From Pseudaminobacter salicylatoxidans (lineage in GTDB: Bacteria > Pseudomonadota > Alphaproteobacteria > Rhizobiales > Rhizobiaceae), in NCBI RefSeq assembly GCF_003148475.1, contig NZ_QGGG01000008.1, positions 124,001 through 188,000 on the forward strand: a stretch of 64,000 nt of DNA, written 5' to 3'. The notes below the pieces were generated by a model, which ran no database searches, was not told where the DNA came from, and saw nothing but the letters and a program-made list of their open reading frames with translations. Both the position numbers and the translations under genes were made by a program. Positions within the stretch are counted from its first letter, which is position 1; every line of letters begins with the position of its first letter. Below, one piece after another: positions 1-64,000 of the stretch.

Positions 1-2595
1 CTTTTCCGGCGCCTGTTTCAGCAGCGACACGAGCATGACAGCGGGTTGCTGCTCGTAGCGCAAGCGTGCGCGCTGGTCTTCTCCTTCGACGGCGAAACTG
101 TCACTGGCGACGAGTCCGAGATCGCCCGTCTGGGTGGCATGGTTGGTAAGACTGGCGCCGAGATCTTCGCCGGCGTTGCCGAGCTTCGCCGCCGTGACCT
201 TGTACAGCAACGCGGACTATGGCGGGCCGTGCTGCCGCACGCCATAGCAAACCGCCTCGCCGCCATGGCGCTTCAGAACATCCCTTGGGCAACCATTGAA
301 ACCCAGCTCGTCAACGGCGCCTCGGAACGGCTGATAAGATCATTCTCGCGGCGCCTCGGCTACCTTCACGGCAGCAAGGAAGCGGTCGCGATCGTTGAAC
401 GCTGGCTTGGACCCGGCGGCTATGTCGCCGATATCGCCAACCTGAACGCGTTCGGGCGGGCGATCCTGGAAAACATCGCGCCAGTGGCGCCGGCGGCCGC
501 CCTCGATGCGATCGAGCGCGCCGCTCGCGGGCCTGACAGCGAGGCGATGCGAGAGAACGGGCGGCATCTCCTGCGCCTCCTGCGCTCGCTTGCGTATGAT
601 GCCGAATTCTTTGATCGGACGGTCGCCCTCTTGGCAAGCTTCGCTCCGGCGGTCGATGACGTGCACGACGAAGCGGCCGACGCCACAGAATCCCTGTTCT
701 ACCTCTATCTCTCCGGCACGCATGCCAGCATCGACCAGCGCCTGCGCGCGGTCGAAACCTGGTTGCGTTCGGGCGATCCGGCCGAGCGCGCACTCGGCAT
801 TCGGGCGCTGGGCGCCATGTTCGAGGCCTATCACTTCACGTCCTCCTACAATTTCGATTTTGGTGCGCGTCCGCGCAATCACGGCTACCATCCGCGAACG
901 GATGCCGAAGTGCATCATTGGTTCGAGTCCGCGCTGAATCTCGCCGGAACGCTCGTAATCGCAGGCCATCCTGCAGCCTCGGCCCTCCGCACCCTGATAG
1001 CGGAAAGGTTCCGCGGGCTATGGTCATCCGCCGGCGCGTTAGACGCGCTCGAAAGGACGGCCAAGGCCATTGCGACCGACGGCTTCTGGCGCGAGGGGTG
1101 GATCGCCGTACGTCAGACCCAAAAGTTTGACGGCTCGGCCAGGTCCGCAGAGATCGCCGCGCGCCTGGACGCCCTCGAGAAGATTCTGCGCCCAGCCAAT
1201 CTCGTCCAGAACGTGCTGGCCATCGTCATGAACCGTAGGGGGATTGGTGCCCTTGACCTTGATGACATCTTTGGTCCCGACGACGACATCGAAGCTGAAA
1301 GCGCACGCACGGAGCGGATCATTTTCCAGCTTGGCGAGGAGCTGGCACACGACGTGGATGCTTTTGCCATCTTGCTCCCCGAACTCGTCAGCGCCGAAGG
1401 GCAGTTGTGGTTTCTGGGGCGCGGTATGGCCAATGCCGCGCCTGATCGCGCCGTTCTATGGGACGTGCTTGTCGATGAGTTGGCGAAGACACCGGAAACC
1501 AACCAGAATGTTCAGTTGCTGCGTGGAATTCTGAACAGGGTTGCGGAACTGGATGCTGCCGCAGTCGATGAGCTTCTCGATGCGGCTTTGCTGCACGACA
1601 CATTGGCACCGTGGTTTCCGATCCTGCAATCTGCCGTGCCGATCAAATCGCGAGAAATGGCACGTCTCGGCCAATCGCTCACGAGCAATATGGCGCCGAT
1701 CACGCGGTTTCATGTTCTGGCTTGGGGGCGGGCGACCGATGGGGTCGATCCACGCGAACTGGCTGATCTTATCGTCGCAATCGCCGACAAGGCCGGCGGC
1801 TTCGACGTCGCCGCTGAAATTCTTTCAACGCGCTTTCATGCCGATCGCTCGCAAAAAGCGGAGCCGTCGCCAGAGCTTTTGGAAACCGGACGCGAGGTCC
1901 TCCAGCGTATCACCTTCGGCGACAAGAATGACCGCGAGGACCATCGGCTGGGACGAATTGCGCAGTTATGCCTCGTGGGCGACGAAGGAGCTTCGATAGC
2001 TCGCGATCTTGTCGGAAGGCTTCTGGAGGCGACGAAGGAGCGTAAGACCCAAGCCTACTATCACGACGATCTGGTCAAGGGTGTCGCCAAAGCACAACCG
2101 CTTGCCGTTCTTGACGGGTTCTTTGACGGCGATGCGTCACTGCGCAAATCTGGCGTGCGGGCTATCGAAGATATGACGCGTCTGCATCGTAATCCGATGG
2201 ATACCGTCCCGGATGATGTCCTCATTGCATGGTGCGAAGCCGACCCCGCAATTCGCTATCCGGTCGCCGCCGCAACAGTCACGCTGTTCCGCCGACCGGA
2301 GGAAAAAGCGCCGCTGCAATGGACGCCGGCGGCGCGGCTGGTGCTGGAAAAAGCACCTGACCGGTTACAGGTCCTGACCGAATTTCTGTCGCGATTCCGG
2401 CCACGGATGTGGAGCGGCTCTCGCGCGGCGATCATCGAGTCTAATGCGCGCATGCTGGACGAGCTGGATTTTGAAGGTGACACCGCTGCGATCAGCTTCA
2501 TCGAGCAAGCGAAGAAGGGCCTCGCGGACGCGATTGCCGAGGAGCAGCGCTGGGAGACGCAGCGCGACCGCGGACGCGACGAGCGGTTCGAATAG
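1..2595 (+). CDS. STAND-type NTPase, C-terminal part (5' end outside window)
   Basis: The reading frame is open from base 1 to the TAG at 2593, giving 864 residues with no start inside the window, so the N-terminal NTPase core lies to the left. The first ~80 residues look like the winged-helix segment that follows a STAND/NACHT-type ATPase: LGGMVGKTGAEIFAGVAELR then RRDLVQQRG and WRAVLPHAIANRLA. The remainder is alpha-helical, rich in Leu and Ala, without catalytic motifs I recognise, and resembles the superhelical sensor region of such proteins. STAND proteins usually act as switchable signalling ATPases, several of them in anti-phage defence; that role here is inference from architecture and from the neighbouring HEPN-type gene. 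No transmembrane segment or signal peptide is seen in the visible part. Confidence 0.6.
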   Translation, partial: LFRRLFQQRHEHDSGLLLVAQACALVFSFDGETVTGDESEIARLGGMVGKTGAEIFAGVAELRRRDLVQQRGLWRAVLPHAIANRLAAMALQNIPWATIETQLVNGASERLIRSFSRRLGYLHGSKEAVAIVERWLGPGGYVADIANLNAFGRAILENIAPVAPAAALDAIERAARGPDSEAMRENGRHLLRLLRSLAYDAEFFDRTVALLASFAPAVDDVHDEAADATESLFYLYLSGTHASIDQRLRAVETWLRSGDPAERALGIRALGAMFEAYHFTSSYNFDFGARPRNHGYHPRTDAEVHHWFESALNLAGTLVIAGHPAASALRTLIAERFRGLWSSAGALDALERTAKAIATDGFWREGWIAVRQTQKFDGSARSAEIAARLDALEKILRPANLVQNVLAIVMNRRGIGALDLDDIFGPDDDIEAESARTERIIFQLGEELAHDVDAFAILLPELVSAEGQLWFLGRGMANAAPDRAVLWDVLVDELAKTPETNQNVQLLRGILNRVAELDAAAVDELLDAALLHDTLAPWFPILQSAVPIKSREMARLGQSLTSNMAPITRFHVLAWGRATDGVDPRELADLIVAIADKAGGFDVAAEILSTRFHADRSQKAEPSPELLETGREVLQRITFGDKNDREDHRLGRIAQLCLVGDEGASIARDLVGRLLEATKERKTQAYYHDDLVKGVAKAQPLAVLDGFFDGDASLRKSGVRAIEDMTRLHRNPMDTVPDDVLIAWCEADPAIRYPVAAATVTLFRRPEEKAPLQWTPAARLVLEKAPDRLQVLTEFLSRFRPRMWSGSRAAIIESNARMLDELDFEGDTAAISFIEQAKKGLADAIAEEQRWETQRDRGRDERFE

Positions 2596-3034
2596 CTTTA
2601 CTTGCAAAGTGCAGGCGCACAGCGGCCGGAAGATTGAGGCATTGCGGTTTCGCTTTCGGGCATGTCGAGCCTGATGGCAGCCGGTGGAGTCACGGCTCTA
2701 ATTGTGTCATCGGGAAAACATTTGCCAGCTTGAGTAAGCAAGCCAAAGGCAACGACCGGGATGGGGTGGATTGCTGACAGGCGGCTTCTGGGCGGCGGCG
2801 CTGGAAATATGGCCATTCAGGCGATCGCCGCACTTCGATGGCAAGGTGACCCGAAAAAGCTGGTCTTCCGGTGGGCTCAGCGGATTCCTGCAAACCGAAG
2901 ATGCGCGTTTGGCTGCTGATAGACGAGATCATTGGACAGCACACATTCGTGACGCGGCAGACCTGCACTGCGGAGAATTCCCGCGCCGCAATGCTAGCTT
3001 GACAAAACGAAGTCGAGACAAGAATGCTGAGCCG
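2596..3034. other. 439-bp gap without a recognised gene
   Basis: Between the STAND-like gene and the tRNA-like structure I find only short frames with no recognisable protein content. No clear terminator hairpin follows the STAND-like gene. The stretch may be eroded island sequence. Confidence 0.4.
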
Positions 3035-3128
3035 GCGCTCGTAGCTCAAGGGGTAGAGCAGCCGCCTTCATGAAGCCTCGGCTTTCTAAGAGCGGCAGAT
3101 GTGTGTTCGAAACGCGCCGGGCGCGCCA
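3035..3128 (+). tRNA. tRNA-Arg-like cloverleaf with a 26-nt anticodon loop (probable pseudo-tRNA)
   Basis: Every stem of a tRNA can be drawn. Acceptor GCGCTCG (3035-3041) pairs with CGGGCGC (3118-3124), with one G-T; the D stem is GCTC/GAGC (3044-3047, 3056-3059); the anticodon stem is GCCGC/GCGGC (3061-3065, 3092-3096); the T stem is GTGTG/CGCGC (3101-3105, 3113-3117) around TTCGAAA; discriminator G and an encoded CCA end at 3128. The anticodon loop should have 7 nt but has 26 (3066-3091). Removing a 17-nt insert between CTTC and TAA restores CTTCTAA, an Arg TCT loop. The insert can form its own small hairpin (AAGC/GCTT). It is too short for a group I intron. The simplest reading is an inactivated tRNA, possibly an old integration target; a functional tRNA-like RNA is the alternative. 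Confidence 0.55.
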
Positions 3129-3142
3129 CAGTTGAGAACGGA

Positions 3143-4060
3143 ATGACGCTTTACCTTGAACGAAGCCGACCGCGAAAAGCTTTTAAAGGCCTGCTTGGTA
3201 ACGCCAATCACCTGATCATAACCGCCTTGGCTGGGCTTGATGCTATCGAGCGCGGTGTCGTGCGCGAAGTACCGGAAGATTTACGGACCGTTTGGTCTCC
3301 TAAAAATGCGGTGAGCTCTGCAAAGCGCAGCAGGCGACTGATTCTGGATATGTCACTGATCAGGGCCATCGATGCCATCGACGTGTATCTCCGCGATTGC
3401 GTGCGCAAACCTGCACTCGTCCAATCGGACGAATTCCGGAAAGACTTGGACTCGGCGGGCCTGAGCGTCTTCCGGAAGCTACAGGCGGTTGAGCGCCACT
3501 GTCCCAACCTTGACACCATCGCCTTCGCGTTGGTTTTTCTTATGGTGGCGTGGCGAAATCGAGGTGCCCACACCGAAGCCGACCGCGACGCGCCGGAAGT
3601 GCATCTGGCCCTACTGCGTTCCAATGCAGAGAAGGTGGCGGCTAGATTCAGTGGGCTCGACGCCGAAATGCTTCTCGGTGGGTACGAGGCCATGCGGCCC
3701 GTCACGTTCAAGGAAGTTGCATCGCTGATTAACGCTGCGCATCACCTTGTGGCGAACTTAGACACGCTACTCCTGAAGTCCCTGGATATCGAGCAGTTTC
3801 TGAAGGACGTTATTTGGGCCTCGCTGAGCGATAGCCAAAAACCCCTTGAGTTGATTGAGCAGACTAGAAAGCGTCGCGCCGTTAGTGTCTGGGGCAAAGA
3901 TCCAAGCGACCGAGGTGACGCAGTCTTACGACTGCTCGGCCAGCAAGGATTCGCTAGGGTTCCGACCAAGCAGCAGACAGGGGTGGTGATCCCAACAGAC
4001 CTTATCGCTGAGCTGCAGCGACAGACGCCAAAGTCGGTTCTCGCTTGGGCTCGCCAGTAA
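3143..4060 (+). CDS. HEPN-like domain protein, function unknown
   Basis: The product has 305 residues counted from the ATG at 3143, 14 nt after the CCA of the tRNA-like structure; an in-frame GTG at 3101 lies inside the T arm and is less likely. The protein is helical and soluble. Residues 138-143 read RNRGAH, an R-x4-H motif of the kind that forms the active site of HEPN ribonucleases, in the context AWRNRGAHTEA. HEPN proteins often cleave RNA, including tRNA anticodon loops, in toxin-antitoxin and phage-defence systems. Whether this one is catalytic is inference. No antitoxin-sized partner is adjacent. A further uncharacterised gene follows after 119 bp on the same strand. Confidence 0.5.
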   Translation: MTLYLERSRPRKAFKGLLGNANHLIITALAGLDAIERGVVREVPEDLRTVWSPKNAVSSAKRSRRLILDMSLIRAIDAIDVYLRDCVRKPALVQSDEFRKDLDSAGLSVFRKLQAVERHCPNLDTIAFALVFLMVAWRNRGAHTEADRDAPEVHLALLRSNAEKVAARFSGLDAEMLLGGYEAMRPVTFKEVASLINAAHHLVANLDTLLLKSLDIEQFLKDVIWASLSDSQKPLELIEQTRKRRAVSVWGKDPSDRGDAVLRLLGQQGFARVPTKQQTGVVIPTDLIAELQRQTPKSVLAWARQ

Positions 4061-4179
4061 ATTAACCGTGTGTCCGGTGGGCGGGAGTGCGAAAGGAGGC
4101 GAGCTCGGCCGCGACCGTGAAGGCTGCGCGAGGGCAACAGTTTATCATCAGACGCACCGGTACCGCCTAAGGGTAAGAC

Positions 4180-5040
4180 ATGACTAATAACGACCTTGAG
4201 TCCGACTTTGTTACGGCGATCATCCAAGGTGCTGTAGCCGAGCGGCAGCGGCGTTCAGACGAGCATGCCGCATTGCGCGCAAGCGATGCTTACGTGGCGT
4301 CTATTCGCCAGATTGACCGCTACATCCTCGACTATGGACTCGGCATCAACATGATCGAGATGATGGCGAGCCGCAATCCGCCCTTCTTCGATCAGCTAAT
4401 CTCGCTCCGGATCAAGCCCCACTTCGTCCAGTCGATGATCGCGGCCGCTCATATGATCAAGGAAGGGCTGCACGATCCTGCAAGGCGAGAGATGCGCTTC
4501 CTGGTCGAGGCGTCTGTCAAAGCGTTGTGGCTCGACCAGGGCTCGCCCCCGCTCCGGCAGGACGCTGATCGCGATGCGACTGTGCCGCCGAGGACGGTGG
4601 CTGAAAAAGTCGCCGCGCTAGACGGGCTGGGGCGCGAGCGTTTCGATGAAGTAGTCGGCAGCCTGCGGTTTGGGATGCTCGATGAAACGGCCGGCAAACA
4701 GTATCGACAAACGGCGAAAAGCCTATATGGCACGCTCTCGACGACCACGCATGTCTCGTCGCGCAATGTCGAGCGCGACTTTGCCAACTTCGAGAAGGGC
4801 AAACACTTCGCGTTCGAGACCATCGCAGATATCAACGCTATCGCGCGGCTCCTGCGCCAGGTCCTCGATCTTGCGCTCGCTAGCCATTTCGAGGCGTTCG
4901 ACCACGGGCTCGTCGGCGACTTGTTCGAGCCGCATTTTGCCCCTGATTGGTCATTTCTCAAGATGCCACTCATCGCGGCGGTCGACCGGCATTTCGACTA
5001 TAAGCATGAGCGCCGCGTACGCCGCGGCGAGGTGGGCTGA
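4180..5040 (+). CDS. Uncharacterised helical protein, 286 aa
   Basis: The ATG at 4180 is preceded by AAGGG at 4169-4173, a usable ribosome-binding site. The protein is soluble, helical and charged, with no signal peptide or membrane segment. The stretches RREMRFLVEASVKALW (about residues 103-118) and LYGTLSTTTH (about 185-194) recall the conserved arginine and Y-x-x-x-S/T...H pattern of HEPN-like DUF families such as DUF5677, but I am not certain of membership. It lies on the same strand as the HEPN-like gene, 119 bp downstream, and may be co-transcribed with it. No function is assigned. Confidence 0.5.
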   Translation: MTNNDLESDFVTAIIQGAVAERQRRSDEHAALRASDAYVASIRQIDRYILDYGLGINMIEMMASRNPPFFDQLISLRIKPHFVQSMIAAAHMIKEGLHDPARREMRFLVEASVKALWLDQGSPPLRQDADRDATVPPRTVAEKVAALDGLGRERFDEVVGSLRFGMLDETAGKQYRQTAKSLYGTLSTTTHVSSRNVERDFANFEKGKHFAFETIADINAIARLLRQVLDLALASHFEAFDHGLVGDLFEPHFAPDWSFLKMPLIAAVDRHFDYKHERRVRRGEVG

Positions 5041-5297
5041 ATTTCGCTAGAGAGGGTGGTACACATCCTCACAGTCGCCAGCTTGCTAGTGACCCCGCGC
5101 CGGCCTTCGGGCGAACTCTGAACGAACGGCTGGTTTAAGGTGACGACAGAAGCACGCCAACGGCGAGAATGGCGTGGGTTGCGGACGACAGCTATTTAAC
5201 GCTTTTCGCTGGTACCGAACCGACCGCTTTCGTCCGGGTTGCTGCCCTAGAGTGCTCTCATCTCAATGTACGCGCTGTGATTGTTCAAACGACCTTA

Positions 5298-6575
5298 CTA
5301 TCCGCTAGAAAATTTCGAACGGTGTCTCTCCTCCGGGGCAAGCCAGCTTTCAATGAAATCCAGCGGATCAACACTTCCCATCACTGATCTGGCGAGCGTT
5401 AGACGTCCTTCTAAACGCTGCCGACGGTCGTCATCCGCGCTCTTTAGGCGCTCTGTTGCGTCCGCGAAGAATCGCTCTACGGTCATCGCCTTTCCCCACT
5501 TCTCCATGATCTCGGCCAGCTGCTGCCGGCTGTCGGCGAGAGCCTGGGCCGTTTTCCTTGCATCTTCCTCCCTTTCGTATCGCTCCCACCGCTCTTTTTG
5601 CTCTTTTTTCCTCTGCTCCTCCGCCGCTTCTTCGGCCTCCATAAGGCGTTGCAGATCAACTTTTGACGCCCCTAGCGTCTCGACAATTTCTGGGATCAGG
5701 CGCTCAAGCGATTGCTGCTCGGTTTCCTGCCAGTTGCGAGACCAGTTGACGCCATTCTTTGGTGAGTAGGCAACGATACGAAAACGCCCGCACGGCATAT
5801 CCTGCTCGGTTGTCCACGAGTGCGTCAGTTGCCAAGATTTTGCTGACCGGATGAGCTTGCTGTCCTCACGATGGTAGTCGCCATTGAAATAGCGCATCGT
5901 CACGCGCTCAGTCATCTCGGTGATGGCGAGCGCTACAGGCACCATGTCGATATAAAAAACCGTCGGCCTGTCAGGTGCCCAAATACTTCCCGAGTGGTAG
6001 CGACCGTATTTGCGATCTCGCTCGACCTCTTGTTCCCTGACATGAATCCGCAGCAGATTGTCGGCGGCTGGCGCGATTTGAACGCGGTAACTTCGCTCAT
6101 CAAGCGCAAGATACAGAGCGTTGGCGATGGAGAGAGCACGCTGAAGCGCGGCTTCTGATGAAATCAGGTCCGGCAGAATCCTTTTGTAGGGCCTGAGGAA
6201 CTCGCCGTTCTTGACCTCCCGTGTTTTCCGAAAATGTTCTTCTGCACCAAAAAGCAGCGGGTGACGAACCGGGCGGCGAGTTTTCGTAGCGAGCTTTGGC
6301 TTACGCGGGGCTCCTTCCTCCATCGTTCGTTTTTTGCGCGGTTTGACAACTGGCGGCAGGATATCGGTGGTCTCATCGGATGCTTCTGGCAAGGTCGGCA
6401 ACTCTGCCGGAAGTCCTAGGGACTTGCGGGTCCAGTATCCCGATCCGGGATAAGGCACTTGATATTGTTTGCAGATAGCTGCCAGTGCCGTGCCGGAAAT
6501 TCCGAGCTCCGGTGCGACTTTGCTAAGTGGCCTCTCACAGACTCGTTTATAAAGCTCAACGCGAGTCACCTGCAT
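5298..6575 (-). CDS. Uncharacterised protein with N-terminal ELYxRV...GISGTALAAIC motif
   Basis: The product is about 425 aa if read from the ATG at 6575 (MQVTRVELYKRV); an upstream in-frame start at 6623 is possible. Residues 5-45 have a helix-turn-helix-like pattern: LYKRV, LSKVAPELGISGTALAAIC, then VPYPGSGYW. The same pattern opens the broken gene at 15118, so both belong to one family. The middle has a basic KPRKKR stretch. Residues about 300-350 form a strongly charged EAEEAAEEQRKKEQKERWER helix, likely coiled coil. The family is widespread in proteobacterial islands, but I know of no assigned role. The gene is convergent with the upstream island genes. Confidence 0.55.
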   Translation of the reverse strand: MQVTRVELYKRVCERPLSKVAPELGISGTALAAICKQYQVPYPGSGYWTRKSLGLPAELPTLPEASDETTDILPPVVKPRKKRTMEEGAPRKPKLATKTRRPVRHPLLFGAEEHFRKTREVKNGEFLRPYKRILPDLISSEAALQRALSIANALYLALDERSYRVQIAPAADNLLRIHVREQEVERDRKYGRYHSGSIWAPDRPTVFYIDMVPVALAITEMTERVTMRYFNGDYHREDSKLIRSAKSWQLTHSWTTEQDMPCGRFRIVAYSPKNGVNWSRNWQETEQQSLERLIPEIVETLGASKVDLQRLMEAEEAAEEQRKKEQKERWERYEREEDARKTAQALADSRQQLAEIMEKWGKAMTVERFFADATERLKSADDDRRQRLEGRLTLARSVMGSVDPLDFIESWLAPEERHRSKFSSG

Positions 6576-7088
6576 AGCGAATATCTCAATTCCCTCATCA
6601 CCGATATCGCATTGCAGGTACACGCATTGATCCCATCTTTTGAAGGGGAAACTGCCCTTTTTTGATGCCGATTTTAGAGGGCTATAGCGTAGATATAGTT
6701 GTCATCATCACCCGGTGTGGCGCGCCAAATTCCGCCGATTATTCTCCACAATACGCTATTGCCGCCGAAAGTACGCTTGTGCCAGGAGCGGAAGGGGGCG
6801 TCATGTGAGGGAGCGTAGAAACGGCGGCGTTTGGCGGTGGAAAAGTTCGAATCGCTTCCGGCCGATTGATGGTTTTTTCCCAAAAGACGTTGTGCATGAG
6901 ACTCTGAATGGCAGTTGCACGCCTTATATCCGTCAATAGCAAAGTCGAACCTCCTATTGAAAGTGGTTATACTTGCGTCTCGGCACCTCTCACTTTGTTG
7001 GAAAGTAGCGCCAGTAAAAGAAACGGCTGAGAAAACACCGCCTCGGTGGTCACATGACGACCTCCATATACGAAGCTTCGCAGGGCTG
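6576..7088. other. 513-bp gap holding only a diverged 55-bp repeat
   Basis: No convincing gene is found between the ELY-type gene and the response regulator. The only structure I can support is the repeat at 6673-6727. Read on the minus strand, the region ends in a peptide tail GDDDNYIYAIAL followed by a stop, which looks like the last few codons of a lost gene. Confidence 0.45.
6673..6727 (-). repeat. 55-bp repeat, copy 1 (3' end of a lost gene)
   Basis: By eye it is identical at 49 of 55 positions to 22222-22276. On the minus strand both copies encode the same tail, DDNY[I/V]YAIAL plus stop, and four of the six differences fall within or next to the codons of that tail. The copies are 15.5 kb apart in the same orientation. 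Either both are 3' remnants of one gene family, or they are parts of a mobile element that I cannot identify. Confidence 0.6.
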
Positions 7089-7736
7089 TCATTTCTTGAG
7101 CAGTAGAGCAACCAGTTCCGCCTGCCTGCCGGTATCAGTCTTCTGGAATATATTGCGCATATGAAAGGCAACGGTGGACCGGGATACACCAAGGTCAGCC
7201 GCGATCTGCGTCAGCTTCCTGCCTTGCGTAAGCGCTTGGGTTATCCTTATTTCTGCGGGTGTGAGGCCATATGACTGCGCCACCATTGTAAAATCTGGAC
7301 CCGTCGGCTCCGGTGGGCGTGCCGAACGGATACGTTCGATCTGGCGCAAACGCGCTTCGATGGTCGCCAGCAAGAGATCGTAATCCACTGGTTTGACGAG
7401 ATAATCATCGGCACCAAGCCGCTTGCCATCCACAATATGCCTTGGATCGGCAAGGGCCGAGAGGAATACGAACGGAATTTCGGCATAGTCCGGCCCCCTT
7501 TCCTGCAGGGCTTCAAGCACGCCATAACCGTTAAGTTCGGGCATTGAGATATCGCAAAGAACCAGATCGGGGCAAACACGCGCCAGCTTCCCGAGCGCCT
7601 GTTTGCCATTGTCGGCTTCAACCACATCATAGCCAGCCTCGACCAGCTCATCCCTGATGTCACGCCGCAGCTGCGCTTCATCCTCAATGCAAAGGATCAC
7701 AAAAGGCTTCCGGTTCGGAGACGGCGCCAATGTCAT
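7089..7736 (-). CDS. Two-component response regulator, receiver plus LuxR-type HTH
   Basis: The product is 215 aa. The receiver spans residues ~11-130, with acidic pair E18/D19, phospho-acceptor D62 in LVLCDISMPELNG and the KP motif in DDYLVKPVD. The C-terminal LuxR/FixJ-type HTH is residues ~150-213 (GLTPAEIRITQALTQGRKLT, VSRSTVAFHMRNIFQ). The ATG at 7736 overlaps the stop of the kinase gene upstream by 4 nt (ATGA), so the two are translationally coupled and almost certainly cognate. Expected role: DNA-binding output of the PAS kinase, acting on the divergent secreted-protein operon that begins at 10243 (inference from gene order). Confidence 0.88.
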   Translation of the reverse strand: MTLAPSPNRKPFVILCIEDEAQLRRDIRDELVEAGYDVVEADNGKQALGKLARVCPDLVLCDISMPELNGYGVLEALQERGPDYAEIPFVFLSALADPRHIVDGKRLGADDYLVKPVDYDLLLATIEARLRQIERIRSARPPEPTGPDFTMVAQSYGLTPAEIRITQALTQGRKLTQIAADLGVSRSTVAFHMRNIFQKTDTGRQAELVALLLKK

Positions 7737-9559
7737 GCCAACTCCTTTCGTAGCGCCATGTCCGTAACAGAGGCGAAACCGGAGGCACCGCTGGGCAGCA
7801 GCATCGCCAGTCGAACCATGCCAGGCTCCGAATCTTGCAATTGCACATCGCCGCCCTGCAAACGGGCAAGCGCTCTGGCCATATAGAGGCCTACGCCGAT
7901 ACCGGGACGGCCTTCCGTATTGCTGCCGCGATAATAGCGTTCGAACAGCGCCTCCTGTTCGAATGACCCCTCCGGAGGTCCAGTGTTGGTCACCACGCAT
8001 TCGATCTGCGTGCCGCTGTCAGCGAGGGTAATTCTTATCGGTGTCTTTGCCGGTGAGTATTTGACTGCGTTGGACAGCAGATTGGTGAGAATGTGTTCCG
8101 CATGCACGGGATCACAATAGGCAATGGGAGAATCACCGTCCGGAAGCTTGAGAGTGATCCGGCCCGATCCGGTGTCTTTCGTCGACCGGGAGCAGACCTC
8201 TGCTACGAGGTCACCGAGATCGCAAAGCTGGCTGCGGACTTCGATCTGGCCGGCATCGAGGCGCGCGGCGTCGAGGGTGCTTTTCACCAGCCTGACCAGA
8301 CGCGCGATAGCGCTACGGGCTTCCTCGCCCCGTTCCAGGACCTCTTTTGGGGTTAGCCTGTCACGCCGGCGCATCAGGCGCTGAAGCGCGGAATCGACAA
8401 GGGCGAGCGGGGTGCGGAACTGGTGCGAGATCATGGTGCCGAAGTTCCGATAAAGATCGGCTGTGGCGCGCTCCCGGGTCAGGGCCGCGTCAAGCTCCTG
8501 CGTACGGGCCTGCACCAATTGTTCCAGATGATCACGATGATTGGCAATCTCCCGCTGAGCCGCCCTTCGTTCGGTCACGTCCGAGACCAGCAGGATCGTG
8601 CCAATGATGCGCCCACCGTCACGCAGCGAGAAGCAGCGCAAATCGACATAAAGCGGGTCGCATTGGTGAGGTGGAAAGAACGGCTGATCCAACAACGCAA
8701 CCGCCCGGCCCTGAAGGGCATCGCCGACCGCCTGCTCGACCCTGTCTACTTCGAAGAAACCGGAGAGTTCACGCAGCAACGAGCCTGTGGCACTGCGAGT
8801 GCCGTGGCCAAACAGCCGTTCGGCAGCCTCGTTCCAGAGCGTGCAGCGCCGATCCATATCGACAGCGATGATGCCTTCACCACTGGAGCCGATCAGAAGT
8901 TCAGAGAACGCCTTTTCCTTGTTGAGCAGGCGGGTCCGTTGCCTTGCATCGCGGATCGCCAGCAAAAAATGGAAGCAAAGCACGGTACCTGCCAGCGATA
9001 TGCCGACCATGGAGATGATGATCTGCCACAGCTGCTTGCGCGTTGCGTCAAGCGTGGCGCCAAGGTCGTCCCATTCGGCCACCATTGCCTTGTTGGCCGC
9101 TTCCGTGAGCGCTACATTGTAGGGGACAAGCAAGGCCCTGATGCGCGGCATCGTCTCTGTTCCGGCGCTCATCACCAGTGAGCCAAGTTCAGGCAGGCTT
9201 CCACGCAAGGCGTCAAGCGGGGCCGTCGCGCCAAGTGCTTCCATCCGCCGACGCTGCGGGCCATCGTCAAGCAAGGCAAGCCGACTGAGGAATACGTTGT
9301 AACGCAGCTCCATCTGCGCAGGATCAACCTCTCCGGCAACGCTGCCCGCGACGGCCTCACCCAGTTGAAGGCTTGAAATATGTGCCCGCGAGATCACCCA
9401 AAGCATGTTCTGAGTGGCCTCGATGCGCATGTCCCGCTCAAGGTCGGAAAGACGCATCAGCGAGAAGGCCAGCAGCACGACGAATATGATGATGGCCGAG
9501 ACCGGCAGTGCGACGCCCAGCAATGCCCGCGCCCGTTTCTTCATCGAATTTCGAGCCAT
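7733..9559 (-). CDS. Membrane sensor histidine kinase with PAS domain
   Basis: The product is 608 aa. A first membrane helix is at ~14-36 and a second at ~178-200, enclosing a helical periplasmic sensor of ~140 residues. A PAS domain follows at ~225-340 (SSGEGIIAVDMDRRCTLWNE), then a short coiled segment. The dimerisation H-box is SHQFRTPLALVDSALQRL, and the catalytic domain has N-box LTNLLSNAVKYSPA and G-box GIGVGLYMARAL. All motifs needed for autophosphorylation are present. The gene start overlaps the end of the upstream secreted-protein gene by 19 nt, so sensor partner, kinase and regulator form one tight operon. Confidence 0.9.
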   Translation of the reverse strand: MARNSMKKRARALLGVALPVSAIIIFVVLLAFSLMRLSDLERDMRIEATQNMLWVISRAHISSLQLGEAVAGSVAGEVDPAQMELRYNVFLSRLALLDDGPQRRRMEALGATAPLDALRGSLPELGSLVMSAGTETMPRIRALLVPYNVALTEAANKAMVAEWDDLGATLDATRKQLWQIIISMVGISLAGTVLCFHFLLAIRDARQRTRLLNKEKAFSELLIGSSGEGIIAVDMDRRCTLWNEAAERLFGHGTRSATGSLLRELSGFFEVDRVEQAVGDALQGRAVALLDQPFFPPHQCDPLYVDLRCFSLRDGGRIIGTILLVSDVTERRAAQREIANHRDHLEQLVQARTQELDAALTRERATADLYRNFGTMISHQFRTPLALVDSALQRLMRRRDRLTPKEVLERGEEARSAIARLVRLVKSTLDAARLDAGQIEVRSQLCDLGDLVAEVCSRSTKDTGSGRITLKLPDGDSPIAYCDPVHAEHILTNLLSNAVKYSPAKTPIRITLADSGTQIECVVTNTGPPEGSFEQEALFERYYRGSNTEGRPGIGVGLYMARALARLQGGDVQLQDSEPGMVRLAMLLPSGASGFASVTDMALRKELA

Positions 9560-10056
9560 CGCAATTGCCAGACCCAGCGATAATCGAAGCGGATATCCTG
9601 CAATTCCGCATGCTGATCACGCGGATAGATCATCCATAGCGGCCCCTTGTCACCCGGCAGCAGCGGTTCGCCGTCCATTTCATAGGCAATGAGCACGTCG
9701 AACCGGTCGAATTCTTCAATCGCGATTTCAATCGCGTAATCGTTCACGGCTCGCGCCGTCACGGCTGTGCCCCTGGCGCCGACATGCGCCAGAATATCCC
9801 TCATCAGAAAGCCGTCAAAGCGACGTACGCCATCTGTGACGGCCGTCGTTGTTTCCAGCCGGGCGGCGGGCAACGCCCTCAGCATCTCCATATCGAAATG
9901 CGCCACCCCTTCCGCATTGATCCTGGAAATGGCGCCACGCACCTCAAGTATGGAGGGAGACGTGGGGGGCGGCATTTTTTCCGTGTCACGGCCATGGACG
10001 TCAGTAGAAAAGTAAAACAACGTGGCTGTCAGAATAGAAAAGAAAAACCTCTGCAA
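9541..10056 (-). CDS. Secreted molybdopterin-oxidoreductase-fold (SUOX-like) protein without cofactor cysteine
   Basis: The product is 171 aa from a TTG at 10056; no in-frame ATG gives the hydrophobic leader (QRFFFSILTATLFYFSTDVH), so TTG is chosen. After the leader comes a small beta-rich domain with the features of the Oxidored_molyb superfamily: VRGAI near the start, FDGFLMRDILAHVG, then NDYAIEIAIEEF, AYEMDGEPLLPGDKGPLWMI and YPRDQ. True sulfite-oxidase-type enzymes bind molybdopterin through a cysteine, and this protein contains no cysteine at all, so an enzymatic role is unlikely. Its position as first gene of a kinase/regulator operon suggests a periplasmic ligand-binding or sensor-accessory role. 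Confidence 0.7.
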   Translation of the reverse strand: MQRFFFSILTATLFYFSTDVHGRDTEKMPPPTSPSILEVRGAISRINAEGVAHFDMEMLRALPAARLETTTAVTDGVRRFDGFLMRDILAHVGARGTAVTARAVNDYAIEIAIEEFDRFDVLIAYEMDGEPLLPGDKGPLWMIYPRDQHAELQDIRFDYRWVWQLRWLEIR

Positions 10057-10242
10057 ATCGACGCGTCGCCCCCCAAGCTGTTTCCTATCCTTATCGTGCC
10101 GGCTTACTTTATTCGTTTTTCCTGCCTTGGATACCTGCGGCCAATTATACTCACGCTTTCCGGCACGTCCCTATCCAAATGGACGGGGCATGTTTGCTTT
10201 GCTCCTGCTAGAGCCGGACAGGTGTAGAAAGCGGGGCGGAGC

Positions 10243-11226
10243 ATGTGGGATTTTAGCGTCGGCGGCGCACTGGCAATGATGGCGCGGACCATGCCATTCA
10301 TCGTATTACGCATGGCGGTCTATTTCGGCATTGCCGTTGGCTACGTTCTGGTGACCGGAACCGGTGCCGGCATCGGCTATGGCGTTGGCGGCTTCGGTGA
10401 CGAGGGCTTTCAGGCCAATACGACCATGTGGGGCGGCATCATGGGCTTCGGCCTGTTTGGCGCCATCATGTACTGGGCGCGCGAATACATCCTTTATATC
10501 GTCAAGGCGGGCCATATAGCGGTGCTGGTCGAACTGATCGACGGCAAGCCGATGCCAGACGGAAAGTCGCAGGTCAGCCATGCGACAGCGGTGGTAAAGG
10601 AGCGTTTCGCTCAGGCCAGCGTGCTGTTTGCCATCGATCAGCTCGTCAAGGGCGTGATCGGCGCGATCACGGGGCTGGTGCGCGGAATTCTGACCATCCT
10701 GCCCATACCCGGCGCGCAGCAGCTTTCCGGTATCCTGCATGCCTTCCTGCGGGTTGCCGTCGGTTTCATCGACGAGGTCATCCTAGCCTACGCAATTCGC
10801 ACCGGTTCGACCAACCCATGGGGATCGGCCAGGGAAGCGCTGGTGCTCTATGGCCAGAATTACAAGGTCATGCTCAAGAACGCCGCCTGGCTGGCGATTA
10901 TTGTCTACCTCATGAGCTTTCTGGTGTTTCTGGTCATGCTCGCGCCGGCGGCTCTCGTCGTCTACCTGATGCCGGGGGCCTGGGCAGCAGGCGGCTTCGT
11001 CTTCGCACTACTGTTTGCCTGGAGCGTCAAGGCAGCGCTTCTGGAACCCTTCGCCATCGCCTGCATGATGCAGGTCTATTTCAGGACGATTGAAGGCCAG
11101 CAACCAAACCCCGAATGGGACGCAAGGCTGGAACAGATGTCGGCCAAATTCCGCAAGCTGAAGGCCCGGGCCCTGGGTGAAGCACGACCTTCCGCCGCAG
11201 CTGAAAGCGGCTGGCGTCAGGCGTGA
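10243..11226 (+). CDS. Polytopic inner-membrane protein, 327 aa, first gene of VWA operon
   Basis: The ATG at 10243 follows GGGGCGGAGC. Several long hydrophobic helices are visible: ~20-40, ~62-90 with glycine-rich GGIMGFGLFG, ~125-165, and two strong ones at ~222-270. The topology has a short cytoplasmic start and a charged C-terminal tail (EQMSAKFRKLKARAL). I do not recognise a named family. The gene is divergent from the secreted SUOX-like/kinase/regulator operon across 186 bp, and its stop overlaps the region just upstream of the VWA gene, so it starts a four-gene operon of envelope proteins. A channel, scaffold or assembly factor for the secreted partners is possible but not shown. Confidence 0.65.
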   Translation: MWDFSVGGALAMMARTMPFIVLRMAVYFGIAVGYVLVTGTGAGIGYGVGGFGDEGFQANTTMWGGIMGFGLFGAIMYWAREYILYIVKAGHIAVLVELIDGKPMPDGKSQVSHATAVVKERFAQASVLFAIDQLVKGVIGAITGLVRGILTILPIPGAQQLSGILHAFLRVAVGFIDEVILAYAIRTGSTNPWGSAREALVLYGQNYKVMLKNAAWLAIIVYLMSFLVFLVMLAPAALVVYLMPGAWAAGGFVFALLFAWSVKAALLEPFAIACMMQVYFRTIEGQQPNPEWDARLEQMSAKFRKLKARALGEARPSAAAESGWRQA

Positions 11227-11249
11227 CGCGCCATCCACGACAGGAGACA

Positions 11250-13277
11250 ATGATGAAAATTCTGAAGGCAACGCTTGTCGCGGCCACAGCAGTCACGATG
11301 TCCTTTTCGGGCGCCTCGGCGGCTGAGGATGTGGTGATCGTCTATGACGCCTCCGGCTCGATGTGGGGCCAGATCGACGGTACCAGCAAGATCGAGATCG
11401 CGCGCGAAGTGATGGCAGATCTGGTGACCGGATGGTCCGCCGACATCAATCTCGGCCTGGTCGCCTACGGGCACCGCTCCGAAGGCGACTGCCGCGACAT
11501 CGAGACATTGATCGAACCGGGGCCGCTCGACCGGGCAAACTTCATAAAGAAGGTCAACGGCATCCAGCCGAGAGGCAAAACACCGATTTCGGCCGCCGTG
11601 CAACATGCCGCCGATCTCCTGTCCTATCGCGATAATCCTGCAACTGTCGTGCTCATTTCAGACGGGCTGGAAACCTGTCAGGCCGATCCTTGTGCATTGG
11701 CCGGACAACTGGCGCAGCAGGGTGTGAAGTTCACCACCCATGTCGTCGGTTTCGATCTTGACGACAAGGCTCATGCCAGCCTTGCCTGCATCGCTGAAAA
11801 CACCGGCGGCGTCTTTGTCCCGGCTCAGAACGCTGCGGAACTTAAAGACGCGCTGGCGCATGTACAGTCGGTCATGGACCTGCAGCCGATGGTACAGCAA
11901 GAGGGCGAAGCAACCCCTGAACCGGAGCAGCAAACCGCCGAGATAGAGGTGCAGGCTCCTGCAACCGTGATCACCGGCGCGAGCTTCGCGGTCACCTACT
12001 CGGACAATCTGCATGCGAACGACTTTGTCACCATCGTGCCTGCCGGAGCTGATGAAGGCTCAGAAGGCAGATATTTCCGCGTCGGCGACAAGAATGAGGG
12101 CGCACTGGTCGCGCCGGCCACACCCGGCCTTTATGAAGTCCGCTACGTGCAAAGCCAGGGCCACAACACACTCGGCTCCACACCAATCGAAGTCGTCGAG
12201 GCGGAGCTGGGCATCGCTGCGCCCGAACAGGTGACCACGGGCACAAGCTTCAAGGTGACGTGGTCTTCGTCTATCCACCCGCAGGATTTTGTCACCATCG
12301 TGCCTGTCGGGTCGGATGAAGGCACGGAAGCCAGATATTTCCGCGTCGGTGAAAACACCGAGAACAGCCTTGTGGCACCGGCGGAACCCGGCCTTTACGA
12401 GGTCCGCTATGTGCTGAACAATGGCCGGCGTACCATGGCCTCCACGCCGGTCGAAGTGATCGAAGCGGAGATGGCCATCGCCGCGCCCGAACAGGTGACC
12501 ACGGGCGCAAGCTTCAAGGTGACCTGGTCTTCGTCTATCCATCCGCAGGATTTTGTCACCATCGTGCCTGCCGGGTCGGATGAAGGCACGGAAGCCAGAT
12601 ATTTCCGCGTCGGTGAAAACACCGAAAACAGCCTTGTTGCGCCGGCAGAGCCGGGCCTCTACGAGGTCCGCTATGTGCTGAACAATGGCCGGCGCACCAT
12701 GGCGTTCACGCCCGTCGAGGTGGTCGGGGCCGAGGTAACGCTCAGCGCTCCCGATGTGCTGCGCGCCGGCTCGGAAATGCGCATGAGCTGGTCCTCGTCA
12801 ATCCATCCGCAGGATTTCATCACCATCGTGCCCGCCGGTGCCGGGCAGGGCGCGGAAGGCAAATATCTTCGTGTGCGGGACAACACGGATGGCAAGCTCG
12901 TCGGGCCGACCGAAACAGGCTTTTACGAGTTGCGCTACATTCTGAACGAAGGCGCCCGGATAATGGCCACCCACAGCTTCGAGGTCGTCCCGGCAAACGC
13001 ACCACTGGATGAAGGAGCGGGGCTCAACGCACCGGCACAGGCGGGTGTCGGTGAGACGATCACCGTGTCGTGGACTGCGGAGGCCGGCAGTGCGGACCAG
13101 CGCGTCTCTGTTGCCCGCGCCGATCAGGCTGATTTCAGCTGGATTGCCGCCCACAAGGTGGGGGCGGAAAAAGTACTGGAACTGCAAATGCCAGCGGAAG
13201 CCGGAGCCTATGAGGTGCGCTTTCTCGATATCAGTGGCCGCAAGGTTCTCGGCCGCTCAATCGTGGAGGTGAAGTGA
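11250..13277 (+). CDS. Secreted von Willebrand factor A protein with five tandem ~88-aa repeats
   Basis: The product is 675 aa from the ATG at 11250, which has AGGAG 6 nt before it. A signal peptide covers residues 1-28 (ending SGASAA). The VWA domain is ~30-215, with the metal-site motif DASGSM and later threonine/aspartate elements (RGKTPISAAV, LISDGLETC); a cysteine pair in LETCQADPC suggests a disulfide. Five beta-rich repeats of ~88 residues follow, each with the pattern FKVTWSSSIHPQDFVTIVP ... YFRV ... LVAPAEPGLYEVRYV. The last is the most diverged. VWA proteins of this kind bind partners or matrix through a divalent metal. The product is predicted to be periplasmic or surface-exposed and to act with the co-transcribed membrane, SH3-like and lipoprotein partners. 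Confidence 0.85.
   Translation: MMKILKATLVAATAVTMSFSGASAAEDVVIVYDASGSMWGQIDGTSKIEIAREVMADLVTGWSADINLGLVAYGHRSEGDCRDIETLIEPGPLDRANFIKKVNGIQPRGKTPISAAVQHAADLLSYRDNPATVVLISDGLETCQADPCALAGQLAQQGVKFTTHVVGFDLDDKAHASLACIAENTGGVFVPAQNAAELKDALAHVQSVMDLQPMVQQEGEATPEPEQQTAEIEVQAPATVITGASFAVTYSDNLHANDFVTIVPAGADEGSEGRYFRVGDKNEGALVAPATPGLYEVRYVQSQGHNTLGSTPIEVVEAELGIAAPEQVTTGTSFKVTWSSSIHPQDFVTIVPVGSDEGTEARYFRVGENTENSLVAPAEPGLYEVRYVLNNGRRTMASTPVEVIEAEMAIAAPEQVTTGASFKVTWSSSIHPQDFVTIVPAGSDEGTEARYFRVGENTENSLVAPAEPGLYEVRYVLNNGRRTMAFTPVEVVGAEVTLSAPDVLRAGSEMRMSWSSSIHPQDFITIVPAGAGQGAEGKYLRVRDNTDGKLVGPTETGFYELRYILNEGARIMATHSFEVVPANAPLDEGAGLNAPAQAGVGETITVSWTAEAGSADQRVSVARADQADFSWIAAHKVGAEKVLELQMPAEAGAYEVRFLDISGRKVLGRSIVEVK
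12211..12738 (+). repeat. Two near-identical 264-bp tandem repeats inside the VWA gene
   Basis: Repeats two and three of the VWA protein (12211-12474 and 12475-12738) differ at only about four residues, while the flanking repeats are much more diverged. The exact 88-codon period and very high DNA identity point to a recent duplication or ongoing homogenisation, so repeat number may vary between strains. Confidence 0.85.
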
Positions 13278-13279
13278 AT

Positions 13280-14092
13280 ATGGCAGGCATGCTCAAAGCG
13301 GTGTTTGCTGCAATCACGCTCGGTATCGCGACATTTCCAGCGCTCGCCGAAATCGACGGACACGGGCCGGATGCCTGGCGAGTAACGGGAGTATCCGCCA
13401 ACGACACTCTCAACGCCCGGATGGGTCCAGGCACCAACTATCCGGTGATTGAGACATTTGCCCACAATGAACGCGGCATGCAGCAGATCACCTGTGTACC
13501 ATTCTATACAGCAGCCCACTACACAGCGATGTCGCAGGCTCAGATCAGAGCGCTGCCGGCGCGCTGGTGTTTGATGCGCAACAAAGCGATGAGCAAGGCC
13601 GGCTGGGTCGCGCAGCGCTACATCACACCCGATAGCGGCAAGGTCTTGGCCACTCCGACGAAGACCCGCCCCGCGCAGCCTGCACGCGAGCCTTACGCAC
13701 CGAACCCCGACATCGATCCGGTTGCCCAGGCACAGGATCTGGTGCGGGAGATCTACGAACGTCAGTTCCAGTCAGAAAACAGCAATCTGCCGAGCGCATT
13801 CGATCCGGCGGTGTCGAGGAACTACTTCACCGACGACATATTGGCCTGGCTGGCCTCTGGCAACATCGGTGCGCATCCGCTTTATGGCGCTCAGGATTTT
13901 GATGGCGCCATAGAAGACCCGGTGCCCGACCCTCGACAGCCGATGCTGCGCGGCATGATCACCATCAATGTCGATTTCACCAATTTCGGCAAGCAGCAGC
14001 GCGCGGTCTTTTTACTGCGCGCCGACACCACCAAACCCGGCGCGCCGCTCCGCATTTTCCGCGTCGAACACAATGGCTGGTCCTATCCGTAG
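13280..14092 (+). CDS. Secreted SH3-like protein with C-terminal DUF3828-like region
   Basis: The ATG at 13280 sits 9 nt after GGAGGT; a GTG at 13274 would be too close to it. Length is 270 aa. A signal peptide ends at ALA (~residue 23). Residues ~33-115 resemble a bacterial SH3 domain (VTGVSANDTLNARMGPGTNY, then KAGWVAQRYI), with a cysteine pair (TCVPF and RWCLM) that could form a disulfide. After a proline-rich linker, residues ~150-270 resemble the DUF3828 fold (ITINVDFTNFG ... FRVEHNGWSYP). It begins 2 nt after the VWA gene stop. SH3b domains often bind peptidoglycan or partner peptides; cell-envelope anchoring is plausible here. Confidence 0.75.
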   Translation: MAGMLKAVFAAITLGIATFPALAEIDGHGPDAWRVTGVSANDTLNARMGPGTNYPVIETFAHNERGMQQITCVPFYTAAHYTAMSQAQIRALPARWCLMRNKAMSKAGWVAQRYITPDSGKVLATPTKTRPAQPAREPYAPNPDIDPVAQAQDLVREIYERQFQSENSNLPSAFDPAVSRNYFTDDILAWLASGNIGAHPLYGAQDFDGAIEDPVPDPRQPMLRGMITINVDFTNFGKQQRAVFLLRADTTKPGAPLRIFRVEHNGWSYP

Positions 14093-14128
14093 GCCATGGA
14101 GAAAGTCGTGATCACAGGAAATTACGGA

Positions 14129-14602
14129 ATGGACGGATGTAGAACCGGATCCGTTGTCATGATCGGCTTGTTCGGCGCCCTGTTGCTGACAGGTTGCAGC
14201 GCGGAAGCGGAAGCGCCGACATCGAAAAACTCCACCGGCGTCGCGATAAGTGTTCTGGAAACAACGACAGGTCGCTACGAATTTACGCCGACCACATGCG
14301 GCATCTATAGCCAGGATGATTTCGACGATATTGAAATCCAGGGGCCAGGGACGGCACCAAATGGAGAAAAGTTCTTTTTCCAACTGTCGTCTACTGCAAA
14401 TGCAATGACCATCGGCCTCGGCGTCGATCGTCCCTTCGCCAGCCCCGAGCGTCAGATTCAGGCCGGGCGCGTCTATTCACAGGAGTTCACCATCGTGACT
14501 TCCGGGAGACAGCTGTCCGTTGCAGGTCTGGTGTTGGTGGACGAAAATGGCGCATCTATCGATGACCGCGCCACCCTGACCATCGATTGCGGCGCGCAGT
14601 AA
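14129..14602 (+). CDS. Predicted lipoprotein, last gene of VWA operon
   Basis: The product is 157 aa from the ATG at 14129 (MDGCRTGSVV), preceded by AGGAA at a 9-nt spacing; an ATG at 14096 would give an implausibly long n-region. The lipobox is LLTGC, with the acylated cysteine at residue 23, followed by SAEAEAP, which favours outer-membrane sorting. The mature part is a small beta-rich domain with two cysteines (TTCGIY, TIDCGAQ), likely disulfide-bonded. It has no recognised family. It lies 36 bp after the SH3-like gene and closes the operon that starts at 10243. Confidence 0.7.
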   Translation: MDGCRTGSVVMIGLFGALLLTGCSAEAEAPTSKNSTGVAISVLETTTGRYEFTPTTCGIYSQDDFDDIEIQGPGTAPNGEKFFFQLSSTANAMTIGLGVDRPFASPERQIQAGRVYSQEFTIVTSGRQLSVAGLVLVDENGASIDDRATLTIDCGAQ

Positions 14603-15117
14603 GGAACGGAGTTCGGAACAAGGAAAAGGCCGCAGCAGCGCTGATGGCTGCAGCATATATCGCACTACCCGATGGAGACGGGAGCCATCGACATCACATT
14701 CGACGACGAGCGACCCACTACACAATACGGAATGACGTACCGAACGATCTGACTCGATAGGTGCGCGCGGCAAGCTGGCCAATCATTAAGCCACTCCCCA
14801 TGGGTGGCGTGAATATCATCCCCTGATTATGTGTTCGTGCCGCCCTGCGACGTGCCGATATCCCAACTCCCTCGTCCGGGCACTGGATGCGGAAAGAGTT
14901 CGGAAAGCCGATAGAACAGCCCCCTCTACCGCTAACACCATCCGGATGTGTTGAGCCGCTAGTGCTGGATACTGAGAAGCAGGGAGTTGGGCGCAAGCCT
15001 AAACATGTCACAGCGGATCTGACACTCAATCTCGGCGTGGCACAGAAGACTTTAGCAGCGACGCCCGAAAATCCTCTCCGGGCCACGCCAAAGCCACGTC
15101 CTACACAACCGACCACA
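14603..15117. other. 515-bp gap, no gene recognised
   Basis: The stretch between the lipoprotein and the broken ELY-type gene holds no frame that I can support. The frame of the broken gene is open back to 14887, but the extra N-terminus is low-complexity and the family start is at 15118. No clear terminator is visible after the lipoprotein gene. Confidence 0.4.
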
Positions 15118-15725
15118 ATGACACGACAGGAGCTCTATGGCGCGGTATGGACGACGCCGATGTCGCGATTGGCTGAGGAATATGGGATCAGCGGCAATGG
15201 TCTCGCCAAGATTTGCGATCGGGAAGATATCCCGCATCCGCCACGCGGATATTGGGCGAAGCATACCGTAGGCAAAGCGCCAAAACAGACACCATTGCCG
15301 AAATCGAGAAGTGCGCGCTCCATCACCATCCGCCCGACACCCTTGCCGCCGCCTCCCATTGAGTTACCACCGGAGGTAATGCAACAGGTAGACAAAGCTC
15401 GCGCGAGCGGATCCTCCCTTGTAGTGCCCGAGCGCCTCCTGAGACCACACGCGGTGATCGCGTCATGGCTCGCTGAGCATGAGGAAAAGAAGCGGCAGGC
15501 CCGCAACGAACGCGATCCATGGATGCGCAATCTGTACCGTCCGAGCGAATTCACCGAAACGGACCGTCGCAAGCATCGTATTCTGGATGCCTGTTCAAGG
15601 CGATTGAACGCCAAGGCGGAAAGGGGGCAGAGGAGTGGCTCCAACTGGCCGATCCGACAGCCAATGGAGTCGATGGTGTCTTCAAGAAGGTCGCCGCCGT
15701 TACCGATTGGACCTACCGGGATTGA
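15118..15725 (+). pseudogene. Frameshifted, truncated homologue of the ELY-type protein at 5298
   Basis: The frame starting at ATG 15118 reads MTRQELYGAVW, LAEEYGISGNGLAKIC and PHPPRGYWAK, matching the N-terminal pattern of the protein at 5298-6575. Near 15590 the frame is lost: RKHRILDA in the first frame continues as LFKAIERQGGK one frame back, which a single missing base would explain. The second frame then stops at 15723 after about 40 codons, well short of the ~420-residue relative. So the copy carries a frameshift and lacks its C-terminal half. Its 3' end overlaps the end of the convergent MFS gene, marking a rearrangement junction. Confidence 0.75.
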
Positions 15726-16977
15726 TCGCCTGGATACCCAATGAGCTGGGCAGGTGAGGTCCGCATTCCGTTGTCGTCGTCGTACGAAACGGCCGACCCA
15801 TCGCTCTGGCGTAGCCGGCGGGTGCCATGCGCCAGAAGAGCCCGGCTACCACAACCGCGCAGCACAGATGCAGCGTCCAGCCTGCCGTGAAGCCGCCGGT
15901 AAGGTTGTGGAGGGTGGCGACGATCCATGGCGGCAGTGCCGCAAGCAGGAAGCCGCCACCTTGCATGAGTGCGGAGAGCGCTCCGGCTTCGGCAGGGTCT
16001 GGAAGGTGGTCGAGCGCCACGATCATCAACAGCGCGAAGCAGCCGCCCAGCCCGGCGCCCAGAACGGCGACCCACAAAAATGGTGCTGCCTCCGGCCGCA
16101 GGACCAACGCGAGAAATCCGATAACCTGCATGGCCAGCGTCAGCCATAGCCATGGCCGCCGGTCTTCCCGCCTGTTGGCCAGCAGCGGCAGCAGCAGCGC
16201 GGCGCCGGCCTGGCACACGGCCATGACCGCCAACAGGCTGCCGCTGGCGGGCGCACTCCAGCCGAGATCGCGATAGAAGGGCGAAAGCCACGCCACTGCA
16301 GTGGAATAACCGCCATTGACGAGGCCGAAACAGGCCATCAGGAGCCAGGTTCGTGGACGTCTGAGAAGAGCGCCGGTCTTGCTCACGCCACCCACACTCT
16401 GCGCGTCTGCCGGCAGGCTGCGCGCAACAAGCCCCAGCGCCAGAAACGCTGGCAACGCCATCCAGGCTAGCCCCGCATGCCAGTCACTGGTAGCGGTCGC
16501 AATCAGCGGAGCCAATTGTGCTCCCACCGCGCCGCCGCCCATCAGCATGGCGGAGTAAAGCCCCATGACGACGCTGACATGGGCAGGAAAATGCCGCTTG
16601 ATGACGCCGGGAAACATGGCCTGAACCACTGCCGCGCCAAGGCCGAGCAGCGCCGCCGTGGCCACCATCTGCCAGCCGGTCCACACGAACAGGCGCAGCA
16701 ATGAGGCGACCGCCAGCACCGCAAGCGCGACAAGGATGGAACGCCGCGCACCAACCCGTGCCTGCAAGGTCGGGCCCGCGAAAGCCAGCGCCCCCATCAG
16801 GAACATCGGCACCAGCGTCAGCAGCGAGAGGCCTTGCAGGTCGAGACCGGTCTGCAAGGAAATATCGGCGGCGAGCGGACCGATTCCAGTGATGAACAAC
16901 CTCAGAGCCAGCCCCACCAGCACAATGGCCGCAAGCAGCAGCAGGCCACCGGGAACCGGTGCGGAGTCGTGTTTCAT
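15700..16977 (-). CDS. MFS transporter, CynX/NimT type (cassette copy 1)
   Basis: The product is 425 aa from the ATG at 16977, with twelve predicted membrane helices. Signature segments include TGIGPLAADI in helix 1, GARRSILVAL after helix 2, FPGVIKRHFP and NGGYSTAVAWLSPFY, as in CynX/NimT transporters (cyanate, nitroimidazole and related small polar solutes). The substrate is unknown. It lies 4 bp after a deaminase gene and belongs to a three-gene cassette (ankyrin, deaminase, MFS) that recurs at 36540-38908. The last ~30 residues (RPFRTTTTTECGPHLPSS) are not found in the other copy and run into the broken gene at 15725, so the native C-terminus has probably been replaced. Confidence 0.85.
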   Translation of the reverse strand: MKHDSAPVPGGLLLLAAIVLVGLALRLFITGIGPLAADISLQTGLDLQGLSLLTLVPMFLMGALAFAGPTLQARVGARRSILVALAVLAVASLLRLFVWTGWQMVATAALLGLGAAVVQAMFPGVIKRHFPAHVSVVMGLYSAMLMGGGAVGAQLAPLIATATSDWHAGLAWMALPAFLALGLVARSLPADAQSVGGVSKTGALLRRPRTWLLMACFGLVNGGYSTAVAWLSPFYRDLGWSAPASGSLLAVMAVCQAGAALLLPLLANRREDRRPWLWLTLAMQVIGFLALVLRPEAAPFLWVAVLGAGLGGCFALLMIVALDHLPDPAEAGALSALMQGGGFLLAALPPWIVATLHNLTGGFTAGWTLHLCCAVVVAGLFWRMAPAGYARAMGRPFRTTTTTECGPHLPSSLGIQAINPGRSNR

Positions 16978-16981
16978 CGTG

Positions 16982-17455
16982 TTACTTCCGACTGTCGCGG
17001 GCTTCGGCCCACTGTTCGTAGAGGTTTTGGCCGGGCTTGCTCTCCAGCGGCAGATGGCTGATCGTCATCGACTGCTCGGCAAAAGGACGCTTCAGTTCTG
17101 CATAAATCTCAGCCGTCGACAGGTTGAACGGCGCACCATCCTCGTTGGAATAGGCGTAGGCGACCGTACCCACCCCGGCCAGCCGCATGGCGGCCATGCA
17201 CATCGGACAGGGATGGCCGCTGGCATAGACGGAACTGCCTTTCAGCGCGTCCGGGCCGTGCGTGCGGGCGGCAACGCGAATGGCCAGAAGTTCAGCGTGG
17301 TCGGTGACGTCATGGCTCAGATGCATTTCGTTGACGGCGGTGGCTATGATCTCGCCGCCACTCACCACCACAGCCCCGAACGGCCGCCCGCCGGCCTCGA
17401 CATTCGCGCGCGCGAGCTCAACCGCCTGGCGCAAGAAACCCTTTGCATCACTCAT
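16982..17455 (-). CDS. Nucleoside/guanine deaminase family protein (cassette copy 1)
   Basis: The product is 157 aa. The ATG at 17455 is preceded by GGAGGT; an upstream GTG overlaps that site. It has the cytidine-deaminase-fold zinc motif HAELLAIR (HAE with catalytic Glu) and SGHPCPMCMAAMRL (PCxxC zinc cysteines), plus RPFGAVVVSGGEI. This arrangement is typical of guanine deaminase/tRNA-adenosine-deaminase relatives; the short length and operon setting favour a free base or nucleoside substrate. It is predicted cytoplasmic. It may process a compound imported by the adjacent MFS transporter. A close paralogue lies at 37229. Confidence 0.85.
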   Translation of the reverse strand: MSDAKGFLRQAVELARANVEAGGRPFGAVVVSGGEIIATAVNEMHLSHDVTDHAELLAIRVAARTHGPDALKGSSVYASGHPCPMCMAAMRLAGVGTVAYAYSNEDGAPFNLSTAEIYAELKRPFAEQSMTISHLPLESKPGQNLYEQWAEARDSRK

Positions 17456-17470
17456 TGCAACCTCCACGGT

Positions 17471-18142
17471 TTATCGGCCGCCAGCGGCGGCAAGGATTTT
17501 CTCGATGTCGCGATAGCCGGCGCTGCGTGCATGTTGAAGCGGCGTCACGCCATTGCCGTCCGCCAGATTGACGTTGGCGCCGGCCTTGACCAGCAGTTCC
17601 ACGATCTGACGGTGGCGGCTGCCGCCATCGCCGAGGATGATCGCCTCCAGCAGCGCGGTCCAGTGCAGGTTGTTGACGTGATCGACATCGACGCCTGCCT
17701 CGATCAGCGTTTTCACCGTCTCCACATGGCCGCGCTCCGAAGCCGGAATCAGCGCCGTGCCGCCATAGCGGTTGGTGCTTTTCAGATCGGCCCCATGCGC
17801 CAGTGTCATTTTAAGAATTTCCAGATGACCCCGCGCCCCGGCATAGAGATAGGGGCTGTCATTGATCTTGTCCTTGGCGTTGACATCGGCGCCAGCCTCG
17901 ATGAGGACGCGGGCCGCATCGACCGCATTCGCGTGGGTGGCACTCAAAAGCGCCGTCGCTCCGCTGCTGTCGCGTGTATCGATTTCGGCCCCATCGGCCA
18001 GAAGCCGCGTGATGAGGGCTGCCTCGTTCTTTTCAGCCGCATTGTGCAAGTGCGTTTTGCTCATGGCTTCTCCTGTTCCAGCGAAAGATGCTGCCATCAA
18101 GAGCAAGCCGGCGGCACCTGTAAGGATCGTACGTCGGCGCAC
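17471..18142 (-). CDS. Secreted ankyrin-repeat protein (cassette copy 1)
   Basis: The product is about 223 aa from the GTG at 18142, which follows AGGAG at a good spacing; a TTG at 18160 is an alternative. The start RRRTILTGAAGLLLMAASFA resembles a twin-arginine or Sec leader. The rest is five to six ankyrin repeats (DSSGATALLSATHANAVDAA, GGTALIPASERGHVETVKTL, NGVTPLQHARSAG). Ankyrin repeats mediate protein contacts; a periplasmic location is inferred. It is the first gene of the cassette and lies divergent from a LysR gene across 142 bp, a likely regulatory pair. Confidence 0.85.
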   Translation of the reverse strand: MRRRTILTGAAGLLLMAASFAGTGEAMSKTHLHNAAEKNEAALITRLLADGAEIDTRDSSGATALLSATHANAVDAARVLIEAGADVNAKDKINDSPYLYAGARGHLEILKMTLAHGADLKSTNRYGGTALIPASERGHVETVKTLIEAGVDVDHVNNLHWTALLEAIILGDGGSRHRQIVELLVKAGANVNLADGNGVTPLQHARSAGYRDIEKILAAAGGR

Positions 18143-18284
18143 AATGAAACTCCTGATCAATGGCTATAACGGTCGCCCGTGACTGATGCCGTCCAGATAG
18201 GGAGGAAAGTTGACATTTGAAAATTAAATATCAAGATGCTTTGCATTGAAAATCTGAATGCCATCTCCCGCCGACGGAACCGAC

Positions 18285-19184
18285 ATGCTCGATCCGCGCC
18301 TGCTTCGCGCCTTCACTGCAATCGTCGATGCAGGAAGCTTCACCCTTGCGGCCGAGCGGCTGCATATGACGCAATCCACCATCAGCCAGCAACTCGCCAG
18401 GCTGGAGGGCGCGGTGGGCACAGAACTGATCGAGCGGGCAGCTCGACCGGTTGAGCCTACGGCGGCGGGAGAGCGGCTTTTGGGCTATGCCCGCCGGCTA
18501 CTCGCCTTGCAACAGGAAGCGCAGGCGGCGGTCGGCGAACCGGCCGGAACAGCGGCGATCCGCATCGGCGTACCCGAAGATATTGTCGATGCAGCCATGG
18601 CCAGGACGTTCAGCAGCTTCGCCCGCCGCCATCGCGAAATTCGGCTCGACGTCACCACCGGCTTGAGCCGTGATCTGACAAGGCGCTATCGCAGCGGTGA
18701 ATTCGACATCGTCATCGTCAAGGAAAGCGAGCCGGGTCCCGATTGCCGGGTGGCCTTTGCCGAGCCCATCGCCTGGTTCGAGAGTATCGATACGCCACCG
18801 GACATTCATACGCTGGGGACCCATGCGGACCCGGTCCCGCTGGTTGCCTTTCCGCCGGGCGGGCTTTATCGCGAGGCAATGTTCGAGCGCATCGAGCGTG
18901 AAGACCGCCGCTGGTATGTCGCCTTCGCGGCCAGCAGCCTGCACAATGTGCTGGTCGCCGTGGAAGCCGGGCTCGGTCTCTCCCTTCTGCCGGTCAGGGC
19001 CGCGCAGGACTACCGCGTCCGCCCCTATGCGCCATTCGACATGGAAACGGCCATGGCCGTTTCCCTTTATTCTTGGGAAAGCACGGGGGCGGTGTCCGAA
19101 TTGGTGGATTCCATGCAGTCCGTTCTTGCCGCCAGAGCCACGCCATTTCGGCCTCGGACGGATACGGCAGGAGAGCTTCGATGA
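18285..19184 (+). CDS. LysR-family transcriptional regulator
   Basis: The product is 299 aa from the ATG at 18285 (MLDPRLLRAF), the usual N-terminus of the family; an ATG at 18258 would add nine residues. The winged HTH is residues 1-60 (FTLAAERLHMTQSTISQQLA), and an effector-binding periplasmic-binding-like domain runs ~85-290. The gene is divergent from the ankyrin/deaminase/MFS cassette and is the likely regulator of it. Unusually, its stop overlaps the start of a sensor kinase gene (ATGA at 19181), so it is also the first gene of a kinase/response-regulator run. Confidence 0.88.
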   Translation: MLDPRLLRAFTAIVDAGSFTLAAERLHMTQSTISQQLARLEGAVGTELIERAARPVEPTAAGERLLGYARRLLALQQEAQAAVGEPAGTAAIRIGVPEDIVDAAMARTFSSFARRHREIRLDVTTGLSRDLTRRYRSGEFDIVIVKESEPGPDCRVAFAEPIAWFESIDTPPDIHTLGTHADPVPLVAFPPGGLYREAMFERIEREDRRWYVAFAASSLHNVLVAVEAGLGLSLLPVRAAQDYRVRPYAPFDMETAMAVSLYSWESTGAVSELVDSMQSVLAARATPFRPRTDTAGELR

Positions 19185-20716
19185 CTGGCAACAGACCAAC
19201 CCTTGAAAATCCGTTCCGGCTGATCGTCGGCGGCGTGCTGTTGCTTTTGTGCGCGGCCGGCATTCTGGCAATGGCGGAGCGCCAGTCACTGATAGCCGAA
19301 CTGGAGCAGGAAAGCATCGTCCTGCATCGGCTGGCATCGCAGCAGGCCGATCAGCACGATGCGCATATGACCGCCCTGTCGGCGATTGCGGTGGCTGCGA
19401 ATGGCGCGCGCCACGACCTTTTTCTCGACGTCGCCGCCACCATCTCGCGCTTTTATCCGCGGATCGACGAAGTGCAACTCGTTCCTCTGTTCGATCAGGG
19501 AGAGATCATCGGCACGGAACGGCTCGATCCGGCATTGGCCGCAACGATCCGTGCGGCGGCGATGGCGTCCGATGGCAGGATCGCCCTGTTGCCGCATCCC
19601 GGTAAGCCGCATCATTACATCATGGTCAAGCGCAGTCCCAATTCGGAGGCGGCACGCTACGGGCTGATGCTGGGCATCGATGCGGAAAGACTGCTCGACG
19701 AGGCGGGGTCGTTCTGGCAGCGGCCCGGCATCGCACTCGGCCTTTCCCTGCCTGGCAGCCAAAAGCTTACAGCCTATGGCGGGGCGCCACAGACGATCCA
19801 CTTTTCACAGCCGCTCGGCAGCGCCTCTCAGCCTCTCGTTCTTCAGACCGGGATGGAGGTCAGGCTGGCGGACCTGTTCCCGCCCGTCAAGACGGTGCTG
19901 GTGCTGCTAGCCGTCGCGCTGGCCTATGTTGCAGCGTTAATCATGCTGCGCCAGCGGGCACGTACCCGCCGGGCACTGGAGCAGGTGCGGCTCAGCGCGC
20001 TGGATTCGCGCCTTGCCCATGCCTCGCGCGTCAATGCGCTGGGGGAGATGGCAAGCGGCCTTGCCCACGAACTGACGCAGCCGCTAACCGCCATTCTGGC
20101 GCAGGCGCAGGCTGGTCGGCGCTTGCTCATACTTGGTGATACGGCGGCACTTGCTCCAACACTCGACGACACGGTGACGCAGGCGCGCCGGGCTTCCGCC
20201 ATGCTGGAGCGCTTCCGCAACTGGTCTCGGCCGCAACATGACCCAGTATCAGCTTTCGATCTGCGCGAGGCGGTCGCCAATGTGCGGACGCTGCTGGAGC
20301 CGCAGGCGATGCAGCATGGTGTGCAGCTTATCTTCGACGTACCGGAAACGTCGGTAGCGGTGGCCGCCGATTCCGTCGAGATGGAGCAGGTCGTCTTCAA
20401 TCTCGTGCGCAACGCCATCGAAGCCGCAGGCTATGCCGGCAGCGGGGGGCGGGTTACCATCCAACTGCGGCGGGATGTGTCCCATATCCTGCTGGAGGTG
20501 ACCGACAATGGCCCCGGCGTGCCGGAGGAATTGCGGCCGCGCCTGTTCACGCCCTTCACCACTACCCGCCCCGACGGCACCGGGCTTGGTCTTGCACTCA
20601 GCCAGCGGTTGGTGGAGCGCGCCGGTGGGGAAATCGCACTGGTCGACCGCGACGCGGGAGCAACCTTCCGGGTCGTGCTGCCGCGCAAACAGGATCTGAT
20701 GGAGGTCAAACGATGA
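19181..20716 (+). CDS. Membrane sensor histidine kinase, NtrB/DctB-like
   Basis: The product is 511 aa from the ATG at 19181, overlapping the LysR stop. One membrane helix is at ~14-31 and another at ~233-252, with a periplasmic region of ~200 residues between them. The H-box is SGLAHELTQPLTAILAQAQA (phospho-acceptor His), the N-box FNLVRNAIEAAGY, and the G-boxes DNGPGVPEEL and GTGLGLALSQRLVE. The E-L-T-Q-P-L form of the H-box is that of the DctB/FixL-type HPK4 subfamily, which usually pairs with NtrC- or FixJ-type regulators. The following gene, overlapping by 4 nt, is a FixJ-like regulator. Confidence 0.9.
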   Translation: MTGNRPTLENPFRLIVGGVLLLLCAAGILAMAERQSLIAELEQESIVLHRLASQQADQHDAHMTALSAIAVAANGARHDLFLDVAATISRFYPRIDEVQLVPLFDQGEIIGTERLDPALAATIRAAAMASDGRIALLPHPGKPHHYIMVKRSPNSEAARYGLMLGIDAERLLDEAGSFWQRPGIALGLSLPGSQKLTAYGGAPQTIHFSQPLGSASQPLVLQTGMEVRLADLFPPVKTVLVLLAVALAYVAALIMLRQRARTRRALEQVRLSALDSRLAHASRVNALGEMASGLAHELTQPLTAILAQAQAGRRLLILGDTAALAPTLDDTVTQARRASAMLERFRNWSRPQHDPVSAFDLREAVANVRTLLEPQAMQHGVQLIFDVPETSVAVAADSVEMEQVVFNLVRNAIEAAGYAGSGGRVTIQLRRDVSHILLEVTDNGPGVPEELRPRLFTPFTTTRPDGTGLGLALSQRLVERAGGEIALVDRDAGATFRVVLPRKQDLMEVKR

Positions 20717-21320
20717 TCCATCCTGTCTATCTCGTGGACGATGATGAGGCGGTGTGCAAGGCCCTCGCCCTGCTTCTATCCACCGTCGGCATCACGGCGA
20801 CAGGCTTTGGCGATCCCCAAGCCTTCCTGGCTGAAGTGCCGAAACTTTCTCCCGGCTGCCTGATCCTCGATATCAGAATGCCGGCCATTTCCGGTCTGAA
20901 ATTGCAGGAGCGGCTGACAGCGCAGGGTATCGACTGGCCCACCATCGTCATTTCCGGCCATGGCGACATCGAAGCCTGCCGGCGCGCCTTCCGCAATGGC
21001 GCGGTCGATTTCCTGTCCAAGCCGGTCGATGAGCAAGACCTGATCGACGCCATTCAGCGAGGGCAGGAAGTGCTTGCGCGCACGCTTGACCGGCGGCCGA
21101 ACAGGCGGAAACGCTGGCGCTGCTCGCCGCGCTGACGCGGCGCGAGCGCGAGGTGCTGGACCGTATTGCCGAAGGTTTCACCACTCGTCAGATCGCGGAG
21201 GGACTGGACCTGTCGCCACGCACCGTGGAAAGCTACCGCGCCGCCATCGGCGCGAAACTCGGCACCACCTCGCAGGCCGAGATGACGCGGCTGTGGCTTG
21301 AGGGGCGCCAAACTCCGTAG
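20713..21320 (+). pseudogene. FixJ-like response regulator with internal frameshift
   Basis: The receiver (residues ~1-115) is intact: YLVDDDEAV, phospho-acceptor in CLILDIRMPAISG, DFLSKPVDEQDL. The frame then stops at 21133 without a DNA-binding domain. A perfect LuxR-type HTH continues in the frame one base back: LLAALTRREREVLDRIAEGF, LSPRTVESYRAAIGAKLG, ending at TAG 21318. The switch point is the GC-rich run at about 21091-21096; one missing base would join DR to AAEQAETLALL. Either the regulator was recently inactivated or the consensus has a one-base error. It overlaps the kinase gene start-to-stop (ATGA). Confidence 0.8.
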
Positions 21321-21407
21321 AACTACGGATATGGCCCACAAGACCTACGAATGGCAGGAGAACAATGGGCGGGTTAAATGACGGCCATCAACAGGAAAGG
21401 AACCCAA

Positions 21408-21896
21408 ATGATCCGCACCCTCGTTCTCGTCTCCGCGCTTCTTGCTCCGCTGGCTGCCTCCGCACAAGACCTGCCGACGGCCCCGTACCTTCCACTTGAG
21501 CTGGCCACCCAGGCTGCCGACGCCGCGCTGAAGGCGTGCGCTGCCGAAGGTCACAATGTGAGCGTTGCCATCGTGGCTCGCGACGGTGCCACCAAGGTGC
21601 TGTTGAAGGCCGACAACTCCGGCCCCCATACGGCTTCCAGCGCCACCGGCAAGGCTTTCACCTCCGCCGCCATGGGTCGCGATACCGCTGGCCTTGCGGA
21701 GTTCATCGCTTCCAAGCCGGCCAATGACGGCCTGCGCGACATGGATGGCCGCATGGTCATTCAGGGCGGCGGCCTGCCGATCAAGTTCGGCACGGCGCTT
21801 GTCGGTGGCATCGGCGTGGGCGGTGCCCCCTCGGGTGATATCGACGCCGGCTGCGCCGTTACCGGTCTGAAGGCCATCGGCGCCGCGACCGAGTAA
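21408..21896 (+). CDS. Secreted HbpS/GlcG family heme-binding-like protein
   Basis: The product is 162 aa from the ATG at 21408 with AGGAAAGGAA upstream. The signal peptide is residues 1-19 (ends ASAQ). The mature domain matches the HbpS/GlcG (DUF336) fold: ATQAADAALKACAAEGHNVS, VAIVARDGATKVLLKADNSG, SATGKAFTSAAMGRDT, and the C-terminal GGIGVGGAPSGDIDAGCA. In Streptomyces, HbpS is an exported heme-binding protein that modulates the sensor kinase SenS. Here the gene follows a LysR/kinase/regulator run on the same strand by 87 bp, so a comparable periplasmic sensor-accessory role is a reasonable inference. Confidence 0.82.
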   Translation: MIRTLVLVSALLAPLAASAQDLPTAPYLPLELATQAADAALKACAAEGHNVSVAIVARDGATKVLLKADNSGPHTASSATGKAFTSAAMGRDTAGLAEFIASKPANDGLRDMDGRMVIQGGGLPIKFGTALVGGIGVGGAPSGDIDAGCAVTGLKAIGAATE

Positions 21897-21923
21897 TATC
21901 GCTGTGAACAGCATGTAAGACCG

Positions 21924-21957
21924 AACGGCCTGCCTCCGATGCGGGCCGTTTCCTTTT
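21924..21957 (+). terminator. Probable Rho-independent terminator of the HbpS-like gene
   Basis: AACGGCC (21924-21930) pairs with GGCCGTT (21944-21950), with an extra GC/GC pair inside, and TCCTTTT follows. It starts 27 nt after the HbpS-like stop. Confidence 0.6.
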
Positions 21958-22221
21958 GGTATCCTGTGTTGGATAGGGCTTCAGCCTTGAGAGGCGTCCG
22001 GACGTAAGCCTTTGCTATGAGCTCCTATTCTTTCTTCAAAGACTGATAGTCACGGAAGCATCTTCAACGCTTATCCCGGCATCGGCGTCTTCGGCTGGTC
22101 GGTAGGTAGATTTCGAACCTCAGGCGCGCAAGCTTGGCGCTTGGCATGCAGATTTGGATAAGGGAGAAGACTGAAAGTCACTGCTGTTTCAGCGGTTTCC
22201 GATTCGATTGCGGCCTTTGAA
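21958..22221. other. 264-bp gap between the HbpS-like gene and the 22.2-kb repeat
   Basis: I see no gene or regulatory structure here. The sequence is AT-richer than its neighbours and borders the LysR relic and the 55-bp repeat, so it is probably eroded island DNA. Confidence 0.4.
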
Positions 22222-22276
22222 TTTAGAGGGCTATGGCGTAGACATAGTTGTCATCTTCACTCGGTGCAGCGCGCCA
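22222..22276 (-). repeat. 55-bp repeat, copy 2
   Basis: This is the partner of 6673-6727 (49/55 identical by eye), again encoding DDNYVYAIAL plus stop on the minus strand. Its right end lies inside the broken LysR start at 22257-22379. Confidence 0.6.
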
Positions 22277-22379
22277 CGCCCAGCGCATTAGCGGCATGGC
22301 GGATGTTCAGATATTCGGCAACGGCGAGCGTCTGGATCAGGGACGCCAAGGGGATACGCGAGCCTAACTTGGTCGGCAT
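22257..22379 (-). pseudogene. LysR-type regulator fragment (HTH only)
   Basis: From ATG 22379 the minus strand reads MPTKLGSRIPLASLIQTLAV then AEYLNIRHAANALGVA, the start of a LysR winged HTH, and is then lost to a stop after 40 codons. The normal continuation (recognition helix and effector domain) is absent. In another frame the sequence passes straight into the conserved DDNYVYAIAL tail, so an internal deletion of one gene is a possible origin. Confidence 0.65.
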
Positions 22380-22427
22380 CCCCCATTGGCGATCGATGAT
22401 AGGTGCTGAATTCCGCCGTCGCATGTA

Positions 22428-23927
22428 CTACCCGGCCTCGCGCGTTGCCTTCGCGACAGTCACGGGGCGGATGAGCAAGAAAGCGAGCACTGCCGCTGCC
22501 GCCGCTAACGCTGCCGCCCAGAGTGACAGATCAGAGATTGCCGAGGCGAGTGTTGCCATGGCCGTATCGACCGCACCCGCCGGGTCGCTGCCAATATCAG
22601 AAGCCGCTGCCACTACGTCGCCAGAAGCCACCCGCTCGACAAAGGCGCGATCATATTGTGAGAGACCGTGCGTGAGGTTGGCGCTGAAGATCGCGCCCAG
22701 CCCAGCAATGCCAATGCCAAAACCGAGCTGGCGCATAGTGTTGTTAATGCCCGACGCCATGCCGCTGCGTTCCGGCGCGACCACGCTGATCGCGACATTC
22801 GACAGCTCGCCATTGATGAGACCCGCGCCGACGCCGGTGGCGATCATGCCCGCATAGAGGGCCGTCGCACCGTATTGATCGACGAGACTTAGCAGGAAGC
22901 CGCCCCCTGCGATGATGAGCAGGCCGAAGGGCAGAAACAGCCTCGGCGAGATGACAACCGCCATTCGGGCGCTGACCGGGCCCATGACGAGCAGCGGCAC
23001 CGCCATGACCACCAACGCCAATCCGGTCTGAGACGGGCTATAGCCGAGCACGCCCTGAATGTAGATCGGCAGATAGACCAGTAGTGTAAAGAAGGCGGCC
23101 GCGATTGCGATAGCGACGATGGACGCCCCCGTGAAGGTCGGATTGGCGAATAGCGACAGGTCGAACATCGGGCGCGGCCGACGGAGCTGCACGCGGATGA
23201 AGATCGCGAGCAGAGCTGCGGACACGACGAGAAGCGAGATAAGGGCGGGACTGGTCCAGCCGAGGTTGTTGCCTTCGATCAGGGCATACATCAGCAGCAG
23301 GAACATGCCCGTGAAGCTGCCGAGGCCGAGCCAGTCGATTGCGCCCGACTGCGGGTCACGCGATTCCCCCGCACTCCAATGGCTGAGCCAGAGCAGCGGC
23401 AGGCAGACTGGCAGGTTGATGAAGAAAATCCAGCGCCAGCCGAGATTGTCGGTGAGCAGACCGCCGACGAGTGGGCCAAGAGCCGAACCCGCGCCGACTA
23501 CCACGCCCCAAATCGCGAAAGCCCGCACGCGCTCCTTGCCGTGGAAAACCTGCACGAGCAACGCGAGGCCCGCGCTCAACATAAACGCCGATCCGGTGCC
23601 GGCGACGGCGCGGCCGACGATCAACAGTAACGGGTCATTCGCGATACCACACACCAGCGATGCGGTGATGAACATCCAGAGGCCGACGTTGAAGATGCGT
23701 TTGCGCCCGAAGCGGTCCGCCAGCGCGCCACCGGTCAGCACCAGTGCGGCAAAGGTCAGCACATAGGCGTTCAGCACCCATTGGAGTTCGGCGAAGCTCG
23801 CTCCGGTCGCGCGCTGGATTTGCGGCAGGGAAACAGTGACGACCGTCGTTGCGAGCGGTTCGAGGAAGCTGGCGATACAAACGGCCAGAAGCAGCCAGTA
23901 TCGGCGGTCATGAAGGAAGGTGGTCAT
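22428..23927 (-). CDS. DHA2-family MFS multidrug efflux transporter (EmrB/QacA type)
   Basis: The product is 499 aa from the ATG at 23927. About 14 membrane helices are expected, with motif A in helix 2-3 loop as GGALADRFGRKRIFNVG and motif C in helix 5 as GAGSALGPLVGGLLTDNLGW, the antiporter signature. The frame is open far upstream, but that part has no family features. The gene is divergent from a LysR gene with a 9-bp inverted repeat between them. Likely role: proton-driven export of hydrophobic drugs or biocides; substrate unknown. Confidence 0.9.
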   Translation of the reverse strand: MTTFLHDRRYWLLLAVCIASFLEPLATTVVTVSLPQIQRATGASFAELQWVLNAYVLTFAALVLTGGALADRFGRKRIFNVGLWMFITASLVCGIANDPLLLIVGRAVAGTGSAFMLSAGLALLVQVFHGKERVRAFAIWGVVVGAGSALGPLVGGLLTDNLGWRWIFFINLPVCLPLLWLSHWSAGESRDPQSGAIDWLGLGSFTGMFLLLMYALIEGNNLGWTSPALISLLVVSAALLAIFIRVQLRRPRPMFDLSLFANPTFTGASIVAIAIAAAFFTLLVYLPIYIQGVLGYSPSQTGLALVVMAVPLLVMGPVSARMAVVISPRLFLPFGLLIIAGGGFLLSLVDQYGATALYAGMIATGVGAGLINGELSNVAISVVAPERSGMASGINNTMRQLGFGIGIAGLGAIFSANLTHGLSQYDRAFVERVASGDVVAAASDIGSDPAGAVDTAMATLASAISDLSLWAAALAAAAAVLAFLLIRPVTVAKATREAG

Positions 23928-23970
23928 TAGATCTCTTTCGGATTCGATCTCGATCCGGTAGAGCCTATTA

Positions 23971-24005
23971 GGGAAATATCTGCATATTAAGTGACAATAT
24001 TTCCC
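23971..24005. promoter_or_regulatory. Probable LysR operator: 9-bp inverted repeat
   Basis: GGGAAATAT (23971-23979) and ATATTTCCC (23997-24005) are perfect inverted repeats separated by 17 bp, in the intergenic space between the DHA2 pump and its LysR regulator. A further GGGGAAAA lies just right of it. Placement and form fit a LysR-type binding region. Confidence 0.6.
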
Positions 24006-24041
24006 TTTATTGGGGAAAACAAGTGTGCAATAAATGAAATC

Positions 24042-24956
24042 ATGAACCTCGATCGTATGGGTGACATCGTAGCTTTCGTCCGCACGGCGGATGCGCGCAG
24101 CTTCACGGTAGCGGCCGAACAACTTGGCCTTTCGCGTTCGGCCGTGGGCAAGCGCATCGTGCGACTGGAAGAACGACTCGGGCTTCGCCTCCTTCATCGC
24201 ACTACGCGCAGCGTCAGCCTGTCGGACGAAGGCGCAGCCTTCTATGACCGATGCCAGAGAATCCTCGCCGATCTCGATGAAGTCGAAGCGGTGATGGCGA
24301 CCCGTAAGGAAGAACCACGCGGGCGACTTCGACTCGATGTGCCGGTTTCTTTCGGCCGGCTGCATGTTCTGCCGGTCCTGCACCGTTTCATGGCGGAGTG
24401 GCCGGAACTGGTGGTCAATGTTAGCTTCAACGACCGCTATGTCGATCTGATCGAGGAAGGCATCGATCTTGCCATTCGGATCGGCGGGGCGGATGATAGC
24501 CGCCTGATGACAAAGGCGCTTGCTCCGCAGCGGCTCGTCACCTGCGCGACGCCTGCCTATCTCGAAGCTCATGGAACGCCCGCGAACCTCGATGATCTGG
24601 CGGGCCACAGCTGCCTTGCCTACATTCATGGCGGTCGTCCGGCGGAGTGGCGGTTCACCGTTGATGGTGTGCCGCGTTTGTTTCCAGTCCATGGCCGTTT
24701 CTGCGCCGGCAATGCGGAGGCCCTGCGCGACGGTGTCTTGGCCGGTTATGGCATCGGCCAGCTTGCGACCTTCCTCATTGGTGACGATCTGCGTGCTGGT
24801 CGGCTCATCCCCCTCCTGAGAGGCCACACGATCGAGGGCGAGCCAATCCGGGTCGTCTATCCATCGCCGCGCCACTTGTCGCCTAAGGTGCGTCGTTTCA
24901 TCGACCTGATTGCAGAAAGCTGGTCGCCGTTGCCGGATTGGGACAAAGCCTTTTGA
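24042..24956 (+). CDS. LysR-family transcriptional regulator of the DHA2 pump
   Basis: The product is 304 aa from the ATG at 24042 (MNLDRMGDIVAFVRTADA), the typical N-terminus of the CrgA/DhcR-like LysR subgroup. HTH residues ~18-40 read FTVAAEQLGLSRSAVGKRI; the effector domain runs ~88-295 and includes GRLRLDVPVSFGR and DLAIRIGGADDSRL. It is divergent from the efflux gene at 22428-23927 over a 114-bp gap that contains an inverted repeat, so it most likely controls that gene and itself. It is convergent with the next MFS gene, 10 bp away. Confidence 0.9.
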   Translation: MNLDRMGDIVAFVRTADARSFTVAAEQLGLSRSAVGKRIVRLEERLGLRLLHRTTRSVSLSDEGAAFYDRCQRILADLDEVEAVMATRKEEPRGRLRLDVPVSFGRLHVLPVLHRFMAEWPELVVNVSFNDRYVDLIEEGIDLAIRIGGADDSRLMTKALAPQRLVTCATPAYLEAHGTPANLDDLAGHSCLAYIHGGRPAEWRFTVDGVPRLFPVHGRFCAGNAEALRDGVLAGYGIGQLATFLIGDDLRAGRLIPLLRGHTIEGEPIRVVYPSPRHLSPKVRRFIDLIAESWSPLPDWDKAF

Positions 24957-24966
24957 GATTGCGTAG

Positions 24967-26547
24967 TTAATCATCAGGCTGCCCGAGCTTGCCGACATGA
25001 CGCAATGCCACGGCTGAGAGAAACGCGAGAACGACGACGCTTACGGCACTAACGGCGGATGCATCGTTGAAGCCCTTGGTAAATGCCGCCTGGGCTTGCT
25101 CGATCAGCCCTGCCGGTAGTTCCGACTGCACGGCCAGCGCCGCCCACAGGCTATCGCTGAGAGCATTGTGCGTCGCCTCGCTCAGGCCTTCGGGTGCGCT
25201 AAGGGTAATCATATGACGATAGGCGGCGGAGCTGATGCTACCAAGCAGGGCGATGCCCAGTGAGATGCCAAGATCCTGTACGGTTTCAGTCATGGCGGAG
25301 GCCGAACCCGCTTTTTCAGGTGGCGCGGAACCGACAACGAGGTCAGTGCCCAGCGCTGCGATTGTGCCGTTGCCGAGATAGGCGAGCGCGAGTCCTGCCA
25401 CGGCCAAAGCCACCCCGGGCGACGCATCGCTGCCGATGATCGCCAGAAGGATATAGCCGATAGCTGATAGAACGAGCGAGGCGGCGACAACGTAACCGGG
25501 TCGGATGTGGCGGGCGATCAGTGGCGCGGTGACACCACCCACGATCATTGCCAACGCAGCAAGGCCCATCCAAAGACCGGCGCCGAACGGGGAATAGCCC
25601 GCGACAAGCTGGAGATATTGCGCAACAAGCAACATGGCCCCACCCACGGCGATCAGTCCCACAAGCAAGACGATCAGGGCCACCGAGAAGGCCTTGTTGA
25701 CGAACAGCGATAAGTCGAGCAACGGATCGACCAACCGCCGCTGCCGTCTGACAAAGAGAACGGCGAAGACCAGTCCTACGATGATGGCGATGAACGCATC
25801 CATCGCGATGCCATGCTTGGCGATTTGCTTGATACCGTAGATGACCGGCAACATTAACGCGAGCGACAGTGCGACGCTTGGTAGGTCCAGTCGCTCACTG
25901 TTCGGGGCGCGGTATTCCGGCAGGAGGATGGGAGACAGGATAAGCAGCAGCCCGACTATAGGCACCGCGATCAGAAACGCCGCGCCCCACCAGAACAATT
26001 CCAGCAGGAAGCCGCCCACGACAGGCCCCAGCGCATAGCCGACACCGAACATGGTGGCCCAGATGCCGAAACCGAGCGCGCGCTGTTGCGGGTCTTTGAA
26101 GATATTGCTGATGAGCGCGAGTGTCGAAGGCATGAGCGTCGCTGCCGATATACCGAGCATAGCGCGGGCAGCGATTAGCATGATCGCACTCGTTGAGAAG
26201 GCAGCAAATACGGAAGCGATGGCGAAGGCGGTCGCGCCAATCATCAGTAGCTTACGCCGGCCAATGCGATCGCCGAGCGTGCCCATAGTGATGAGGAAGC
26301 CGGCGATCATGAAGCCATAGGCGTCCATGATCCAAAGCGCCTGGGTGCTGGTGGGCTGCAAATCCGCCGCGAGAGCCGGTAATGTGAGGTGTAGAAGCGT
26401 CAGATCCAGGCCGAGCAAAACGGTAGGCAACGAGAGCAGCGCCAGTCCCATCCACTCACGCGGGCCGGCTTTGGAGACAAGCGATGAAGGATCATCCGTT
26501 AGTGCCGGGGTTTTGGGTACTTTGGTCTCGTGCTGTGAACTCATCAT
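24967..26547 (-). CDS. DHA2-family MFS efflux transporter, SmvA/LfrA-like
   Basis: The product is 526 aa from the first of two ATGs (26547), with AGGAG placed 5 nt before. The N-terminus is hydrophilic; then 14 expected helices. It has motif A GTLGDRIGRRKLLMIG, motif C-like GVGYALGPVVGGFLLELFWW, and membrane-embedded aspartates in LLGLDLTLLHLTLP and WIMDAYGFMIAG, as in SmvA, LfrA and QacA, which export quaternary ammonium compounds and dyes. It is divergent from an XRE/MmyB-like regulator. It is the second DHA2 pump in 5 kb but a different subgroup from the first, so it is not a simple tandem duplicate. Confidence 0.9.
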   Translation of the reverse strand: MMSSQHETKVPKTPALTDDPSSLVSKAGPREWMGLALLSLPTVLLGLDLTLLHLTLPALAADLQPTSTQALWIMDAYGFMIAGFLITMGTLGDRIGRRKLLMIGATAFAIASVFAAFSTSAIMLIAARAMLGISAATLMPSTLALISNIFKDPQQRALGFGIWATMFGVGYALGPVVGGFLLELFWWGAAFLIAVPIVGLLLILSPILLPEYRAPNSERLDLPSVALSLALMLPVIYGIKQIAKHGIAMDAFIAIIVGLVFAVLFVRRQRRLVDPLLDLSLFVNKAFSVALIVLLVGLIAVGGAMLLVAQYLQLVAGYSPFGAGLWMGLAALAMIVGGVTAPLIARHIRPGYVVAASLVLSAIGYILLAIIGSDASPGVALAVAGLALAYLGNGTIAALGTDLVVGSAPPEKAGSASAMTETVQDLGISLGIALLGSISSAAYRHMITLSAPEGLSEATHNALSDSLWAALAVQSELPAGLIEQAQAAFTKGFNDASAVSAVSVVVLAFLSAVALRHVGKLGQPDD

Positions 26548-26631
26548 CGTCTCCTTGCTAGAGACGGATGATTGAGTCAGAATGAAAACCGTTACAATAT
26601 TGGAAATTATCCTATTACTGAAAGCAACATC

Positions 26632-27447
26632 TTGTCCACCCGAACCCTTGCTCGCACGCGAAGCGATCTTTCCGATTTCCTGATCCGGCACAGGGCGAAG
26701 CTCACGCCGGCTGATGTAGGGCTGCCGACCACCGGCGGTCGCCGTACGCCGGGCCTGCGTCGTGAGGAAGTGGCAGGGCTCGCTGGCGTCGGCCTCACAT
26801 GGTATACATGGTTCGAACAGGGCCGCGACATTCAGGTCTCGGAGAGTTTTCTGCTCAAGGTGGCGAAGGCGCTCCGGCTGGACGACTCGGAATGCAGCCG
26901 CCTGTTCCTTTTTGCGCACCGCCGTCCTCCGCCCCCGGAAGCCTATCAGTGGCCGTCCGTGAAGCCGCTGATCCAGCAGATGCTGGACGATCTTACGGTT
27001 CGTCCCGCCTATGTGCTGAACCTGCGCTGGGACGTGATCGCGTGGAATGTCGCCGCCGATGATCTGTTCAGCTTTGCTCGTCGGGAGCAAGTGGATCGCA
27101 ACGTTATGCGGATAGTTTTCGCCGATCCTGACATGCGTCATCGCTTACCAGCTTGGAAAGAAGATGCGCCGAGGTTGCTCGCGCAATTCCGCGCTGACCT
27201 GACAACCGCCCCAGATGATCCCGCTATGCTTGCGCTGATTGACGAGCTTAAAATACTGTCGCCTGACTTCCGTCGCTGGTTCGAACAACCCGAGATGGAG
27301 AGCTACAGTCGGGGAATTGGGGCACTTCTTGACCATGCTGGCGTTCGATGCGACTTCGCCCATGAGATGCTGATCGTGGACGAGTATCGTCATCTAAAGA
27401 TGATCGTGTATTTCGGATCATCGGATCGCCGCCTCATCGCTGGGTGA
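26632..27447 (+). CDS. XRE-family regulator with MmyB-like ligand-binding domain
   Basis: The TTG at 26632 is preferred (GAAAG upstream; leaves an 84-bp divergent promoter region); an upstream TTG at 26572 would leave only 24 bp. Length is 271 aa. The N-terminal HTH carries RTPGLRREEVAGLAGVGLTW and YTWFEQGRDIQVS, diagnostic of this group. The C-terminal half is the PAS-like MmyB ligand pocket (RPAYVLNLRWDVIAWNVAAD). Members typically regulate an adjacent transporter or oxidoreductase in response to a fatty-acid-like or aromatic ligand. It is likely the regulator of the divergent DHA2 pump. Confidence 0.85.
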   Translation: MSTRTLARTRSDLSDFLIRHRAKLTPADVGLPTTGGRRTPGLRREEVAGLAGVGLTWYTWFEQGRDIQVSESFLLKVAKALRLDDSECSRLFLFAHRRPPPPEAYQWPSVKPLIQQMLDDLTVRPAYVLNLRWDVIAWNVAADDLFSFARREQVDRNVMRIVFADPDMRHRLPAWKEDAPRLLAQFRADLTTAPDDPAMLALIDELKILSPDFRRWFEQPEMESYSRGIGALLDHAGVRCDFAHEMLIVDEYRHLKMIVYFGSSDRRLIAG

Positions 27448-28029
27448 ACGCGAGCCGCGCCGCGAGGCCGGCGAAAGCTGCCGCGAAGCCGCGCCGCATC
27501 CAGACCTGCACGGAGGAGCTAGAGATGACATGCCGTCGGACAGCAGCGGCGAAGGCTCCATAAGCAGCGAAGATCACGAAGGTCAGCCCATAAACACGAG
27601 GCTCAATTCCAGCATCCTGCTCACCGGTGCTGCATCGTCGGGCCGCACGAATTGCGGCAGGAAGGCGAAGAAAAAGATCGAGAGCTTGGGGTTCAACAGG
27701 TTGATGAGGATCGCCTGCCGGACGCTCTTACCGCTTGTCTCATCGTTCAGACTCAGCATTCCGCGATCACGGAACATCGCCCATGCCATGTAGAGCAGAT
27801 AGGCGACACCGAGATATTTGAGAATCTGGAAAGCCAGCGCGCTCGTGTGTAGCAGGGCGGCAAGCCCGCTGATCGCGGCCAGCATATGCGGCACGATGCC
27901 GAGCGTGCAGCCGAAGGCGGCGACGCTTGCACGCGCACCTCCCGAAAGACCGGCTGCCACCGTGCAAATCGCGCCGGTTCCGGGCGACGCGACAATGACC
28001 AGAGAGGTCAGGAGAAATTCCAGCGTCAT
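27434..28029 (-). pseudogene. LysE/RhtB-family exporter with a frameshift
   Basis: From ATG 28029 the protein follows the LysE family for ~148 residues (LLTSLVIVASPGTGAICTVA, ILKYLGVAYLLYMAWAMFRD, INLLNPKLSIFFFAFLPQF) and stops at LVFMG near 27583. One base later the other frame resumes the family C-terminus: LTFVIFAAYGAFAAAVRRHV ... RGFAAAFAGLAARLAF, ending at 27434. One missing base in the GGC/CTG context explains this. The 3' end overlaps the stop of the regulator gene. Either an inactivated amino-acid/metabolite exporter or a sequencing error. Confidence 0.8.
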
Positions 28030-28141
28030 TGGGGTTCCATTCCTGTCGCTGCAGCGGCGGACCAGATCGCGGCCAGTGCCCCAGCGGCCCGGTTCGGCAC
28101 GCTCGTTCCACGCCGCAGGACATTGGCATCATGGGCCGCCA

Positions 28142-28185
28142 TTGACATGAAACATATGAATATATATTCATATGTTTCATGTCAA
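28142..28185. promoter_or_regulatory. Perfect 44-bp palindrome, probable SmtB/ArsR operator
   Basis: The left half (28142-28163, starting TTGACATGAAACATATGAAT) is exactly the reverse complement of the right half (28164-28185). It lies 18 bp before the CDF exporter start and contains nested ATATGAA/TTCATAT arms like those bound by SmtB/CzrA-type repressors. The repressor gene is the last gene of the operon it would control. The perfect symmetry over 44 bp is unusual and could accommodate two dimers. Confidence 0.75.
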
Positions 28186-28203
28186 AACCCTTGTGAGCGA
28201 GCC

Positions 28204-29211
28204 ATGTCCCAATCACACTCTCACGGTCATCATGACCACGACCACGATCATTCCCATGCGCCCACCATGACCGGTGAAAACGAGCGCAAGGTGCTTCTGT
28301 CGTTCTCCCTGATTTTCGCCTTCATGATCGTGGAGGTCATCGGCGGCCTGATCTCGGGCTCTCTCGCATTGCTCGCCGATGCGGGGCACATGCTGACGGA
28401 TGCGGCTGCGTTGGCGCTCGCCTATGCGGCCTTCCGCTTTGGACGACGCGCGGCCGATGCGAGGCGGACCTTTGGCTACCTGCGTTTCGAGGTTGTTGCT
28501 GGCTTCATCAACGCGATCACACTCTTCGCCATCGTCGTATGGATCGTCTACGAAGCCTGGCAGCGCTTTCAGGAGCCGCATGTCATTCTTGCGGGACCAA
28601 TGCTCAGCGTTGCCATCGCCGGTTTGCTCGTCAATATCCTCGTGTTCTGGGTTCTGACGCGTGGGGATAGCGAGCACGTCAACATCAAGGGCGCCGCACT
28701 CCACGTCCTCGGCGATCTTCTCGGTTCTGTCGGTGCGGTCACTGCGGCCATCGTGATCCACTACACGGGCTGGACACCAATCGACCCCATCCTGTCGGTG
28801 GTCGTCTCTCTTCTAATTCTGCGCAGCGCCTGGGCGCTTCTCGTCAGGTCGCTTCATATCCTGCTTGAAGGGGCGCCAGACAATGCGGCGCCCGAGAAAA
28901 TCGAAGGCCATCTCACGAAGAGCGTCCCTGGCGTTGCGGCAGTCAGTCACATTCATGTCTGGTCGATCACATCAGGTCGGACGCTGGCCACGCTGCATGT
29001 GCGACCCACGGCTGACTCGGATGCCCGCAAGGTGGTGCAAGCGGTCGAGGAAGCGTTGCGGTCACAGTTCGAGATTGAACATGCCACCGTCGCTCTGGAT
29101 TGGAATGGCGAAACCGATCTGTGCAGTCTCTCTCGATCCTTCGTCCAAGGACATGATCATGCCCATCATACATATGAATACGACCATAGCAGGAAGGAGC
29201 ATGTACATTGA
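28204..29211 (+). CDS. Cation diffusion facilitator (CzcD/ZitB type) zinc/cadmium exporter
   Basis: The product is 335 aa from the ATG at 28204. The N-terminus is histidine-rich (HSHGHHDHDHDHSHA), and the C-terminus again carries HDHAHH. Six membrane helices are expected. Transport-site motifs HxxxD occur in helix 2 (DAGHMLTDAAAL) and helix 5 (HVLGDLLGSVGA), the pattern of Zn/Cd-selective family members. The cytoplasmic C-terminal domain (VAAVSHIHVWSITSG) is present. It exports divalent metal from the cytoplasm by proton antiport. The operon with the ArsR/SmtB-type repressor gene overlaps at the stop, and a 44-bp palindrome precedes it. Confidence 0.93.
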   Translation: MSQSHSHGHHDHDHDHSHAPTMTGENERKVLLSFSLIFAFMIVEVIGGLISGSLALLADAGHMLTDAAALALAYAAFRFGRRAADARRTFGYLRFEVVAGFINAITLFAIVVWIVYEAWQRFQEPHVILAGPMLSVAIAGLLVNILVFWVLTRGDSEHVNIKGAALHVLGDLLGSVGAVTAAIVIHYTGWTPIDPILSVVVSLLILRSAWALLVRSLHILLEGAPDNAAPEKIEGHLTKSVPGVAAVSHIHVWSITSGRTLATLHVRPTADSDARKVVQAVEEALRSQFEIEHATVALDWNGETDLCSLSRSFVQGHDHAHHTYEYDHSRKEHVH

Positions 29212-29522
29212 CGACCGCCCCGTCAGCATCGCAACACGAAATCACCATTCTGGCAGAGACCTTCCGGCTGCTTGGAGATCCGACCCGGCTGAGGATTCTG
29301 TTCTTCTGTCTGCCGGAAGCGAAGTCGGTCGGCGACATTGCGGATAGTCTCGACCTGTCCCAGACGCTGGTCAGCCACCATCTGCGATTGCTGAGGGGCG
29401 CGCGGCTGGTCAGGGGAGAGCGCCGGTCAAAACAGATCTTCTACGAGATCGCCGACAGCCACGTGAGTGACATGCTGACCGACATGGCGACTCACATTGA
29501 TGAAGACCATGTAGATGATTGA
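29208..29522 (+). CDS. SmtB/CzrA-type metal-sensing ArsR-family repressor
   Basis: The product is 104 aa from a TTG at 29208 that overlaps the exporter stop. The winged HTH is residues ~38-75 (VGDIADSLDLSQTLVSHHLR). The C-terminal helix carries D83-x-H85 and H96-x2-E99, with ten residues between the two histidines, which fits the alpha-5 zinc-site motif D-x-H-x10-H-x2-(H/E) of SmtB and CzrA. So zinc (possibly cadmium or cobalt) sensing is expected rather than arsenite; the alpha-3 cysteines of ArsR are absent. It most likely represses its own operon through the palindrome at 28142. Confidence 0.88.
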   Translation: MTTAPSASQHEITILAETFRLLGDPTRLRILFFCLPEAKSVGDIADSLDLSQTLVSHHLRLLRGARLVRGERRSKQIFYEIADSHVSDMLTDMATHIDEDHVDD

Positions 29523-29881
29523 CAAGCAAGCTTTCGTGTTGATGGTCCTACCGCGTAAAAAACTGGCACGGCAGGAGGCGGAACAGACTATAAAAGCATG
29601 CGCTTGAATTGGCGTATGTGGGTGGCAAAAGTAAAAAACTCTACACAGCTACCTATTTTCGTTGACGGGGATATGCTAACCATCAAGCATCCTGCGCCGC
29701 GGCATGTGCTCCGTCGTGCGTCTTGAAATCCATCCGCCACGAAGCTTATGTGACACTCGTGATGTTCATTTCCACATTCTTCCCGCTGATCTGAACGACT
29801 GAAAGTCGTGCCGGCGCACCTGCGCCCTTCAGATTGACACGGCCCTGCTGACGCGGCGGCCGAATGGAGAATGTGTTTGTA
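29523..29881. other. 359-bp gap between the ArsR gene and the dioxygenase gene
   Basis: No gene or clear hairpin terminator is visible. The stretch is less GC-rich than the flanks. The dioxygenase promoter must lie here, but I cannot point to a convincing -35/-10 pair. Confidence 0.4.
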
Positions 29882-30673
29882 ATGCCTAAATCTAAGCATG
29901 TCGGCCTGACTTCTGGTCAGGTCCAGAGCTTCATCAACGATGGCTTCGTCAAATTCGAAAACGCCTTCAGTCTAGACCTTGCAAAGCAATGCAGGGATGA
30001 ATTGTGGGCGGAAATCGGTTTGTCGCAGGACGATCCCGAAAAATGGGTTCGACCCGTTATTCGGGTAGCCTCGAAATCCTCGCCTCCCTTCATCGAAGCC
30101 GCTAACACACCGCAATTACACAGAGCCTACGATCAGCTGGTCGGGGAAAATCGTTGGATTGCACCCAAAGAACTGGGAACCTTCCCGATCCGCTTTCCCT
30201 CACCGGAATCCCCCGGTGACGATGGCTGGCATGTGGACGTAAGCTTTGGCACCGACAATCCGGATTTCATGGAGTGGAGGGCCAACGTGAAAAGTAGCGG
30301 ACGCGCCTTGTTGATGCTGTTCCTGTTGTCGGATGTTGGTCCCAATGATGCGCCAACAAAAATACGAAAAAGGTCACACGGAACCATTGCGCGTGAGTTG
30401 CTGCCCTACGTGGACGCGGGCGCGACGCTCAGGCAACTTTCCGCTAACGGCTACGCCTCCACGGAAGGTTGCGATGTTGAGTTGGCAACAGGTGCGGCGG
30501 GCACTGTCTACCTATGCCACCCATTCATCGTCCATGCCGCGCAGCCTCACCGAGGGGAGCAACCGCGTTTCATGGCACAGCCACCGCTGCTGCCCAAGGG
30601 TGAGTTTGATCCGGCGTTACCTCCATCGCCGGTCCAGATGGCTATCCGCCAAGCATGTAGGCTGACGCTCTAA
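29882..30673 (+). CDS. Phytanoyl-CoA dioxygenase (PhyH) family protein
   Basis: The product is 263 aa from the ATG at 29882 (MPKSKHVGLTSGQVQSFIND), with GGAGA 11 nt upstream; an ATG at 29864 is the alternative. The N-terminal pattern LTSGQVQSFINDGFVKFENA is characteristic of the family. The iron-binding triad is visible: HVD in DGWHVDVSFGT and the distal His in HPFIVHAAQPHRGEQPRFM, followed by the 2-oxoglutarate-binding arginine. Expected reaction: Fe(II)/2-oxoglutarate-dependent hydroxylation of a small metabolite; the substrate cannot be predicted. The gene stands alone and is followed by a strong hairpin. Confidence 0.85.
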   Translation: MPKSKHVGLTSGQVQSFINDGFVKFENAFSLDLAKQCRDELWAEIGLSQDDPEKWVRPVIRVASKSSPPFIEAANTPQLHRAYDQLVGENRWIAPKELGTFPIRFPSPESPGDDGWHVDVSFGTDNPDFMEWRANVKSSGRALLMLFLLSDVGPNDAPTKIRKRSHGTIARELLPYVDAGATLRQLSANGYASTEGCDVELATGAAGTVYLCHPFIVHAAQPHRGEQPRFMAQPPLLPKGEFDPALPPSPVQMAIRQACRLTL

Positions 30674-30680
30674 GCCAGAA

Positions 30681-30713
30681 AACATCCGGGACCGCAAAGC
30701 GGTCCCGGATGTT
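30681..30713 (+). terminator. Long perfect hairpin after the PhyH gene
   Basis: AACATCCGGGACCGC (30681-30695) and its exact complement (30699-30713) form a 15-bp stem with a 3-nt AAA loop, starting 8 nt after the stop codon. There is no T-run on the plus strand, so it may act as an mRNA 3'-end stabiliser or a bidirectional/weak terminator. Confidence 0.65.
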
Positions 30714-30846
30714 GCCGGCAATCCGCCACTGAGTCTGCAGCAGGCTTAGGAGTGCCGCCAGCGCGTCAACGCAAATGCGGCACGCTACAGTCCGGCGACT
30801 GCCCTCCATGGTTCGCTTAATTCCGGGGCCTTCAGTGCTCCGGAAT

Positions 30847-31058
30847 CCACCAGATACGAATGTCGTCTCGCCGCTGTCGCCTTCGCGCGCCGAGATTGCG
30901 ACGGGATTGACCGCCTGGCTCGATGAGACGGAAAAGACGGCTGAGTTTTTCCTGTCGGTCGTCACGATCCACGAGATCGAACGGGGGATCATATTGCTCG
31001 AACGAAAAGGCGCCACCGCCAGAGCAAGCGGCCTCAGGCAGTGGATGGACGGCCTGTA
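30847..31058 (+). pseudogene. PIN-domain (VapC/FitB-type) toxin remnant
   Basis: The translated segment contains DTNVVSPLSPSRAEIATGLT, then FFLSVVTIHEIERGIILLER and GLRQWMDGL, the PIN-domain toxin pattern with the first acidic residue in DTNVVS and the second in the IHEIERG helix. The normal start (M-x-LLDTNVVS) is replaced by a proline-containing run. After WMDGL the frame departs from the family and the third and fourth acidic residues are missing; IS630 transposase sequence begins there. No antitoxin gene is left. Confidence 0.7.
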
Positions 31059-31061
31059 CTC

Positions 31062-31250
31062 GTTGGGGAGAGCTGCCGGTCTGTCACTGCGTACTTTGGG
31101 GTTGCCGTTTCCTCGGCAGTAAAGTGACACCAGCGCTACCGGGCAACCGGCTCGTTGGTGCCGCGCAAGATGGGCGGGCATCGCAAGCACGTTTTGGAAC
31201 CGCACCGGGCCTTCATCGTGGAGCGCGCGATGATCCAACCAACCGAATGC
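31062..31250 (+). mobile_element. IS630-family transposase N-terminal remnant
   Basis: In the frame of 31071 the sequence reads GESCRSVTAYFGVAVSSAVK, a stop in place of the expected Trp (TGA for TGG), then HQRYRATGSLVPRKMGGHRK and HVLEPHRAFIVER. This is the helix-turn-helix start of IS630-type transposases. The catalytic domain is missing; homology ends at about 31250, next to the outer-membrane protein gene. Confidence 0.75.
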
Positions 31251-31259
31251 AGCAACTAT

Positions 31260-32099
31260 TTAGAAGCGCCAGGTCATACCCAGAACCGGACCGCTCAAGC
31301 TGGTGTCATAGACATGATCGCCGCGATCGTAATCCACTTTCAGTATCTTGTAGCCCGCCGACAACGAAAGGTGCTCGGTGACCGTATAGTTGGCGGTGGC
31401 GAGGGCTGACCAGGTGAGATCGGATCCGGCACCGAACCCGCCCACGTCCGCCTGCGCCTGCAAAGATAGCTTTTCCGTCAACGGAAGGAAGGCACGCACG
31501 CCGACCACCGGATCCACCCAGCCGAAACTCTCGCGATGGGTCGCGGAACGGGTGCCGATGGCGGGGTGACTTGCGGTGACCGTGACGTCGTTCGAGATGT
31601 GCCAGAAGCGCACGCCACCAAGCGCGTCGAGAGTGAATTGCGGCGTATCGATGATGCGGTAGCCACCCTGCAAGGTTGCCATGAACTGTTTCGTGTCGAC
31701 CTTCGCATCGACACTGGCGCCCGGCGGTATCGTGATGCCCAGGCCCGGAATCTGCAGCGCCGGCAGCGGGCCGCTGCCATGGTTGTCGGTCGTATCGACA
31801 TACATCATGTCGCCCGAGAGGACGAAGCGGTCATAGCGCCCCCACACATTGACGAAGCCGCCGAAATTGAGATCGTCGATGACGTCGGAAAACGGCTTGT
31901 CGACATGAATCGTCGGAGCGCGCCGGAACGGCGATATATCCCCCTCAAGGCCGGCTGCCCACATATAGGGCGTGATCTGCAGCGCCCAGGCCGGGCGCGC
32001 CACTTCCGGCGCCGGTTCTTCCGGCGCAACAGTGTCGGCGGCATATGCTGCCCGCAATCCACACAGGGACAGAACGACGACAGTAGCAAATCGGTTCAA
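31260..32099 (-). CDS. Outer-membrane beta-barrel protein
   Basis: The product is 279 aa from a TTG at 32099 with GAGAGGGG immediately upstream; the open frame extends further, but only this start gives a clean signal peptide (NRFATVVVLSLCGLRAAYA, cleaved before ADT). The mature protein has alternating beta-strand patterns and ends in the outer-membrane signature MTWRF with a terminal Phe. Early strands include WALQITPYMWAAGLEGD, a motif shared by many uncharacterised barrels. It starts 16 bp after the amidohydrolase stop and is probably in one operon with it, perhaps letting substrate or product cross the outer membrane. Confidence 0.82.
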   Translation of the reverse strand: MNRFATVVVLSLCGLRAAYAADTVAPEEPAPEVARPAWALQITPYMWAAGLEGDISPFRRAPTIHVDKPFSDVIDDLNFGGFVNVWGRYDRFVLSGDMMYVDTTDNHGSGPLPALQIPGLGITIPPGASVDAKVDTKQFMATLQGGYRIIDTPQFTLDALGGVRFWHISNDVTVTASHPAIGTRSATHRESFGWVDPVVGVRAFLPLTEKLSLQAQADVGGFGAGSDLTWSALATANYTVTEHLSLSAGYKILKVDYDRGDHVYDTSLSGPVLGMTWRF

Positions 32100-32115
32100 G
32101 GACCCCTCTCCTCTA

Positions 32116-33573
32116 TCAGGCCGCAAGCATGTTCTTGTGAATGCGCCCATCCTTCATGATGAGCTTCATCGTCCGGTCCGGGTCGGCAATCAACGAGATG
32201 TCTTCGAGCGGATCGCCATCGACCACGAGAATATCCGCATAAGCTCCGGCCTCGATGCGGCCAAGCCGCGCCGGATAGGGGTTGCGTTGCCCGGACAGGG
32301 CTGCAAGCTCGGCATTGCCGCTGGTCAGAAGCCGCAGCACCTCCGCATTGTCGTACCACCGGGCAAACTTGGCGAGTTGCTTGCCTTGTGTCGCCGTTCC
32401 CTTCGGGTTGAACAATATGTCGGTGCCGAGTGCCATGTTGACCCCGTGCTTGCGCCCCAACTCGGCCGCCCGAGCCGTGCCTTCGGCAATGCGCTGCTGC
32501 TGCGCCCGCTGTTCCGGAGATGGGTAGACGTTGGCATCCTCGTCGGCAAGGAAGGGCTGGATGCTCCACCAGGCGCCGGCATCCGCCATGCGCTTGACCG
32601 TCTCTTCGTCGGCAAGCTGGCCGTGCTCGATCGATTTGACCCCACAGGAAAGCGCCCGCTGGACGGCGGCCGCCGTGTAGGCGTGGATGCACACATATGT
32701 GCCCCAGTCCGCCGCCGCAGAAACCGCCGCCTTCATCTCGGCTTCGGAATACTGGAGCGCATCGATCGGGTCGTAACTCGAGGCAACGCCGCCACCCCCC
32801 ATGATCTTGATCTGGCTGGCGCCGAGCATCAGCTGCTCGCGCACCCGGCGCAGCACCTCCGCCTCGCCATCGGCGATCGCCGAGATGCCCGCCTGCTCTG
32901 CCGTGCTGAGGTCGCTCTGCGGCGCGCGCGGCAGTTCCGGGCGCATGCGGAAATCGCCATGCCCGGACGTCTGCGAGATCATGGCGCCGGAAGGATAGAT
33001 GCGTGGCCCCGCGATGCGCCCCTCGTCGATGGCGCGTTTCAGCGCGAATGACGGCCCGCCGACGTCGCGCACCGTCGTGAAGCCGCGCAACATCGTGCGC
33101 TCGGCTTCCTGCGCCGCCACCAAATGGACGTAGGGGATATCCGCGGTCATCGCCACCATCTGCGAAATACCGGCGAGGATCGAGTGCCAGTGGGCATCGA
33201 TCATACCCGGCATCAGGGTGCGCCCGCCGCAATCGATCACGTCCGCATCCGCGACCGGGTCCGAGGATGCGATCAGGGCCTTGATGAACTTGCCATCGAC
33301 CAGCACGTCCTGACCTTCGACAAGCTTGCCGTTTGTCCCATCGAAGATATTCGCGTTCCGGAGCAGCAGTGGTTTTGCGGGACTTTGCGCGAAGGCGGGG
33401 CTGACAAGGCCAAGGGCGGGAGCAGCAAAGCTCGCCGCGATTCCACTCAGAACGGAGCGGCGCGACAACCCCTGGTCGATTCGCGCCAACACTTGCTGCG
33501 CCTGCGGGTTATGGCAGGCGCAACCCCGGCCGTGGATCAGGTGCTGGTATTTCTGACCAAGACGAATCGGCAA
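32116..33573 (-). CDS. Exported metal-dependent amidohydrolase
   Basis: The product is 485 aa from a TTG at 33573 with GGGAG upstream. A twin-arginine leader is visible: SRRSVLSGIAASFAAPALGL (Arg 38-39), so export in folded form is likely. The TIM-barrel amidohydrolase carries the first metal pair in MPGMIDAHWHS (His128, His130), a metal-bridging Lys region IKIMGGGGV, a His in CIHAYTAAAVQRAL, another in IEHGQLADEE, and the catalytic Asp in LGTDILF. This arrangement is shared with imidazolonepropionase-like and Xaa-Pro dipeptidase-like enzymes that hydrolyse C-N bonds in peptides or N-acyl compounds. It is divergent from a choloylglycine hydrolase gene. Confidence 0.88.
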   Translation of the reverse strand: MPIRLGQKYQHLIHGRGCACHNPQAQQVLARIDQGLSRRSVLSGIAASFAAPALGLVSPAFAQSPAKPLLLRNANIFDGTNGKLVEGQDVLVDGKFIKALIASSDPVADADVIDCGGRTLMPGMIDAHWHSILAGISQMVAMTADIPYVHLVAAQEAERTMLRGFTTVRDVGGPSFALKRAIDEGRIAGPRIYPSGAMISQTSGHGDFRMRPELPRAPQSDLSTAEQAGISAIADGEAEVLRRVREQLMLGASQIKIMGGGGVASSYDPIDALQYSEAEMKAAVSAAADWGTYVCIHAYTAAAVQRALSCGVKSIEHGQLADEETVKRMADAGAWWSIQPFLADEDANVYPSPEQRAQQQRIAEGTARAAELGRKHGVNMALGTDILFNPKGTATQGKQLAKFARWYDNAEVLRLLTSGNAELAALSGQRNPYPARLGRIEAGAYADILVVDGDPLEDISLIADPDRTMKLIMKDGRIHKNMLAA

Positions 33574-33701
33574 GACATGCTCCCTTCGCGTTCGCCGCTA
33601 TTTATGTCATCAAGCAAGAATCAATCAACTCATTGAGTCGATTGGACTTCCCCAGCTAAAATCGTCTGGCGATATCGGACTGCAATTGATGGAGTAAAGT
33701 C

Positions 33702-34769
33702 ATGATTTCGAAGAAGCGTTCGCGCGCGATCACCTGGATCGCCGCGCTCATGTCCACCGGCATGCTGGTTTCCTCGACAGCCGAGGCGTGTACGCGCTTT
33801 GTCTATCATGGCGTCGATGATCAGGTGATCACTGGGCGCTCCATGGACTGGAAGACGGATGTCGGGACGAATCTGTGGGTGTTTCCGCGCGGCATGCAGC
33901 GGTCTGGAGAGGCGGGGCCGAACTCGATCCAGTGGACGTCGAAATACGGCAGCGTCATCGCATCAGGCTACGACATCTCGACAACGGACGGCATGAACGA
34001 GGCGGGACTCGTCGCCAACCTGTTGTGGCTGGTGGAATCTTCCTACCCCGAATACGATGGCAAGACGCCGGGCCTGACGCTTGCGGCATGGGCGCAATAT
34101 GTGCTCGACAATTTTGGGACCGTACAGGAAACGGTCGATGCTCTGGCCAAGGAGCCCTTCACCGTCGTCACGGACAGCGTGCCGGGTGAAGAGAGACTTG
34201 CCACCCTGCATCTCTCGCTCTCGGACGCCAGCGGCGACAGTGCCATCATCGAATATATCGACGGCAAGCAGGTCATTCATCACAGCCGCGATTATCAGGT
34301 GATGACCAATTCCCCCGTTTTCGAACAGCAGCTCGCACTGAATGAATACTGGAAGCAGATCGGCGGCACGGTCATGCTGCCGGGCACGAACCGGGCCTCC
34401 GATCGTTTTGCGCGCGCCTCCTTCTACGTGAACGCGATCCCAAAAAGCGAGAGTCCGGTGGAAGCCATCGCAAGCGCCTTCAGCGTGATCCGGAACGTCT
34501 CCGTTCCTTATGGCATCACGACACCCGACCAGCCCAACATTTCCTCCACGCGCTGGCGCACCGTTTCCGACCATAAGCGCAAGCTCTATTTCTTCGAGTC
34601 CGCGCTCACGCCGAATGTCTTTTGGGTCGATCTCACGAAACTGGATTTCTCGGAAGGGACCGGAAAGGTGATGAAACTCGATCTAGGCCCCGACCAGACG
34701 CACATCCATTCCGGCATGACCAACGACCAGTTCAAGGAAGCCGAGCCTTTCAAGTTCCTGGGCCTTTAA
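33702..34769 (+). CDS. Choloylglycine hydrolase family amidase (bile salt hydrolase-like), secreted
   Basis: The product is 355 aa from the ATG at 33702. The signal peptide ends at AEA, so cleavage exposes Cys30 (CTRFVYHG), the N-terminal nucleophile of this Ntn-hydrolase family. Other family residues are visible: GRSMDWK (Arg/Asp near the active site), GMNEAGLVANLLWL, and NSPVFEQQL with the conserved Asn. These enzymes hydrolyse linear amides: conjugated bile salts, penicillin V or N-acyl-homoserine lactones. A Brucella member has been linked to bile resistance and virulence. The divergent amidohydrolase and outer-membrane protein may belong to the same amide-processing function. Confidence 0.9.
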   Translation: MISKKRSRAITWIAALMSTGMLVSSTAEACTRFVYHGVDDQVITGRSMDWKTDVGTNLWVFPRGMQRSGEAGPNSIQWTSKYGSVIASGYDISTTDGMNEAGLVANLLWLVESSYPEYDGKTPGLTLAAWAQYVLDNFGTVQETVDALAKEPFTVVTDSVPGEERLATLHLSLSDASGDSAIIEYIDGKQVIHHSRDYQVMTNSPVFEQQLALNEYWKQIGGTVMLPGTNRASDRFARASFYVNAIPKSESPVEAIASAFSVIRNVSVPYGITTPDQPNISSTRWRTVSDHKRKLYFFESALTPNVFWVDLTKLDFSEGTGKVMKLDLGPDQTHIHSGMTNDQFKEAEPFKFLGL

Positions 34770-35048
34770 ACCAGGGTGCTGGGAAACCCGGTTCCGCTCC
34801 GCAAAAGCAAGAAAGAGCCTCCGTCAGCGCAGCATTTGCGCCGGAAAAGCTGCTCGTTTCCCCTCGGCGAAAACCGAAACGATACGCAAGATGCGGCGCG
34901 CGCCGCATCTCGGATGGCTCCCAAGTCAGATGAAAGCGCTGCGGATCATACCGGTATCGCACAGGCCTCTCGCCGGTCTGTTTTATCAATTCAATCTTGA
35001 AGGTGAATATTCGACAAATGGTTTCCGAACAGGACCGCTTTGGCTTAG

Positions 35049-36468
35049 CATTACAGTTGCGGTTTTTTCTGACTTCTGAATCCATGGGTTTCCATGATTC
35101 GGAGGCCATGGATGACTGGATTATCGATCGAGGCGACGCTGGAGCTTTGGGTGTCTTCGCTGCGCGATGTGAAGACCCGAATGCGGCCGTTGTTCACCCA
35201 GGAGCGCATTGCGGTCTCAGCGGGGCAGTTTCTGGATGGCCTGCTTGGCGATGAACGCCGCAAGACCGGCTGGATGCGGGCGGAAGCGGCCGGCGATGCC
35301 GGTCCGTGGCGGCAGCAGGCAATTCTGGGCCGCGGGCAATGGGATGCAGACGCGCTGCGCGACATCGTGCGCGATTATGCTCTGGAGACACTGGCCGATC
35401 CTGGCGCTGTTCTGGTGCTTGATGAGACCGGCTTTCTCAAGCAGGGCAAGGCGTCCTGTGGTGTTGGCCGGCAATACACCGGCTCGGCGGGCAAGATCAC
35501 CAATTGCCAAATCGGCGTCTTCGCTTCCTACGTCTCGCGCCATGGCCATGCCTTCATCGACCGGGCGCTCTATCTGCCGAAGGCCTGGACGGACGACGCT
35601 GCGCGTATGGCCAGGTCCCATGTGCCAGACAATACCGACTTTGCCACCAAGCCAGCATTGGCGCTCGCCATGATTGAGCGGGCCATCGCGACGAACGTGC
35701 CCTTTTCCTGGGTGGCGGCCGACAGTGTCTACGGCGTTGGCGATATCGAAATGGCACTTAAACGGGCCGCAAAGGGCTATGTGCTGGGAGTGAACGCCAA
35801 CCATCCCTTTCGCGCATGGGGTAAACCGCTGGCTGTCGCCGGGACGGCGAAGGACATCGCCGAAAGCTTGCCGGAAGATGCCTGGCAACGTCTGTCGGCA
35901 GGCGAAGGAACCAAAGGCGCACGGCTGCATGATTGGGTCTACCTCGATCTTGCCGACCTCGACGCCGATGATTTTGATGCGACATTCCCCGGCATCTGGA
36001 CACGCGGACTGCTGATCCGCCGCAATATCGCCGATGGCGATCTCGCCTTCTTCTCCACCTGGTGTCCGGCCGGCACATCCATCGAGACGCTGGTGACGGT
36101 GGAAGGCCATCGCTGGGCGATCGAGGACAGCTTCGAGAGCGCCAAGAACGAACTCGGTCTCGACCATAACGAGACCCGCTCCTGGCATGGCTGGCATCGT
36201 CATGTCTCGCTGGTCATGCTCGCCTTCGCCATGATGGCGGCGATCCGCCACCATGCAAATGTCGCGCCGCCCCCAAAAACGATGTGGACCTCAAGGCGCA
36301 GCACCGGCAACTGATCCGCTGGTCGATCCAGGAAATCCGCCGCATCGCCACCCGCCTCGCACGGACGCGCATCGAACCTTCATACATCATCGCCTGGTCG
36401 GTCTGGCGACGCGCGCATCAGGCCATTGCTCGACAAGCACACCTCAAATCAAAACCGCAACTGTAATG
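35049..36468 (+). mobile_element. Complete IS701-family insertion sequence, 1420 bp
   Basis: CATTACAGTTGCGGTTTT at 35049-35066 is repeated exactly in inverse at 36451-36468. Both ends are flanked by TTAG (35045-35048 and 36469-36472), a 4-bp target duplication of the YTAR form expected for IS701. It encodes one DDE transposase with a possible -1 frameshift near the end. It is inserted in the gap between the choloylglycine hydrolase and the second ankyrin/deaminase/MFS cassette, 68 bp before the ankyrin gene. The 275 bp left of it (34770-35044) hold no recognised gene. Confidence 0.93.
35112..36466 (+). CDS. IS701-family DDE transposase (zero-frame stop at 36314; -1 shift extends to 36466)
   Basis: The ATG at 35112 is 6 nt after GGAGG. 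The DDE residues are visible in VLVLDETGFLKQGK, VAADSVYGVGDIEMAL and VEGHRWAIEDSFESAKNELG. The zero frame ends at 36314 after PPPKTMWTSRRSTGN. The -1 frame continues the family C-terminus: NDVDLKAQHRQLIRWSIQ through AHLKSKPQL, ending just inside the right terminal repeat. The switch lies at C-CCA-AAA (36272-36278), a classic X-XXY-YYZ slippery heptamer, so a frameshift product is possible; a simple inactivating indel is the alternative. Confidence 0.88.
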
Positions 36469-36539
36469 TTAGGTTGCAATGACCCTGGCCAAGGTGGCCT
36501 TGCCTTGGACCCTGCCAGCAACAACAGCGAGAACTGACG

Positions 36540-37211
36540 GTGCGCAATGTCCTTGCCATTTTTGTCGCCCTTATCGCCGGCGTGATGGTTTATCCGATGC
36601 TGGCTTCGGGACAATCGACGAAGGAGACCAATTTGTTCAGCGCGGCTGCGAATGACGATGTTGCGACGATCGGAACACTGCTGTCCAAAGGCGTCGATAT
36701 CGACGCGCGGGACGGTGACGGGCGCACTGCCCTGCTGGTTGCGACCCACGGCAACAAGGTCGACGCCGCCAGGGCGCTGATCGACGCTGGTGCCGACGTC
36801 AACGCCAAGGACAACATCCATGACAGCCCCTATCTCTATGCCGGCGCACGCGGTCATCTGGAAATTCTGATGATGACGCTGGCGCATGGGGCCGATCTCA
36901 AAAGCACCAACCGCTATGGCGGTACGGCTCTCATTCCCGCTGCCGAACGCGGGCATGTCGAGACGGTGCGAACGCTGATCGAAGCCGGGGTCGATGTCGA
37001 CCACGTCAACAACCTTGGCTGGACGGCGTTGCTTGAGGCCATCATCCTGGGCGAAGGCGGCAATGCGCACCGCCAGATCGTGGACCTGCTGGTGAAGGCC
37101 GGAGCCAACGTCAATCTGGCGGATCGCGATGGCGTCACGCCACTCCAGCACGCGCGTCAGCGCGGTTACAAGCAAATCGAGGCGATCCTCGTCGCGGCCA
37201 GCGCCCGATAA
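36540..37211 (+). CDS. Secreted ankyrin-repeat protein (cassette copy 2)
   Basis: The product is 223 aa from a GTG at 36540; no better start retains the leader RNVLAIFVALIAGVMVYPML. Five to six ankyrin repeats follow (DGDGRTALLVATHGNKVDAA, GGTALIPAAERGHVETVRTL, DGVTPLQHARQRG). The C-terminal two-thirds is nearly identical in sequence to the copy at 17471-18142, while the leader and first repeat differ. It is the first gene of the second ankyrin/deaminase/MFS cassette. An IS701 element ends 68 bp upstream and may have separated it from its original promoter. Confidence 0.83.
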   Translation: MRNVLAIFVALIAGVMVYPMLASGQSTKETNLFSAAANDDVATIGTLLSKGVDIDARDGDGRTALLVATHGNKVDAARALIDAGADVNAKDNIHDSPYLYAGARGHLEILMMTLAHGADLKSTNRYGGTALIPAAERGHVETVRTLIEAGVDVDHVNNLGWTALLEAIILGEGGNAHRQIVDLLVKAGANVNLADRDGVTPLQHARQRGYKQIEAILVAASAR

Positions 37212-37228
37212 CAGGGCCGGAGAACATC

Positions 37229-37696
37229 ATGGAAAACGAAAAACGCTTCCTGTGCGAAGCCATCGAGCTTGCCCATGCCAATGTCGAGAAGGGCGGACGT
37301 CCTTTTGGCGCGGTCGTCGTCAAGGACGGCGAGGTGATCGCCACAGGTGTGAACGAAATTCTCAGCACCAATGATCCGACCGCCCACGCGGAACTGACCG
37401 CTATCCGCGCGGCGAGCCAGAAGCTCGGCTCGCCCGATCTTCAAGGCTGCGCGGTTTATGCCAGCGGCCATCCCTGCCCGATGTGCATGGCAGCGATGCG
37501 GCTCGCCGGCGTCGGCGAGGTTGCCTATGCCTATTCCAATGATGACGGCACGCCGTTCGGTCTCTCGACCGCCGCGATCTACGCCGATCTCGCAAAGCCC
37601 TTCGCCGAACAGTCCATGAAAATCCGCTACGTCCCGGTTCGTCTGGAGACCGGCTTAGACCTTTATGCGGACTGGAAACGGAGACAGCAGGCCTAG
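37229..37696 (+). CDS. Nucleoside/guanine deaminase family protein (cassette copy 2)
   Basis: The product is 155 aa from the ATG at 37229, 17 bp after the ankyrin stop. The zinc-site motifs are AHAELTAIRAA and SGHPCPMCMAAMRL, as in copy 1; RPFGAVVVKDGEVIATGVNE is the guanine-deaminase-type substrate loop. The C-terminal part (PFAEQSMKIRYVPV) also matches copy 1. Predicted reaction: zinc-dependent hydrolytic deamination of a purine-like base, in the cytoplasm. The MFS gene starts 3 bp after its stop, as in copy 1. Confidence 0.87.
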   Translation: MENEKRFLCEAIELAHANVEKGGRPFGAVVVKDGEVIATGVNEILSTNDPTAHAELTAIRAASQKLGSPDLQGCAVYASGHPCPMCMAAMRLAGVGEVAYAYSNDDGTPFGLSTAAIYADLAKPFAEQSMKIRYVPVRLETGLDLYADWKRRQQA

Positions 37697-37699
37697 GCA

Positions 37700-38908
37700 A
37701 TGGAGAGGAAGGAACTGTCATCGTCCACTCGCCTGCTTCTGCTTGCAATCGTTGCGCTGGTCGGCCTCAATCTGCGGCCGTTCATCACCGGCGTCGGCCC
37801 TCTTGCTGGCAGCGTAGGTGCGGAGACCGGACTTGATCTCCAGGGCATGGCGCTTCTGACACTGGTGCCAATGTTGCTGATGGGATGCTTTGCCTTTGCC
37901 GGACCTTCTCTGCAGGCGCGGCTGGGTGCACGGCGGGCCATCATTGCGGCACTCGCCATCCTCGGCCTTGGCTCCCTGTTGCGCCTATCCGCATCAACCG
38001 GCTGGCAGATGGTCGGCACGGCAGCACTTCTCGGCCTCGGGGCGGCGATCGTGCAGGCCGTCTTTCCCGGCGTCATCAAGCGCCATTTTCCTCGGCATGT
38101 CAGCGTGGTCATGGGGCTCTATTCCGCAATGCTGATGGGTGGCGGTGCCATTGGCGCACAGATCTCGCCGATGATCGCGAACATCTCCGGAAACTGGCAT
38201 CTGGGGCTTGCCTGGCTGGCAATCCCCGCATTTCTCGCTGCCGCCCTGGCTTTCCTTCATCTGCCGGACGACGGAGCACGCCAGCAACGCGGGAATGTCG
38301 CGATGACCCTGCTCAAGCGACCGCGCACCTGGCTGCTGATGGCATGCTTCGGCCTCGTCAACGGTGGCTATTCGACCGTCGTGGCATGGCTTGCACCCGC
38401 TTACCAAAGCCACGGCTGGAGCAGCTCCGCCAGTGGCGGTCTACTGGCGATCATGGCGGTCTGTCAGGCCGTTTCCGCGCTTCTTGCGCCTGCCCTGGCG
38501 AGCAGAAGCGACGATCGGCGCCTCTGGCTGTGGCTTACCCTGGCCATGCAGGCGACAGGCTTTGCCGGGCTCGCCTTCTGGCCGGAGGTCGCGCCACTTG
38601 TCTGGGCGGCTGTCGTCGGCGCTGGTCTGGGCGGTTGTTTTGCCCTCTCGATGATCGTCGCGCTCGATCACCTGTCCGACCCGGCGGAAGCGGGGGCATT
38701 GTCGGCGCTTATGCAGGGCGGCGGCTTCCTGCTTGCAGCGATGCCGCCCTGGATCGTCGCGGTCCTGCACGACCTGACCGGCGACTTCGTGGCCGGCTGG
38801 ACGCTGCATCTGGTCAATGTCGCCGTGGTGATGGTGCTGACATACCGGCTTGCGCCACGCAGCTATGCGCACACCATGCCGGCAGTCGAAGCCGCGGCGA
38901 GAGCATGA
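37700..38908 (+). CDS. MFS transporter, CynX/NimT type (cassette copy 2)
   Basis: The product is 402 aa from the ATG at 37700, with twelve predicted helices. It is clearly homologous throughout to 15700-16977 (LNLRPFITGVGPLAGSV, FPGVIKRHFPRHVSVVMGLY, ACFGLVNGGYSTVVAWLAP) but has a shorter, normal C-terminus, which supports the view that copy 1 has an altered tail. Substrate unknown; import or efflux of the deaminase substrate or product is plausible. It is followed by a rhizobial-type intergenic element. Confidence 0.87.
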   Translation: MERKELSSSTRLLLLAIVALVGLNLRPFITGVGPLAGSVGAETGLDLQGMALLTLVPMLLMGCFAFAGPSLQARLGARRAIIAALAILGLGSLLRLSASTGWQMVGTAALLGLGAAIVQAVFPGVIKRHFPRHVSVVMGLYSAMLMGGGAIGAQISPMIANISGNWHLGLAWLAIPAFLAAALAFLHLPDDGARQQRGNVAMTLLKRPRTWLLMACFGLVNGGYSTVVAWLAPAYQSHGWSSSASGGLLAIMAVCQAVSALLAPALASRSDDRRLWLWLTLAMQATGFAGLAFWPEVAPLVWAAVVGAGLGGCFALSMIVALDHLSDPAEAGALSALMQGGGFLLAAMPPWIVAVLHDLTGDFVAGWTLHLVNVAVVMVLTYRLAPRSYAHTMPAVEAAARA

Positions 38909-38970
38909 TCCCGAACCGAAGGACCGCGCCAGCGAAAAGTGGAAACCGGTTTCGAAAAAGCCCCTACTCA
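38905..38970. repeat. Rhizobial-type intergenic palindromic element fragment
   Basis: The segment contains GCATGATCCCGAA followed by AAAAGTGGAAACCGGTTTCG, the core of a dispersed intergenic palindromic element common in Hyphomicrobiales (typically CATGATC ... AGTGGnAACCGGTTTTC ... GATCATG). The right arm is degraded. Recognition is from memory of the motif. Confidence 0.45.
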
Positions 38971-39033
38971 AGACGATTCGGGAAAACGTGTTGAGGCTCC
39001 GCTCAGGCAGTCGCAGGCAACGACTTCCGACGG

Positions 39034-40104
39034 CTACGTCCGGAAGACATCGCGCACCGTCCTGATGGTTCCGGCGTCGTTCACCCGATAGCCGGGCAGT
39101 TGCGATATGGCTGCGTGGAATTCCTGGCTGCGCATCACTGAAAGCACGCGCTTGACGGCTTCCAGTTCCAGCGTCTCCTTGCGGCAGACGAAGAAATAAT
39201 CCTCGGTCAGAAGCCGCACGAAATCGAGGCCGAACTGGCTGGCGGCCGCTTCCACGCCGAAAGCGACATCGGCCATTCCCGACGCCACATAGGCCGCCAC
39301 CGCCGCATGCGTGAACTCGGCATGCTCATAGCCGTTGATGCGCGAAGGATCGATGCCATGCTGCGCAAGCAATTGCGCGAAGAGCATGCGCGCGCCCGAA
39401 TCCGGATCACGGTTGACGAAACGGATTTGCGGATCGAGCAGCCGCTCGAGCGAGGTAATGCCCAGCGGATTGCCGGGCGCCACCATCAACCCCATTTCGC
39501 GGATGACGAAGCCGATGACGCGATGCCCGCCGGGGCTGAGCCAGCCCTTGGTGGCAGCGATGCTGCGCTTGCGCAACTCGCCCTGCGGCAGATGCATGCC
39601 GGCGAGGTCGCATCCGTCATGCGCCAGTGAAACCAGAGAGTTCTGGTTTCCGACATAACGGAAGTCTATGCCCATGCCCGGCTCCCGGCTGAGCAATTCG
39701 CGCAGCTTCGGCACCGCAAAGCCATGGCTGGCATGAACGCGCAGGATCAACCGCTGGTGCGGCAATAGCTGGTTGATCTCGGTCTCCAGCTCCTGCGACA
39801 GGTTTTGCAGGAGCGGACCAAGGCGTGCTTCCAGCCGCTGTCCGGCCCATACCAGCTTGTCGCCGAAGGGTGTCAGGCTCGTGCCGCTGCCCCGCTTGCG
39901 CACCGCCAGCGGCGTGCCGAAGAAAGCCGACCATTTCTCGATCAGGTTCCAGGCATGCCGATAGGAAACCCCGGCGCGGTCGGCGGCCTTCGTGATCTTC
40001 CCGGTCGACTTTATCTCGGCCAGGAAGTCGAGCATGACCTGCAAGGACTGGGAGTCCTCGTCACGCCTGAACCGCCAGACGGGGTCGATCTCGATCCGGA
40101 TCAC
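39034..40104 (-). CDS. ModE/LysR-like HTH regulator with periplasmic-binding-like domain
   Basis: The product is 356 aa from the GTG at 40104, 6 nt after GGGAGGA; an ATG at 40134 exists but lacks such a site. The N-terminal HTH is ModE-type ([38 protein letters not shown], then [16 protein letters not shown]). The C-terminal ~230 residues resemble a molybdate/tungstate-type binding-protein fold ([60 protein letters not shown]) used as an intracellular sensor. Such regulators often control molybdenum or formate-related enzymes. It faces the aldehyde dehydrogenase/formyltransferase pair, and a 20-bp dyad precedes each start. Confidence 0.8.
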
Positions 40105-40136
40105 CGCAATCCTCCCTGTTATTCCACGCGGCATAA

Positions 40137-40156
40137 ATATGATTTGAAATTCATAT
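40137..40156. promoter_or_regulatory. Operator-like dyad 1, ATATGA-N8-TCATAT
   Basis: A perfect 6-bp inverted repeat with an 8-bp spacer, 32 bp upstream of the regulator start codon. The same arms and spacer recur at 40292-40311. Likely the autoregulatory site of the ModE-like protein. Confidence 0.65.
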
Positions 40157-40291
40157 ATAGACCGTCACCAAATCGGCACTCGGGATCATGTATCAGCGGC
40201 CCGATATAGGCAACTTATATCTTATTCACATGCAACCATATCTTCCCTACCCTTACGGCGTCTTTCCTGCACGGATGTGCGTTGACGATAA

Positions 40292-40311
40292 ATATGAATC
40301 AGATTTCATAT
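40292..40311. promoter_or_regulatory. Operator-like dyad 2, ATATGA-N8-TCATAT
   Basis: Identical arms and spacing to dyad 1, ending 2 nt before the ribosome-binding site (GGAGGAA, 40314-40320) of the aldehyde dehydrogenase. Binding here would block transcription or leader passage. It also argues for the GTG start at 40327 over upstream starts that would put the dyad in coding sequence. Confidence 0.65.
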
Positions 40312-40326
40312 ATGGAGGAAGAGTCA

Positions 40327-41781
40327 GTGGTATATGTTTTTTCGGACTGGACCCAGAAACTGCTGATCGACGGCCGGCGCGTCGATGCCCTGTCCGGCCG
40401 CACCTTCGACACGGTCGATCCCTCCACCGGCAACATCATCGCCAAGATCGCCGAGGCCGACGCCAGCGATGTCGACAAGGCCGTTCGCTCGGCCCGCAAG
40501 GCATTCGAGGGTGACTGGCGGCGCATGCGCGCCAACGAACGCGGGCTGCTTCTGCTCAAACTCGCGGAACTGATCCGCCGCGACGAGGACGAACTGGTGA
40601 GCCTTGAAAGCCTCGACAGCGGCAAGCCCGTCTCGGCGATCCGCCGTCAGGACCTGCCGGCGGTGATCGACACGCTGGTCTACTATGCCGGCATGGCCGA
40701 CAAGATCAACGGCCAGGTCATCCCGGCTCGTCAGGACGCGCTGACCTACACGGTGCGCGAGCCGCTCGGCGTGGTCGGCGCCATCGTCCCATGGAATTTC
40801 CCGCTGATGATCGGCATGTGGAAGATCGCACCGGCGCTGGCCTGCGGCTGCACCGTGGTGCTGAAGCCGGCCGAAATCACCCCGCTGACCGCGCTCAAGA
40901 TCGGCGAACTGGCGCTTGAGGCGGGCTTGCCCGCCGGCACGCTCAACGTGGTGCCCGGCTTCGGGAGGATCGCCGGGCAGGCCATCGTCGACCATCCCGA
41001 TATCGACAAGGTCACTTTCACCGGTTCGCCGACTGTCGGCCGCCAGATCCTTCAGGGCGCGGCAGGCAATCTCAAGCGCGTGACGCTGGAGCTTGGCGGA
41101 AAATCGGCCAACATCATCTTCCCCGACGCCGATCTCGATGCGGCGGTGAAGGCGGCGGCGGCCGGCATTTTCTTCAATACCGGGCAGGTCTGCTCGGCCG
41201 GCTCGCGCATTCTCGCCCATGAATCGGTCTATGACGAGGTGGTCGAGAGGCTGGCGGCCCGTGCCAGCACCGTTCGCATCGGCGATCCGCGCGACAGTTC
41301 CGCCGGCATGGGGCCGCTGGTCTCGGAAGTGCAGATGAACCGGGTGCTGGATTACATCGACATCGGCAGGAAGGAAGGCGCGCGGCTGGTCGCCGGCGGC
41401 AACCGTCACGGCGAGCGCGGCTTCTATGTCGAACCGACCGTCTTTGCCGGGGTCGAGCACGAAATGCGCATCTCGCAGGAAGAGATCTTCGGCCCTGTCG
41501 CGACCGTCATCAGCTTCAAGGACGAAGACGACGCGCTGCGCATCGCCAACGGCACCGTCTACAGCCTCGCCGCCGGTGTCTGGACCGCCGATATCGGCCG
41601 GGCGCATCGCTTCACGCGGCGCCTGAAGGCCGGAACCGTTTGGGTGAACACCTATGGTCCGACCGACATTCGCCTGCCCTGGGGCGGCACGCGCGACTCC
41701 GGCTTCGGCCGCGAACATGGCGAAGAGGCGATCGAGAACTTTACCGAACCTAAAGCGGTCTGGATCAACACTGGCCGCTGA
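40327..41781 (+). CDS. Aldehyde dehydrogenase, probable partner of the formyltransferase (split FDH)
   Basis: The product is 484 aa from the GTG at 40327, 6 nt after GGAGGAA; starts at 40282, 40294 and 40312 are also open but overlap the dyad. All ALDH motifs are present: VPWNFPLMIGMWKIAPALAC, FTGSPTVGR, the general-base Glu in LELGGKSANI and the nucleophilic Cys in NTGQVCSAGSRI, then EEIFGPV. It is an NAD(P)-dependent oxidation enzyme. The next gene is an N-terminal-FDH-like formyltransferase, so together they match the two catalytic halves of 10-formyltetrahydrofolate dehydrogenase (ALDH1L1). No acyl-carrier domain, which bridges the halves in the animal enzyme, is seen. Confidence 0.82.
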   Translation: MVYVFSDWTQKLLIDGRRVDALSGRTFDTVDPSTGNIIAKIAEADASDVDKAVRSARKAFEGDWRRMRANERGLLLLKLAELIRRDEDELVSLESLDSGKPVSAIRRQDLPAVIDTLVYYAGMADKINGQVIPARQDALTYTVREPLGVVGAIVPWNFPLMIGMWKIAPALACGCTVVLKPAEITPLTALKIGELALEAGLPAGTLNVVPGFGRIAGQAIVDHPDIDKVTFTGSPTVGRQILQGAAGNLKRVTLELGGKSANIIFPDADLDAAVKAAAAGIFFNTGQVCSAGSRILAHESVYDEVVERLAARASTVRIGDPRDSSAGMGPLVSEVQMNRVLDYIDIGRKEGARLVAGGNRHGERGFYVEPTVFAGVEHEMRISQEEIFGPVATVISFKDEDDALRIANGTVYSLAAGVWTADIGRAHRFTRRLKAGTVWVNTYGPTDIRLPWGGTRDSGFGREHGEEAIENFTEPKAVWINTGR

Positions 41782-41894
41782 ATGTCTCGCGCCGAGAGGC
41801 GCGAGCCGGTTGCAACCGCAGGGCGCCCCCTTCGCAAAGGCTATATGCCAGGCGTCGGGGGAACCCTGCCCAATCCGAAGAAGATCAAGCCCTT

Positions 41895-42866
41895 ATGCGT
41901 ATCGCCATCATCGGACAACAGGCTTTCGGACAAAGCGTGCTCGAGGCATTCCTGGAACGCGGCGACGAGATCGCCGGCGTATTCTGCGCACCGGAAAAGC
42001 CGGGCGCGCGGCCCGACCCCTTGCGGCTCGCGGCCGAAAAGGCCGACCTCAAACTGTTCCAGCTTCCCAGCCTCAAGGGTGAAGCGGCCGAAAACGCGTT
42101 GCGCGCGCTCGACGTCGATCTCGCAGTCATGGCCTATGTGCTGCAGTTCGCGCCGCAGTCCTTCGTCAATATCCCCCGGCACGGCACCATCCAGTATCAC
42201 CCGTCGCTGCTGCCTAAGTATCGCGGGCCAAGCTCTATCAACTGGCCGATCATCAAGGGCGAAACGCAAACCGGTCTCACCATCTTCCGGCCTACCGACG
42301 GGCTCGATGAAGGCCCGGTGATCCTGCAAAAAAGTGTCGACATCGGCCCGGAAGACACGCTGGGCAGCGTCTATTTCGACTGGCTGTTCCCGCTCGGGGT
42401 CGAGGCCATGCTGGAAGCGGCCGATCTGGTGATTGCCGGCCGCCACAGCCAAACCGTGCAGGACGAGAGCCAGGCCTCATATGAAGGCTGGTGCAAAGAC
42501 CCGGAGGCAAAGATCAACTGGCATGGCCATGTCGATGCCATTCACAACCTGATCCGCGGCTGCGACCCCGCGCCCGGTGCCTGGACGACGATTGGCGGCG
42601 CGAAGGTGCGGCTGTTCGACGTGCGCAAGCACCCGGTGCGCCGTTTCGGAGATGTTGTCGGCAAACCGGGCGAGATCGTCGCCGTCGGTGAGCAAAGCTT
42701 CTCGGTCAGCGTGCAGGGCGGTGTCCTCGAAATCTTCAAGGCGCGCACGCAAACCGGGCAAAAGCTATCAGGTGCCGAACTCGCCGCCGCTTATGCGCTG
42801 ACCGCAGGCATGAAGCTCGACGTCGAGGCAGAAGCGAAGGAAAAAGCCGCCGAGACCGCTTCCTGA
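41895..42866 (+). CDS. 10-formyltetrahydrofolate hydrolase/formyltransferase (FDH N-terminal-like)
   Basis: The product is 323 aa from the ATG at 41895. The N-terminal formyltransferase fold runs ~1-200 (MRIAIIGQQAFGQSV); folate-site residues are His102 in HPSLLPKYRG and Asp138 in TDGLDEGPV. A C-terminal FMT-type domain follows. YEGWCKDPEAKINW and IHNLIRGCDPAPGAW match the ALDH1L1 hydrolase domain better than methionyl-tRNA formyltransferase. It would split 10-formyl-THF and pass formyl to the ALDH for oxidation to CO2, or act as hydrolase alone. The gene lies 113 bp after the ALDH gene and ends at a strong terminator. A tRNA formyltransferase paralogue remains an alternative. Confidence 0.82.
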   Translation: MRIAIIGQQAFGQSVLEAFLERGDEIAGVFCAPEKPGARPDPLRLAAEKADLKLFQLPSLKGEAAENALRALDVDLAVMAYVLQFAPQSFVNIPRHGTIQYHPSLLPKYRGPSSINWPIIKGETQTGLTIFRPTDGLDEGPVILQKSVDIGPEDTLGSVYFDWLFPLGVEAMLEAADLVIAGRHSQTVQDESQASYEGWCKDPEAKINWHGHVDAIHNLIRGCDPAPGAWTTIGGAKVRLFDVRKHPVRRFGDVVGKPGEIVAVGEQSFSVSVQGGVLEIFKARTQTGQKLSGAELAAAYALTAGMKLDVEAEAKEKAAETAS

Positions 42867-42907
42867 CTTTTCCGTGGCCGGTTCAGAAGTTTCCCATCTT
42901 CCCCTTT

Positions 42908-42936
42908 GGCCGCCGAGCGATCGGCGGCCTTTTTTT
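42908..42936 (+). terminator. Rho-independent terminator of the ALDH/formyltransferase unit
   Basis: GGCCGCCGA (42908-42916), loop GCGA, TCGGCGGCC (42921-42929), then seven Ts. A textbook hairpin 42 nt after the stop, separating this unit from the convergent globin gene. Confidence 0.93.
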
Positions 42937-42958
42937 CGAGAGATAAGGGTTATACCGA

Positions 42959-43522
42959 CTACCGCGATGTTTCGGCGCCGCTGGCTTCGAGGCTTCGAAG
43001 GTCAAGTTCCCGGTTGCTATGCCGGGGCCTGTAGAACTGACCCCGCTGGGTGGCGACGCCCATCTCCAGACTGTCGGCAATCCGCCGGGCGCGCTCGATG
43101 AAATGCGCGGCCGCGACGGGCGGGCACAGCTCCACCGCCGTTGCCTCGAACAGGTCCAGCCATCGATCGAAATGCGCACCGCCAATCGGCAGCCCCACAT
43201 GCCTCTGCATGGGCTGCCCGTGATAGCGCCCGGACATCAGCGCCACTGAGGACCAGAACGCGCAGAGCTTGGCGATATGGTGCTCCCAATCGGTAATCCG
43301 CGCGGCAAAGATCGGGCCGATCAATGTGTCCTGCCGGACGCGATCGTAAAAGGTGCGAACGAGCCGCTCGATCATCGTCTCGTCGATCCCCGTCCTTTCC
43401 ATGATCTCGGCGGTGATGCTGGAGCGGCGCTCCGGCCCGCCTTCCTGCACCGACCGCACGGAAATGGTATCGTCCCGCGCAGCTTGCGGCGCGGCCGAAT
43501 TCGTCTGAACTTCCTTGCTCAT
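42959..43522 (-). CDS. Group III truncated hemoglobin
   Basis: The product is 187 aa from the ATG at 43522; the ~55-residue N-terminal extension (PQAARDDTISVRSVQEGGPE) and C-terminal tail flank a 2/2 globin core. The core reads IERLVRTFYDRVRQDTLIGP, then ITDWEHHIAKLCAFWSSVAL with the family Trp, and the proximal-His region MQRHVGLPIGGAHFDRWLDL. These globins bind NO and O2 and often protect against nitrosative stress. An NsrR-like operator lies in the divergent promoter region it shares with the DUF1971 gene, and nsrR is 6 kb away, so NO-inducible expression is expected. Confidence 0.88.
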   Translation of the reverse strand: MSKEVQTNSAAPQAARDDTISVRSVQEGGPERRSSITAEIMERTGIDETMIERLVRTFYDRVRQDTLIGPIFAARITDWEHHIAKLCAFWSSVALMSGRYHGQPMQRHVGLPIGGAHFDRWLDLFEATAVELCPPVAAAHFIERARRIADSLEMGVATQRGQFYRPRHSNRELDLRSLEASGAETSR

Positions 43523-43666
43523 ATCGCAACACCCAGCAGTGAGACGGCCGCAACTGCTCCTCTGAGCATGGCGATATGATGACGAGATTTCCCTGGCATG
43601 ATGGTGACCTTGTTCCGAACTGAGCGCGTTGTTCCTGAGAACCACACACCGCAAAAAGGCTTCACA

Positions 43667-43689
43667 AAGATATAACCTAAATGTATCTT
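43667..43689. promoter_or_regulatory. NsrR-like operator, 23 bp
   Basis: Arms AAGATATA and TGTATCTT with a 7-bp spacer give the 23-bp length and AAGAT/ATCTT ends of known NsrR sites; seven of eight arm positions are symmetric. It lies 144 bp before the globin start and 58 bp before the DUF1971 start, in their shared divergent region. Confidence 0.72.
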
Positions 43690-43747
43690 ATGGGGCATGA
43701 ATTGCAACTCGACGTCCCGCGACGTTTTGGCTTGGCGAAAGAACCGC

Positions 43748-44056
43748 ATGTCCCCTGTTCCCGAAACGCTTCCGCACGGCCTGGTGGCCTATGGCCGATC
43801 ACCCGACTTCACTCCGCAGAACCTGCCCGCCAAGCTGCAGGCGGCGCACGCAACGAAAGCCGGCACATGGGGATTGCTTCACGTGCTGGAGGGCAAAGTG
43901 CTCTACCGGCTGGAAGAACCCCATTCGGACCAGCGAATGGTGGCAGCCGATGAAAGGCTGGTTATCGAACCCGGCATATCGCACCGCGTCGCCTTCGTCG
44001 AACCGGGGCGATTCTTCATTGAGTTCTACCGCGCCATCGAGCCGGCAAATCCATGA
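43748..44056 (+). CDS. DUF1971 protein (TehB-like cupin)
   Basis: The product is 102 aa from the ATG at 43748 (MSPVPETLPHGLVAYGRSPD); an upstream GTG-type extension lacks family features. The small cupin-like fold has WGLLHVLEGKVLYRLEEP and IEPGISHRVAFVEPGRFFIE, matching the DUF1971/tellurite-resistance-associated domain. In many proteobacteria this gene accompanies nitrate/nitrite or NO-stress genes, as here beside a globin and an NsrR-like site. Biochemical role unknown. Confidence 0.8.
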   Translation: MSPVPETLPHGLVAYGRSPDFTPQNLPAKLQAAHATKAGTWGLLHVLEGKVLYRLEEPHSDQRMVAADERLVIEPGISHRVAFVEPGRFFIEFYRAIEPANP

Positions 44057-44391
44057 GCTTGGTGAACCGTCATAAGAAAAAGCGTCGCTTCATCCCGGCA
44101 ATTGCCGGAACCAGCGGCCCGGCGGCAGGACAATTCCGCACATGCGTCACCGATCATTGCCAACCAGAAATTGAAAAGATAGAAATATGATAGATCATAA
44201 CCAATCGATGAAAGGCAGGCAGCGGTCGTGCACAGGCGGAGGTCTCGGGTGCTGCTTGTCTCTGGCGGTACGGCTCCTGGACTCCGGGGTTTCGCGTCAG
44301 AACAGTGACCCATCGGCCCTGACCGGCGGTCGCATGTCATGACGCAGTGCTTTACGCGACGCATGCCAGCCGAGGAGCACGGGGCGTCCGC
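44057..44391. other. 335-bp leader/promoter region of the cbb3 operon
   Basis: A 14-bp palindrome CCGGCAATTGCCGG (44095-44108) follows the DUF1971 gene. A weak NsrR-like dyad is at 44176-44198. I looked for a TTGAT-N4-ATCAA Fnr/FixK box and found no convincing one. Roughly 190 bp then lead to ccoN without a gene. Confidence 0.45.
44176..44198. promoter_or_regulatory. Weak NsrR-like dyad upstream of ccoN
   Basis: The 23-bp span begins AAGATAGA and ends TAGATCAT; the outer AaGAT/ATCaT positions are kept, the rest is imperfect. It is 193 bp before ccoN, so it would act only with a long leader. Confidence 0.35.
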
Positions 44392-46047
44392 ATGATCTCA
44401 CAACTCACCTTAGGCGAACGGCAACTCGCACTGGCCACCTCGGCCGTTGTGGTGGCTCTCGGATTGGCCATGGCAGTGCTCGGGCGAGGCGACCTGATGG
44501 GCGGTCAGGGCTTCATAGTGCTGCTGTTCGGCATCGCGATGCTTTTCGCGGTCATGTCGGGATATTATGCCCCCGAACCGTCGAGCGAGCGGCTTGCGCA
44601 ATATTACGACGACCCCATTCGGGCCGGCATCATCGTGTCGATGATCTGGGCGATCGTCGCCATGTTCGTCGGAGATTGGGTCGCCTGGCTGCTGGCCTAT
44701 CCCGACATGACCTTCGACGCGCCCTGGGCGAGCTTCGGCCGGCTGCGGCCGGTGCACACCACGGGCATCATTTTCGGTTTCGGCGGCAATGCGTTGATCG
44801 CAACGTCCTTTCATGTGCTTCAGCGGACGTCGCGCACGCGCCTGCCCGACCAGTTCAGCCCGTGGTTCATCCTCGTCGGCTATAATCTTTTCTGTCTGCT
44901 CGCCGTTTCCGGCTATCTGATGGGGATCACCCAGTCGAAGGAATATGCCGAGCCTGAATGGTATGCCGATATCTGGCTGGTGGTCGTGTGGGTGAGCTAT
45001 CTGGCCCTCTATTTGCGCACGCTCGCGCGACGCAAGGAGCCGCATATCTACGTCGCGAACTGGTATTTCATGGCGTTCATCCTCGTGGTGGCCATGCTCC
45101 ACATCGTCAACAATCTGGCGGTGCCGCTTTCCCTGGGCAGCGCCAAAAGCTACTCGCTGTTCTCCGGCGTGCAGGACGCGATGACCCAATGGTGGTACGG
45201 CCACAATGCCGTGGCCTTCTTCCTCACGGCGGGCTTCCTCGGCATGATGTACTACTATCTGCCGAAGCGCGCCGGCAGGCCGATCTTCTCCTATCGCATG
45301 TCGATCATCGGCTTCTGGGGCATCACCTTCTTCTACATGTGGGCGGGGTCGCACCACCTGCATTACACGGCATTGCCGCAGTGGGTGCAGACGCTCGGCA
45401 TGACCTTCTCACTGATGCTTCTCATACCTTCGTGGATTGCGGCGGCGAATGCGCTGCTCACCCTCAACGGCGCCTGGCACAAGGTGCGCGACGACGCCAC
45501 CTTGCGTTTCATGATGGTTGCGGCGGTGTTCTACGGACTGGCCACTTTCGAAGGTTCGTTCCTGGCGATCCGGCCGGTCAACTCGCTGTCGCACTATACG
45601 GACTGGACGGTCGCCCATGTCCACGCCGGAACGCTCGGCTGGAACTCGATGATCACATTCGGCGCGATCTACTACCTCGTTCCGCAATTGTGGAAGCGCC
45701 CGCAGATGTACTCGCCTGCGCTTGTCGAGGTGCATTTCTGGCTCGCCGTCGCCGGCACCTTTGTTTACGTCTTCGCGATGTGGAACTCCGGCATCATCCA
45801 GGGCCTGATGTGGCGCACCTATAATGAAAGCGGAACGCTGGCCTATTCATTCATCGACTCGGTGGTGGTGATGCATCCCTACTACGTCGCGCGCGGCGTG
45901 GGCGGCCTCCTGTTCCTGATCGGCTCCATAATCGGCTTCTACAACATCTGGATGACCATCCGCACGGCGCGATCGAGCTTGCGCGCCTCAGCAGATCAGC
46001 CGTTTGCCGCCCCGTCGAGCGGTGGCGCCATGCAGGCCGGAGAATAA
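44392..46047 (+). CDS. ccoN: cbb3-type cytochrome c oxidase subunit I (CcoN/FixN)
   Basis: The product is 551 aa from the ATG at 44392, with twelve or more membrane helices. Heme b and b3-CuB ligands are visible: HTTGIIFGFGGNA, the CuB region QWWYGHNAVAFFLTAGFLGM and SHHLHYTALPQWVQTLG, and VAHVHAGTLGWNSMITF, which includes the Tyr helix typical of C-family oxidases. It reduces O2 to water with high affinity in microaerobic conditions and pumps protons. It is first in the run ccoN-ccoO-ccoQ-ccoP, with 5 bp to ccoO. Confidence 0.97.
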   Translation: MISQLTLGERQLALATSAVVVALGLAMAVLGRGDLMGGQGFIVLLFGIAMLFAVMSGYYAPEPSSERLAQYYDDPIRAGIIVSMIWAIVAMFVGDWVAWLLAYPDMTFDAPWASFGRLRPVHTTGIIFGFGGNALIATSFHVLQRTSRTRLPDQFSPWFILVGYNLFCLLAVSGYLMGITQSKEYAEPEWYADIWLVVVWVSYLALYLRTLARRKEPHIYVANWYFMAFILVVAMLHIVNNLAVPLSLGSAKSYSLFSGVQDAMTQWWYGHNAVAFFLTAGFLGMMYYYLPKRAGRPIFSYRMSIIGFWGITFFYMWAGSHHLHYTALPQWVQTLGMTFSLMLLIPSWIAAANALLTLNGAWHKVRDDATLRFMMVAAVFYGLATFEGSFLAIRPVNSLSHYTDWTVAHVHAGTLGWNSMITFGAIYYLVPQLWKRPQMYSPALVEVHFWLAVAGTFVYVFAMWNSGIIQGLMWRTYNESGTLAYSFIDSVVVMHPYYVARGVGGLLFLIGSIIGFYNIWMTIRTARSSLRASADQPFAAPSSGGAMQAGE

Positions 46048-46052
46048 ACGCA

Positions 46053-46790
46053 ATGTTCGGGACGCACTATAAGCTTGAACGCCACAGCATCGGTCTCACC
46101 ATTGCGATCATCGTCGTGGCGAGTATCGGCGGACTGGTCGAGATCGCGCCTCTGTTCACCATCGACCAGACGGTCGAGAAAGCGCCGAACATGCGCGTGT
46201 ACACACCGCTGGAGGTGGCCGGGCGCAATATCTACATCCGCGAGGGATGCTATGCCTGCCATTCGCAGATGATCCGCACGCTGCGCGACGAGGTCGAGCG
46301 ATATGGGCCATACTCGCTGGCCGTTGAATCACAATACGACCACCCGATGCTGTGGGGTTCGAAGCGCACCGGACCCGACCTCGCACGCCTGGGCGGCAAA
46401 TACTCCGATGAGTGGCATGTCGCGCACCTCGACAATCCGCGCGATGTCGTGCCGGAATCGGTGATGCCGGCCTACCGCTTCCTCAAGCAGACCACGCTTC
46501 GCATCGACGACCTGCCACAACATCTTGCCGCGCTCAGGAAGGTCGGGGTGCCCTACACCGACGACATGATCCGGAATGCCGTCAGCGATGCCTTTGGCCA
46601 GGCTGTGCCGGAGAGCCCGCAGGCAGACGGGGTCAAGACCCGCTATGGCGAGGAAACCACCATACGCGCATTCGACAGCAATCCCGGCAGCGTGACCGAA
46701 ATGGATGCGCTGGTCGCCTATCTGCAAATCCTCGGAAAGCTGACCGACGCAGCCCACGAACCGCAACAAGCACAGGCGCAAGCCCAATGA
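46053..46790 (+). CDS. ccoO: cbb3 oxidase mono-heme subunit II (CcoO/FixO)
   Basis: The product is 245 aa. One N-terminal membrane anchor (~12-35) and a periplasmic cytochrome c domain with heme motif CYACHSQ and distal Met in VMPAYRFL. It carries electrons from CcoP to CcoN. The stop overlaps the ccoQ start (ATGA). The C-terminal tail is a low-complexity run of Gln and Ala. Confidence 0.97.
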   Translation: MFGTHYKLERHSIGLTIAIIVVASIGGLVEIAPLFTIDQTVEKAPNMRVYTPLEVAGRNIYIREGCYACHSQMIRTLRDEVERYGPYSLAVESQYDHPMLWGSKRTGPDLARLGGKYSDEWHVAHLDNPRDVVPESVMPAYRFLKQTTLRIDDLPQHLAALRKVGVPYTDDMIRNAVSDAFGQAVPESPQADGVKTRYGEETTIRAFDSNPGSVTEMDALVAYLQILGKLTDAAHEPQQAQAQAQ

Positions 46791-46960
46791 ACGGATTTGA
46801 GCACGACACACTCGTGGCCTTCGCCAAGTCGTGGGGGCTCTTCTACCTGATCGCGATGGCTATCGGCGTCATCGTCTACACATTCTGGCCTGGCAGCAAG
46901 AAACGCTTCGACCATGCCGCAAACAGCATCATGGATGATGAGAACGGGCCATGGGCGTGA
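46787..46960 (+). CDS. ccoQ: cbb3 oxidase small subunit CcoQ
   Basis: The product is 57 aa from the ATG at 46787, overlapping the ccoO stop. It has a single membrane helix (SWGLFYLIAMAIGVIVYTFW) followed by PGSKKRFDHAAN, the usual CcoQ pattern. It stabilises the complex and the CcoP association. The 3' end overlaps ccoP by 10 nt. Confidence 0.92.
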   Translation: MNGFEHDTLVAFAKSWGLFYLIAMAIGVIVYTFWPGSKKRFDHAANSIMDDENGPWA

Positions 46961-47832
46961 ACGAACGCGATCCCTATACCGGCCATGCAACGACCGGGCA
47001 CGAATGGAACGGCATCAAGGAACTGAACACGGCGGTGCCGAAGGCGGTATGGCTGTTCCTGGCGGGAACATTCCTGTTCTCGCTTGGCTACTGGATTCTG
47101 ATGCCGGCATGGCCGCTGGGCACGACCTATAGCAAGGGGCTGCTGGGCGACGATGTCCGCCAGGACGTGGCGGCCCATCTGGAGGCGGGTGCTGCCAACC
47201 GTGCCGCCTGGACGACGCGCATCGACACGGAAGACATGTCGACGATCCTCGCCGACGATGAACTGATGCGGGACGTACGCCAGACGGGTCGCGCGCTCTT
47301 CGGCGACAATTGCGCCGTCTGCCACGGCCTTCGCGCCACCGGCGGACCCGGCTTCCCCGATCTCGTCGACACTGCATGGTTGTGGGGCGGAACGCCCGAG
47401 GCGGTGCTTGAGACGATCCGCGTGGGCATCAATTCCGAACATCCCGAGACGCGCACCTCGCAGATGCCCGCCTTCGGGCGCGACCAGATGCTGGAGCAAC
47501 CGGCAATACTCGATGCGGTGGCCTATGTGCGCTCGCTCTCGCAGCCCGAGGTGGCGAATGGCCCTCAAGCCGAGAGGGCTAAGGCCGGGCAACAGGTCTT
47601 CGCGGACAATTGCAGTTCCTGTCATGGCGAAGACGCCCGGGGCAACACCGAACTGGGAGCGCCCGATCTCACCGATCGGTTCTGGATTTACGGGGGCGAC
47701 GAGGCGTCGGTCTATCGGACGGTGTATGGCGGCCGCGAGGGGCATATGCCCACCTGGGAAAAACGACTGAGCGAAACCGACCGCAAGATCCTGACGCTCT
47801 ATGTCCTCGACCTGCCGAAGAGCGCGCCATGA
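46951..47832 (+). CDS. ccoP: cbb3 oxidase di-heme subunit III (CcoP/FixP)
   Basis: The product is 293 aa from the ATG at 46951. One membrane helix (~30-50, AVWLFLAGTFLFSLGYWILM) is followed by two c-type heme domains: NCAVCHGL and NCSSCHGE, with Met ligands in SQMPAFGRD and GHMPTWEKR. It accepts electrons from soluble cytochrome c. The stop overlaps the next small gene (ATGA). Confidence 0.97.
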   Translation: MGVNERDPYTGHATTGHEWNGIKELNTAVPKAVWLFLAGTFLFSLGYWILMPAWPLGTTYSKGLLGDDVRQDVAAHLEAGAANRAAWTTRIDTEDMSTILADDELMRDVRQTGRALFGDNCAVCHGLRATGGPGFPDLVDTAWLWGGTPEAVLETIRVGINSEHPETRTSQMPAFGRDQMLEQPAILDAVAYVRSLSQPEVANGPQAERAKAGQQVFADNCSSCHGEDARGNTELGAPDLTDRFWIYGGDEASVYRTVYGGREGHMPTWEKRLSETDRKILTLYVLDLPKSAP

Positions 47833-48011
47833 CGGCCAGGACGAAACAACGCCTGCTGCTCGGCCTGTGGGTTCTGGTGGGCGTGAGCGTTTTTGTAGGC
47901 GCGAATGTGCATCTGCTCTGGAATTCCCTGCTGTCGCAGCCGGACTGCGTTCCCCACGCGAAGGCTCCGGGACAGAATGGACAATTTCGCGCGGCACAAT
48001 CATCCTGCTGA
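47829..48011 (+). CDS. Small membrane protein in the cbb3 operon, 60 aa
   Basis: The start overlaps the ccoP stop by 4 nt, so translation is coupled. It has one membrane helix (LLLGLWVLVGVSVFVGANVH), then a short tail with two cysteines (QPDCVPH and the C-terminal SSC). It occupies the place where ccoG or ccoH is found elsewhere but has no ferredoxin or FixH features. The cysteines could serve in copper handling or a disulfide; function unknown. Confidence 0.7.
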   Translation: MTARTKQRLLLGLWVLVGVSVFVGANVHLLWNSLLSQPDCVPHAKAPGQNGQFRAAQSSC

Positions 48012-48027
48012 AGGGAAGTGAAAAGCA

Positions 48028-48897
48028 ATGGCAGCGACGCGCAATATCGACATGCTTCCGCCAGTCGTTCCCGCTGTCGGGGCGACACGTACGGACTGGC
48101 GCCGCCATATGCCGACGGCGGCAGCCTTCTCGTGGCTCAAGGCTGGCTGGCGGGATTTCACGACACGTCCGGGCCTGAGCCTGCTTTATGGCGTGCTCGT
48201 GTTCGTAATTTCCATCGTCATCATTGGCGGCCTCTTCCGGTTCGGTCGCGACTACATCCTGTTGCCCGCGCTGTCGGGCTTTCTGGTGGCAGGCCCGCTG
48301 ATCGCAGTTGGCCTGTATGAGAAGAGCCGCCGTCTCGAACAAGGCACACCGGTGACGCTTGGACGGATGATCTTCGTCCGGTCGCGCTCGGGCGGGCAGA
48401 TCCTGTTCGTCGGCGTGCTCCTGTGCATGCTCGCCATGTTGTGGATGCGCGCGGCGGTCCTTCTCTATGCGCTTTTCTTCGGGCTCCTGCCCTTCCCCGG
48501 CGTTCACGACATCATGCCGATCCTGATCGGCACGCCGCGCGGGCTGGGCCTTATCATCGTCGGCAGCCTGATCGGCGGGCTGTTTGCGGCTTTTGCCTTT
48601 GCAATCAGCGTTTTTTCCGTCCCGATGCTGCTTGATCGCCGGACAGATGCACTGACGGCGATGGGAGAGAGCATGGCCACCGTCTGGAACAACAGGCCGG
48701 TCATGCTATGCTGGGGCGCCATCGTCGTGGTCCTGTTCGGCCTTAGCGTGGTGACGGGATTGCTTGGCCTCATCGTGGTCTTTCCAGTGCTCGGCCATGC
48801 GACGTGGCATGCTTATACGGCGATGCGGCCGGCGGTCGATCTCGGTGAAAAGGAAGAGCCCGACAGTCCGGCGGAATTGCGGGAAGTTCCGTCATGA
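48028..48897 (+). CDS. DUF2189 integral membrane protein
   Basis: The product is 289 aa from the ATG at 48028. Six or so membrane helices are expected, with the DUF2189 pattern: WLKAGWRDFTTRPGLSLLYG, LLPALSGFLVAGPLIAVGLY and FAISVFSVPMLLDRRTDALT, and the C-terminal VFPVLGHATWHAYTAMR. The family often accompanies cytochrome oxidase operons. Role unknown; assembly or lipid environment of the oxidase is a guess. The stop overlaps the next small gene (ATGA). Confidence 0.83.
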   Translation: MAATRNIDMLPPVVPAVGATRTDWRRHMPTAAAFSWLKAGWRDFTTRPGLSLLYGVLVFVISIVIIGGLFRFGRDYILLPALSGFLVAGPLIAVGLYEKSRRLEQGTPVTLGRMIFVRSRSGGQILFVGVLLCMLAMLWMRAAVLLYALFFGLLPFPGVHDIMPILIGTPRGLGLIIVGSLIGGLFAAFAFAISVFSVPMLLDRRTDALTAMGESMATVWNNRPVMLCWGAIVVVLFGLSVVTGLLGLIVVFPVLGHATWHAYTAMRPAVDLGEKEEPDSPAELREVPS

Positions 48898-48992
48898 GCG
48901 GTAGCGCATCGGGCACCGCGGCACCTGTCACCAATTCAGGCGCACCGGGTCCGGTCGATCCAAATCCTTGCGTGATACAGGTCACGAAATGA
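48894..48992 (+). CDS. Very small gene, 32 aa, between DUF2189 and ccoS
   Basis: ATG 48894 overlaps the DUF2189 stop and its own stop overlaps the ccoS start, so the frame is held in place by coupled overlaps on both sides. The peptide is Gly/Pro/Ala-rich with one Cys near the end (PNPCVIQVTK). It may be a real micropeptide or a translational bridge to ccoS. Confidence 0.45.
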   Translation: MSGSASGTAAPVTNSGAPGPVDPNPCVIQVTK

Positions 48993-49141
48993 CAGCGCTC
49001 GAATACCTGATACCCATTTCGCTCATACTGGGCGCCATCGGCCTGGTGGCATTTCTCTGGTCGCTCAAGAGCGGCCAGTATCAGGACCTCGACGGTGCCG
49101 GCGCACGCATCATCCTCGATGACGAGGATCGCCCGGAATAA
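48989..49141 (+). CDS. ccoS: cbb3 oxidase maturation protein CcoS
   Basis: The product is 50 aa from the ATG at 48989. The sequence pattern LIPISLILGAIGLVAFLWSL, KSGQYQDLDGAG and a final ILDDEDRPE is diagnostic of CcoS, needed for cofactor insertion into CcoN. The other maturation genes (ccoG, ccoH, ccoI) are not in this window. Confidence 0.93.
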   Translation: MTALEYLIPISLILGAIGLVAFLWSLKSGQYQDLDGAGARIILDDEDRPE

Positions 49142-49174
49142 GGTGAACGCGCGCCATCCGCGCGATTGAGCCTG

Positions 49175-49648
49175 TTACCTCTGGGGCGAAGCAGGCAAGT
49201 GAGGACCGCGCGTTTCCTTGGTCGGCGCGCTCGACGGCAGGAAATCGCTCTCCGAAAGCCGCAAATCCGCCAGCGTGTATCGATCGAGCGTGCTCACGAA
49301 CGCGCCGAGGGCTTCGTTCAGGACTTTCGGCAACTGGCAGCGTCTGGTGATGATGCACTGGTTGCCGGTCGCGAAACACTCGACCAGCGCAAAATCGGGC
49401 TCGGTTGCGCGGATGACCGCGCCGAGATTGATCTCTTCGGGCGGCCGGGCAAGCGCGAAGCCGCCGGACCTGCCCCTCACGGCCCGGATAAATCCGGTGC
49501 GCGTCAGGATATTGACGACCTTCATGAGATGGGCGCGCGAGATATTGTAGGCTCTGGAGGTTTCCTCGATGGTGATGAGCCGGTCACCTGCGGCTGCGGC
49601 ATACATCAGCACGCGCAGCGCATAATCCGAGAATGTGGTCAGTCGCAT
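49175..49648 (-). CDS. nsrR: Nitric-oxide-sensing repressor NsrR (Rrf2 family)
   Basis: The product is 157 aa from the ATG at 49648 (MRLTTFSDYALRVLMY). The winged HTH spans ~25-65 (RAYNISRAHLMKVVNILTRT). Iron-sulfur ligands match NsrR: Cys91, Cys98, Cys104 (ECFATGNQCIITRRC) and Asp8. The cluster is destroyed by NO, releasing repression. A candidate NsrR dyad sits 100 bp upstream at 49748, so autoregulation is likely; another lies between the globin and DUF1971 genes. It is on the same strand as, and downstream of, the nar operon, and convergent with ccoS. Confidence 0.93.
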   Translation of the reverse strand: MRLTTFSDYALRVLMYAAAAGDRLITIEETSRAYNISRAHLMKVVNILTRTGFIRAVRGRSGGFALARPPEEINLGAVIRATEPDFALVECFATGNQCIITRRCQLPKVLNEALGAFVSTLDRYTLADLRLSESDFLPSSAPTKETRGPHLPASPQR

Positions 49649-49747
49649 ATGATGATCCGCTACCGGCATCCGGCCGATAGATATGTTCGCAACACGGCAT
49701 TGGCGGGATTGACTGCTCCCATCTGGCGCCATGTCTGCAGCCACGAT

Positions 49748-49770
49748 ATGATGGATAGTAAATGAATCTT
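49748..49770. promoter_or_regulatory. NsrR-like dyad upstream of nsrR
   Basis: On the minus strand the 23-bp site starts AAGATTCAT and ends CCATCAT; about 17 of 23 positions match the AAGATGCATTT.../...ATGCATCTT consensus as I remember it. It lies between the parvulin gene and nsrR. Confidence 0.5.
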
Positions 49771-49849
49771 TCCACGCTGTCCAACAAAGCCAGCGCCAGC
49801 TCCCTCCCCGCCCGTGCACCCGAACCCGCATGGAGTTCGGCTCTTGCGG

Positions 49850-50566
49850 TTACTGCACCAGCGGCGAAGTGGCCGCGTCGAGTTCGACGCCGACAAGCTC
49901 GGCCTGACCTGCCAGGATGGCAACATATTGCCGGAGCGCGTTTTCTTCCACTTGGGCACGCAGCATCGTCGCGATCTGCTCGCGCACTGTTTCGAACGGC
50001 AGGATCGTGCCCGGTATGGACTTGTCCACCGCGACGATGTGGAAGCCATAGCGTGTCCTGACCAGTTCGGGCAGCACGCCGGACGCGCCGAGCCGGAACA
50101 GTGCCGCCTCGAATTCCGAAACCGTGTCGCCACGCCCGATCTGGCCAAGATTGCCCCCCTGCCGGCTTGAGGGGCAGTTCGACAGTTCCGCGGCAAGTGC
50201 CGCGAAACGCTGGGGTTCCGCCAACAGCTCATTCAGGGCCTGTTCCGCGCGGGCGCGTATCTCGGGTAGGTGGACAGCGGGCGTCACCTGAAACAGGATA
50301 TGCCGCGCATGGACGAGATCACCGCTGGTGAAATCGCTGCGGTGCATATCATAGTAGCGCGCGCATTCGTCCAGCGTCGGAGTCGGCACCTGCACCTCCT
50401 CGGCAAGCAACCGTTCGATAGCGAAACCGATGGCTTCGTCATCGGTTTCGCCCCTGGCCAGCAACCCGGCCGCCACCGCCCGCTGGCGCAACAGTTCGCG
50501 CACGGCAGCGAATTCAGCCGAAGCATCATCAGCCGCCAGTTCCACCCCGTTGACCGAGACCGTCAT
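49850..50566 (-). CDS. Parvulin-type peptidyl-prolyl isomerase of the nar operon (NifM-like)
   Basis: The product is 238 aa from the ATG at 50566, overlapping the narI stop by 4 nt. An N-terminal helical chaperone-like region (~1-100) precedes the parvulin domain ~105-205: HARHILFQVTP, FAALAAELSNCPSSRQGGNL, GQIGRGDTVSEFEAALF and RYGFHIVAVD. There is no signal peptide, so it is cytoplasmic, like NifM. A PPIase at this position occurs in many alphaproteobacterial nar operons and probably helps fold or mature the cytoplasmic nitrate reductase. Confidence 0.88.
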   Translation of the reverse strand: MTVSVNGVELAADDASAEFAAVRELLRQRAVAAGLLARGETDDEAIGFAIERLLAEEVQVPTPTLDECARYYDMHRSDFTSGDLVHARHILFQVTPAVHLPEIRARAEQALNELLAEPQRFAALAAELSNCPSSRQGGNLGQIGRGDTVSEFEAALFRLGASGVLPELVRTRYGFHIVAVDKSIPGTILPFETVREQIATMLRAQVEENALRQYVAILAGQAELVGVELDAATSPLVQ

Positions 50567-51279
50567 GAGCGGGCCGGCTCCTTCACCACCTTCTTGCGCG
50601 TGCGCACGATCTGATAGGGTCGGACGAGATAGGCCAATACCCCCGCGCCGCTCCAGATGTGGATCATGCGGGTGAACGGCGAGATCAGGAATATGGTGAA
50701 ACCGAGCAGGATATGCAGCTTGTAGGTCAGCGGCACGTCGGTCATCAGCACCGCGACGCTGCCGTCGAGCGTCACGATTCCTTTGACATAGGTGGTCAGC
50801 GTCTCGAACAGCACGCCATCCATATGGAATGCCGAAAGCGGCACGGTGAGCAGGCCGAGCGCAAGCTGGAACCACAGCATCACCACCACGGCAATGTCCC
50901 ATTTGCGGCTATTGGCCCGGATGCGCGGATCACCGAGCCGCCGCCAGATCAGCATCGACAGGCCGATGATGGCGACAAGGCCGGCAATGCCGCCGACGAC
51001 CATGGCGAGCAACTGATGCATGGTCGGGGACAAAAAGGGGGCAACCAGCCAGTGTGGTGCAAGAAAGCCGACGAAATGGCCCAGAATGACGACCAGCACG
51101 CCATAGTGAAACAGGTTGGAGCCGATCCGCAGCGAGCCGGCGCGGAGCATCTGCGAGGAATCGCTTTTCCACGTGTAGGGCTCGCGGTCGAAACGGATCA
51201 GGCTGCCCATCAGCAGCACGACGAGGCAGACATAGGGATAAATACCGAAGAGAAGCGTATTCATATAGGAATTGGACAT
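50563..51279 (-). CDS. narI: Respiratory nitrate reductase gamma subunit NarI
   Basis: The product is 238 aa from the ATG at 51279 with GGAAGGAA upstream. Five membrane helices carry the two b-heme His pairs: FHYGVLVVILGHFVGF and the C-terminal YKLHILLGFTIFLISPFTRM with IHIWSG. It takes electrons from quinol and passes them to NarH. Its stop overlaps the parvulin start. Confidence 0.96.
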   Translation of the reverse strand: MSNSYMNTLLFGIYPYVCLVVLLMGSLIRFDREPYTWKSDSSQMLRAGSLRIGSNLFHYGVLVVILGHFVGFLAPHWLVAPFLSPTMHQLLAMVVGGIAGLVAIIGLSMLIWRRLGDPRIRANSRKWDIAVVVMLWFQLALGLLTVPLSAFHMDGVLFETLTTYVKGIVTLDGSVAVLMTDVPLTYKLHILLGFTIFLISPFTRMIHIWSGAGVLAYLVRPYQIVRTRKKVVKEPARS

Positions 51280-51296
51280 AAGCGTTTCCTTCCTCC

Positions 51297-51920
51297 CTAT
51301 CGTGCCGTGCGGCCAGCGTCCGCAGCTTCGCCGAAAGCCGGTTGCTCGAACCAGTCGCGGTCGAGGGTCTGATGGTGTTCCCTGACCGGCGGGATCGCCG
51401 ATGCATCGACCGCTTTTTGCCCCGCGATCACCAGCAGCGCCTGCGGCACCGCCGCATAGCGGCTCTCGCGCCCGATCAGCGAGCGGGCGATCGATTTCAG
51501 GATATGGGCGCAGTCCGCAAGCATCTCGCGCGCTTCCCCCAGATCACGCAGGCTGAGATATTCGAGCACCACCGGCAGGTAATCCGGCAACTCATTGGCC
51601 GTCAGCCCATAGCCGGCGCCCGCATAGAGCTGCTTCAATTCGACCATGGCCGAACCACGATCACGGCTTTCGCCATGCAGATGCTCGAACAGATGCAGCG
51701 AAAGCGCCCTGCCCCGGTCGAACAGGTCGACATAGCGTTCCTCCGCCGCAAGCTGGTCGTCACGGCCGATCTCGGCGATCAGGTCGAGCAGCGCTTCACG
51801 CTCGCGCGGCGCAACCAGTTCCGAACCGCGGACCACCTCGGCGATCTCCGGCAGCGCCTCGCGCATCTCCGCGGTCGGATAGGAAAGCAGCGCGCTGAAT
51901 GCCTTGAAAAGAAGGTTCAT
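51297..51920 (-). CDS. narJ: Nitrate reductase assembly chaperone NarJ
   Basis: The product is 207 aa from the ATG at 51920 (MNLLFKAFSALLSYPTAEMR) with GGAG 8 nt before; a TTG 15 nt upstream overlaps narH. The helical TorD/NarJ-type fold shows YVDLFDRGRALSLHLFEHLH, the family signature. It holds apo-NarG during molybdenum-cofactor insertion. Position between narH and narI is canonical. Confidence 0.95.
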   Translation of the reverse strand: MNLLFKAFSALLSYPTAEMREALPEIAEVVRGSELVAPREREALLDLIAEIGRDDQLAAEERYVDLFDRGRALSLHLFEHLHGESRDRGSAMVELKQLYAGAGYGLTANELPDYLPVVLEYLSLRDLGEAREMLADCAHILKSIARSLIGRESRYAAVPQALLVIAGQKAVDASAIPPVREHHQTLDRDWFEQPAFGEAADAGRTAR

Positions 51921-51931
51921 TGGTGTCTCCG

Positions 51932-53464
51932 TCAATTGTCCAGCGGCCGCATCGGAGCGATCTTGCGCTCACCCATCCTGCCGCCGAACAGGCTCGACGG
52001 CGAAGGACCGTGGTCGCAGCCGTTCCCGAAGGAAAAGCCACAGGCTCCTTTCAGCCCATACACGTCCTCGGCCTCTTCGCGATGGCTGGTCGGAATGACG
52101 AAACGATCCTCGTAGTTGGCGATAGACAGGTAGCGATGCATGTCTTCGACCTGCGCGCGGCTCAGTCCCGCCTGAACCAGCACTTCCTGTCCATCTGCCT
52201 CGCCAAGCTGGCGCTGGCGGTAATGGATGCGCATCGCAAACAGCCGTTCCAGCGCGGTGACGATAGGCTCTTCCGCACCGGCGGTGAGCAGATTGGCGAG
52301 GTAGCGCACCGGAATGCGCAACGAACGCACGTCAGGCAATTCGCCTACCGTATCGATGGCGCCGGCATTGGCGTGCGACTGGATGGGCGACAGCGGCGGC
52401 ACATACCACACCATCGGCAGCGTGCGGTATTCGGGATGCAGCGGGAAGGCGATCTTCCAGTCCACCGCCATTTTGTAGGCAGGCGAATGCTTCGCCGCCT
52501 CGAGCCAATCCTCCGACACGCCATCGGCTCGCGCCTGCGCCTGCACGGCCGGGTCATCGGGATCGAGAAACAGCCGAAGCTGCGCCTCGTAAAGGTCTTT
52601 TTCGTCCTCCACCGAAGCCGCCTGCTCGATGCCGTCGGCATCGTAGAGCAGCACGCCAAGATAACGGATACGGCCGACACAGGTTTCGGAGCATACGGTC
52701 GGCTGGCCGGCCTCGATGCGCGGATAGCAGAAGATGCACTTCTCCGCCTTGCCCGAGCTCCAGTTGTAATAGATCTTCTTGTAGGGACAGCCGGATACGC
52801 ACATGCGCCAGCCACGGCATTTGTCCTGGTCGATGAGCACGATGCCGTCTTCCTCGCGCTTGTAGATCGAGCCCGACGGGCAGGAGGCGACGCAGGCCGG
52901 ATTGAGGCAGTGCTCGCACAGCCTCGGCAGATACATCATGAAGGTGTTTTCGAACTGGCCATAGATGTCCTTCTGCACCGCCTCGAAATTGTAGTCCTGG
53001 CTGCGCTTGTCGAACTCACCGCCAAGGATTTCCTCCCAGTTCGGCCCCCATTCGATCTTGTCCATCGGCTGGCCGGTGAGCAGCGAAAGCGGCCGCGCCA
53101 CCGGGGTGGTCTGCGCTTCGGCCGCCTGCTGCAGATGTTCGTAATCGAAGGTGAAGGGCTCGTAATAGTCGTCGATCTCGGGCAGATGCGGGTTGGCGAA
53201 GATCTTCGCGAGGATCGACAGCCGCCCACCCTGTTTCGGCACGATCTTGCCGTTCTTCCTGCGCTTCCAGCCGCCCTGCCAGCGCTCCTGGTTTTCCCAG
53301 TCCTTGGGGTAGCCTATGCCGGGCTTGGTCTCGACATTGTTGAACCAGGCATATTCCATGCCCTGCCGGGAGGTCCAGACCTGCTTGCAGGTCACCGAGC
53401 AGGTGTGGCAGCCGATGCATTTGTCGAGGTTCATCACCATCGCGATCTGGGCACGGATTTTCAT
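51932..53464 (-). CDS. narH: Respiratory nitrate reductase beta subunit NarH
   Basis: The product is 510 aa from the ATG at 53464, whose first base overlaps the last base of the narG stop. Four iron-sulfur clusters: CIGCHTCSVTC near the start, CEHCLNPACVASCPSG, CRGWRMCVSGCPYKKIYYNW (the Trp replaces one Cys, as in the [3Fe-4S] cluster of NarH) and KCIFCYPRIEAGQPTVCSE. It transfers electrons from NarI to NarG. The frame is open far upstream, but only this start matches the family. Confidence 0.97.
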   Translation of the reverse strand: MKIRAQIAMVMNLDKCIGCHTCSVTCKQVWTSRQGMEYAWFNNVETKPGIGYPKDWENQERWQGGWKRRKNGKIVPKQGGRLSILAKIFANPHLPEIDDYYEPFTFDYEHLQQAAEAQTTPVARPLSLLTGQPMDKIEWGPNWEEILGGEFDKRSQDYNFEAVQKDIYGQFENTFMMYLPRLCEHCLNPACVASCPSGSIYKREEDGIVLIDQDKCRGWRMCVSGCPYKKIYYNWSSGKAEKCIFCYPRIEAGQPTVCSETCVGRIRYLGVLLYDADGIEQAASVEDEKDLYEAQLRLFLDPDDPAVQAQARADGVSEDWLEAAKHSPAYKMAVDWKIAFPLHPEYRTLPMVWYVPPLSPIQSHANAGAIDTVGELPDVRSLRIPVRYLANLLTAGAEEPIVTALERLFAMRIHYRQRQLGEADGQEVLVQAGLSRAQVEDMHRYLSIANYEDRFVIPTSHREEAEDVYGLKGACGFSFGNGCDHGPSPSSLFGGRMGERKIAPMRPLDN

Positions 53465-56400
53465 CAGCGGACCTTTCTCTGCGCGGTTTGGATCGAATGG
53501 CTGGCGTCGAGCCAGTCGACATGGCTGAGTTTGCGCACGATGACGAACTCGTCGCGGTTGGACCCGACGGTGCCGTAGTAGTTGAAACCGTAGGAGAGAT
53601 GGGCGTAGCCGCCAACCATATGGGTCGGCTTGAGAACCGCGCGTGTCACCGAATTGTGGATGCCCCCACGCAAGCCGGTGATTTCGGAACCCGGCACGTT
53701 CACGATCTTCTCCTGCGCATGATACATCATGCACATGCCTTCCTGTACGCGCTGGCTCACCACCGCGCGCGCGGCAATCGCCCCGTTCAGGTTGAAAAGT
53801 TCGATCCAGTCGTTGTCCACGATGCCGGCCTTCCGGGCATCCTTTTCCGAGATCCACACGATCGGCCCGCCGCGCGACAGCGTCAGCATCAGCAGATTGT
53901 CGGTGTAGGTCGAGTGGATGCCCCATTTCTGGTGCGGCGTGATGAAGTTGAGCACGATCTCCTTTTCGCCATTGGAGCGCGTGCCGCTCATGCCCGCCCG
54001 CGAGCGCGTGTCGATGGGTGGCCGGTAGACGGCGAAACCTTCTCCGAAATCGCGGAGCCAGCGATGGTCCTGATAGAATTGCTGGCGGCCGGTTATGGTG
54101 CGCCACGGGATTAGTTCGTTCACATTCGTATAGCCGGCCGTGTAGCTGACATGCTCGCTCTCGATACCCGACCATGTCGGCGACGAGATGATCTTGCGTG
54201 GCTGTGCCTGGATGTCGCGGAAACGGATTTTTTCGTCCTCGCGCGTTTCTGCCAGGTGGATATGGTCGCGCCCCGTGACCTTGCCGAGTGCCCGCCATGC
54301 CTTGACGGCGACCTCGCCATTCGTCTCCGGCGCGAGGTAGAGAATCACCTCGGCGGCGTCGATGTCGCTGTCGATGCGCGGACGTCCAGCGGTCGGGCCA
54401 CCGTCCTCGACACGATAGTTGAGCTTGCCGAGACCGGCGACCTCCTCGGCCGTCGGCCAGGCGATGCCCTTGCCGCCATTGCCCAGCTTGTCGGCAATCG
54501 GCCCCAGCGCTGTGAAACGCCGGTAAGTGTTGGGATAGTCGCGCTCGACCACCGTGATCTGCTGGCCGGTGATGCCCGGCACCAGATCGCATTCGCCCTT
54601 CTTCCAGTCCTTGACGTCGAAGGGCTGCGCCAGTTCGCCCGGCGTGTCGTGCTGGATCGGCGTCAGCACCACGTCCTTTTCCACCCCGAGATGACCGGCC
54701 GCCAGCTCCGAGAACTTCCGCGCGATGAGCTTGTAGGTTTCCCAATCGCTTTTCGCCTCCCACACCGGGTCCACCGCCGTGGATAGCGGATGGATGAAGG
54801 GATGCATGTCGGACGTGTTGAGGTCGTTCTTCTCGTACCAGGTGGCGGTCGGCAGGACGATGTCGGAATAGAGGCAACTCGTGGACATGCGGAAGTCGAG
54901 CGTAGTGACGAGGTCGAGCTTGCCTTCGGGAGCAGGGTCGCGCCACGCGACCTCATGCGGTTTTTCACGGCCTTCCTCGCCAAGGTCCTTGCCCTGCAAG
55001 CCATGCCGCGTGCCGAGGAAATGCCGCAGGAAATATTCGTGCCCTTTACCGGACGAGCCGAACAGGTTGGAGCGCCAGATGAACAGGTTGCGCGGAAAAT
55101 TCTGCGGATTGTCCGGATCCTCGCAGGCCATGGACAACGCACCCGACTTCAAGCCGGCCACGACATGCTCCTTCACCTCGACACCGGCCTTGTCGGCTTG
55201 AGCCGCGAGTGTCAGCGGATTGACGCCGAGCTGCGGTGCCGAAGGCAGCCAGCCCATGCGCTCGGCGCGCACATTGAGATCGATCATGCTGCCGCTATAC
55301 GACGCCGGATCGGCCAGCGGCGAAAGCAGCTCGGCGACGTCCAGCTTCTCATAACGCCACTGGTCGGAATGGGCGTAGAAGAAGGAGGTGCCGTTCATAT
55401 GGCGCGGCGGCCGCGCCCAATCGAGCGCGAAGGTAAGCATGGTCCAGCCGGTCTGCGGCCTGAGCTTCTCCTGCCCGACATAATGCGCCCAGCCGCCGCC
55501 GGAGACGCCGACCGTACCGCACATCATCAGCATGTTGATGATCGCGCGATAGCCCATATCCTGATGATACCAGTGGTTCATGCCCGCGCCGATGATGACC
55601 ATGGAGCGGCCTTTGGTCTTCTCGGCATTGTTGGCGAAGCCGCGTGCAACCGTGATGGCATGCTCGGCCGGCACGCCGGTGATCTCCTGCTGCCATGCCG
55701 GGGTGTAGGGCACGTTGTCATCATAGCTTGCGGCGCAGTCGCCGCCGAGACCCCGGTCCAGGCCGTAATTGGCGCAAAGCAGGTCGAAGACCGTGGCGAC
55801 ATGGGCTTCGCCGTCGGCGAGCTTGATGCGCCGCACCGGCACGTTGCGCAACAGCACGTCGCCGCCCTGCGCATTGGCGGTGAAGTGCTCGCTGGCCTTG
55901 CCGCCGAAATAGGGAAAGGCCACTGAAACGACCTCGTCGCGCCGCTCGGCAAGGCTCAGCGCCAGCCGCACGTCCTTGCCGGTTTCGCCATCTTTCTCTT
56001 CGAGGTTCCAGCGGCCCGCCGGCTCACCATCGGCCGGCCAACGATAGCCGATCGAGCCTTGCGGTACCACGAGGTCGCCGCTTTCCTCCGCCACCGCCAC
56101 TGTTTTCCATGCGGCGCGATCCGGTTTCGGCGCCTTGCGACGCGACCTTGGCGTCGCCGCAAGGTCGCTCTGGCGCACATAGCGATCCGGCACGAAGCGG
56201 CCGCCATCCTGCCTGAGCCGCACCAGCATCGGCATGTCGGTGTAGCGACGGCAATAATCCTCGAAATAGGGCGTCTTGCGATCAAGGAAGAACTCCTTGA
56301 GGATCACATGGCCCATCGCCATGGCCAGCGCCGCATCCGTGCCCTGCTTGGGATGTAGCCACAGATCGGAGAGCTTCGCCACCTCGGCATAATCGGGCGT

Positions 56401-57240
56401 GACGGCCACCACATTGGTGCCGTTGTAACGCGCCTCGACGAAGAAATGCGCGTCGGGCGTGCGCGTCTGCGGCACATTGGAGCCCCAGGCGATGATGTAG
56501 CCGGAATTGTACCAGTCGGCCGATTCCGGCACATCGGTCTGCTCGCCCCAGGTCTGCGGGCTCGATGGCGGCAGGTCGCAATACCAGTCGTAGAAAGACA
56601 GGAGCGTTCCGCCGATGAGGCTGAGATAGCGCGCGCCGGAGGCATAGGACACCATCGACATGGCCGGGATCGGCGAGAAGCCGATGACGCGGTCGGGCCC
56701 GAAGGTCTTGATGGTGTGAATGTTGGCGGCCGCGATGATCTCGCTCACCTCGGCCCAGTTCGAGCGCACGAAGCCGCCATGGCCGCGCATGGATTTGTAG
56801 CTTTTCGCGGTTTCGGCATTGCCGACGATTGCGGCCCAGGCTTCGACGGGCTCATGCGTCTTGCGCGCCTCGCGCCAGGCCTTGATCAGCCGTCCGCGCA
56901 CCATCGGATATTTGATGCGGCTGGCGCTGTAGAGATACCAGCTATAGGAAGCTCCGCGCGAGCAGCCGCGCGGCTCGTGATTGGGCATGCCTGAGCGCGT
57001 GCGCGGATAATCGGTCTGCTGCGTTTCCCAGGTGACGACGCCGCTCTTGACATAGATTTTCCAGGAGCAGGAACCGGTGCAGTTCACGCCATGCGTGGAG
57101 CGCACGATCTTGTCGTGCTGCCAGCGCTGCCGATAGCTTTCTTCCCACCCGCGATCCTCGTCGCGCATTTCGCCAAGCCCGTCGGCAAACGGCTCTCGCT
57201 GCCGGCTGAGATAGGTGAGGCGCTCCAGGAAATGGCTCAT
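53464..57240 (-). CDS. narG: Respiratory nitrate reductase alpha subunit NarG
   Basis: The product is 1258 aa from the ATG at 57240, close to the usual NarG length. The N-terminal FS0 cluster is coordinated by His and three Cys: STHGVNCTGSCSWKIYVKSG and PRGCSRGASYSWYLYS. The Mo-ligand Asp is in QTDVPESADWYNS. Further signatures are GFSPIPAMSMVSYASGARYL and GGGWAHYVGQEKLRPQTGW. There is no Tat leader beyond the vestigial start, consistent with a cytoplasm-facing enzyme. It reduces nitrate to nitrite in anaerobic respiration. narK overlaps it by 4 nt. Confidence 0.98.
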   Translation of the reverse strand: MSHFLERLTYLSRQREPFADGLGEMRDEDRGWEESYRQRWQHDKIVRSTHGVNCTGSCSWKIYVKSGVVTWETQQTDYPRTRSGMPNHEPRGCSRGASYSWYLYSASRIKYPMVRGRLIKAWREARKTHEPVEAWAAIVGNAETAKSYKSMRGHGGFVRSNWAEVSEIIAAANIHTIKTFGPDRVIGFSPIPAMSMVSYASGARYLSLIGGTLLSFYDWYCDLPPSSPQTWGEQTDVPESADWYNSGYIIAWGSNVPQTRTPDAHFFVEARYNGTNVVAVTPDYAEVAKLSDLWLHPKQGTDAALAMAMGHVILKEFFLDRKTPYFEDYCRRYTDMPMLVRLRQDGGRFVPDRYVRQSDLAATPRSRRKAPKPDRAAWKTVAVAEESGDLVVPQGSIGYRWPADGEPAGRWNLEEKDGETGKDVRLALSLAERRDEVVSVAFPYFGGKASEHFTANAQGGDVLLRNVPVRRIKLADGEAHVATVFDLLCANYGLDRGLGGDCAASYDDNVPYTPAWQQEITGVPAEHAITVARGFANNAEKTKGRSMVIIGAGMNHWYHQDMGYRAIINMLMMCGTVGVSGGGWAHYVGQEKLRPQTGWTMLTFALDWARPPRHMNGTSFFYAHSDQWRYEKLDVAELLSPLADPASYSGSMIDLNVRAERMGWLPSAPQLGVNPLTLAAQADKAGVEVKEHVVAGLKSGALSMACEDPDNPQNFPRNLFIWRSNLFGSSGKGHEYFLRHFLGTRHGLQGKDLGEEGREKPHEVAWRDPAPEGKLDLVTTLDFRMSTSCLYSDIVLPTATWYEKNDLNTSDMHPFIHPLSTAVDPVWEAKSDWETYKLIARKFSELAAGHLGVEKDVVLTPIQHDTPGELAQPFDVKDWKKGECDLVPGITGQQITVVERDYPNTYRRFTALGPIADKLGNGGKGIAWPTAEEVAGLGKLNYRVEDGGPTAGRPRIDSDIDAAEVILYLAPETNGEVAVKAWRALGKVTGRDHIHLAETREDEKIRFRDIQAQPRKIISSPTWSGIESEHVSYTAGYTNVNELIPWRTITGRQQFYQDHRWLRDFGEGFAVYRPPIDTRSRAGMSGTRSNGEKEIVLNFITPHQKWGIHSTYTDNLLMLTLSRGGPIVWISEKDARKAGIVDNDWIELFNLNGAIAARAVVSQRVQEGMCMMYHAQEKIVNVPGSEITGLRGGIHNSVTRAVLKPTHMVGGYAHLSYGFNYYGTVGSNRDEFVIVRKLSHVDWLDASHSIQTAQRKVR

Positions 57241-58520
57241 ATGGCTTCCTCCTTCCGCGTCGGTTGCTGTGGCGGGAATGGTTCCAGTCCATCCAGCTTG
57301 TGCCCCATGACGGGCGCGCGGCGGACCTCGGTCAGATAGCTCAGGAACAGCGACACCGAGACGATGCCGTAGAGCAGCATGAAGCAGCTCGAATTGAAGC
57401 CAAGCCAGTCCCGCAGGCCGCCGAACATGATGGGCAACAGGAAGCCGCCCAGACCGCCGACCATGCCGACAAGGCCGCTCACCACGCCCATATTCTCGGG
57501 AAAGTCGTCGCCGATATATTTGAAGGTCGAGGCCATTCCGAAGGCGAAGGCCACGCCGACGACGAACAGCAGCGGCGTGAACATCCAGGGCGACAGGGCG
57601 ATGGTGAAATCGCGCGAACCATCGATGGTGCGGATCGAGAAATCCGTGTGCGGATAGGACAGGAGAAACAGCGCGATCCACGCCGTCCACAAGACCCACC
57701 AGGTCACACTATGCGCGCCGAAGCGATCGGAAAGCAGGCCGCCAACCGCGCGCAACAACCCGCCCGGCAGCGAAAAACAGGCTGCGAGCAAAGCGGCTTG
57801 CGCGACGGCGAAACCATATTCGCTGACAAAATATTGCGGCATCCAGATCGACAGGGCCGTGAAGCCCCCGAACACGATCGAATAATACTGGCAGTATTTC
57901 CAGACACGGCGATCCCTCATCACCGCAAGCTGTGCGCCCAGGGACGCCCCGCTTTTCCCGGCTCCCGGATCGGGCGCTGACAAGAACCAGAACAGCACGG
58001 CGCTCGCCACCAGCGCCACCGCATAGGCGCGCGGTACCGCCTGCCAGCCATAGACCTCCATGATCGAGGGCGCGACGAACATATTCAGAGCCGCGCCTGC
58101 CGTTCCCGCTCCGAACACGCCCATGGCGAAGCCGCGTTGGCTGGCGGGGAAAAACCGTGCCACATAGGGCGTCCCCACCGCAAAGGATGCGCCGACCAGA
58201 CCAAGCGCCAGGCCAAGCAGCAGGAACTGCCACAGCGCCGTCGCATAAGCGGCGATGTAGAGCGGGATCGCGCAAATGACGAGCAGCAGGGTCATCAGGA
58301 TGCGGCCGCCGATGCGGTCGGTCCAGATGCCGAGCGGCAGGCGAAACAGCGAGCCGGTGAGCACCGGCGTTGCCGTCAGCAGACCGAACTGGGTGGCGTC
58401 GAGTTCCAACTCCTCGCGGATCGGGATGCCGATGACGCCGAACATCATCCAGACCGCGAAACAGATCATGAAGGCCCAGGTCGTAACCAGCAGTACGACA
58501 ATTCTTCGAGCATTCGACAT
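57237..58520 (-). CDS. narK: Nitrate/nitrite MFS transporter NarK
   Basis: The product is 427 aa from the ATG at 58520 (MSNARRIVVLLVTTWAFMIC), which has GGGGG close before it; an ATG at 58532 is the alternative. Twelve helices are expected. NNP-family motifs are visible: the nitrate-binding arginine in helix 2 region LFRLPLGIWTDRIGGR and the glycine-rich GMASTFKYIGDDFPENMGVV followed by SGLVGMVGGLGGFLLPIMFG. It imports nitrate and/or exchanges nitrite. It is the first gene of the nar operon and its stop overlaps narG. Confidence 0.95.
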   Translation of the reverse strand: MSNARRIVVLLVTTWAFMICFAVWMMFGVIGIPIREELELDATQFGLLTATPVLTGSLFRLPLGIWTDRIGGRILMTLLLVICAIPLYIAAYATALWQFLLLGLALGLVGASFAVGTPYVARFFPASQRGFAMGVFGAGTAGAALNMFVAPSIMEVYGWQAVPRAYAVALVASAVLFWFLSAPDPGAGKSGASLGAQLAVMRDRRVWKYCQYYSIVFGGFTALSIWMPQYFVSEYGFAVAQAALLAACFSLPGGLLRAVGGLLSDRFGAHSVTWWVLWTAWIALFLLSYPHTDFSIRTIDGSRDFTIALSPWMFTPLLFVVGVAFAFGMASTFKYIGDDFPENMGVVSGLVGMVGGLGGFLLPIMFGGLRDWLGFNSSCFMLLYGIVSVSLFLSYLTEVRRAPVMGHKLDGLEPFPPQQPTRKEEAI

Positions 58521-58840
58521 CACGACCCCCATTGGGTGCGGGCCAGGCTAGTTCCTGCCAGCCTCCGGCGTGTCAAATGTTCCCTTCAATTACCACGTCG
58601 CCGGCGCACCCATCATGCTGACATAGAGCTTCATAAAGCTCCGGCCATCCCGTGTTTCAAAGAATTTGGAGAGTATGTCGTTCACCCGAGGACGGAAATC
58701 TTCAGGTTATGCGCAAATTAGACCGCCTTGGCTGCCACGAAGACAGCGACCAAAGCCGAAGATATAGTCTCGGGTCTCACCATGCAGCCGGTCCGCATGG
58801 CGCAAAACATGATTTGACGTTATTCGGCGTCGGTCCAGGC
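58521..58840. other. 320-bp promoter region of the nar operon
   Basis: The narK promoter must lie here. I found no clean Fnr/NnrR box (TTGAT-N4-ATCAA) and no second NsrR dyad by eye. No gene is present. Confidence 0.4.
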
Positions 58841-59575
58841 TCAGTCGAAGATGCCTTCGCTGTGCTTCTCCACATAGACCGCGAGGCCAAGCGTATGGTC
58901 GCGGCTGAGCTTTTCGGCAAGCTCGGTATCGCGCCGTTCCAGCGCGTCGATAATGGCCAGATGGTCCTTGATCGACTGCGAGGCACGGTCGTCGCGGCCG
59001 ATCGTGATCTGCCGGATGCCGCGCACGTGGAGCAGGATGTCCTCGGTCATGCTCCGCAGCACGCTCGATCCCGTCATCTCGATCAGCGTCTGGTGGAAGG
59101 TGAGGTTGGCCGTCGAATATTCGCCTACATAGTCGGAGGGCTTGTGGCTGTCGTTGAACTCCTCGAAGAGTTTGCGCAGCCGGGCAATGTCCTTGCCGCT
59201 GGCGTTGAGCGAAACCAGGCGTGCCGCCATGCCTTCCAGTGCCGCCCAGACCTGGATCATCTCGATGACCTCGCGCTTGGTCTTGCGCAACACCATCACG
59301 CCGCGGCGCGGGATCGACTTCACAAAACCCTGCTGCTCCAGCATGGCGATGGCTTCGCGGATCGGCGTACGGCTCACGCCCAGCTTTTCGGCAAGCTGGC
59401 GCTCGTCCAGCCAGGTGTCCTCGCTGGTGCGATAGATTTCCATATTCGCGATCGCATGCTTCAGTGTTGCGTAGATACGCGTCTTGAAGGTCGGTTCCGA
59501 ATTGAAAGGTTCAAGAACAAGCTCGGGAGTGGTTGCGTCAGCAAGCGGCCAGCGTATCTGAGTTCTAGAAGCCAC
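58841..59575 (-). CDS. GntR-family regulator with FCD domain
   Basis: The product is 244 aa from a GTG at 59575. The N-terminal winged HTH reads DERQLAEKLGVSRTPIREAI and RRGVMVLRKTKREVIEM. The C-terminal all-helical FCD domain (~100-230) has the metal/ligand His pattern in TANLTFHQTLIEMTGS and IKDHLAIIDALERRD. FadR-subfamily members sense small organic acids and repress nearby catabolic genes. It lies just downstream of the CoA-ligase cluster on the same strand, with 266 bp between, and is the likely regulator of that cluster; the ligand is probably the acid or CoA-ester involved. Confidence 0.88.
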   Translation of the reverse strand: MASRTQIRWPLADATTPELVLEPFNSEPTFKTRIYATLKHAIANMEIYRTSEDTWLDERQLAEKLGVSRTPIREAIAMLEQQGFVKSIPRRGVMVLRKTKREVIEMIQVWAALEGMAARLVSLNASGKDIARLRKLFEEFNDSHKPSDYVGEYSTANLTFHQTLIEMTGSSVLRSMTEDILLHVRGIRQITIGRDDRASQSIKDHLAIIDALERRDTELAEKLSRDHTLGLAVYVEKHSEGIFD

Positions 59576-59841
59576 GAGAGGTGATCTCCATGTTATGGAA
59601 TAAGTAATGCCATTGTTCTTGTAGCACTTTTCAGCCTGAAAGCGAAACCCGCCCGAGCCTTGAGAACAGGCGCTGACGAACTGGACGGCCCCTTTTCCGG
59701 ATTCCGGCGCTCTGGCTGGATTGTGCGCTCAATGAACGCACCGGTCGTGCAATTGCAAGCATATTGCCGGGAAGAAACAATGGTTCGTCTCCCTCCGTCC
59801 CGAGCTTTGCCCTCGACGGGGGGAGACTGTAAACGCAACCT

Positions 59842-60758
59842 TCAGCCGTTGGCCGCCATGCGCTGGCCGCCACGCAGACCACCCAGCAATTCCACCAGCG
59901 TCGAACCAAGGCTGGCGGGCGTGGGCGAAACGCGGATGCCGGCAGCCTCCATCGCGGCCACCTTGTCCTCCGCGCCGCCCTTGCCGCCGGAGATGATGGC
60001 GCCCGCATGGCCCATGCGCCGGCCCGGAGGGGCAGTGCGGCCCGCAACGAAGCCGACCGTCGGCTTGGAACGCCCGCGCTTGGCTTCGTCGGCCAGGAAT
60101 TGGGCGGCTTCTTCTTCGGCGCTGCCGCCGATCTCGCCGATCATGATGATCGACTCGGTAGACGGGTCGGCGAGGAAGAGTTCCAGCACGTCGATGAATT
60201 CAGTGCCCTTGATCGGGTCGCCGCCAATGCCCACGGCGGTCGTCTGGCCGAGCCCCTGCTGCGAGGTCTGGAACACCGCCTCATAGGTGAGCGTGCCCGA
60301 GCGCGAGACGATGCCGACCGAGCCCTGACGGAAGATCGATCCCGGCATGATGCCGATCTTGCATTCACCGGCGGTAATGATGCCGGGACAGTTCGGCCCC
60401 ACCAGCCGCGATTTCGAGCCGACGAGCGCACGCTTGACGCGCTGCATGTCGAGCACCGGAATGCCCTCGGTGATACACACGATCAGCGGGATTTCGGCAT
60501 CGATCGCCTCGCAGATCGCATCGGCCGCGCCGAAGGGCGGCACGTAGATCATGGAGGCATCCGCCCCTGTCGCATCGCGCGCTTCGGCCACCGTGTCGAA
60601 CACCGGAAGGTCGAGATGCGTGGCCCCGCCCTTGCCCGGCGAAACGCCGCCGACCAGCCTGGTGCCATAGGCCGCCGCCTGTTCGCTGTGGAAGGTGGCG
60701 GTCTTGCCGGTGAAACCCTGGCACAGAACACGCGTGTTCCTGTCGATCAGAATGGACA

Positions 60759-60759
<1 letters not shown>
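59842..60759 (-). CDS. Succinate/malate-CoA ligase-type alpha subunit (SucD/MtkB-like)
   Basis: The product is 305 aa from the ATG at 60759. It has CoA-binding Rossmann domain ([40 protein letters not shown]), ligase domain [17 protein letters not shown] and [16 protein letters not shown], and the phospho-histidine loop [17 protein letters not shown]. It forms the alpha half of a nucleotide-dependent acid-CoA ligase with the overlapping beta-subunit gene (stop/start TAATG). Its setting beside a GntR regulator and a third ligase, away from TCA-cycle genes, suggests a catabolic paralogue, such as malate-CoA ligase, rather than housekeeping succinyl-CoA synthetase. Substrate undetermined. Confidence 0.85.
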
Positions 60760-61958
<1,199 letters not shown>

Positions 61959-62061
61959 CGCGGAAAACCCCTGCAAAATTCGAGCAAATTTCGGGTGGCC
62001 CCGGCGCGCGATGCGCCGGGGTTCAGGATGCGAAATCAGTCCGGGTTCAGATCAGCTTAGA

Positions 62062-64000
62062 TCAGAGCAGACCCGCGCCGCGCGCCCACTTGTACTTGGC
62101 GCCGAGCACCTCGACCGGCAGTTCGGTCGAGTAGGCATAGGCCGGAATGCCGTTCTGGTAGAGATATTCGGCAGCTTCCTCGACCTCCACGTCGCCGGCA
62201 AGCGAGGCGACCATGGGCTTTTCGATACCCTTGGCGGCCATCTCTTCCTTCACTTCCACCATCAGCTTGGCGAAGACCATCGGCGGCGTCACGATCGTGT
62301 GCCAGTAGCCGAGGATCAGCGAGTGGATACGGTCATCCTCCAGTCCCAGGCGCACGGTGTTCTTGTAGGTCTGGGGCGGCTCACCGCCGGTGATGTCCAC
62401 CGGGTTGCCGGCCGCGCCGAAGGGCGGGATGAACTTGCGGAACGCCGCGTCAAGATCGTCCGGCATGCTCATCAGCTTGAGGTCGTTGTCCACGCAGGAG
62501 TCCGACAAGAGCACGCCCGAGCCACCGGCACCGGTGATGATAAGCACGTTCTCGCCCTTGGGCGTGGGCAGGATCGGCACGCCGCGCGCGAACTCGAGCA
62601 ACTGCCGCAACGACCTGGCCCGAATGACGCCGGACTGCTTGAACACGTCGTCATAGATCTTGTCGTTGCCCGCCAGCGCCCCGGTGTGGGAGGATGCGGC
62701 CTTGGCGCCGGCGGAAGTGCGGCCCGCCTTCAGCACGACGATCGGCTTCTTCTTGGACACGCGCTTTGCCGCTTCGGCGAAGGCACGCCCGTCCTTCAGG
62801 TCCTCGCAGTGCTGGGCGATGATGCGGGTGTTGTCGTCCTGCTCGAAGAAGGCGAGCAGGTCGTCCTCATCGATGTCGGACTTGTTGCCAAGGCCGACGA
62901 TCGCCGACACGCCCATCTTGGCCGAACGCGAGAAGCCGATGATGGCCATGCCGATGCCGCCTGATTGCGACGACAGCGCGGCCGAGCCTTTCACGTCATA
63001 GGCGGTGCAGAAGGTCGCGCACAGGTTCGACGGCGTGTAGTAGAAGCCGTAAATGTTCGGCCCCATCAGACGAATATTGTACTTCTGCCCGATCTTGACG
63101 ATCTCTTCCTGCAGTTCCGGCGCACCGGCTTCCGCAAAACCGGACGGAATAAGCACCGCTCCGGGGATTTTCTTCTCGCCGCACTCGGTCAGCGCGCCGG
63201 CCACCAGCTTGGCGGGAATGGCGAAGATCGCCGTGTCGATTTCGCCGGGCACATCCCTGACGCTGCGATACGCCTTGTAGCCGAGGATCTCGTCGGCCTT
63301 GGGATGGATCGGATAAATCTCGCCCTTGTAGCCGCCGTTGATGAGGTTCTTCATCACCGAATTGCCGATCTTGCCGTCTTCGGCGGAAGCGCCGATCACG
63401 GCCACGGCCTTCGGCCGCATGATACGGTTCATCGCCGTGACGATCTCTTCCTGGCTCGGACGCGGGCGTGGAGCAGGCTGGTCATAGTCGACCACGATGC
63501 GCACGTCCGCGGCAATCGCACCATCCTTGGTGGCGAAGACGGGATTGAGGTCGAGTTCGACGATCTCGGGATAGTCGTTCACCAGATTGGAGACGCGCAC
63601 GATCATGTCGGCCAGCGCATCGCGATTGACGGGATCGCCGCCGCGAACGCCCTTGAGCATTTCGGCGGCCTGGATACCGTCGAGCATGGACAGCGCGTCG
63701 TCGCGCGTGACCGGGGCCAGACGGAAGGTGATGTCCTTCAACACCTCGACCAGCACGCCGCCGAGGCCGAAGGCCACCAGCTTGCCGAAACTGCCGTCGG
63801 TGACGGCGCCGATGATGACTTCCTGTCCACCGGCCAGCATCTGCTGCACCTGCACGCCGGCGATCTCGGCATCAGCCTTGTAGGCCTTGGCGTTGGCGAC
63901 GATCTTGTCATATGCCGCCTTCGCTTCCTCTGCCGACTTCACGCCGACGATGACGCCGCCGGCCTCGGTCTTATGCAGAATGTCCGGCGAGACGATTTTC
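62062..64000 (-). CDS. Acyl-CoA synthetase (NDP-forming), ATP-grasp plus CoA-binding fusion, 5' end outside window
   Basis: The frame is open to the right edge of the window, so the N-terminus is missing; over 640 residues are visible. The order is part of an ATP-grasp (beta-like) domain first (SPDILHKTEAGGVIVGV, VLKDITFRLAPVTRDDALSM), then the CoA-binding domain (KAVAVIGASAEDGKIGNSVM) and the ligase domain with phospho-His in SSHTGALAGNDK. The reversed domain order (beta before alpha) differs from the archaeal ADP-forming acetyl-CoA synthetases. The third CoA-ligase of this cluster. Substrate unknown; short-chain or functionalised acids are candidates. Confidence 0.85.
   Translation of the reverse strand, partial: KIVSPDILHKTEAGGVIVGVKSAEEAKAAYDKIVANAKAYKADAEIAGVQVQQMLAGGQEVIIGAVTDGSFGKLVAFGLGGVLVEVLKDITFRLAPVTRDDALSMLDGIQAAEMLKGVRGGDPVNRDALADMIVRVSNLVNDYPEIVELDLNPVFATKDGAIAADVRIVVDYDQPAPRPRPSQEEIVTAMNRIMRPKAVAVIGASAEDGKIGNSVMKNLINGGYKGEIYPIHPKADEILGYKAYRSVRDVPGEIDTAIFAIPAKLVAGALTECGEKKIPGAVLIPSGFAEAGAPELQEEIVKIGQKYNIRLMGPNIYGFYYTPSNLCATFCTAYDVKGSAALSSQSGGIGMAIIGFSRSAKMGVSAIVGLGNKSDIDEDDLLAFFEQDDNTRIIAQHCEDLKDGRAFAEAAKRVSKKKPIVVLKAGRTSAGAKAASSHTGALAGNDKIYDDVFKQSGVIRARSLRQLLEFARGVPILPTPKGENVLIITGAGGSGVLLSDSCVDNDLKLMSMPDDLDAAFRKFIPPFGAAGNPVDITGGEPPQTYKNTVRLGLEDDRIHSLILGYWHTIVTPPMVFAKLMVEVKEEMAAKGIEKPMVASLAGDVEVEEAAEYLYQNGIPAYAYSTELPVEVLGAKYKWARGAGLL

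Follow-up and report, generated by a model that had tools for sequence, protein, structure and literature searches.

Do a secreted SUOX-fold protein, a PAS sensor kinase and a LuxR-type response regulator encoded side by side in Pseudaminobacter salicylatoxidans form one pathway, and does that pathway control the operon of exported and membrane proteins facing it? We analysed the locus within a 64,000-nucleotide stretch of the genome (the window). ORF and Pfam reading confirmed two tight divergent operons, as proposed in a first-pass annotation of the window, with seven genes counted instead of eight (Table 1). Neighbouring genes overlap by 4 bp (regulator/kinase), 19 bp (kinase/PruR homologue) and 4 bp each (TM/VWA and VWA/SH3-like); a gap of 3 bp precedes the lipoprotein gene, and 186 bp separate the two operons. 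Genes were called with a custom script; labels for the regulator (RR) and kinase (HK) required 30% identity. The RR start was set by the codon model, a 303-aa ORF reaching 8000 being an over-long start, and export calls for the module proteins are readings of their N-termini.

Table 1. Features of the divergent locus (window coordinates).
Feature	Position	Strand	Basis or remark
Response regulator (RR), LuxR/NarL-type	7089..7736	-	215 aa; Pfam Response_reg E 9.7e-24, GerE E 6.3e-10
DTB-like sensor kinase	7733..9559	-	HATPase_c 3.1e-17, PAS_4 2.7e-13, HisKA 8.8e-9; DcpA-like periplasmic domain
PruR homologue, secreted, SUOX fold	9541..10056	-	Pfam Oxidored_molyb E 4.1e-8; TTG start
20-bp inverted-repeat site CCCTATCCAAATGGACGGGG, predicted RR binding site	10169..10188	.	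PWM score 28.4
-10-like element TAGAGC	10209..10214	+	20 bp after the 20-bp site
Membrane protein (TM), predicted CysZ / choline-transporter-like fold	10243..11226	+	AF2 model and VIA
VWA protein, probably exported	11223 or 11250 to 13277	+	Pfam VWA_2 2.1e-11, VWA 1.9e-10
SH3-like protein, probably exported; SH3b-like and predicted NTF2-like parts	13274..14092	+	PDB chains, AF2
Small lipoprotein	14096 or 14159 to 14602	+	Sequence; eight-member alignment

The PruR-like protein and its kinase

The best PDB matches of the secreted protein were 7KOS (E 9.5e-45), 7RKB (4e-39), 7KOM (2.6e-23) and 7KP2 (1.7e-19). The 7KOS match spans profile positions 26-169 and supports both a SUOX-type fold and homology to PruR. 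Tyr107 and Trp163 of the window protein match Tyr104 and Trp160, residues of the pterin site of A. tumefaciens PruR as given in PMC13259868; they are invariant in 17/17 aligned homologues and 56 residues apart, as in 7KOS. Asn105, likewise invariant (17/17), matches a pterin-site residue discussed in the same review. Replacement of the Mo-ligand cysteine by tryptophan is a PruR trait; all 17 homologues have valine there, and Val73 aligns with the tryptophan of 7KOS (which tryptophan is meant is our reading). Judging from the alignment, the window protein is best filed as PruR-like rather than as a strict PruR member because it has Val73 instead of Trp. It contains no cysteine at all, so the Mo-ligand cysteine is absent; an active molybdoenzyme was rejected on this ground and because sulfite oxidases (E 0.6-0.8) match it far less closely than pterin-binding PDB chains do. 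PruR-type matches numbered 23, of which 13 were inspected as a set and five more as L055, L056, L065, L066 and the window.

A profile built from the first 200 residues of 17 kinases aligned with the kinase partners of 13 other PruR homologues over 191 columns (probability 98.7, E 1.6e-16). The kinase and the PruR homologue thus show the PruR-DTB arrangement, a two-gene operon (19-bp overlap) with a DcpA-type periplasmic domain on the kinase. A WX7E motif is reported for the vast majority of PruR-DTB systems; its glutamate is absent from the window kinase, which reads NMLWVISRAHISS. The motif stands at that place in 7/56 TM-linked kinases (L192, L194, L195, L197, L201, L202 and L225) and is kept in 10/13 partners of other PruR homologues. 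Another WX7E match lies near residue 155 in 22/56 TM-linked kinases, where the window kinase reads WDDLGATLD.

These changes bear on the ligand. Val73 and the loss of the WX7E glutamate from most TM-linked kinases would fit a PruR homologue that no longer binds pterin and instead responds to another ligand or just partners the kinase, but the invariance of Asn105, Tyr107 and Trp163 in 17/17 homologues speaks for a retained pterin site, and we consider the loss unlikely, if a serious contender. The first-pass view that the whole system is undescribed fails for its signalling half, which is homologous to PruR-DTB systems (7KOS E 9.5e-45; kinase E 1.6e-16). Judged by this homology, the signalling half is already known in kind, with two typical features changed.

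Proteins of the facing operon

TM is highly conserved; in the plasmid records examined, both it and the SH3-like protein carry the annotation hypothetical. No Pfam family, that of CTL included, matched TM with an E of 1 or less, and Foldseek alone returned no significant match (best E 0.11; CTL1 0.34, CysZ 0.63-0.94). In VIA, its AF2 model (mean pLDDT 79.6, moderate) matched CysZ 3tx3 with Z 14.6 (221 aligned, rmsd 3.6) and CTL1 and PNS1 with Z 12.2-12.3, the next row scoring 6.6. TM is predicted from this model to share the overall CysZ/CTL fold, bearing in mind VIA's warning that helical bundles can reach Z ~13 without kinship. TM has this predicted fold in common with CysZ and CTL1/PNS1, but identity is just 8-13%, no Pfam family is matched, and transport by TM is putative.

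A MIDAS metal site is made up of DxSxS, T and D motifs. The window VWA protein carries all three (DASGS, GKTP and SDGLE), bearing out the metal-site motif noticed earlier; among 46 VWA homologues longer than 400 aa, DxSxSM[WG]G or its N variant was found in 44, GxTP in 35 and SDGxE in 42. By eye, four of the five tandem repeats attributed to this protein resemble one another and the fifth diverges more; BLAST self-comparison gave the trivial match alone and no repeat alignment.

The SH3 domain assigned to the third gene falls below the Pfam cut-off (E 0.19) and was recovered by matches to SH3b PDB chains (E 3.6e-4 and 1.5e-3). In the AF2 model (pLDDT 77.9, pTM 0.51), residues ~151-268 matched Tai3 4hz9 (Z 12.2) and YbjP 9tg4 (Z 9.3) in VIA, so the C-terminal half is predicted to have an NTF2-like fold, with nothing narrower claimed. 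It resembles the immunity protein Tai3 and the NTF2-like periplasmic YbjP in this fold at 13-15% identity; unlike them, the window protein has an extra SH3b-like domain. MlaC came first in Foldseek (E 0.027), and this identity was rejected, VIA ranking Tai3 and YbjP first. The lipobox of the fourth gene, LTGC, appears with the start at 14159 (our own reading). The lipoprotein might bear some likeness to mycobacterial LpqH. For this output half (TM, VWA, SH3-NTF2 and lipoprotein), no description was found among the matches listed, nor any title on the operon among the literature matches listed. As the first-pass annotation inferred, the output may be a surface or periplasmic assembly.

Distribution and the 20-bp site

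The association is found again in several families and in two orders of alphaproteobacteria, with the gene order shuffled, and also on plasmids; it is thus not the single-genus gene order that the first-pass annotation had named as counting against a system. A Paracoccus denitrificans strain in laboratory use has a related module (L194). A PruR homologue lies at most 10 kb from TM in 53/80 loci (the best 80 of 551, many of which end at contig edges). The same holds for nine loci of other families, with varied gene orders, within a 397-genome sample of the order; such recurrence beyond one family, with the genes rearranged, makes the neighbourhood more than chance. The tree omitted L055, L100, L104, L105, L106 and L108 as near copies (assumed for L105) and rows shorter than 290 aa. 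Of its 59 PruR-labelled rows, one (L209) combines a kinase and a regulator with no called PruR.

The intergenic inverted repeat is the sole site scoring at least 14 by PWM in the 64-kb window, and its pattern has a single match in the whole genome. A strict motif regex, tried first, found 10/135 loci and was replaced by the PWM because the sites vary. Every locus that combines PruR, kinase and TM has the site (63/63), against 8/72 TM loci without a called PruR (Fisher 5e-30, the loci being related and some of them copies; the 135 TM loci compared still include near copies). The 28 of the 63 loci that lie outside the PWM training region all have a site scoring at least 22. By genome, the pattern occurs in 10/10 with PruR, kinase and TM and in 11/387 others (Fisher 1.5e-14); a backwards control pattern matched 9/397 genomes (own count), and 11/387 is therefore near background. 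Six of these 11 genomes were inspected (all save G308, G274, G337, G118 and G329). A real cassette is present in G192 and a remnant of a regulator in G326; G340, G094, G062 and G068 have no module gene near the site, which in G340 is nonetheless strong (29.5). Among the ten genomes with PruR, kinase and TM, one (G166) has its pattern match within the kinase gene and just a weak site (18.6) ahead of TM.

The site also follows the genes when the locus is broken up. It stays with the cassette in G035, although TM was not found there, and in G192, where TM is on another contig. In split loci, VWA may carry its own site (L055/L212, L104/L221, L186); the separate VWA genes of L102 and L226 have none of their own. 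Four sites away from TM were inspected (G041:C6, G380:C35, G224:C28 and G133:C1): three precede module-type small exported genes, in L252 (with a damaged VWA), L254 (a short fragment) and L255. The fourth (L253) is followed ~1.4 kb further on by a VWA gene, gene calls in the interval being poor. No site was found in 13/13 other PruR loci at threshold 18, nor in L065 and L066 at threshold 15.

A -10-like consensus, TAnnnT, follows the site at a fixed distance, the window element lacking the last T. T21, A22 and T26 occur in 24, 27 and 23 of 29 distinct rows and carry 1.15, 1.55 and 1.01 bits, versus a shuffle maximum of 0.64. The site ends 20 bp before this element, at the place of the -35, which is the usual position of a class II activator. 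Lux-box promoters are alike in having a 20-bp inverted repeat near -42.5 and a LuxR-type HTH regulator; they differ in sequence, and the regulator here has a phospho-receiver domain. A conserved site followed by a -10-like element at fixed distance has the layout of an activator site, so the facing operon is most likely turned on by the regulator, as read from sequence. The earlier proposal of a complete signalling pathway made up of secreted protein, kinase and regulator gains support, the conserved site tying them to that operon.

The same wiring could run with the opposite sign, the regulator repressing the operon or pterin turning the kinase off so that loss of pterin induces it. A site in a divergent intergenic region could act both ways, but its fixed place 20 bp before the -10-like element, that of a class II activator, argues against repression, and we think this reversal distinctly unlikely. 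The precedent for it comes from A. tumefaciens, where PruR with pterin bound reduces c-di-GMP and restricts biofilm (PMC13259868). It is improbable that the repeat serves another regulator or forms an RNA element: the repeat is GC-rich and RR binding is a prediction, but PruR-HK-RR cassettes without TM next to them retain it, and transcription from the promoter with the conserved -10-like element would start downstream of the repeat and leave it out. A chance neighbourhood of unrelated operons co-travelling on a plasmid or island, to which the occurrence of TM with AraC- or LuxR-type regulators (L108, L160, L231, L233) and of PruR homologues without TM might point, is highly implausible and was rejected on co-occurrence and site counts, given that the association spans several gene orders and families and two orders, and that the site follows the cassette.

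Proposed pathway and comparison with known systems

We favour activation by a pterin-responsive pathway: a dedicated, horizontally mobile PruR-DTB-like two-component system probably controls the envelope operon. By analogy with its family, the secreted PruR homologue would bind a pterin, probably reduced, in the periplasm and contact the DcpA-like periplasmic domain of the kinase, altering kinase activity; the kinase would then phosphorylate the LuxR-type regulator, as is usual for these families. Strong comparative evidence suggests that the regulator binds the 20-bp inverted repeat, centred near -42.5 from a transcription start predicted near 10221, and activates the facing operon. On domain resemblance, the membrane protein with its predicted CysZ/CTL fold might work with the VWA, SH3-NTF2 and small exported proteins, perhaps in a periplasmic complex through which a shift in the pterin signal alters the cell surface or wall. 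More tentatively, pterins could act as a redox signal, in the periplasm or between cells, and switch on a transferable envelope machine, one 20-bp site defining a stand-alone regulon almost only of the module. Since a target operon can be read from sequence together with its probable operator and promoter, kinase-borne pterin signalling becomes testable, and the locus opens a first way into a mobile, very conserved module built around a membrane protein and a VWA protein.

PruR-DTB systems are reported to be widespread, and sections 7 and 8 of the review PMC13259868 name no transcriptional target operon. The systems compared here are PruA-PruR-DcpA of A. tumefaciens and the DTB protein of R. 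pomeroyi, the window kinase having its output as in DTB. Unlike PruR-DTB/DcpA systems, the window has Val for Trp in its PruR homologue, and the WX7E glutamate is mostly lost among TM-linked kinases; it further differs in having a separate LuxR-type regulator gene, a 20-bp site of its own and a recurrent TM-VWA-SH3 partner operon.

Gene layout and the 20-bp site

Two divergent operons of seven genes in total were delineated from the window sequence and the gene start model: a PruR homologue, a kinase and a LuxR-type response regulator (the cassette) face a conserved membrane protein (TM), a VWA protein, an SH3-like protein and a lipoprotein. The proposal in the first-pass annotation that a secreted SUOX-like protein, a kinase and a LuxR-type regulator share one operon is borne out by the Pfam matches and gene overlaps. 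The genes flanking the module, at 5298-6623 (minus) and 14887-15744 (plus), share homology with one another (41% over 63 aa, E 2e-13), and the lowest GC of the window (0.564) lies at 4001-8000; together they may mark an insertion site.

Features of the module in the window
Feature	Position	Strand	Remarks
LuxR-type response regulator	7089-7736	minus	Pfam-backed; 4-bp overlap with kinase gene
Kinase	7733-9559	minus	Pfam-backed; 19-bp overlap with PruR homologue gene
PruR homologue	9541-10056	minus	SUOX-like assignment backed by Pfam
20-bp inverted repeat	10169-10188		Predicted regulator binding site
-10-like element	10209-10214		TAGAGC
TM membrane protein	10243-11226	plus	First gene of plus-strand operon; no family in Pfam scan
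VWA protein	11223-13277	plus	Pfam-backed; 4-bp overlap with TM gene
SH3-like protein	13274-14092	plus	4-bp overlap with VWA gene; SH3 below cut-off in Pfam scan
Lipoprotein	ends 14602	plus	3-bp gap after SH3-like gene; no family in Pfam scan

The inverted repeat upstream of TM has the consensus CCCCNTTCAAAYGAACGGGG. Scored with a position weight matrix built from 24 distinct sites (threshold 18 or more), the site was present in 63/63 loci with PruR, kinase and TM versus 8/72 TM loci without a called PruR, two of these eight still carrying the kinase. All 28 loci in which it lies >260 bp from TM, outside the matrix training region, scored 22 or more. Separate VWA operons have their own site in L055/L212, L104/L221 and L186, and no site of their own in L102 and L226. 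No site scoring 18 or more was found in any of 13 other PruR loci, and none at threshold 15 in L065 and L066. A degenerate pattern had a single match in the whole genome (10170-10188); it occurred in 10/10 genomes with PruR beside TM (inside the kinase gene in G166), in 0/10 comparison genomes and in 11/387 other genomes of the order-wide sample, about the rate of a reversed control pattern. One of these 11 contains the cassette and another a regulator remnant. In genome G035 the cassette keeps a site; TM was not found there, and the facing gene appears AraC-like.

A TAnnnT element starts 20 bp past the site (T 24/29, A 27/29, T 23/29 among 29 distinct TM-adjacent sites), its positions carrying 1.0-1.55 bits versus a shuffle maximum of 0.64. 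Taking it as the -10 element puts the site centre near -42.5, the position of class II activators such as those at the lux box.

Sites were also seen elsewhere. In L252 (G041:C6, 4126-7991) another group of small genes with apparently exported products carries a site; its VWA gene is damaged, and neither TM nor PruR was called there. L280 (G340:C37, 6521-6540) has a strong site, scoring 29.5, with module genes absent nearby; the gene that follows resembles one for 5-aminolevulinate synthase. L186 encodes beside TM an extra membrane-protein-like product (8895-9875, 326 aa, no Pfam match) with its own site.

The output operon

TM is highly conserved, being 55-79% identical to the window protein across 12 other loci. 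Its AlphaFold2 model (pLDDT 79.6) matched CysZ (Z 14.6) and CTL1 and PNS1 (Z 12.2-12.3), the next row scoring 6.6; Foldseek E-values for the model, taken alone, were not significant. The metal-site motif and repeats claimed earlier for the VWA protein were both found in the sequence and motif survey. Structure comparison of the predicted SH3-like model gave the C-terminal half an NTF2-like fold, with Tai3 and YbjP nearest. Related loci carry additional small exported-looking proteins, four of which had no convincing family in the Pfam scan; L102 encodes a LemA protein and L103, judged by eye, a similar one.

Distribution and mobility

TM homologues occur in 54/397 genomes of the order, and the PruR homologue and kinase adjoin TM in nine loci of other families in this sample. 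An eight-gene order was put forward for a conservation check; seven genes are counted, and the association recurs in other families with the order shuffled (TM-PruR-kinase with a divergent regulator in L055, TM-VWA-PruR-kinase in L103). Scanning one genome per species confirmed at least 551 TM loci; among the best 80, which were kept, TM identity reached 98% and 53 had a PruR homologue no more than 10 kb away, with contig ends truncating many flanks. The families of these PruR-linked TMs include Rhizobiaceae, Brucellaceae, Devosiaceae, Phyllobacteriaceae, Stappiaceae, Paracoccaceae and Roseobacteraceae. Some TM loci without PruR have an upstream LuxR-type or AraC-type regulator. In a tree of 128 TM rows, built by a quick method, all 59 PruR-labelled rows fell inside one group of 75 (SH-aLRT 97). 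The neighbours of the window TM in the scan and the tree suggest that its genome, where the window is part of contig C8, is Rhizobiaceae-like. Both PruR homologue and site were absent from 3/3 same-genus genomes. In a variant of the module (L192, L194, L195, L197, L201, L202, L105, L232), PruR and TM are separated by four or five additional small genes; in the first six of these loci the kinase has an intact WX7E motif at residue 48.

TM was present in 87 plasmid records, 62 from Pseudosulfitobacter. Gene content was inspected in three: one has the PruR cassette and, close by, IS110 transposase genes, and two have a LuxR-type regulator in its place, one between IS6 and IS5 transposase genes. 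PruR-linked TMs of Paracoccus denitrificans and Mesorhizobium sediminum, from different orders, are nearly identical (end branches 0.004 and 0.011 in the TM tree). Plasmid carriage and this near-identity across orders indicate, on sequence grounds, that the module moves between genomes. In L231, on a Roseinatronobacter plasmid, the module is followed by a 1247-aa protein (13496-17236) that contains a Big_5 Ig-like domain and gives a metallopeptidase signal below threshold; L162 and L163 have proteins of comparable length after the module.

Proposed mechanism and relation to PruR-DTB systems

Searched with a profile built on 17 of the secreted protein's homologues, the PDB yielded pterin-binding entries (7KOS, E 9.5e-45; 7RKB, 4e-39), with sulfite oxidases far below. 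The window homologue has zero cysteine residues in the alignment. Its Tyr107 and Trp163 correspond, with unchanged spacing, to the Tyr and Trp that a 2026 review (PMC13259868) assigns to pterin binding. For 17 TM-linked kinases, a profile of the first 200 residues matched the corresponding region in the partners of 13 further PruR homologues (probability 98.7, E 1.6e-16); four of these partners contain GG[DE]EF. Among 60 complete cassettes, copies included, kinase and regulator are both long in 25; in 17 only the kinase is long and in 18 only the regulator, the partner being short. By Pfam, the long regulators of L056 and L055 contain a PAS domain, above the cut-off in L056 and below it in L055, the short kinase of L055 has none, and in L098 only the kinase has one.

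The homologies, linkage and site are established by sequence comparison. In the mechanism we propose, the PruR homologue would bind a pterin and contact the kinase, phosphotransfer would occur between kinase and regulator, and the regulator would bind the 20-bp site and activate the facing operon. The least certain step is the output, for which we favour an envelope complex centred on TM, because every operon product appears from our reading of the N-termini to lie in or beyond the inner membrane.

The signalling half of the system, which as a whole was earlier called a candidate undescribed one, is already known in kind, given its match to pterin-binding structures and a kinase N-terminal domain common to other PruR partners. 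It nevertheless differs from PruR-DTB systems in two typical features. Val73 of the window homologue takes the place of a Trp in 7KOS, and WX7E, reported for the vast majority of these systems, is not intact at the usual place in the window kinase; it is found there in 7/56 TM-linked kinases versus 10/13 partners of other PruR homologues. Since the sensor half is homologous yet altered in both features, we name it PruR-DTB-like and not a plain member.
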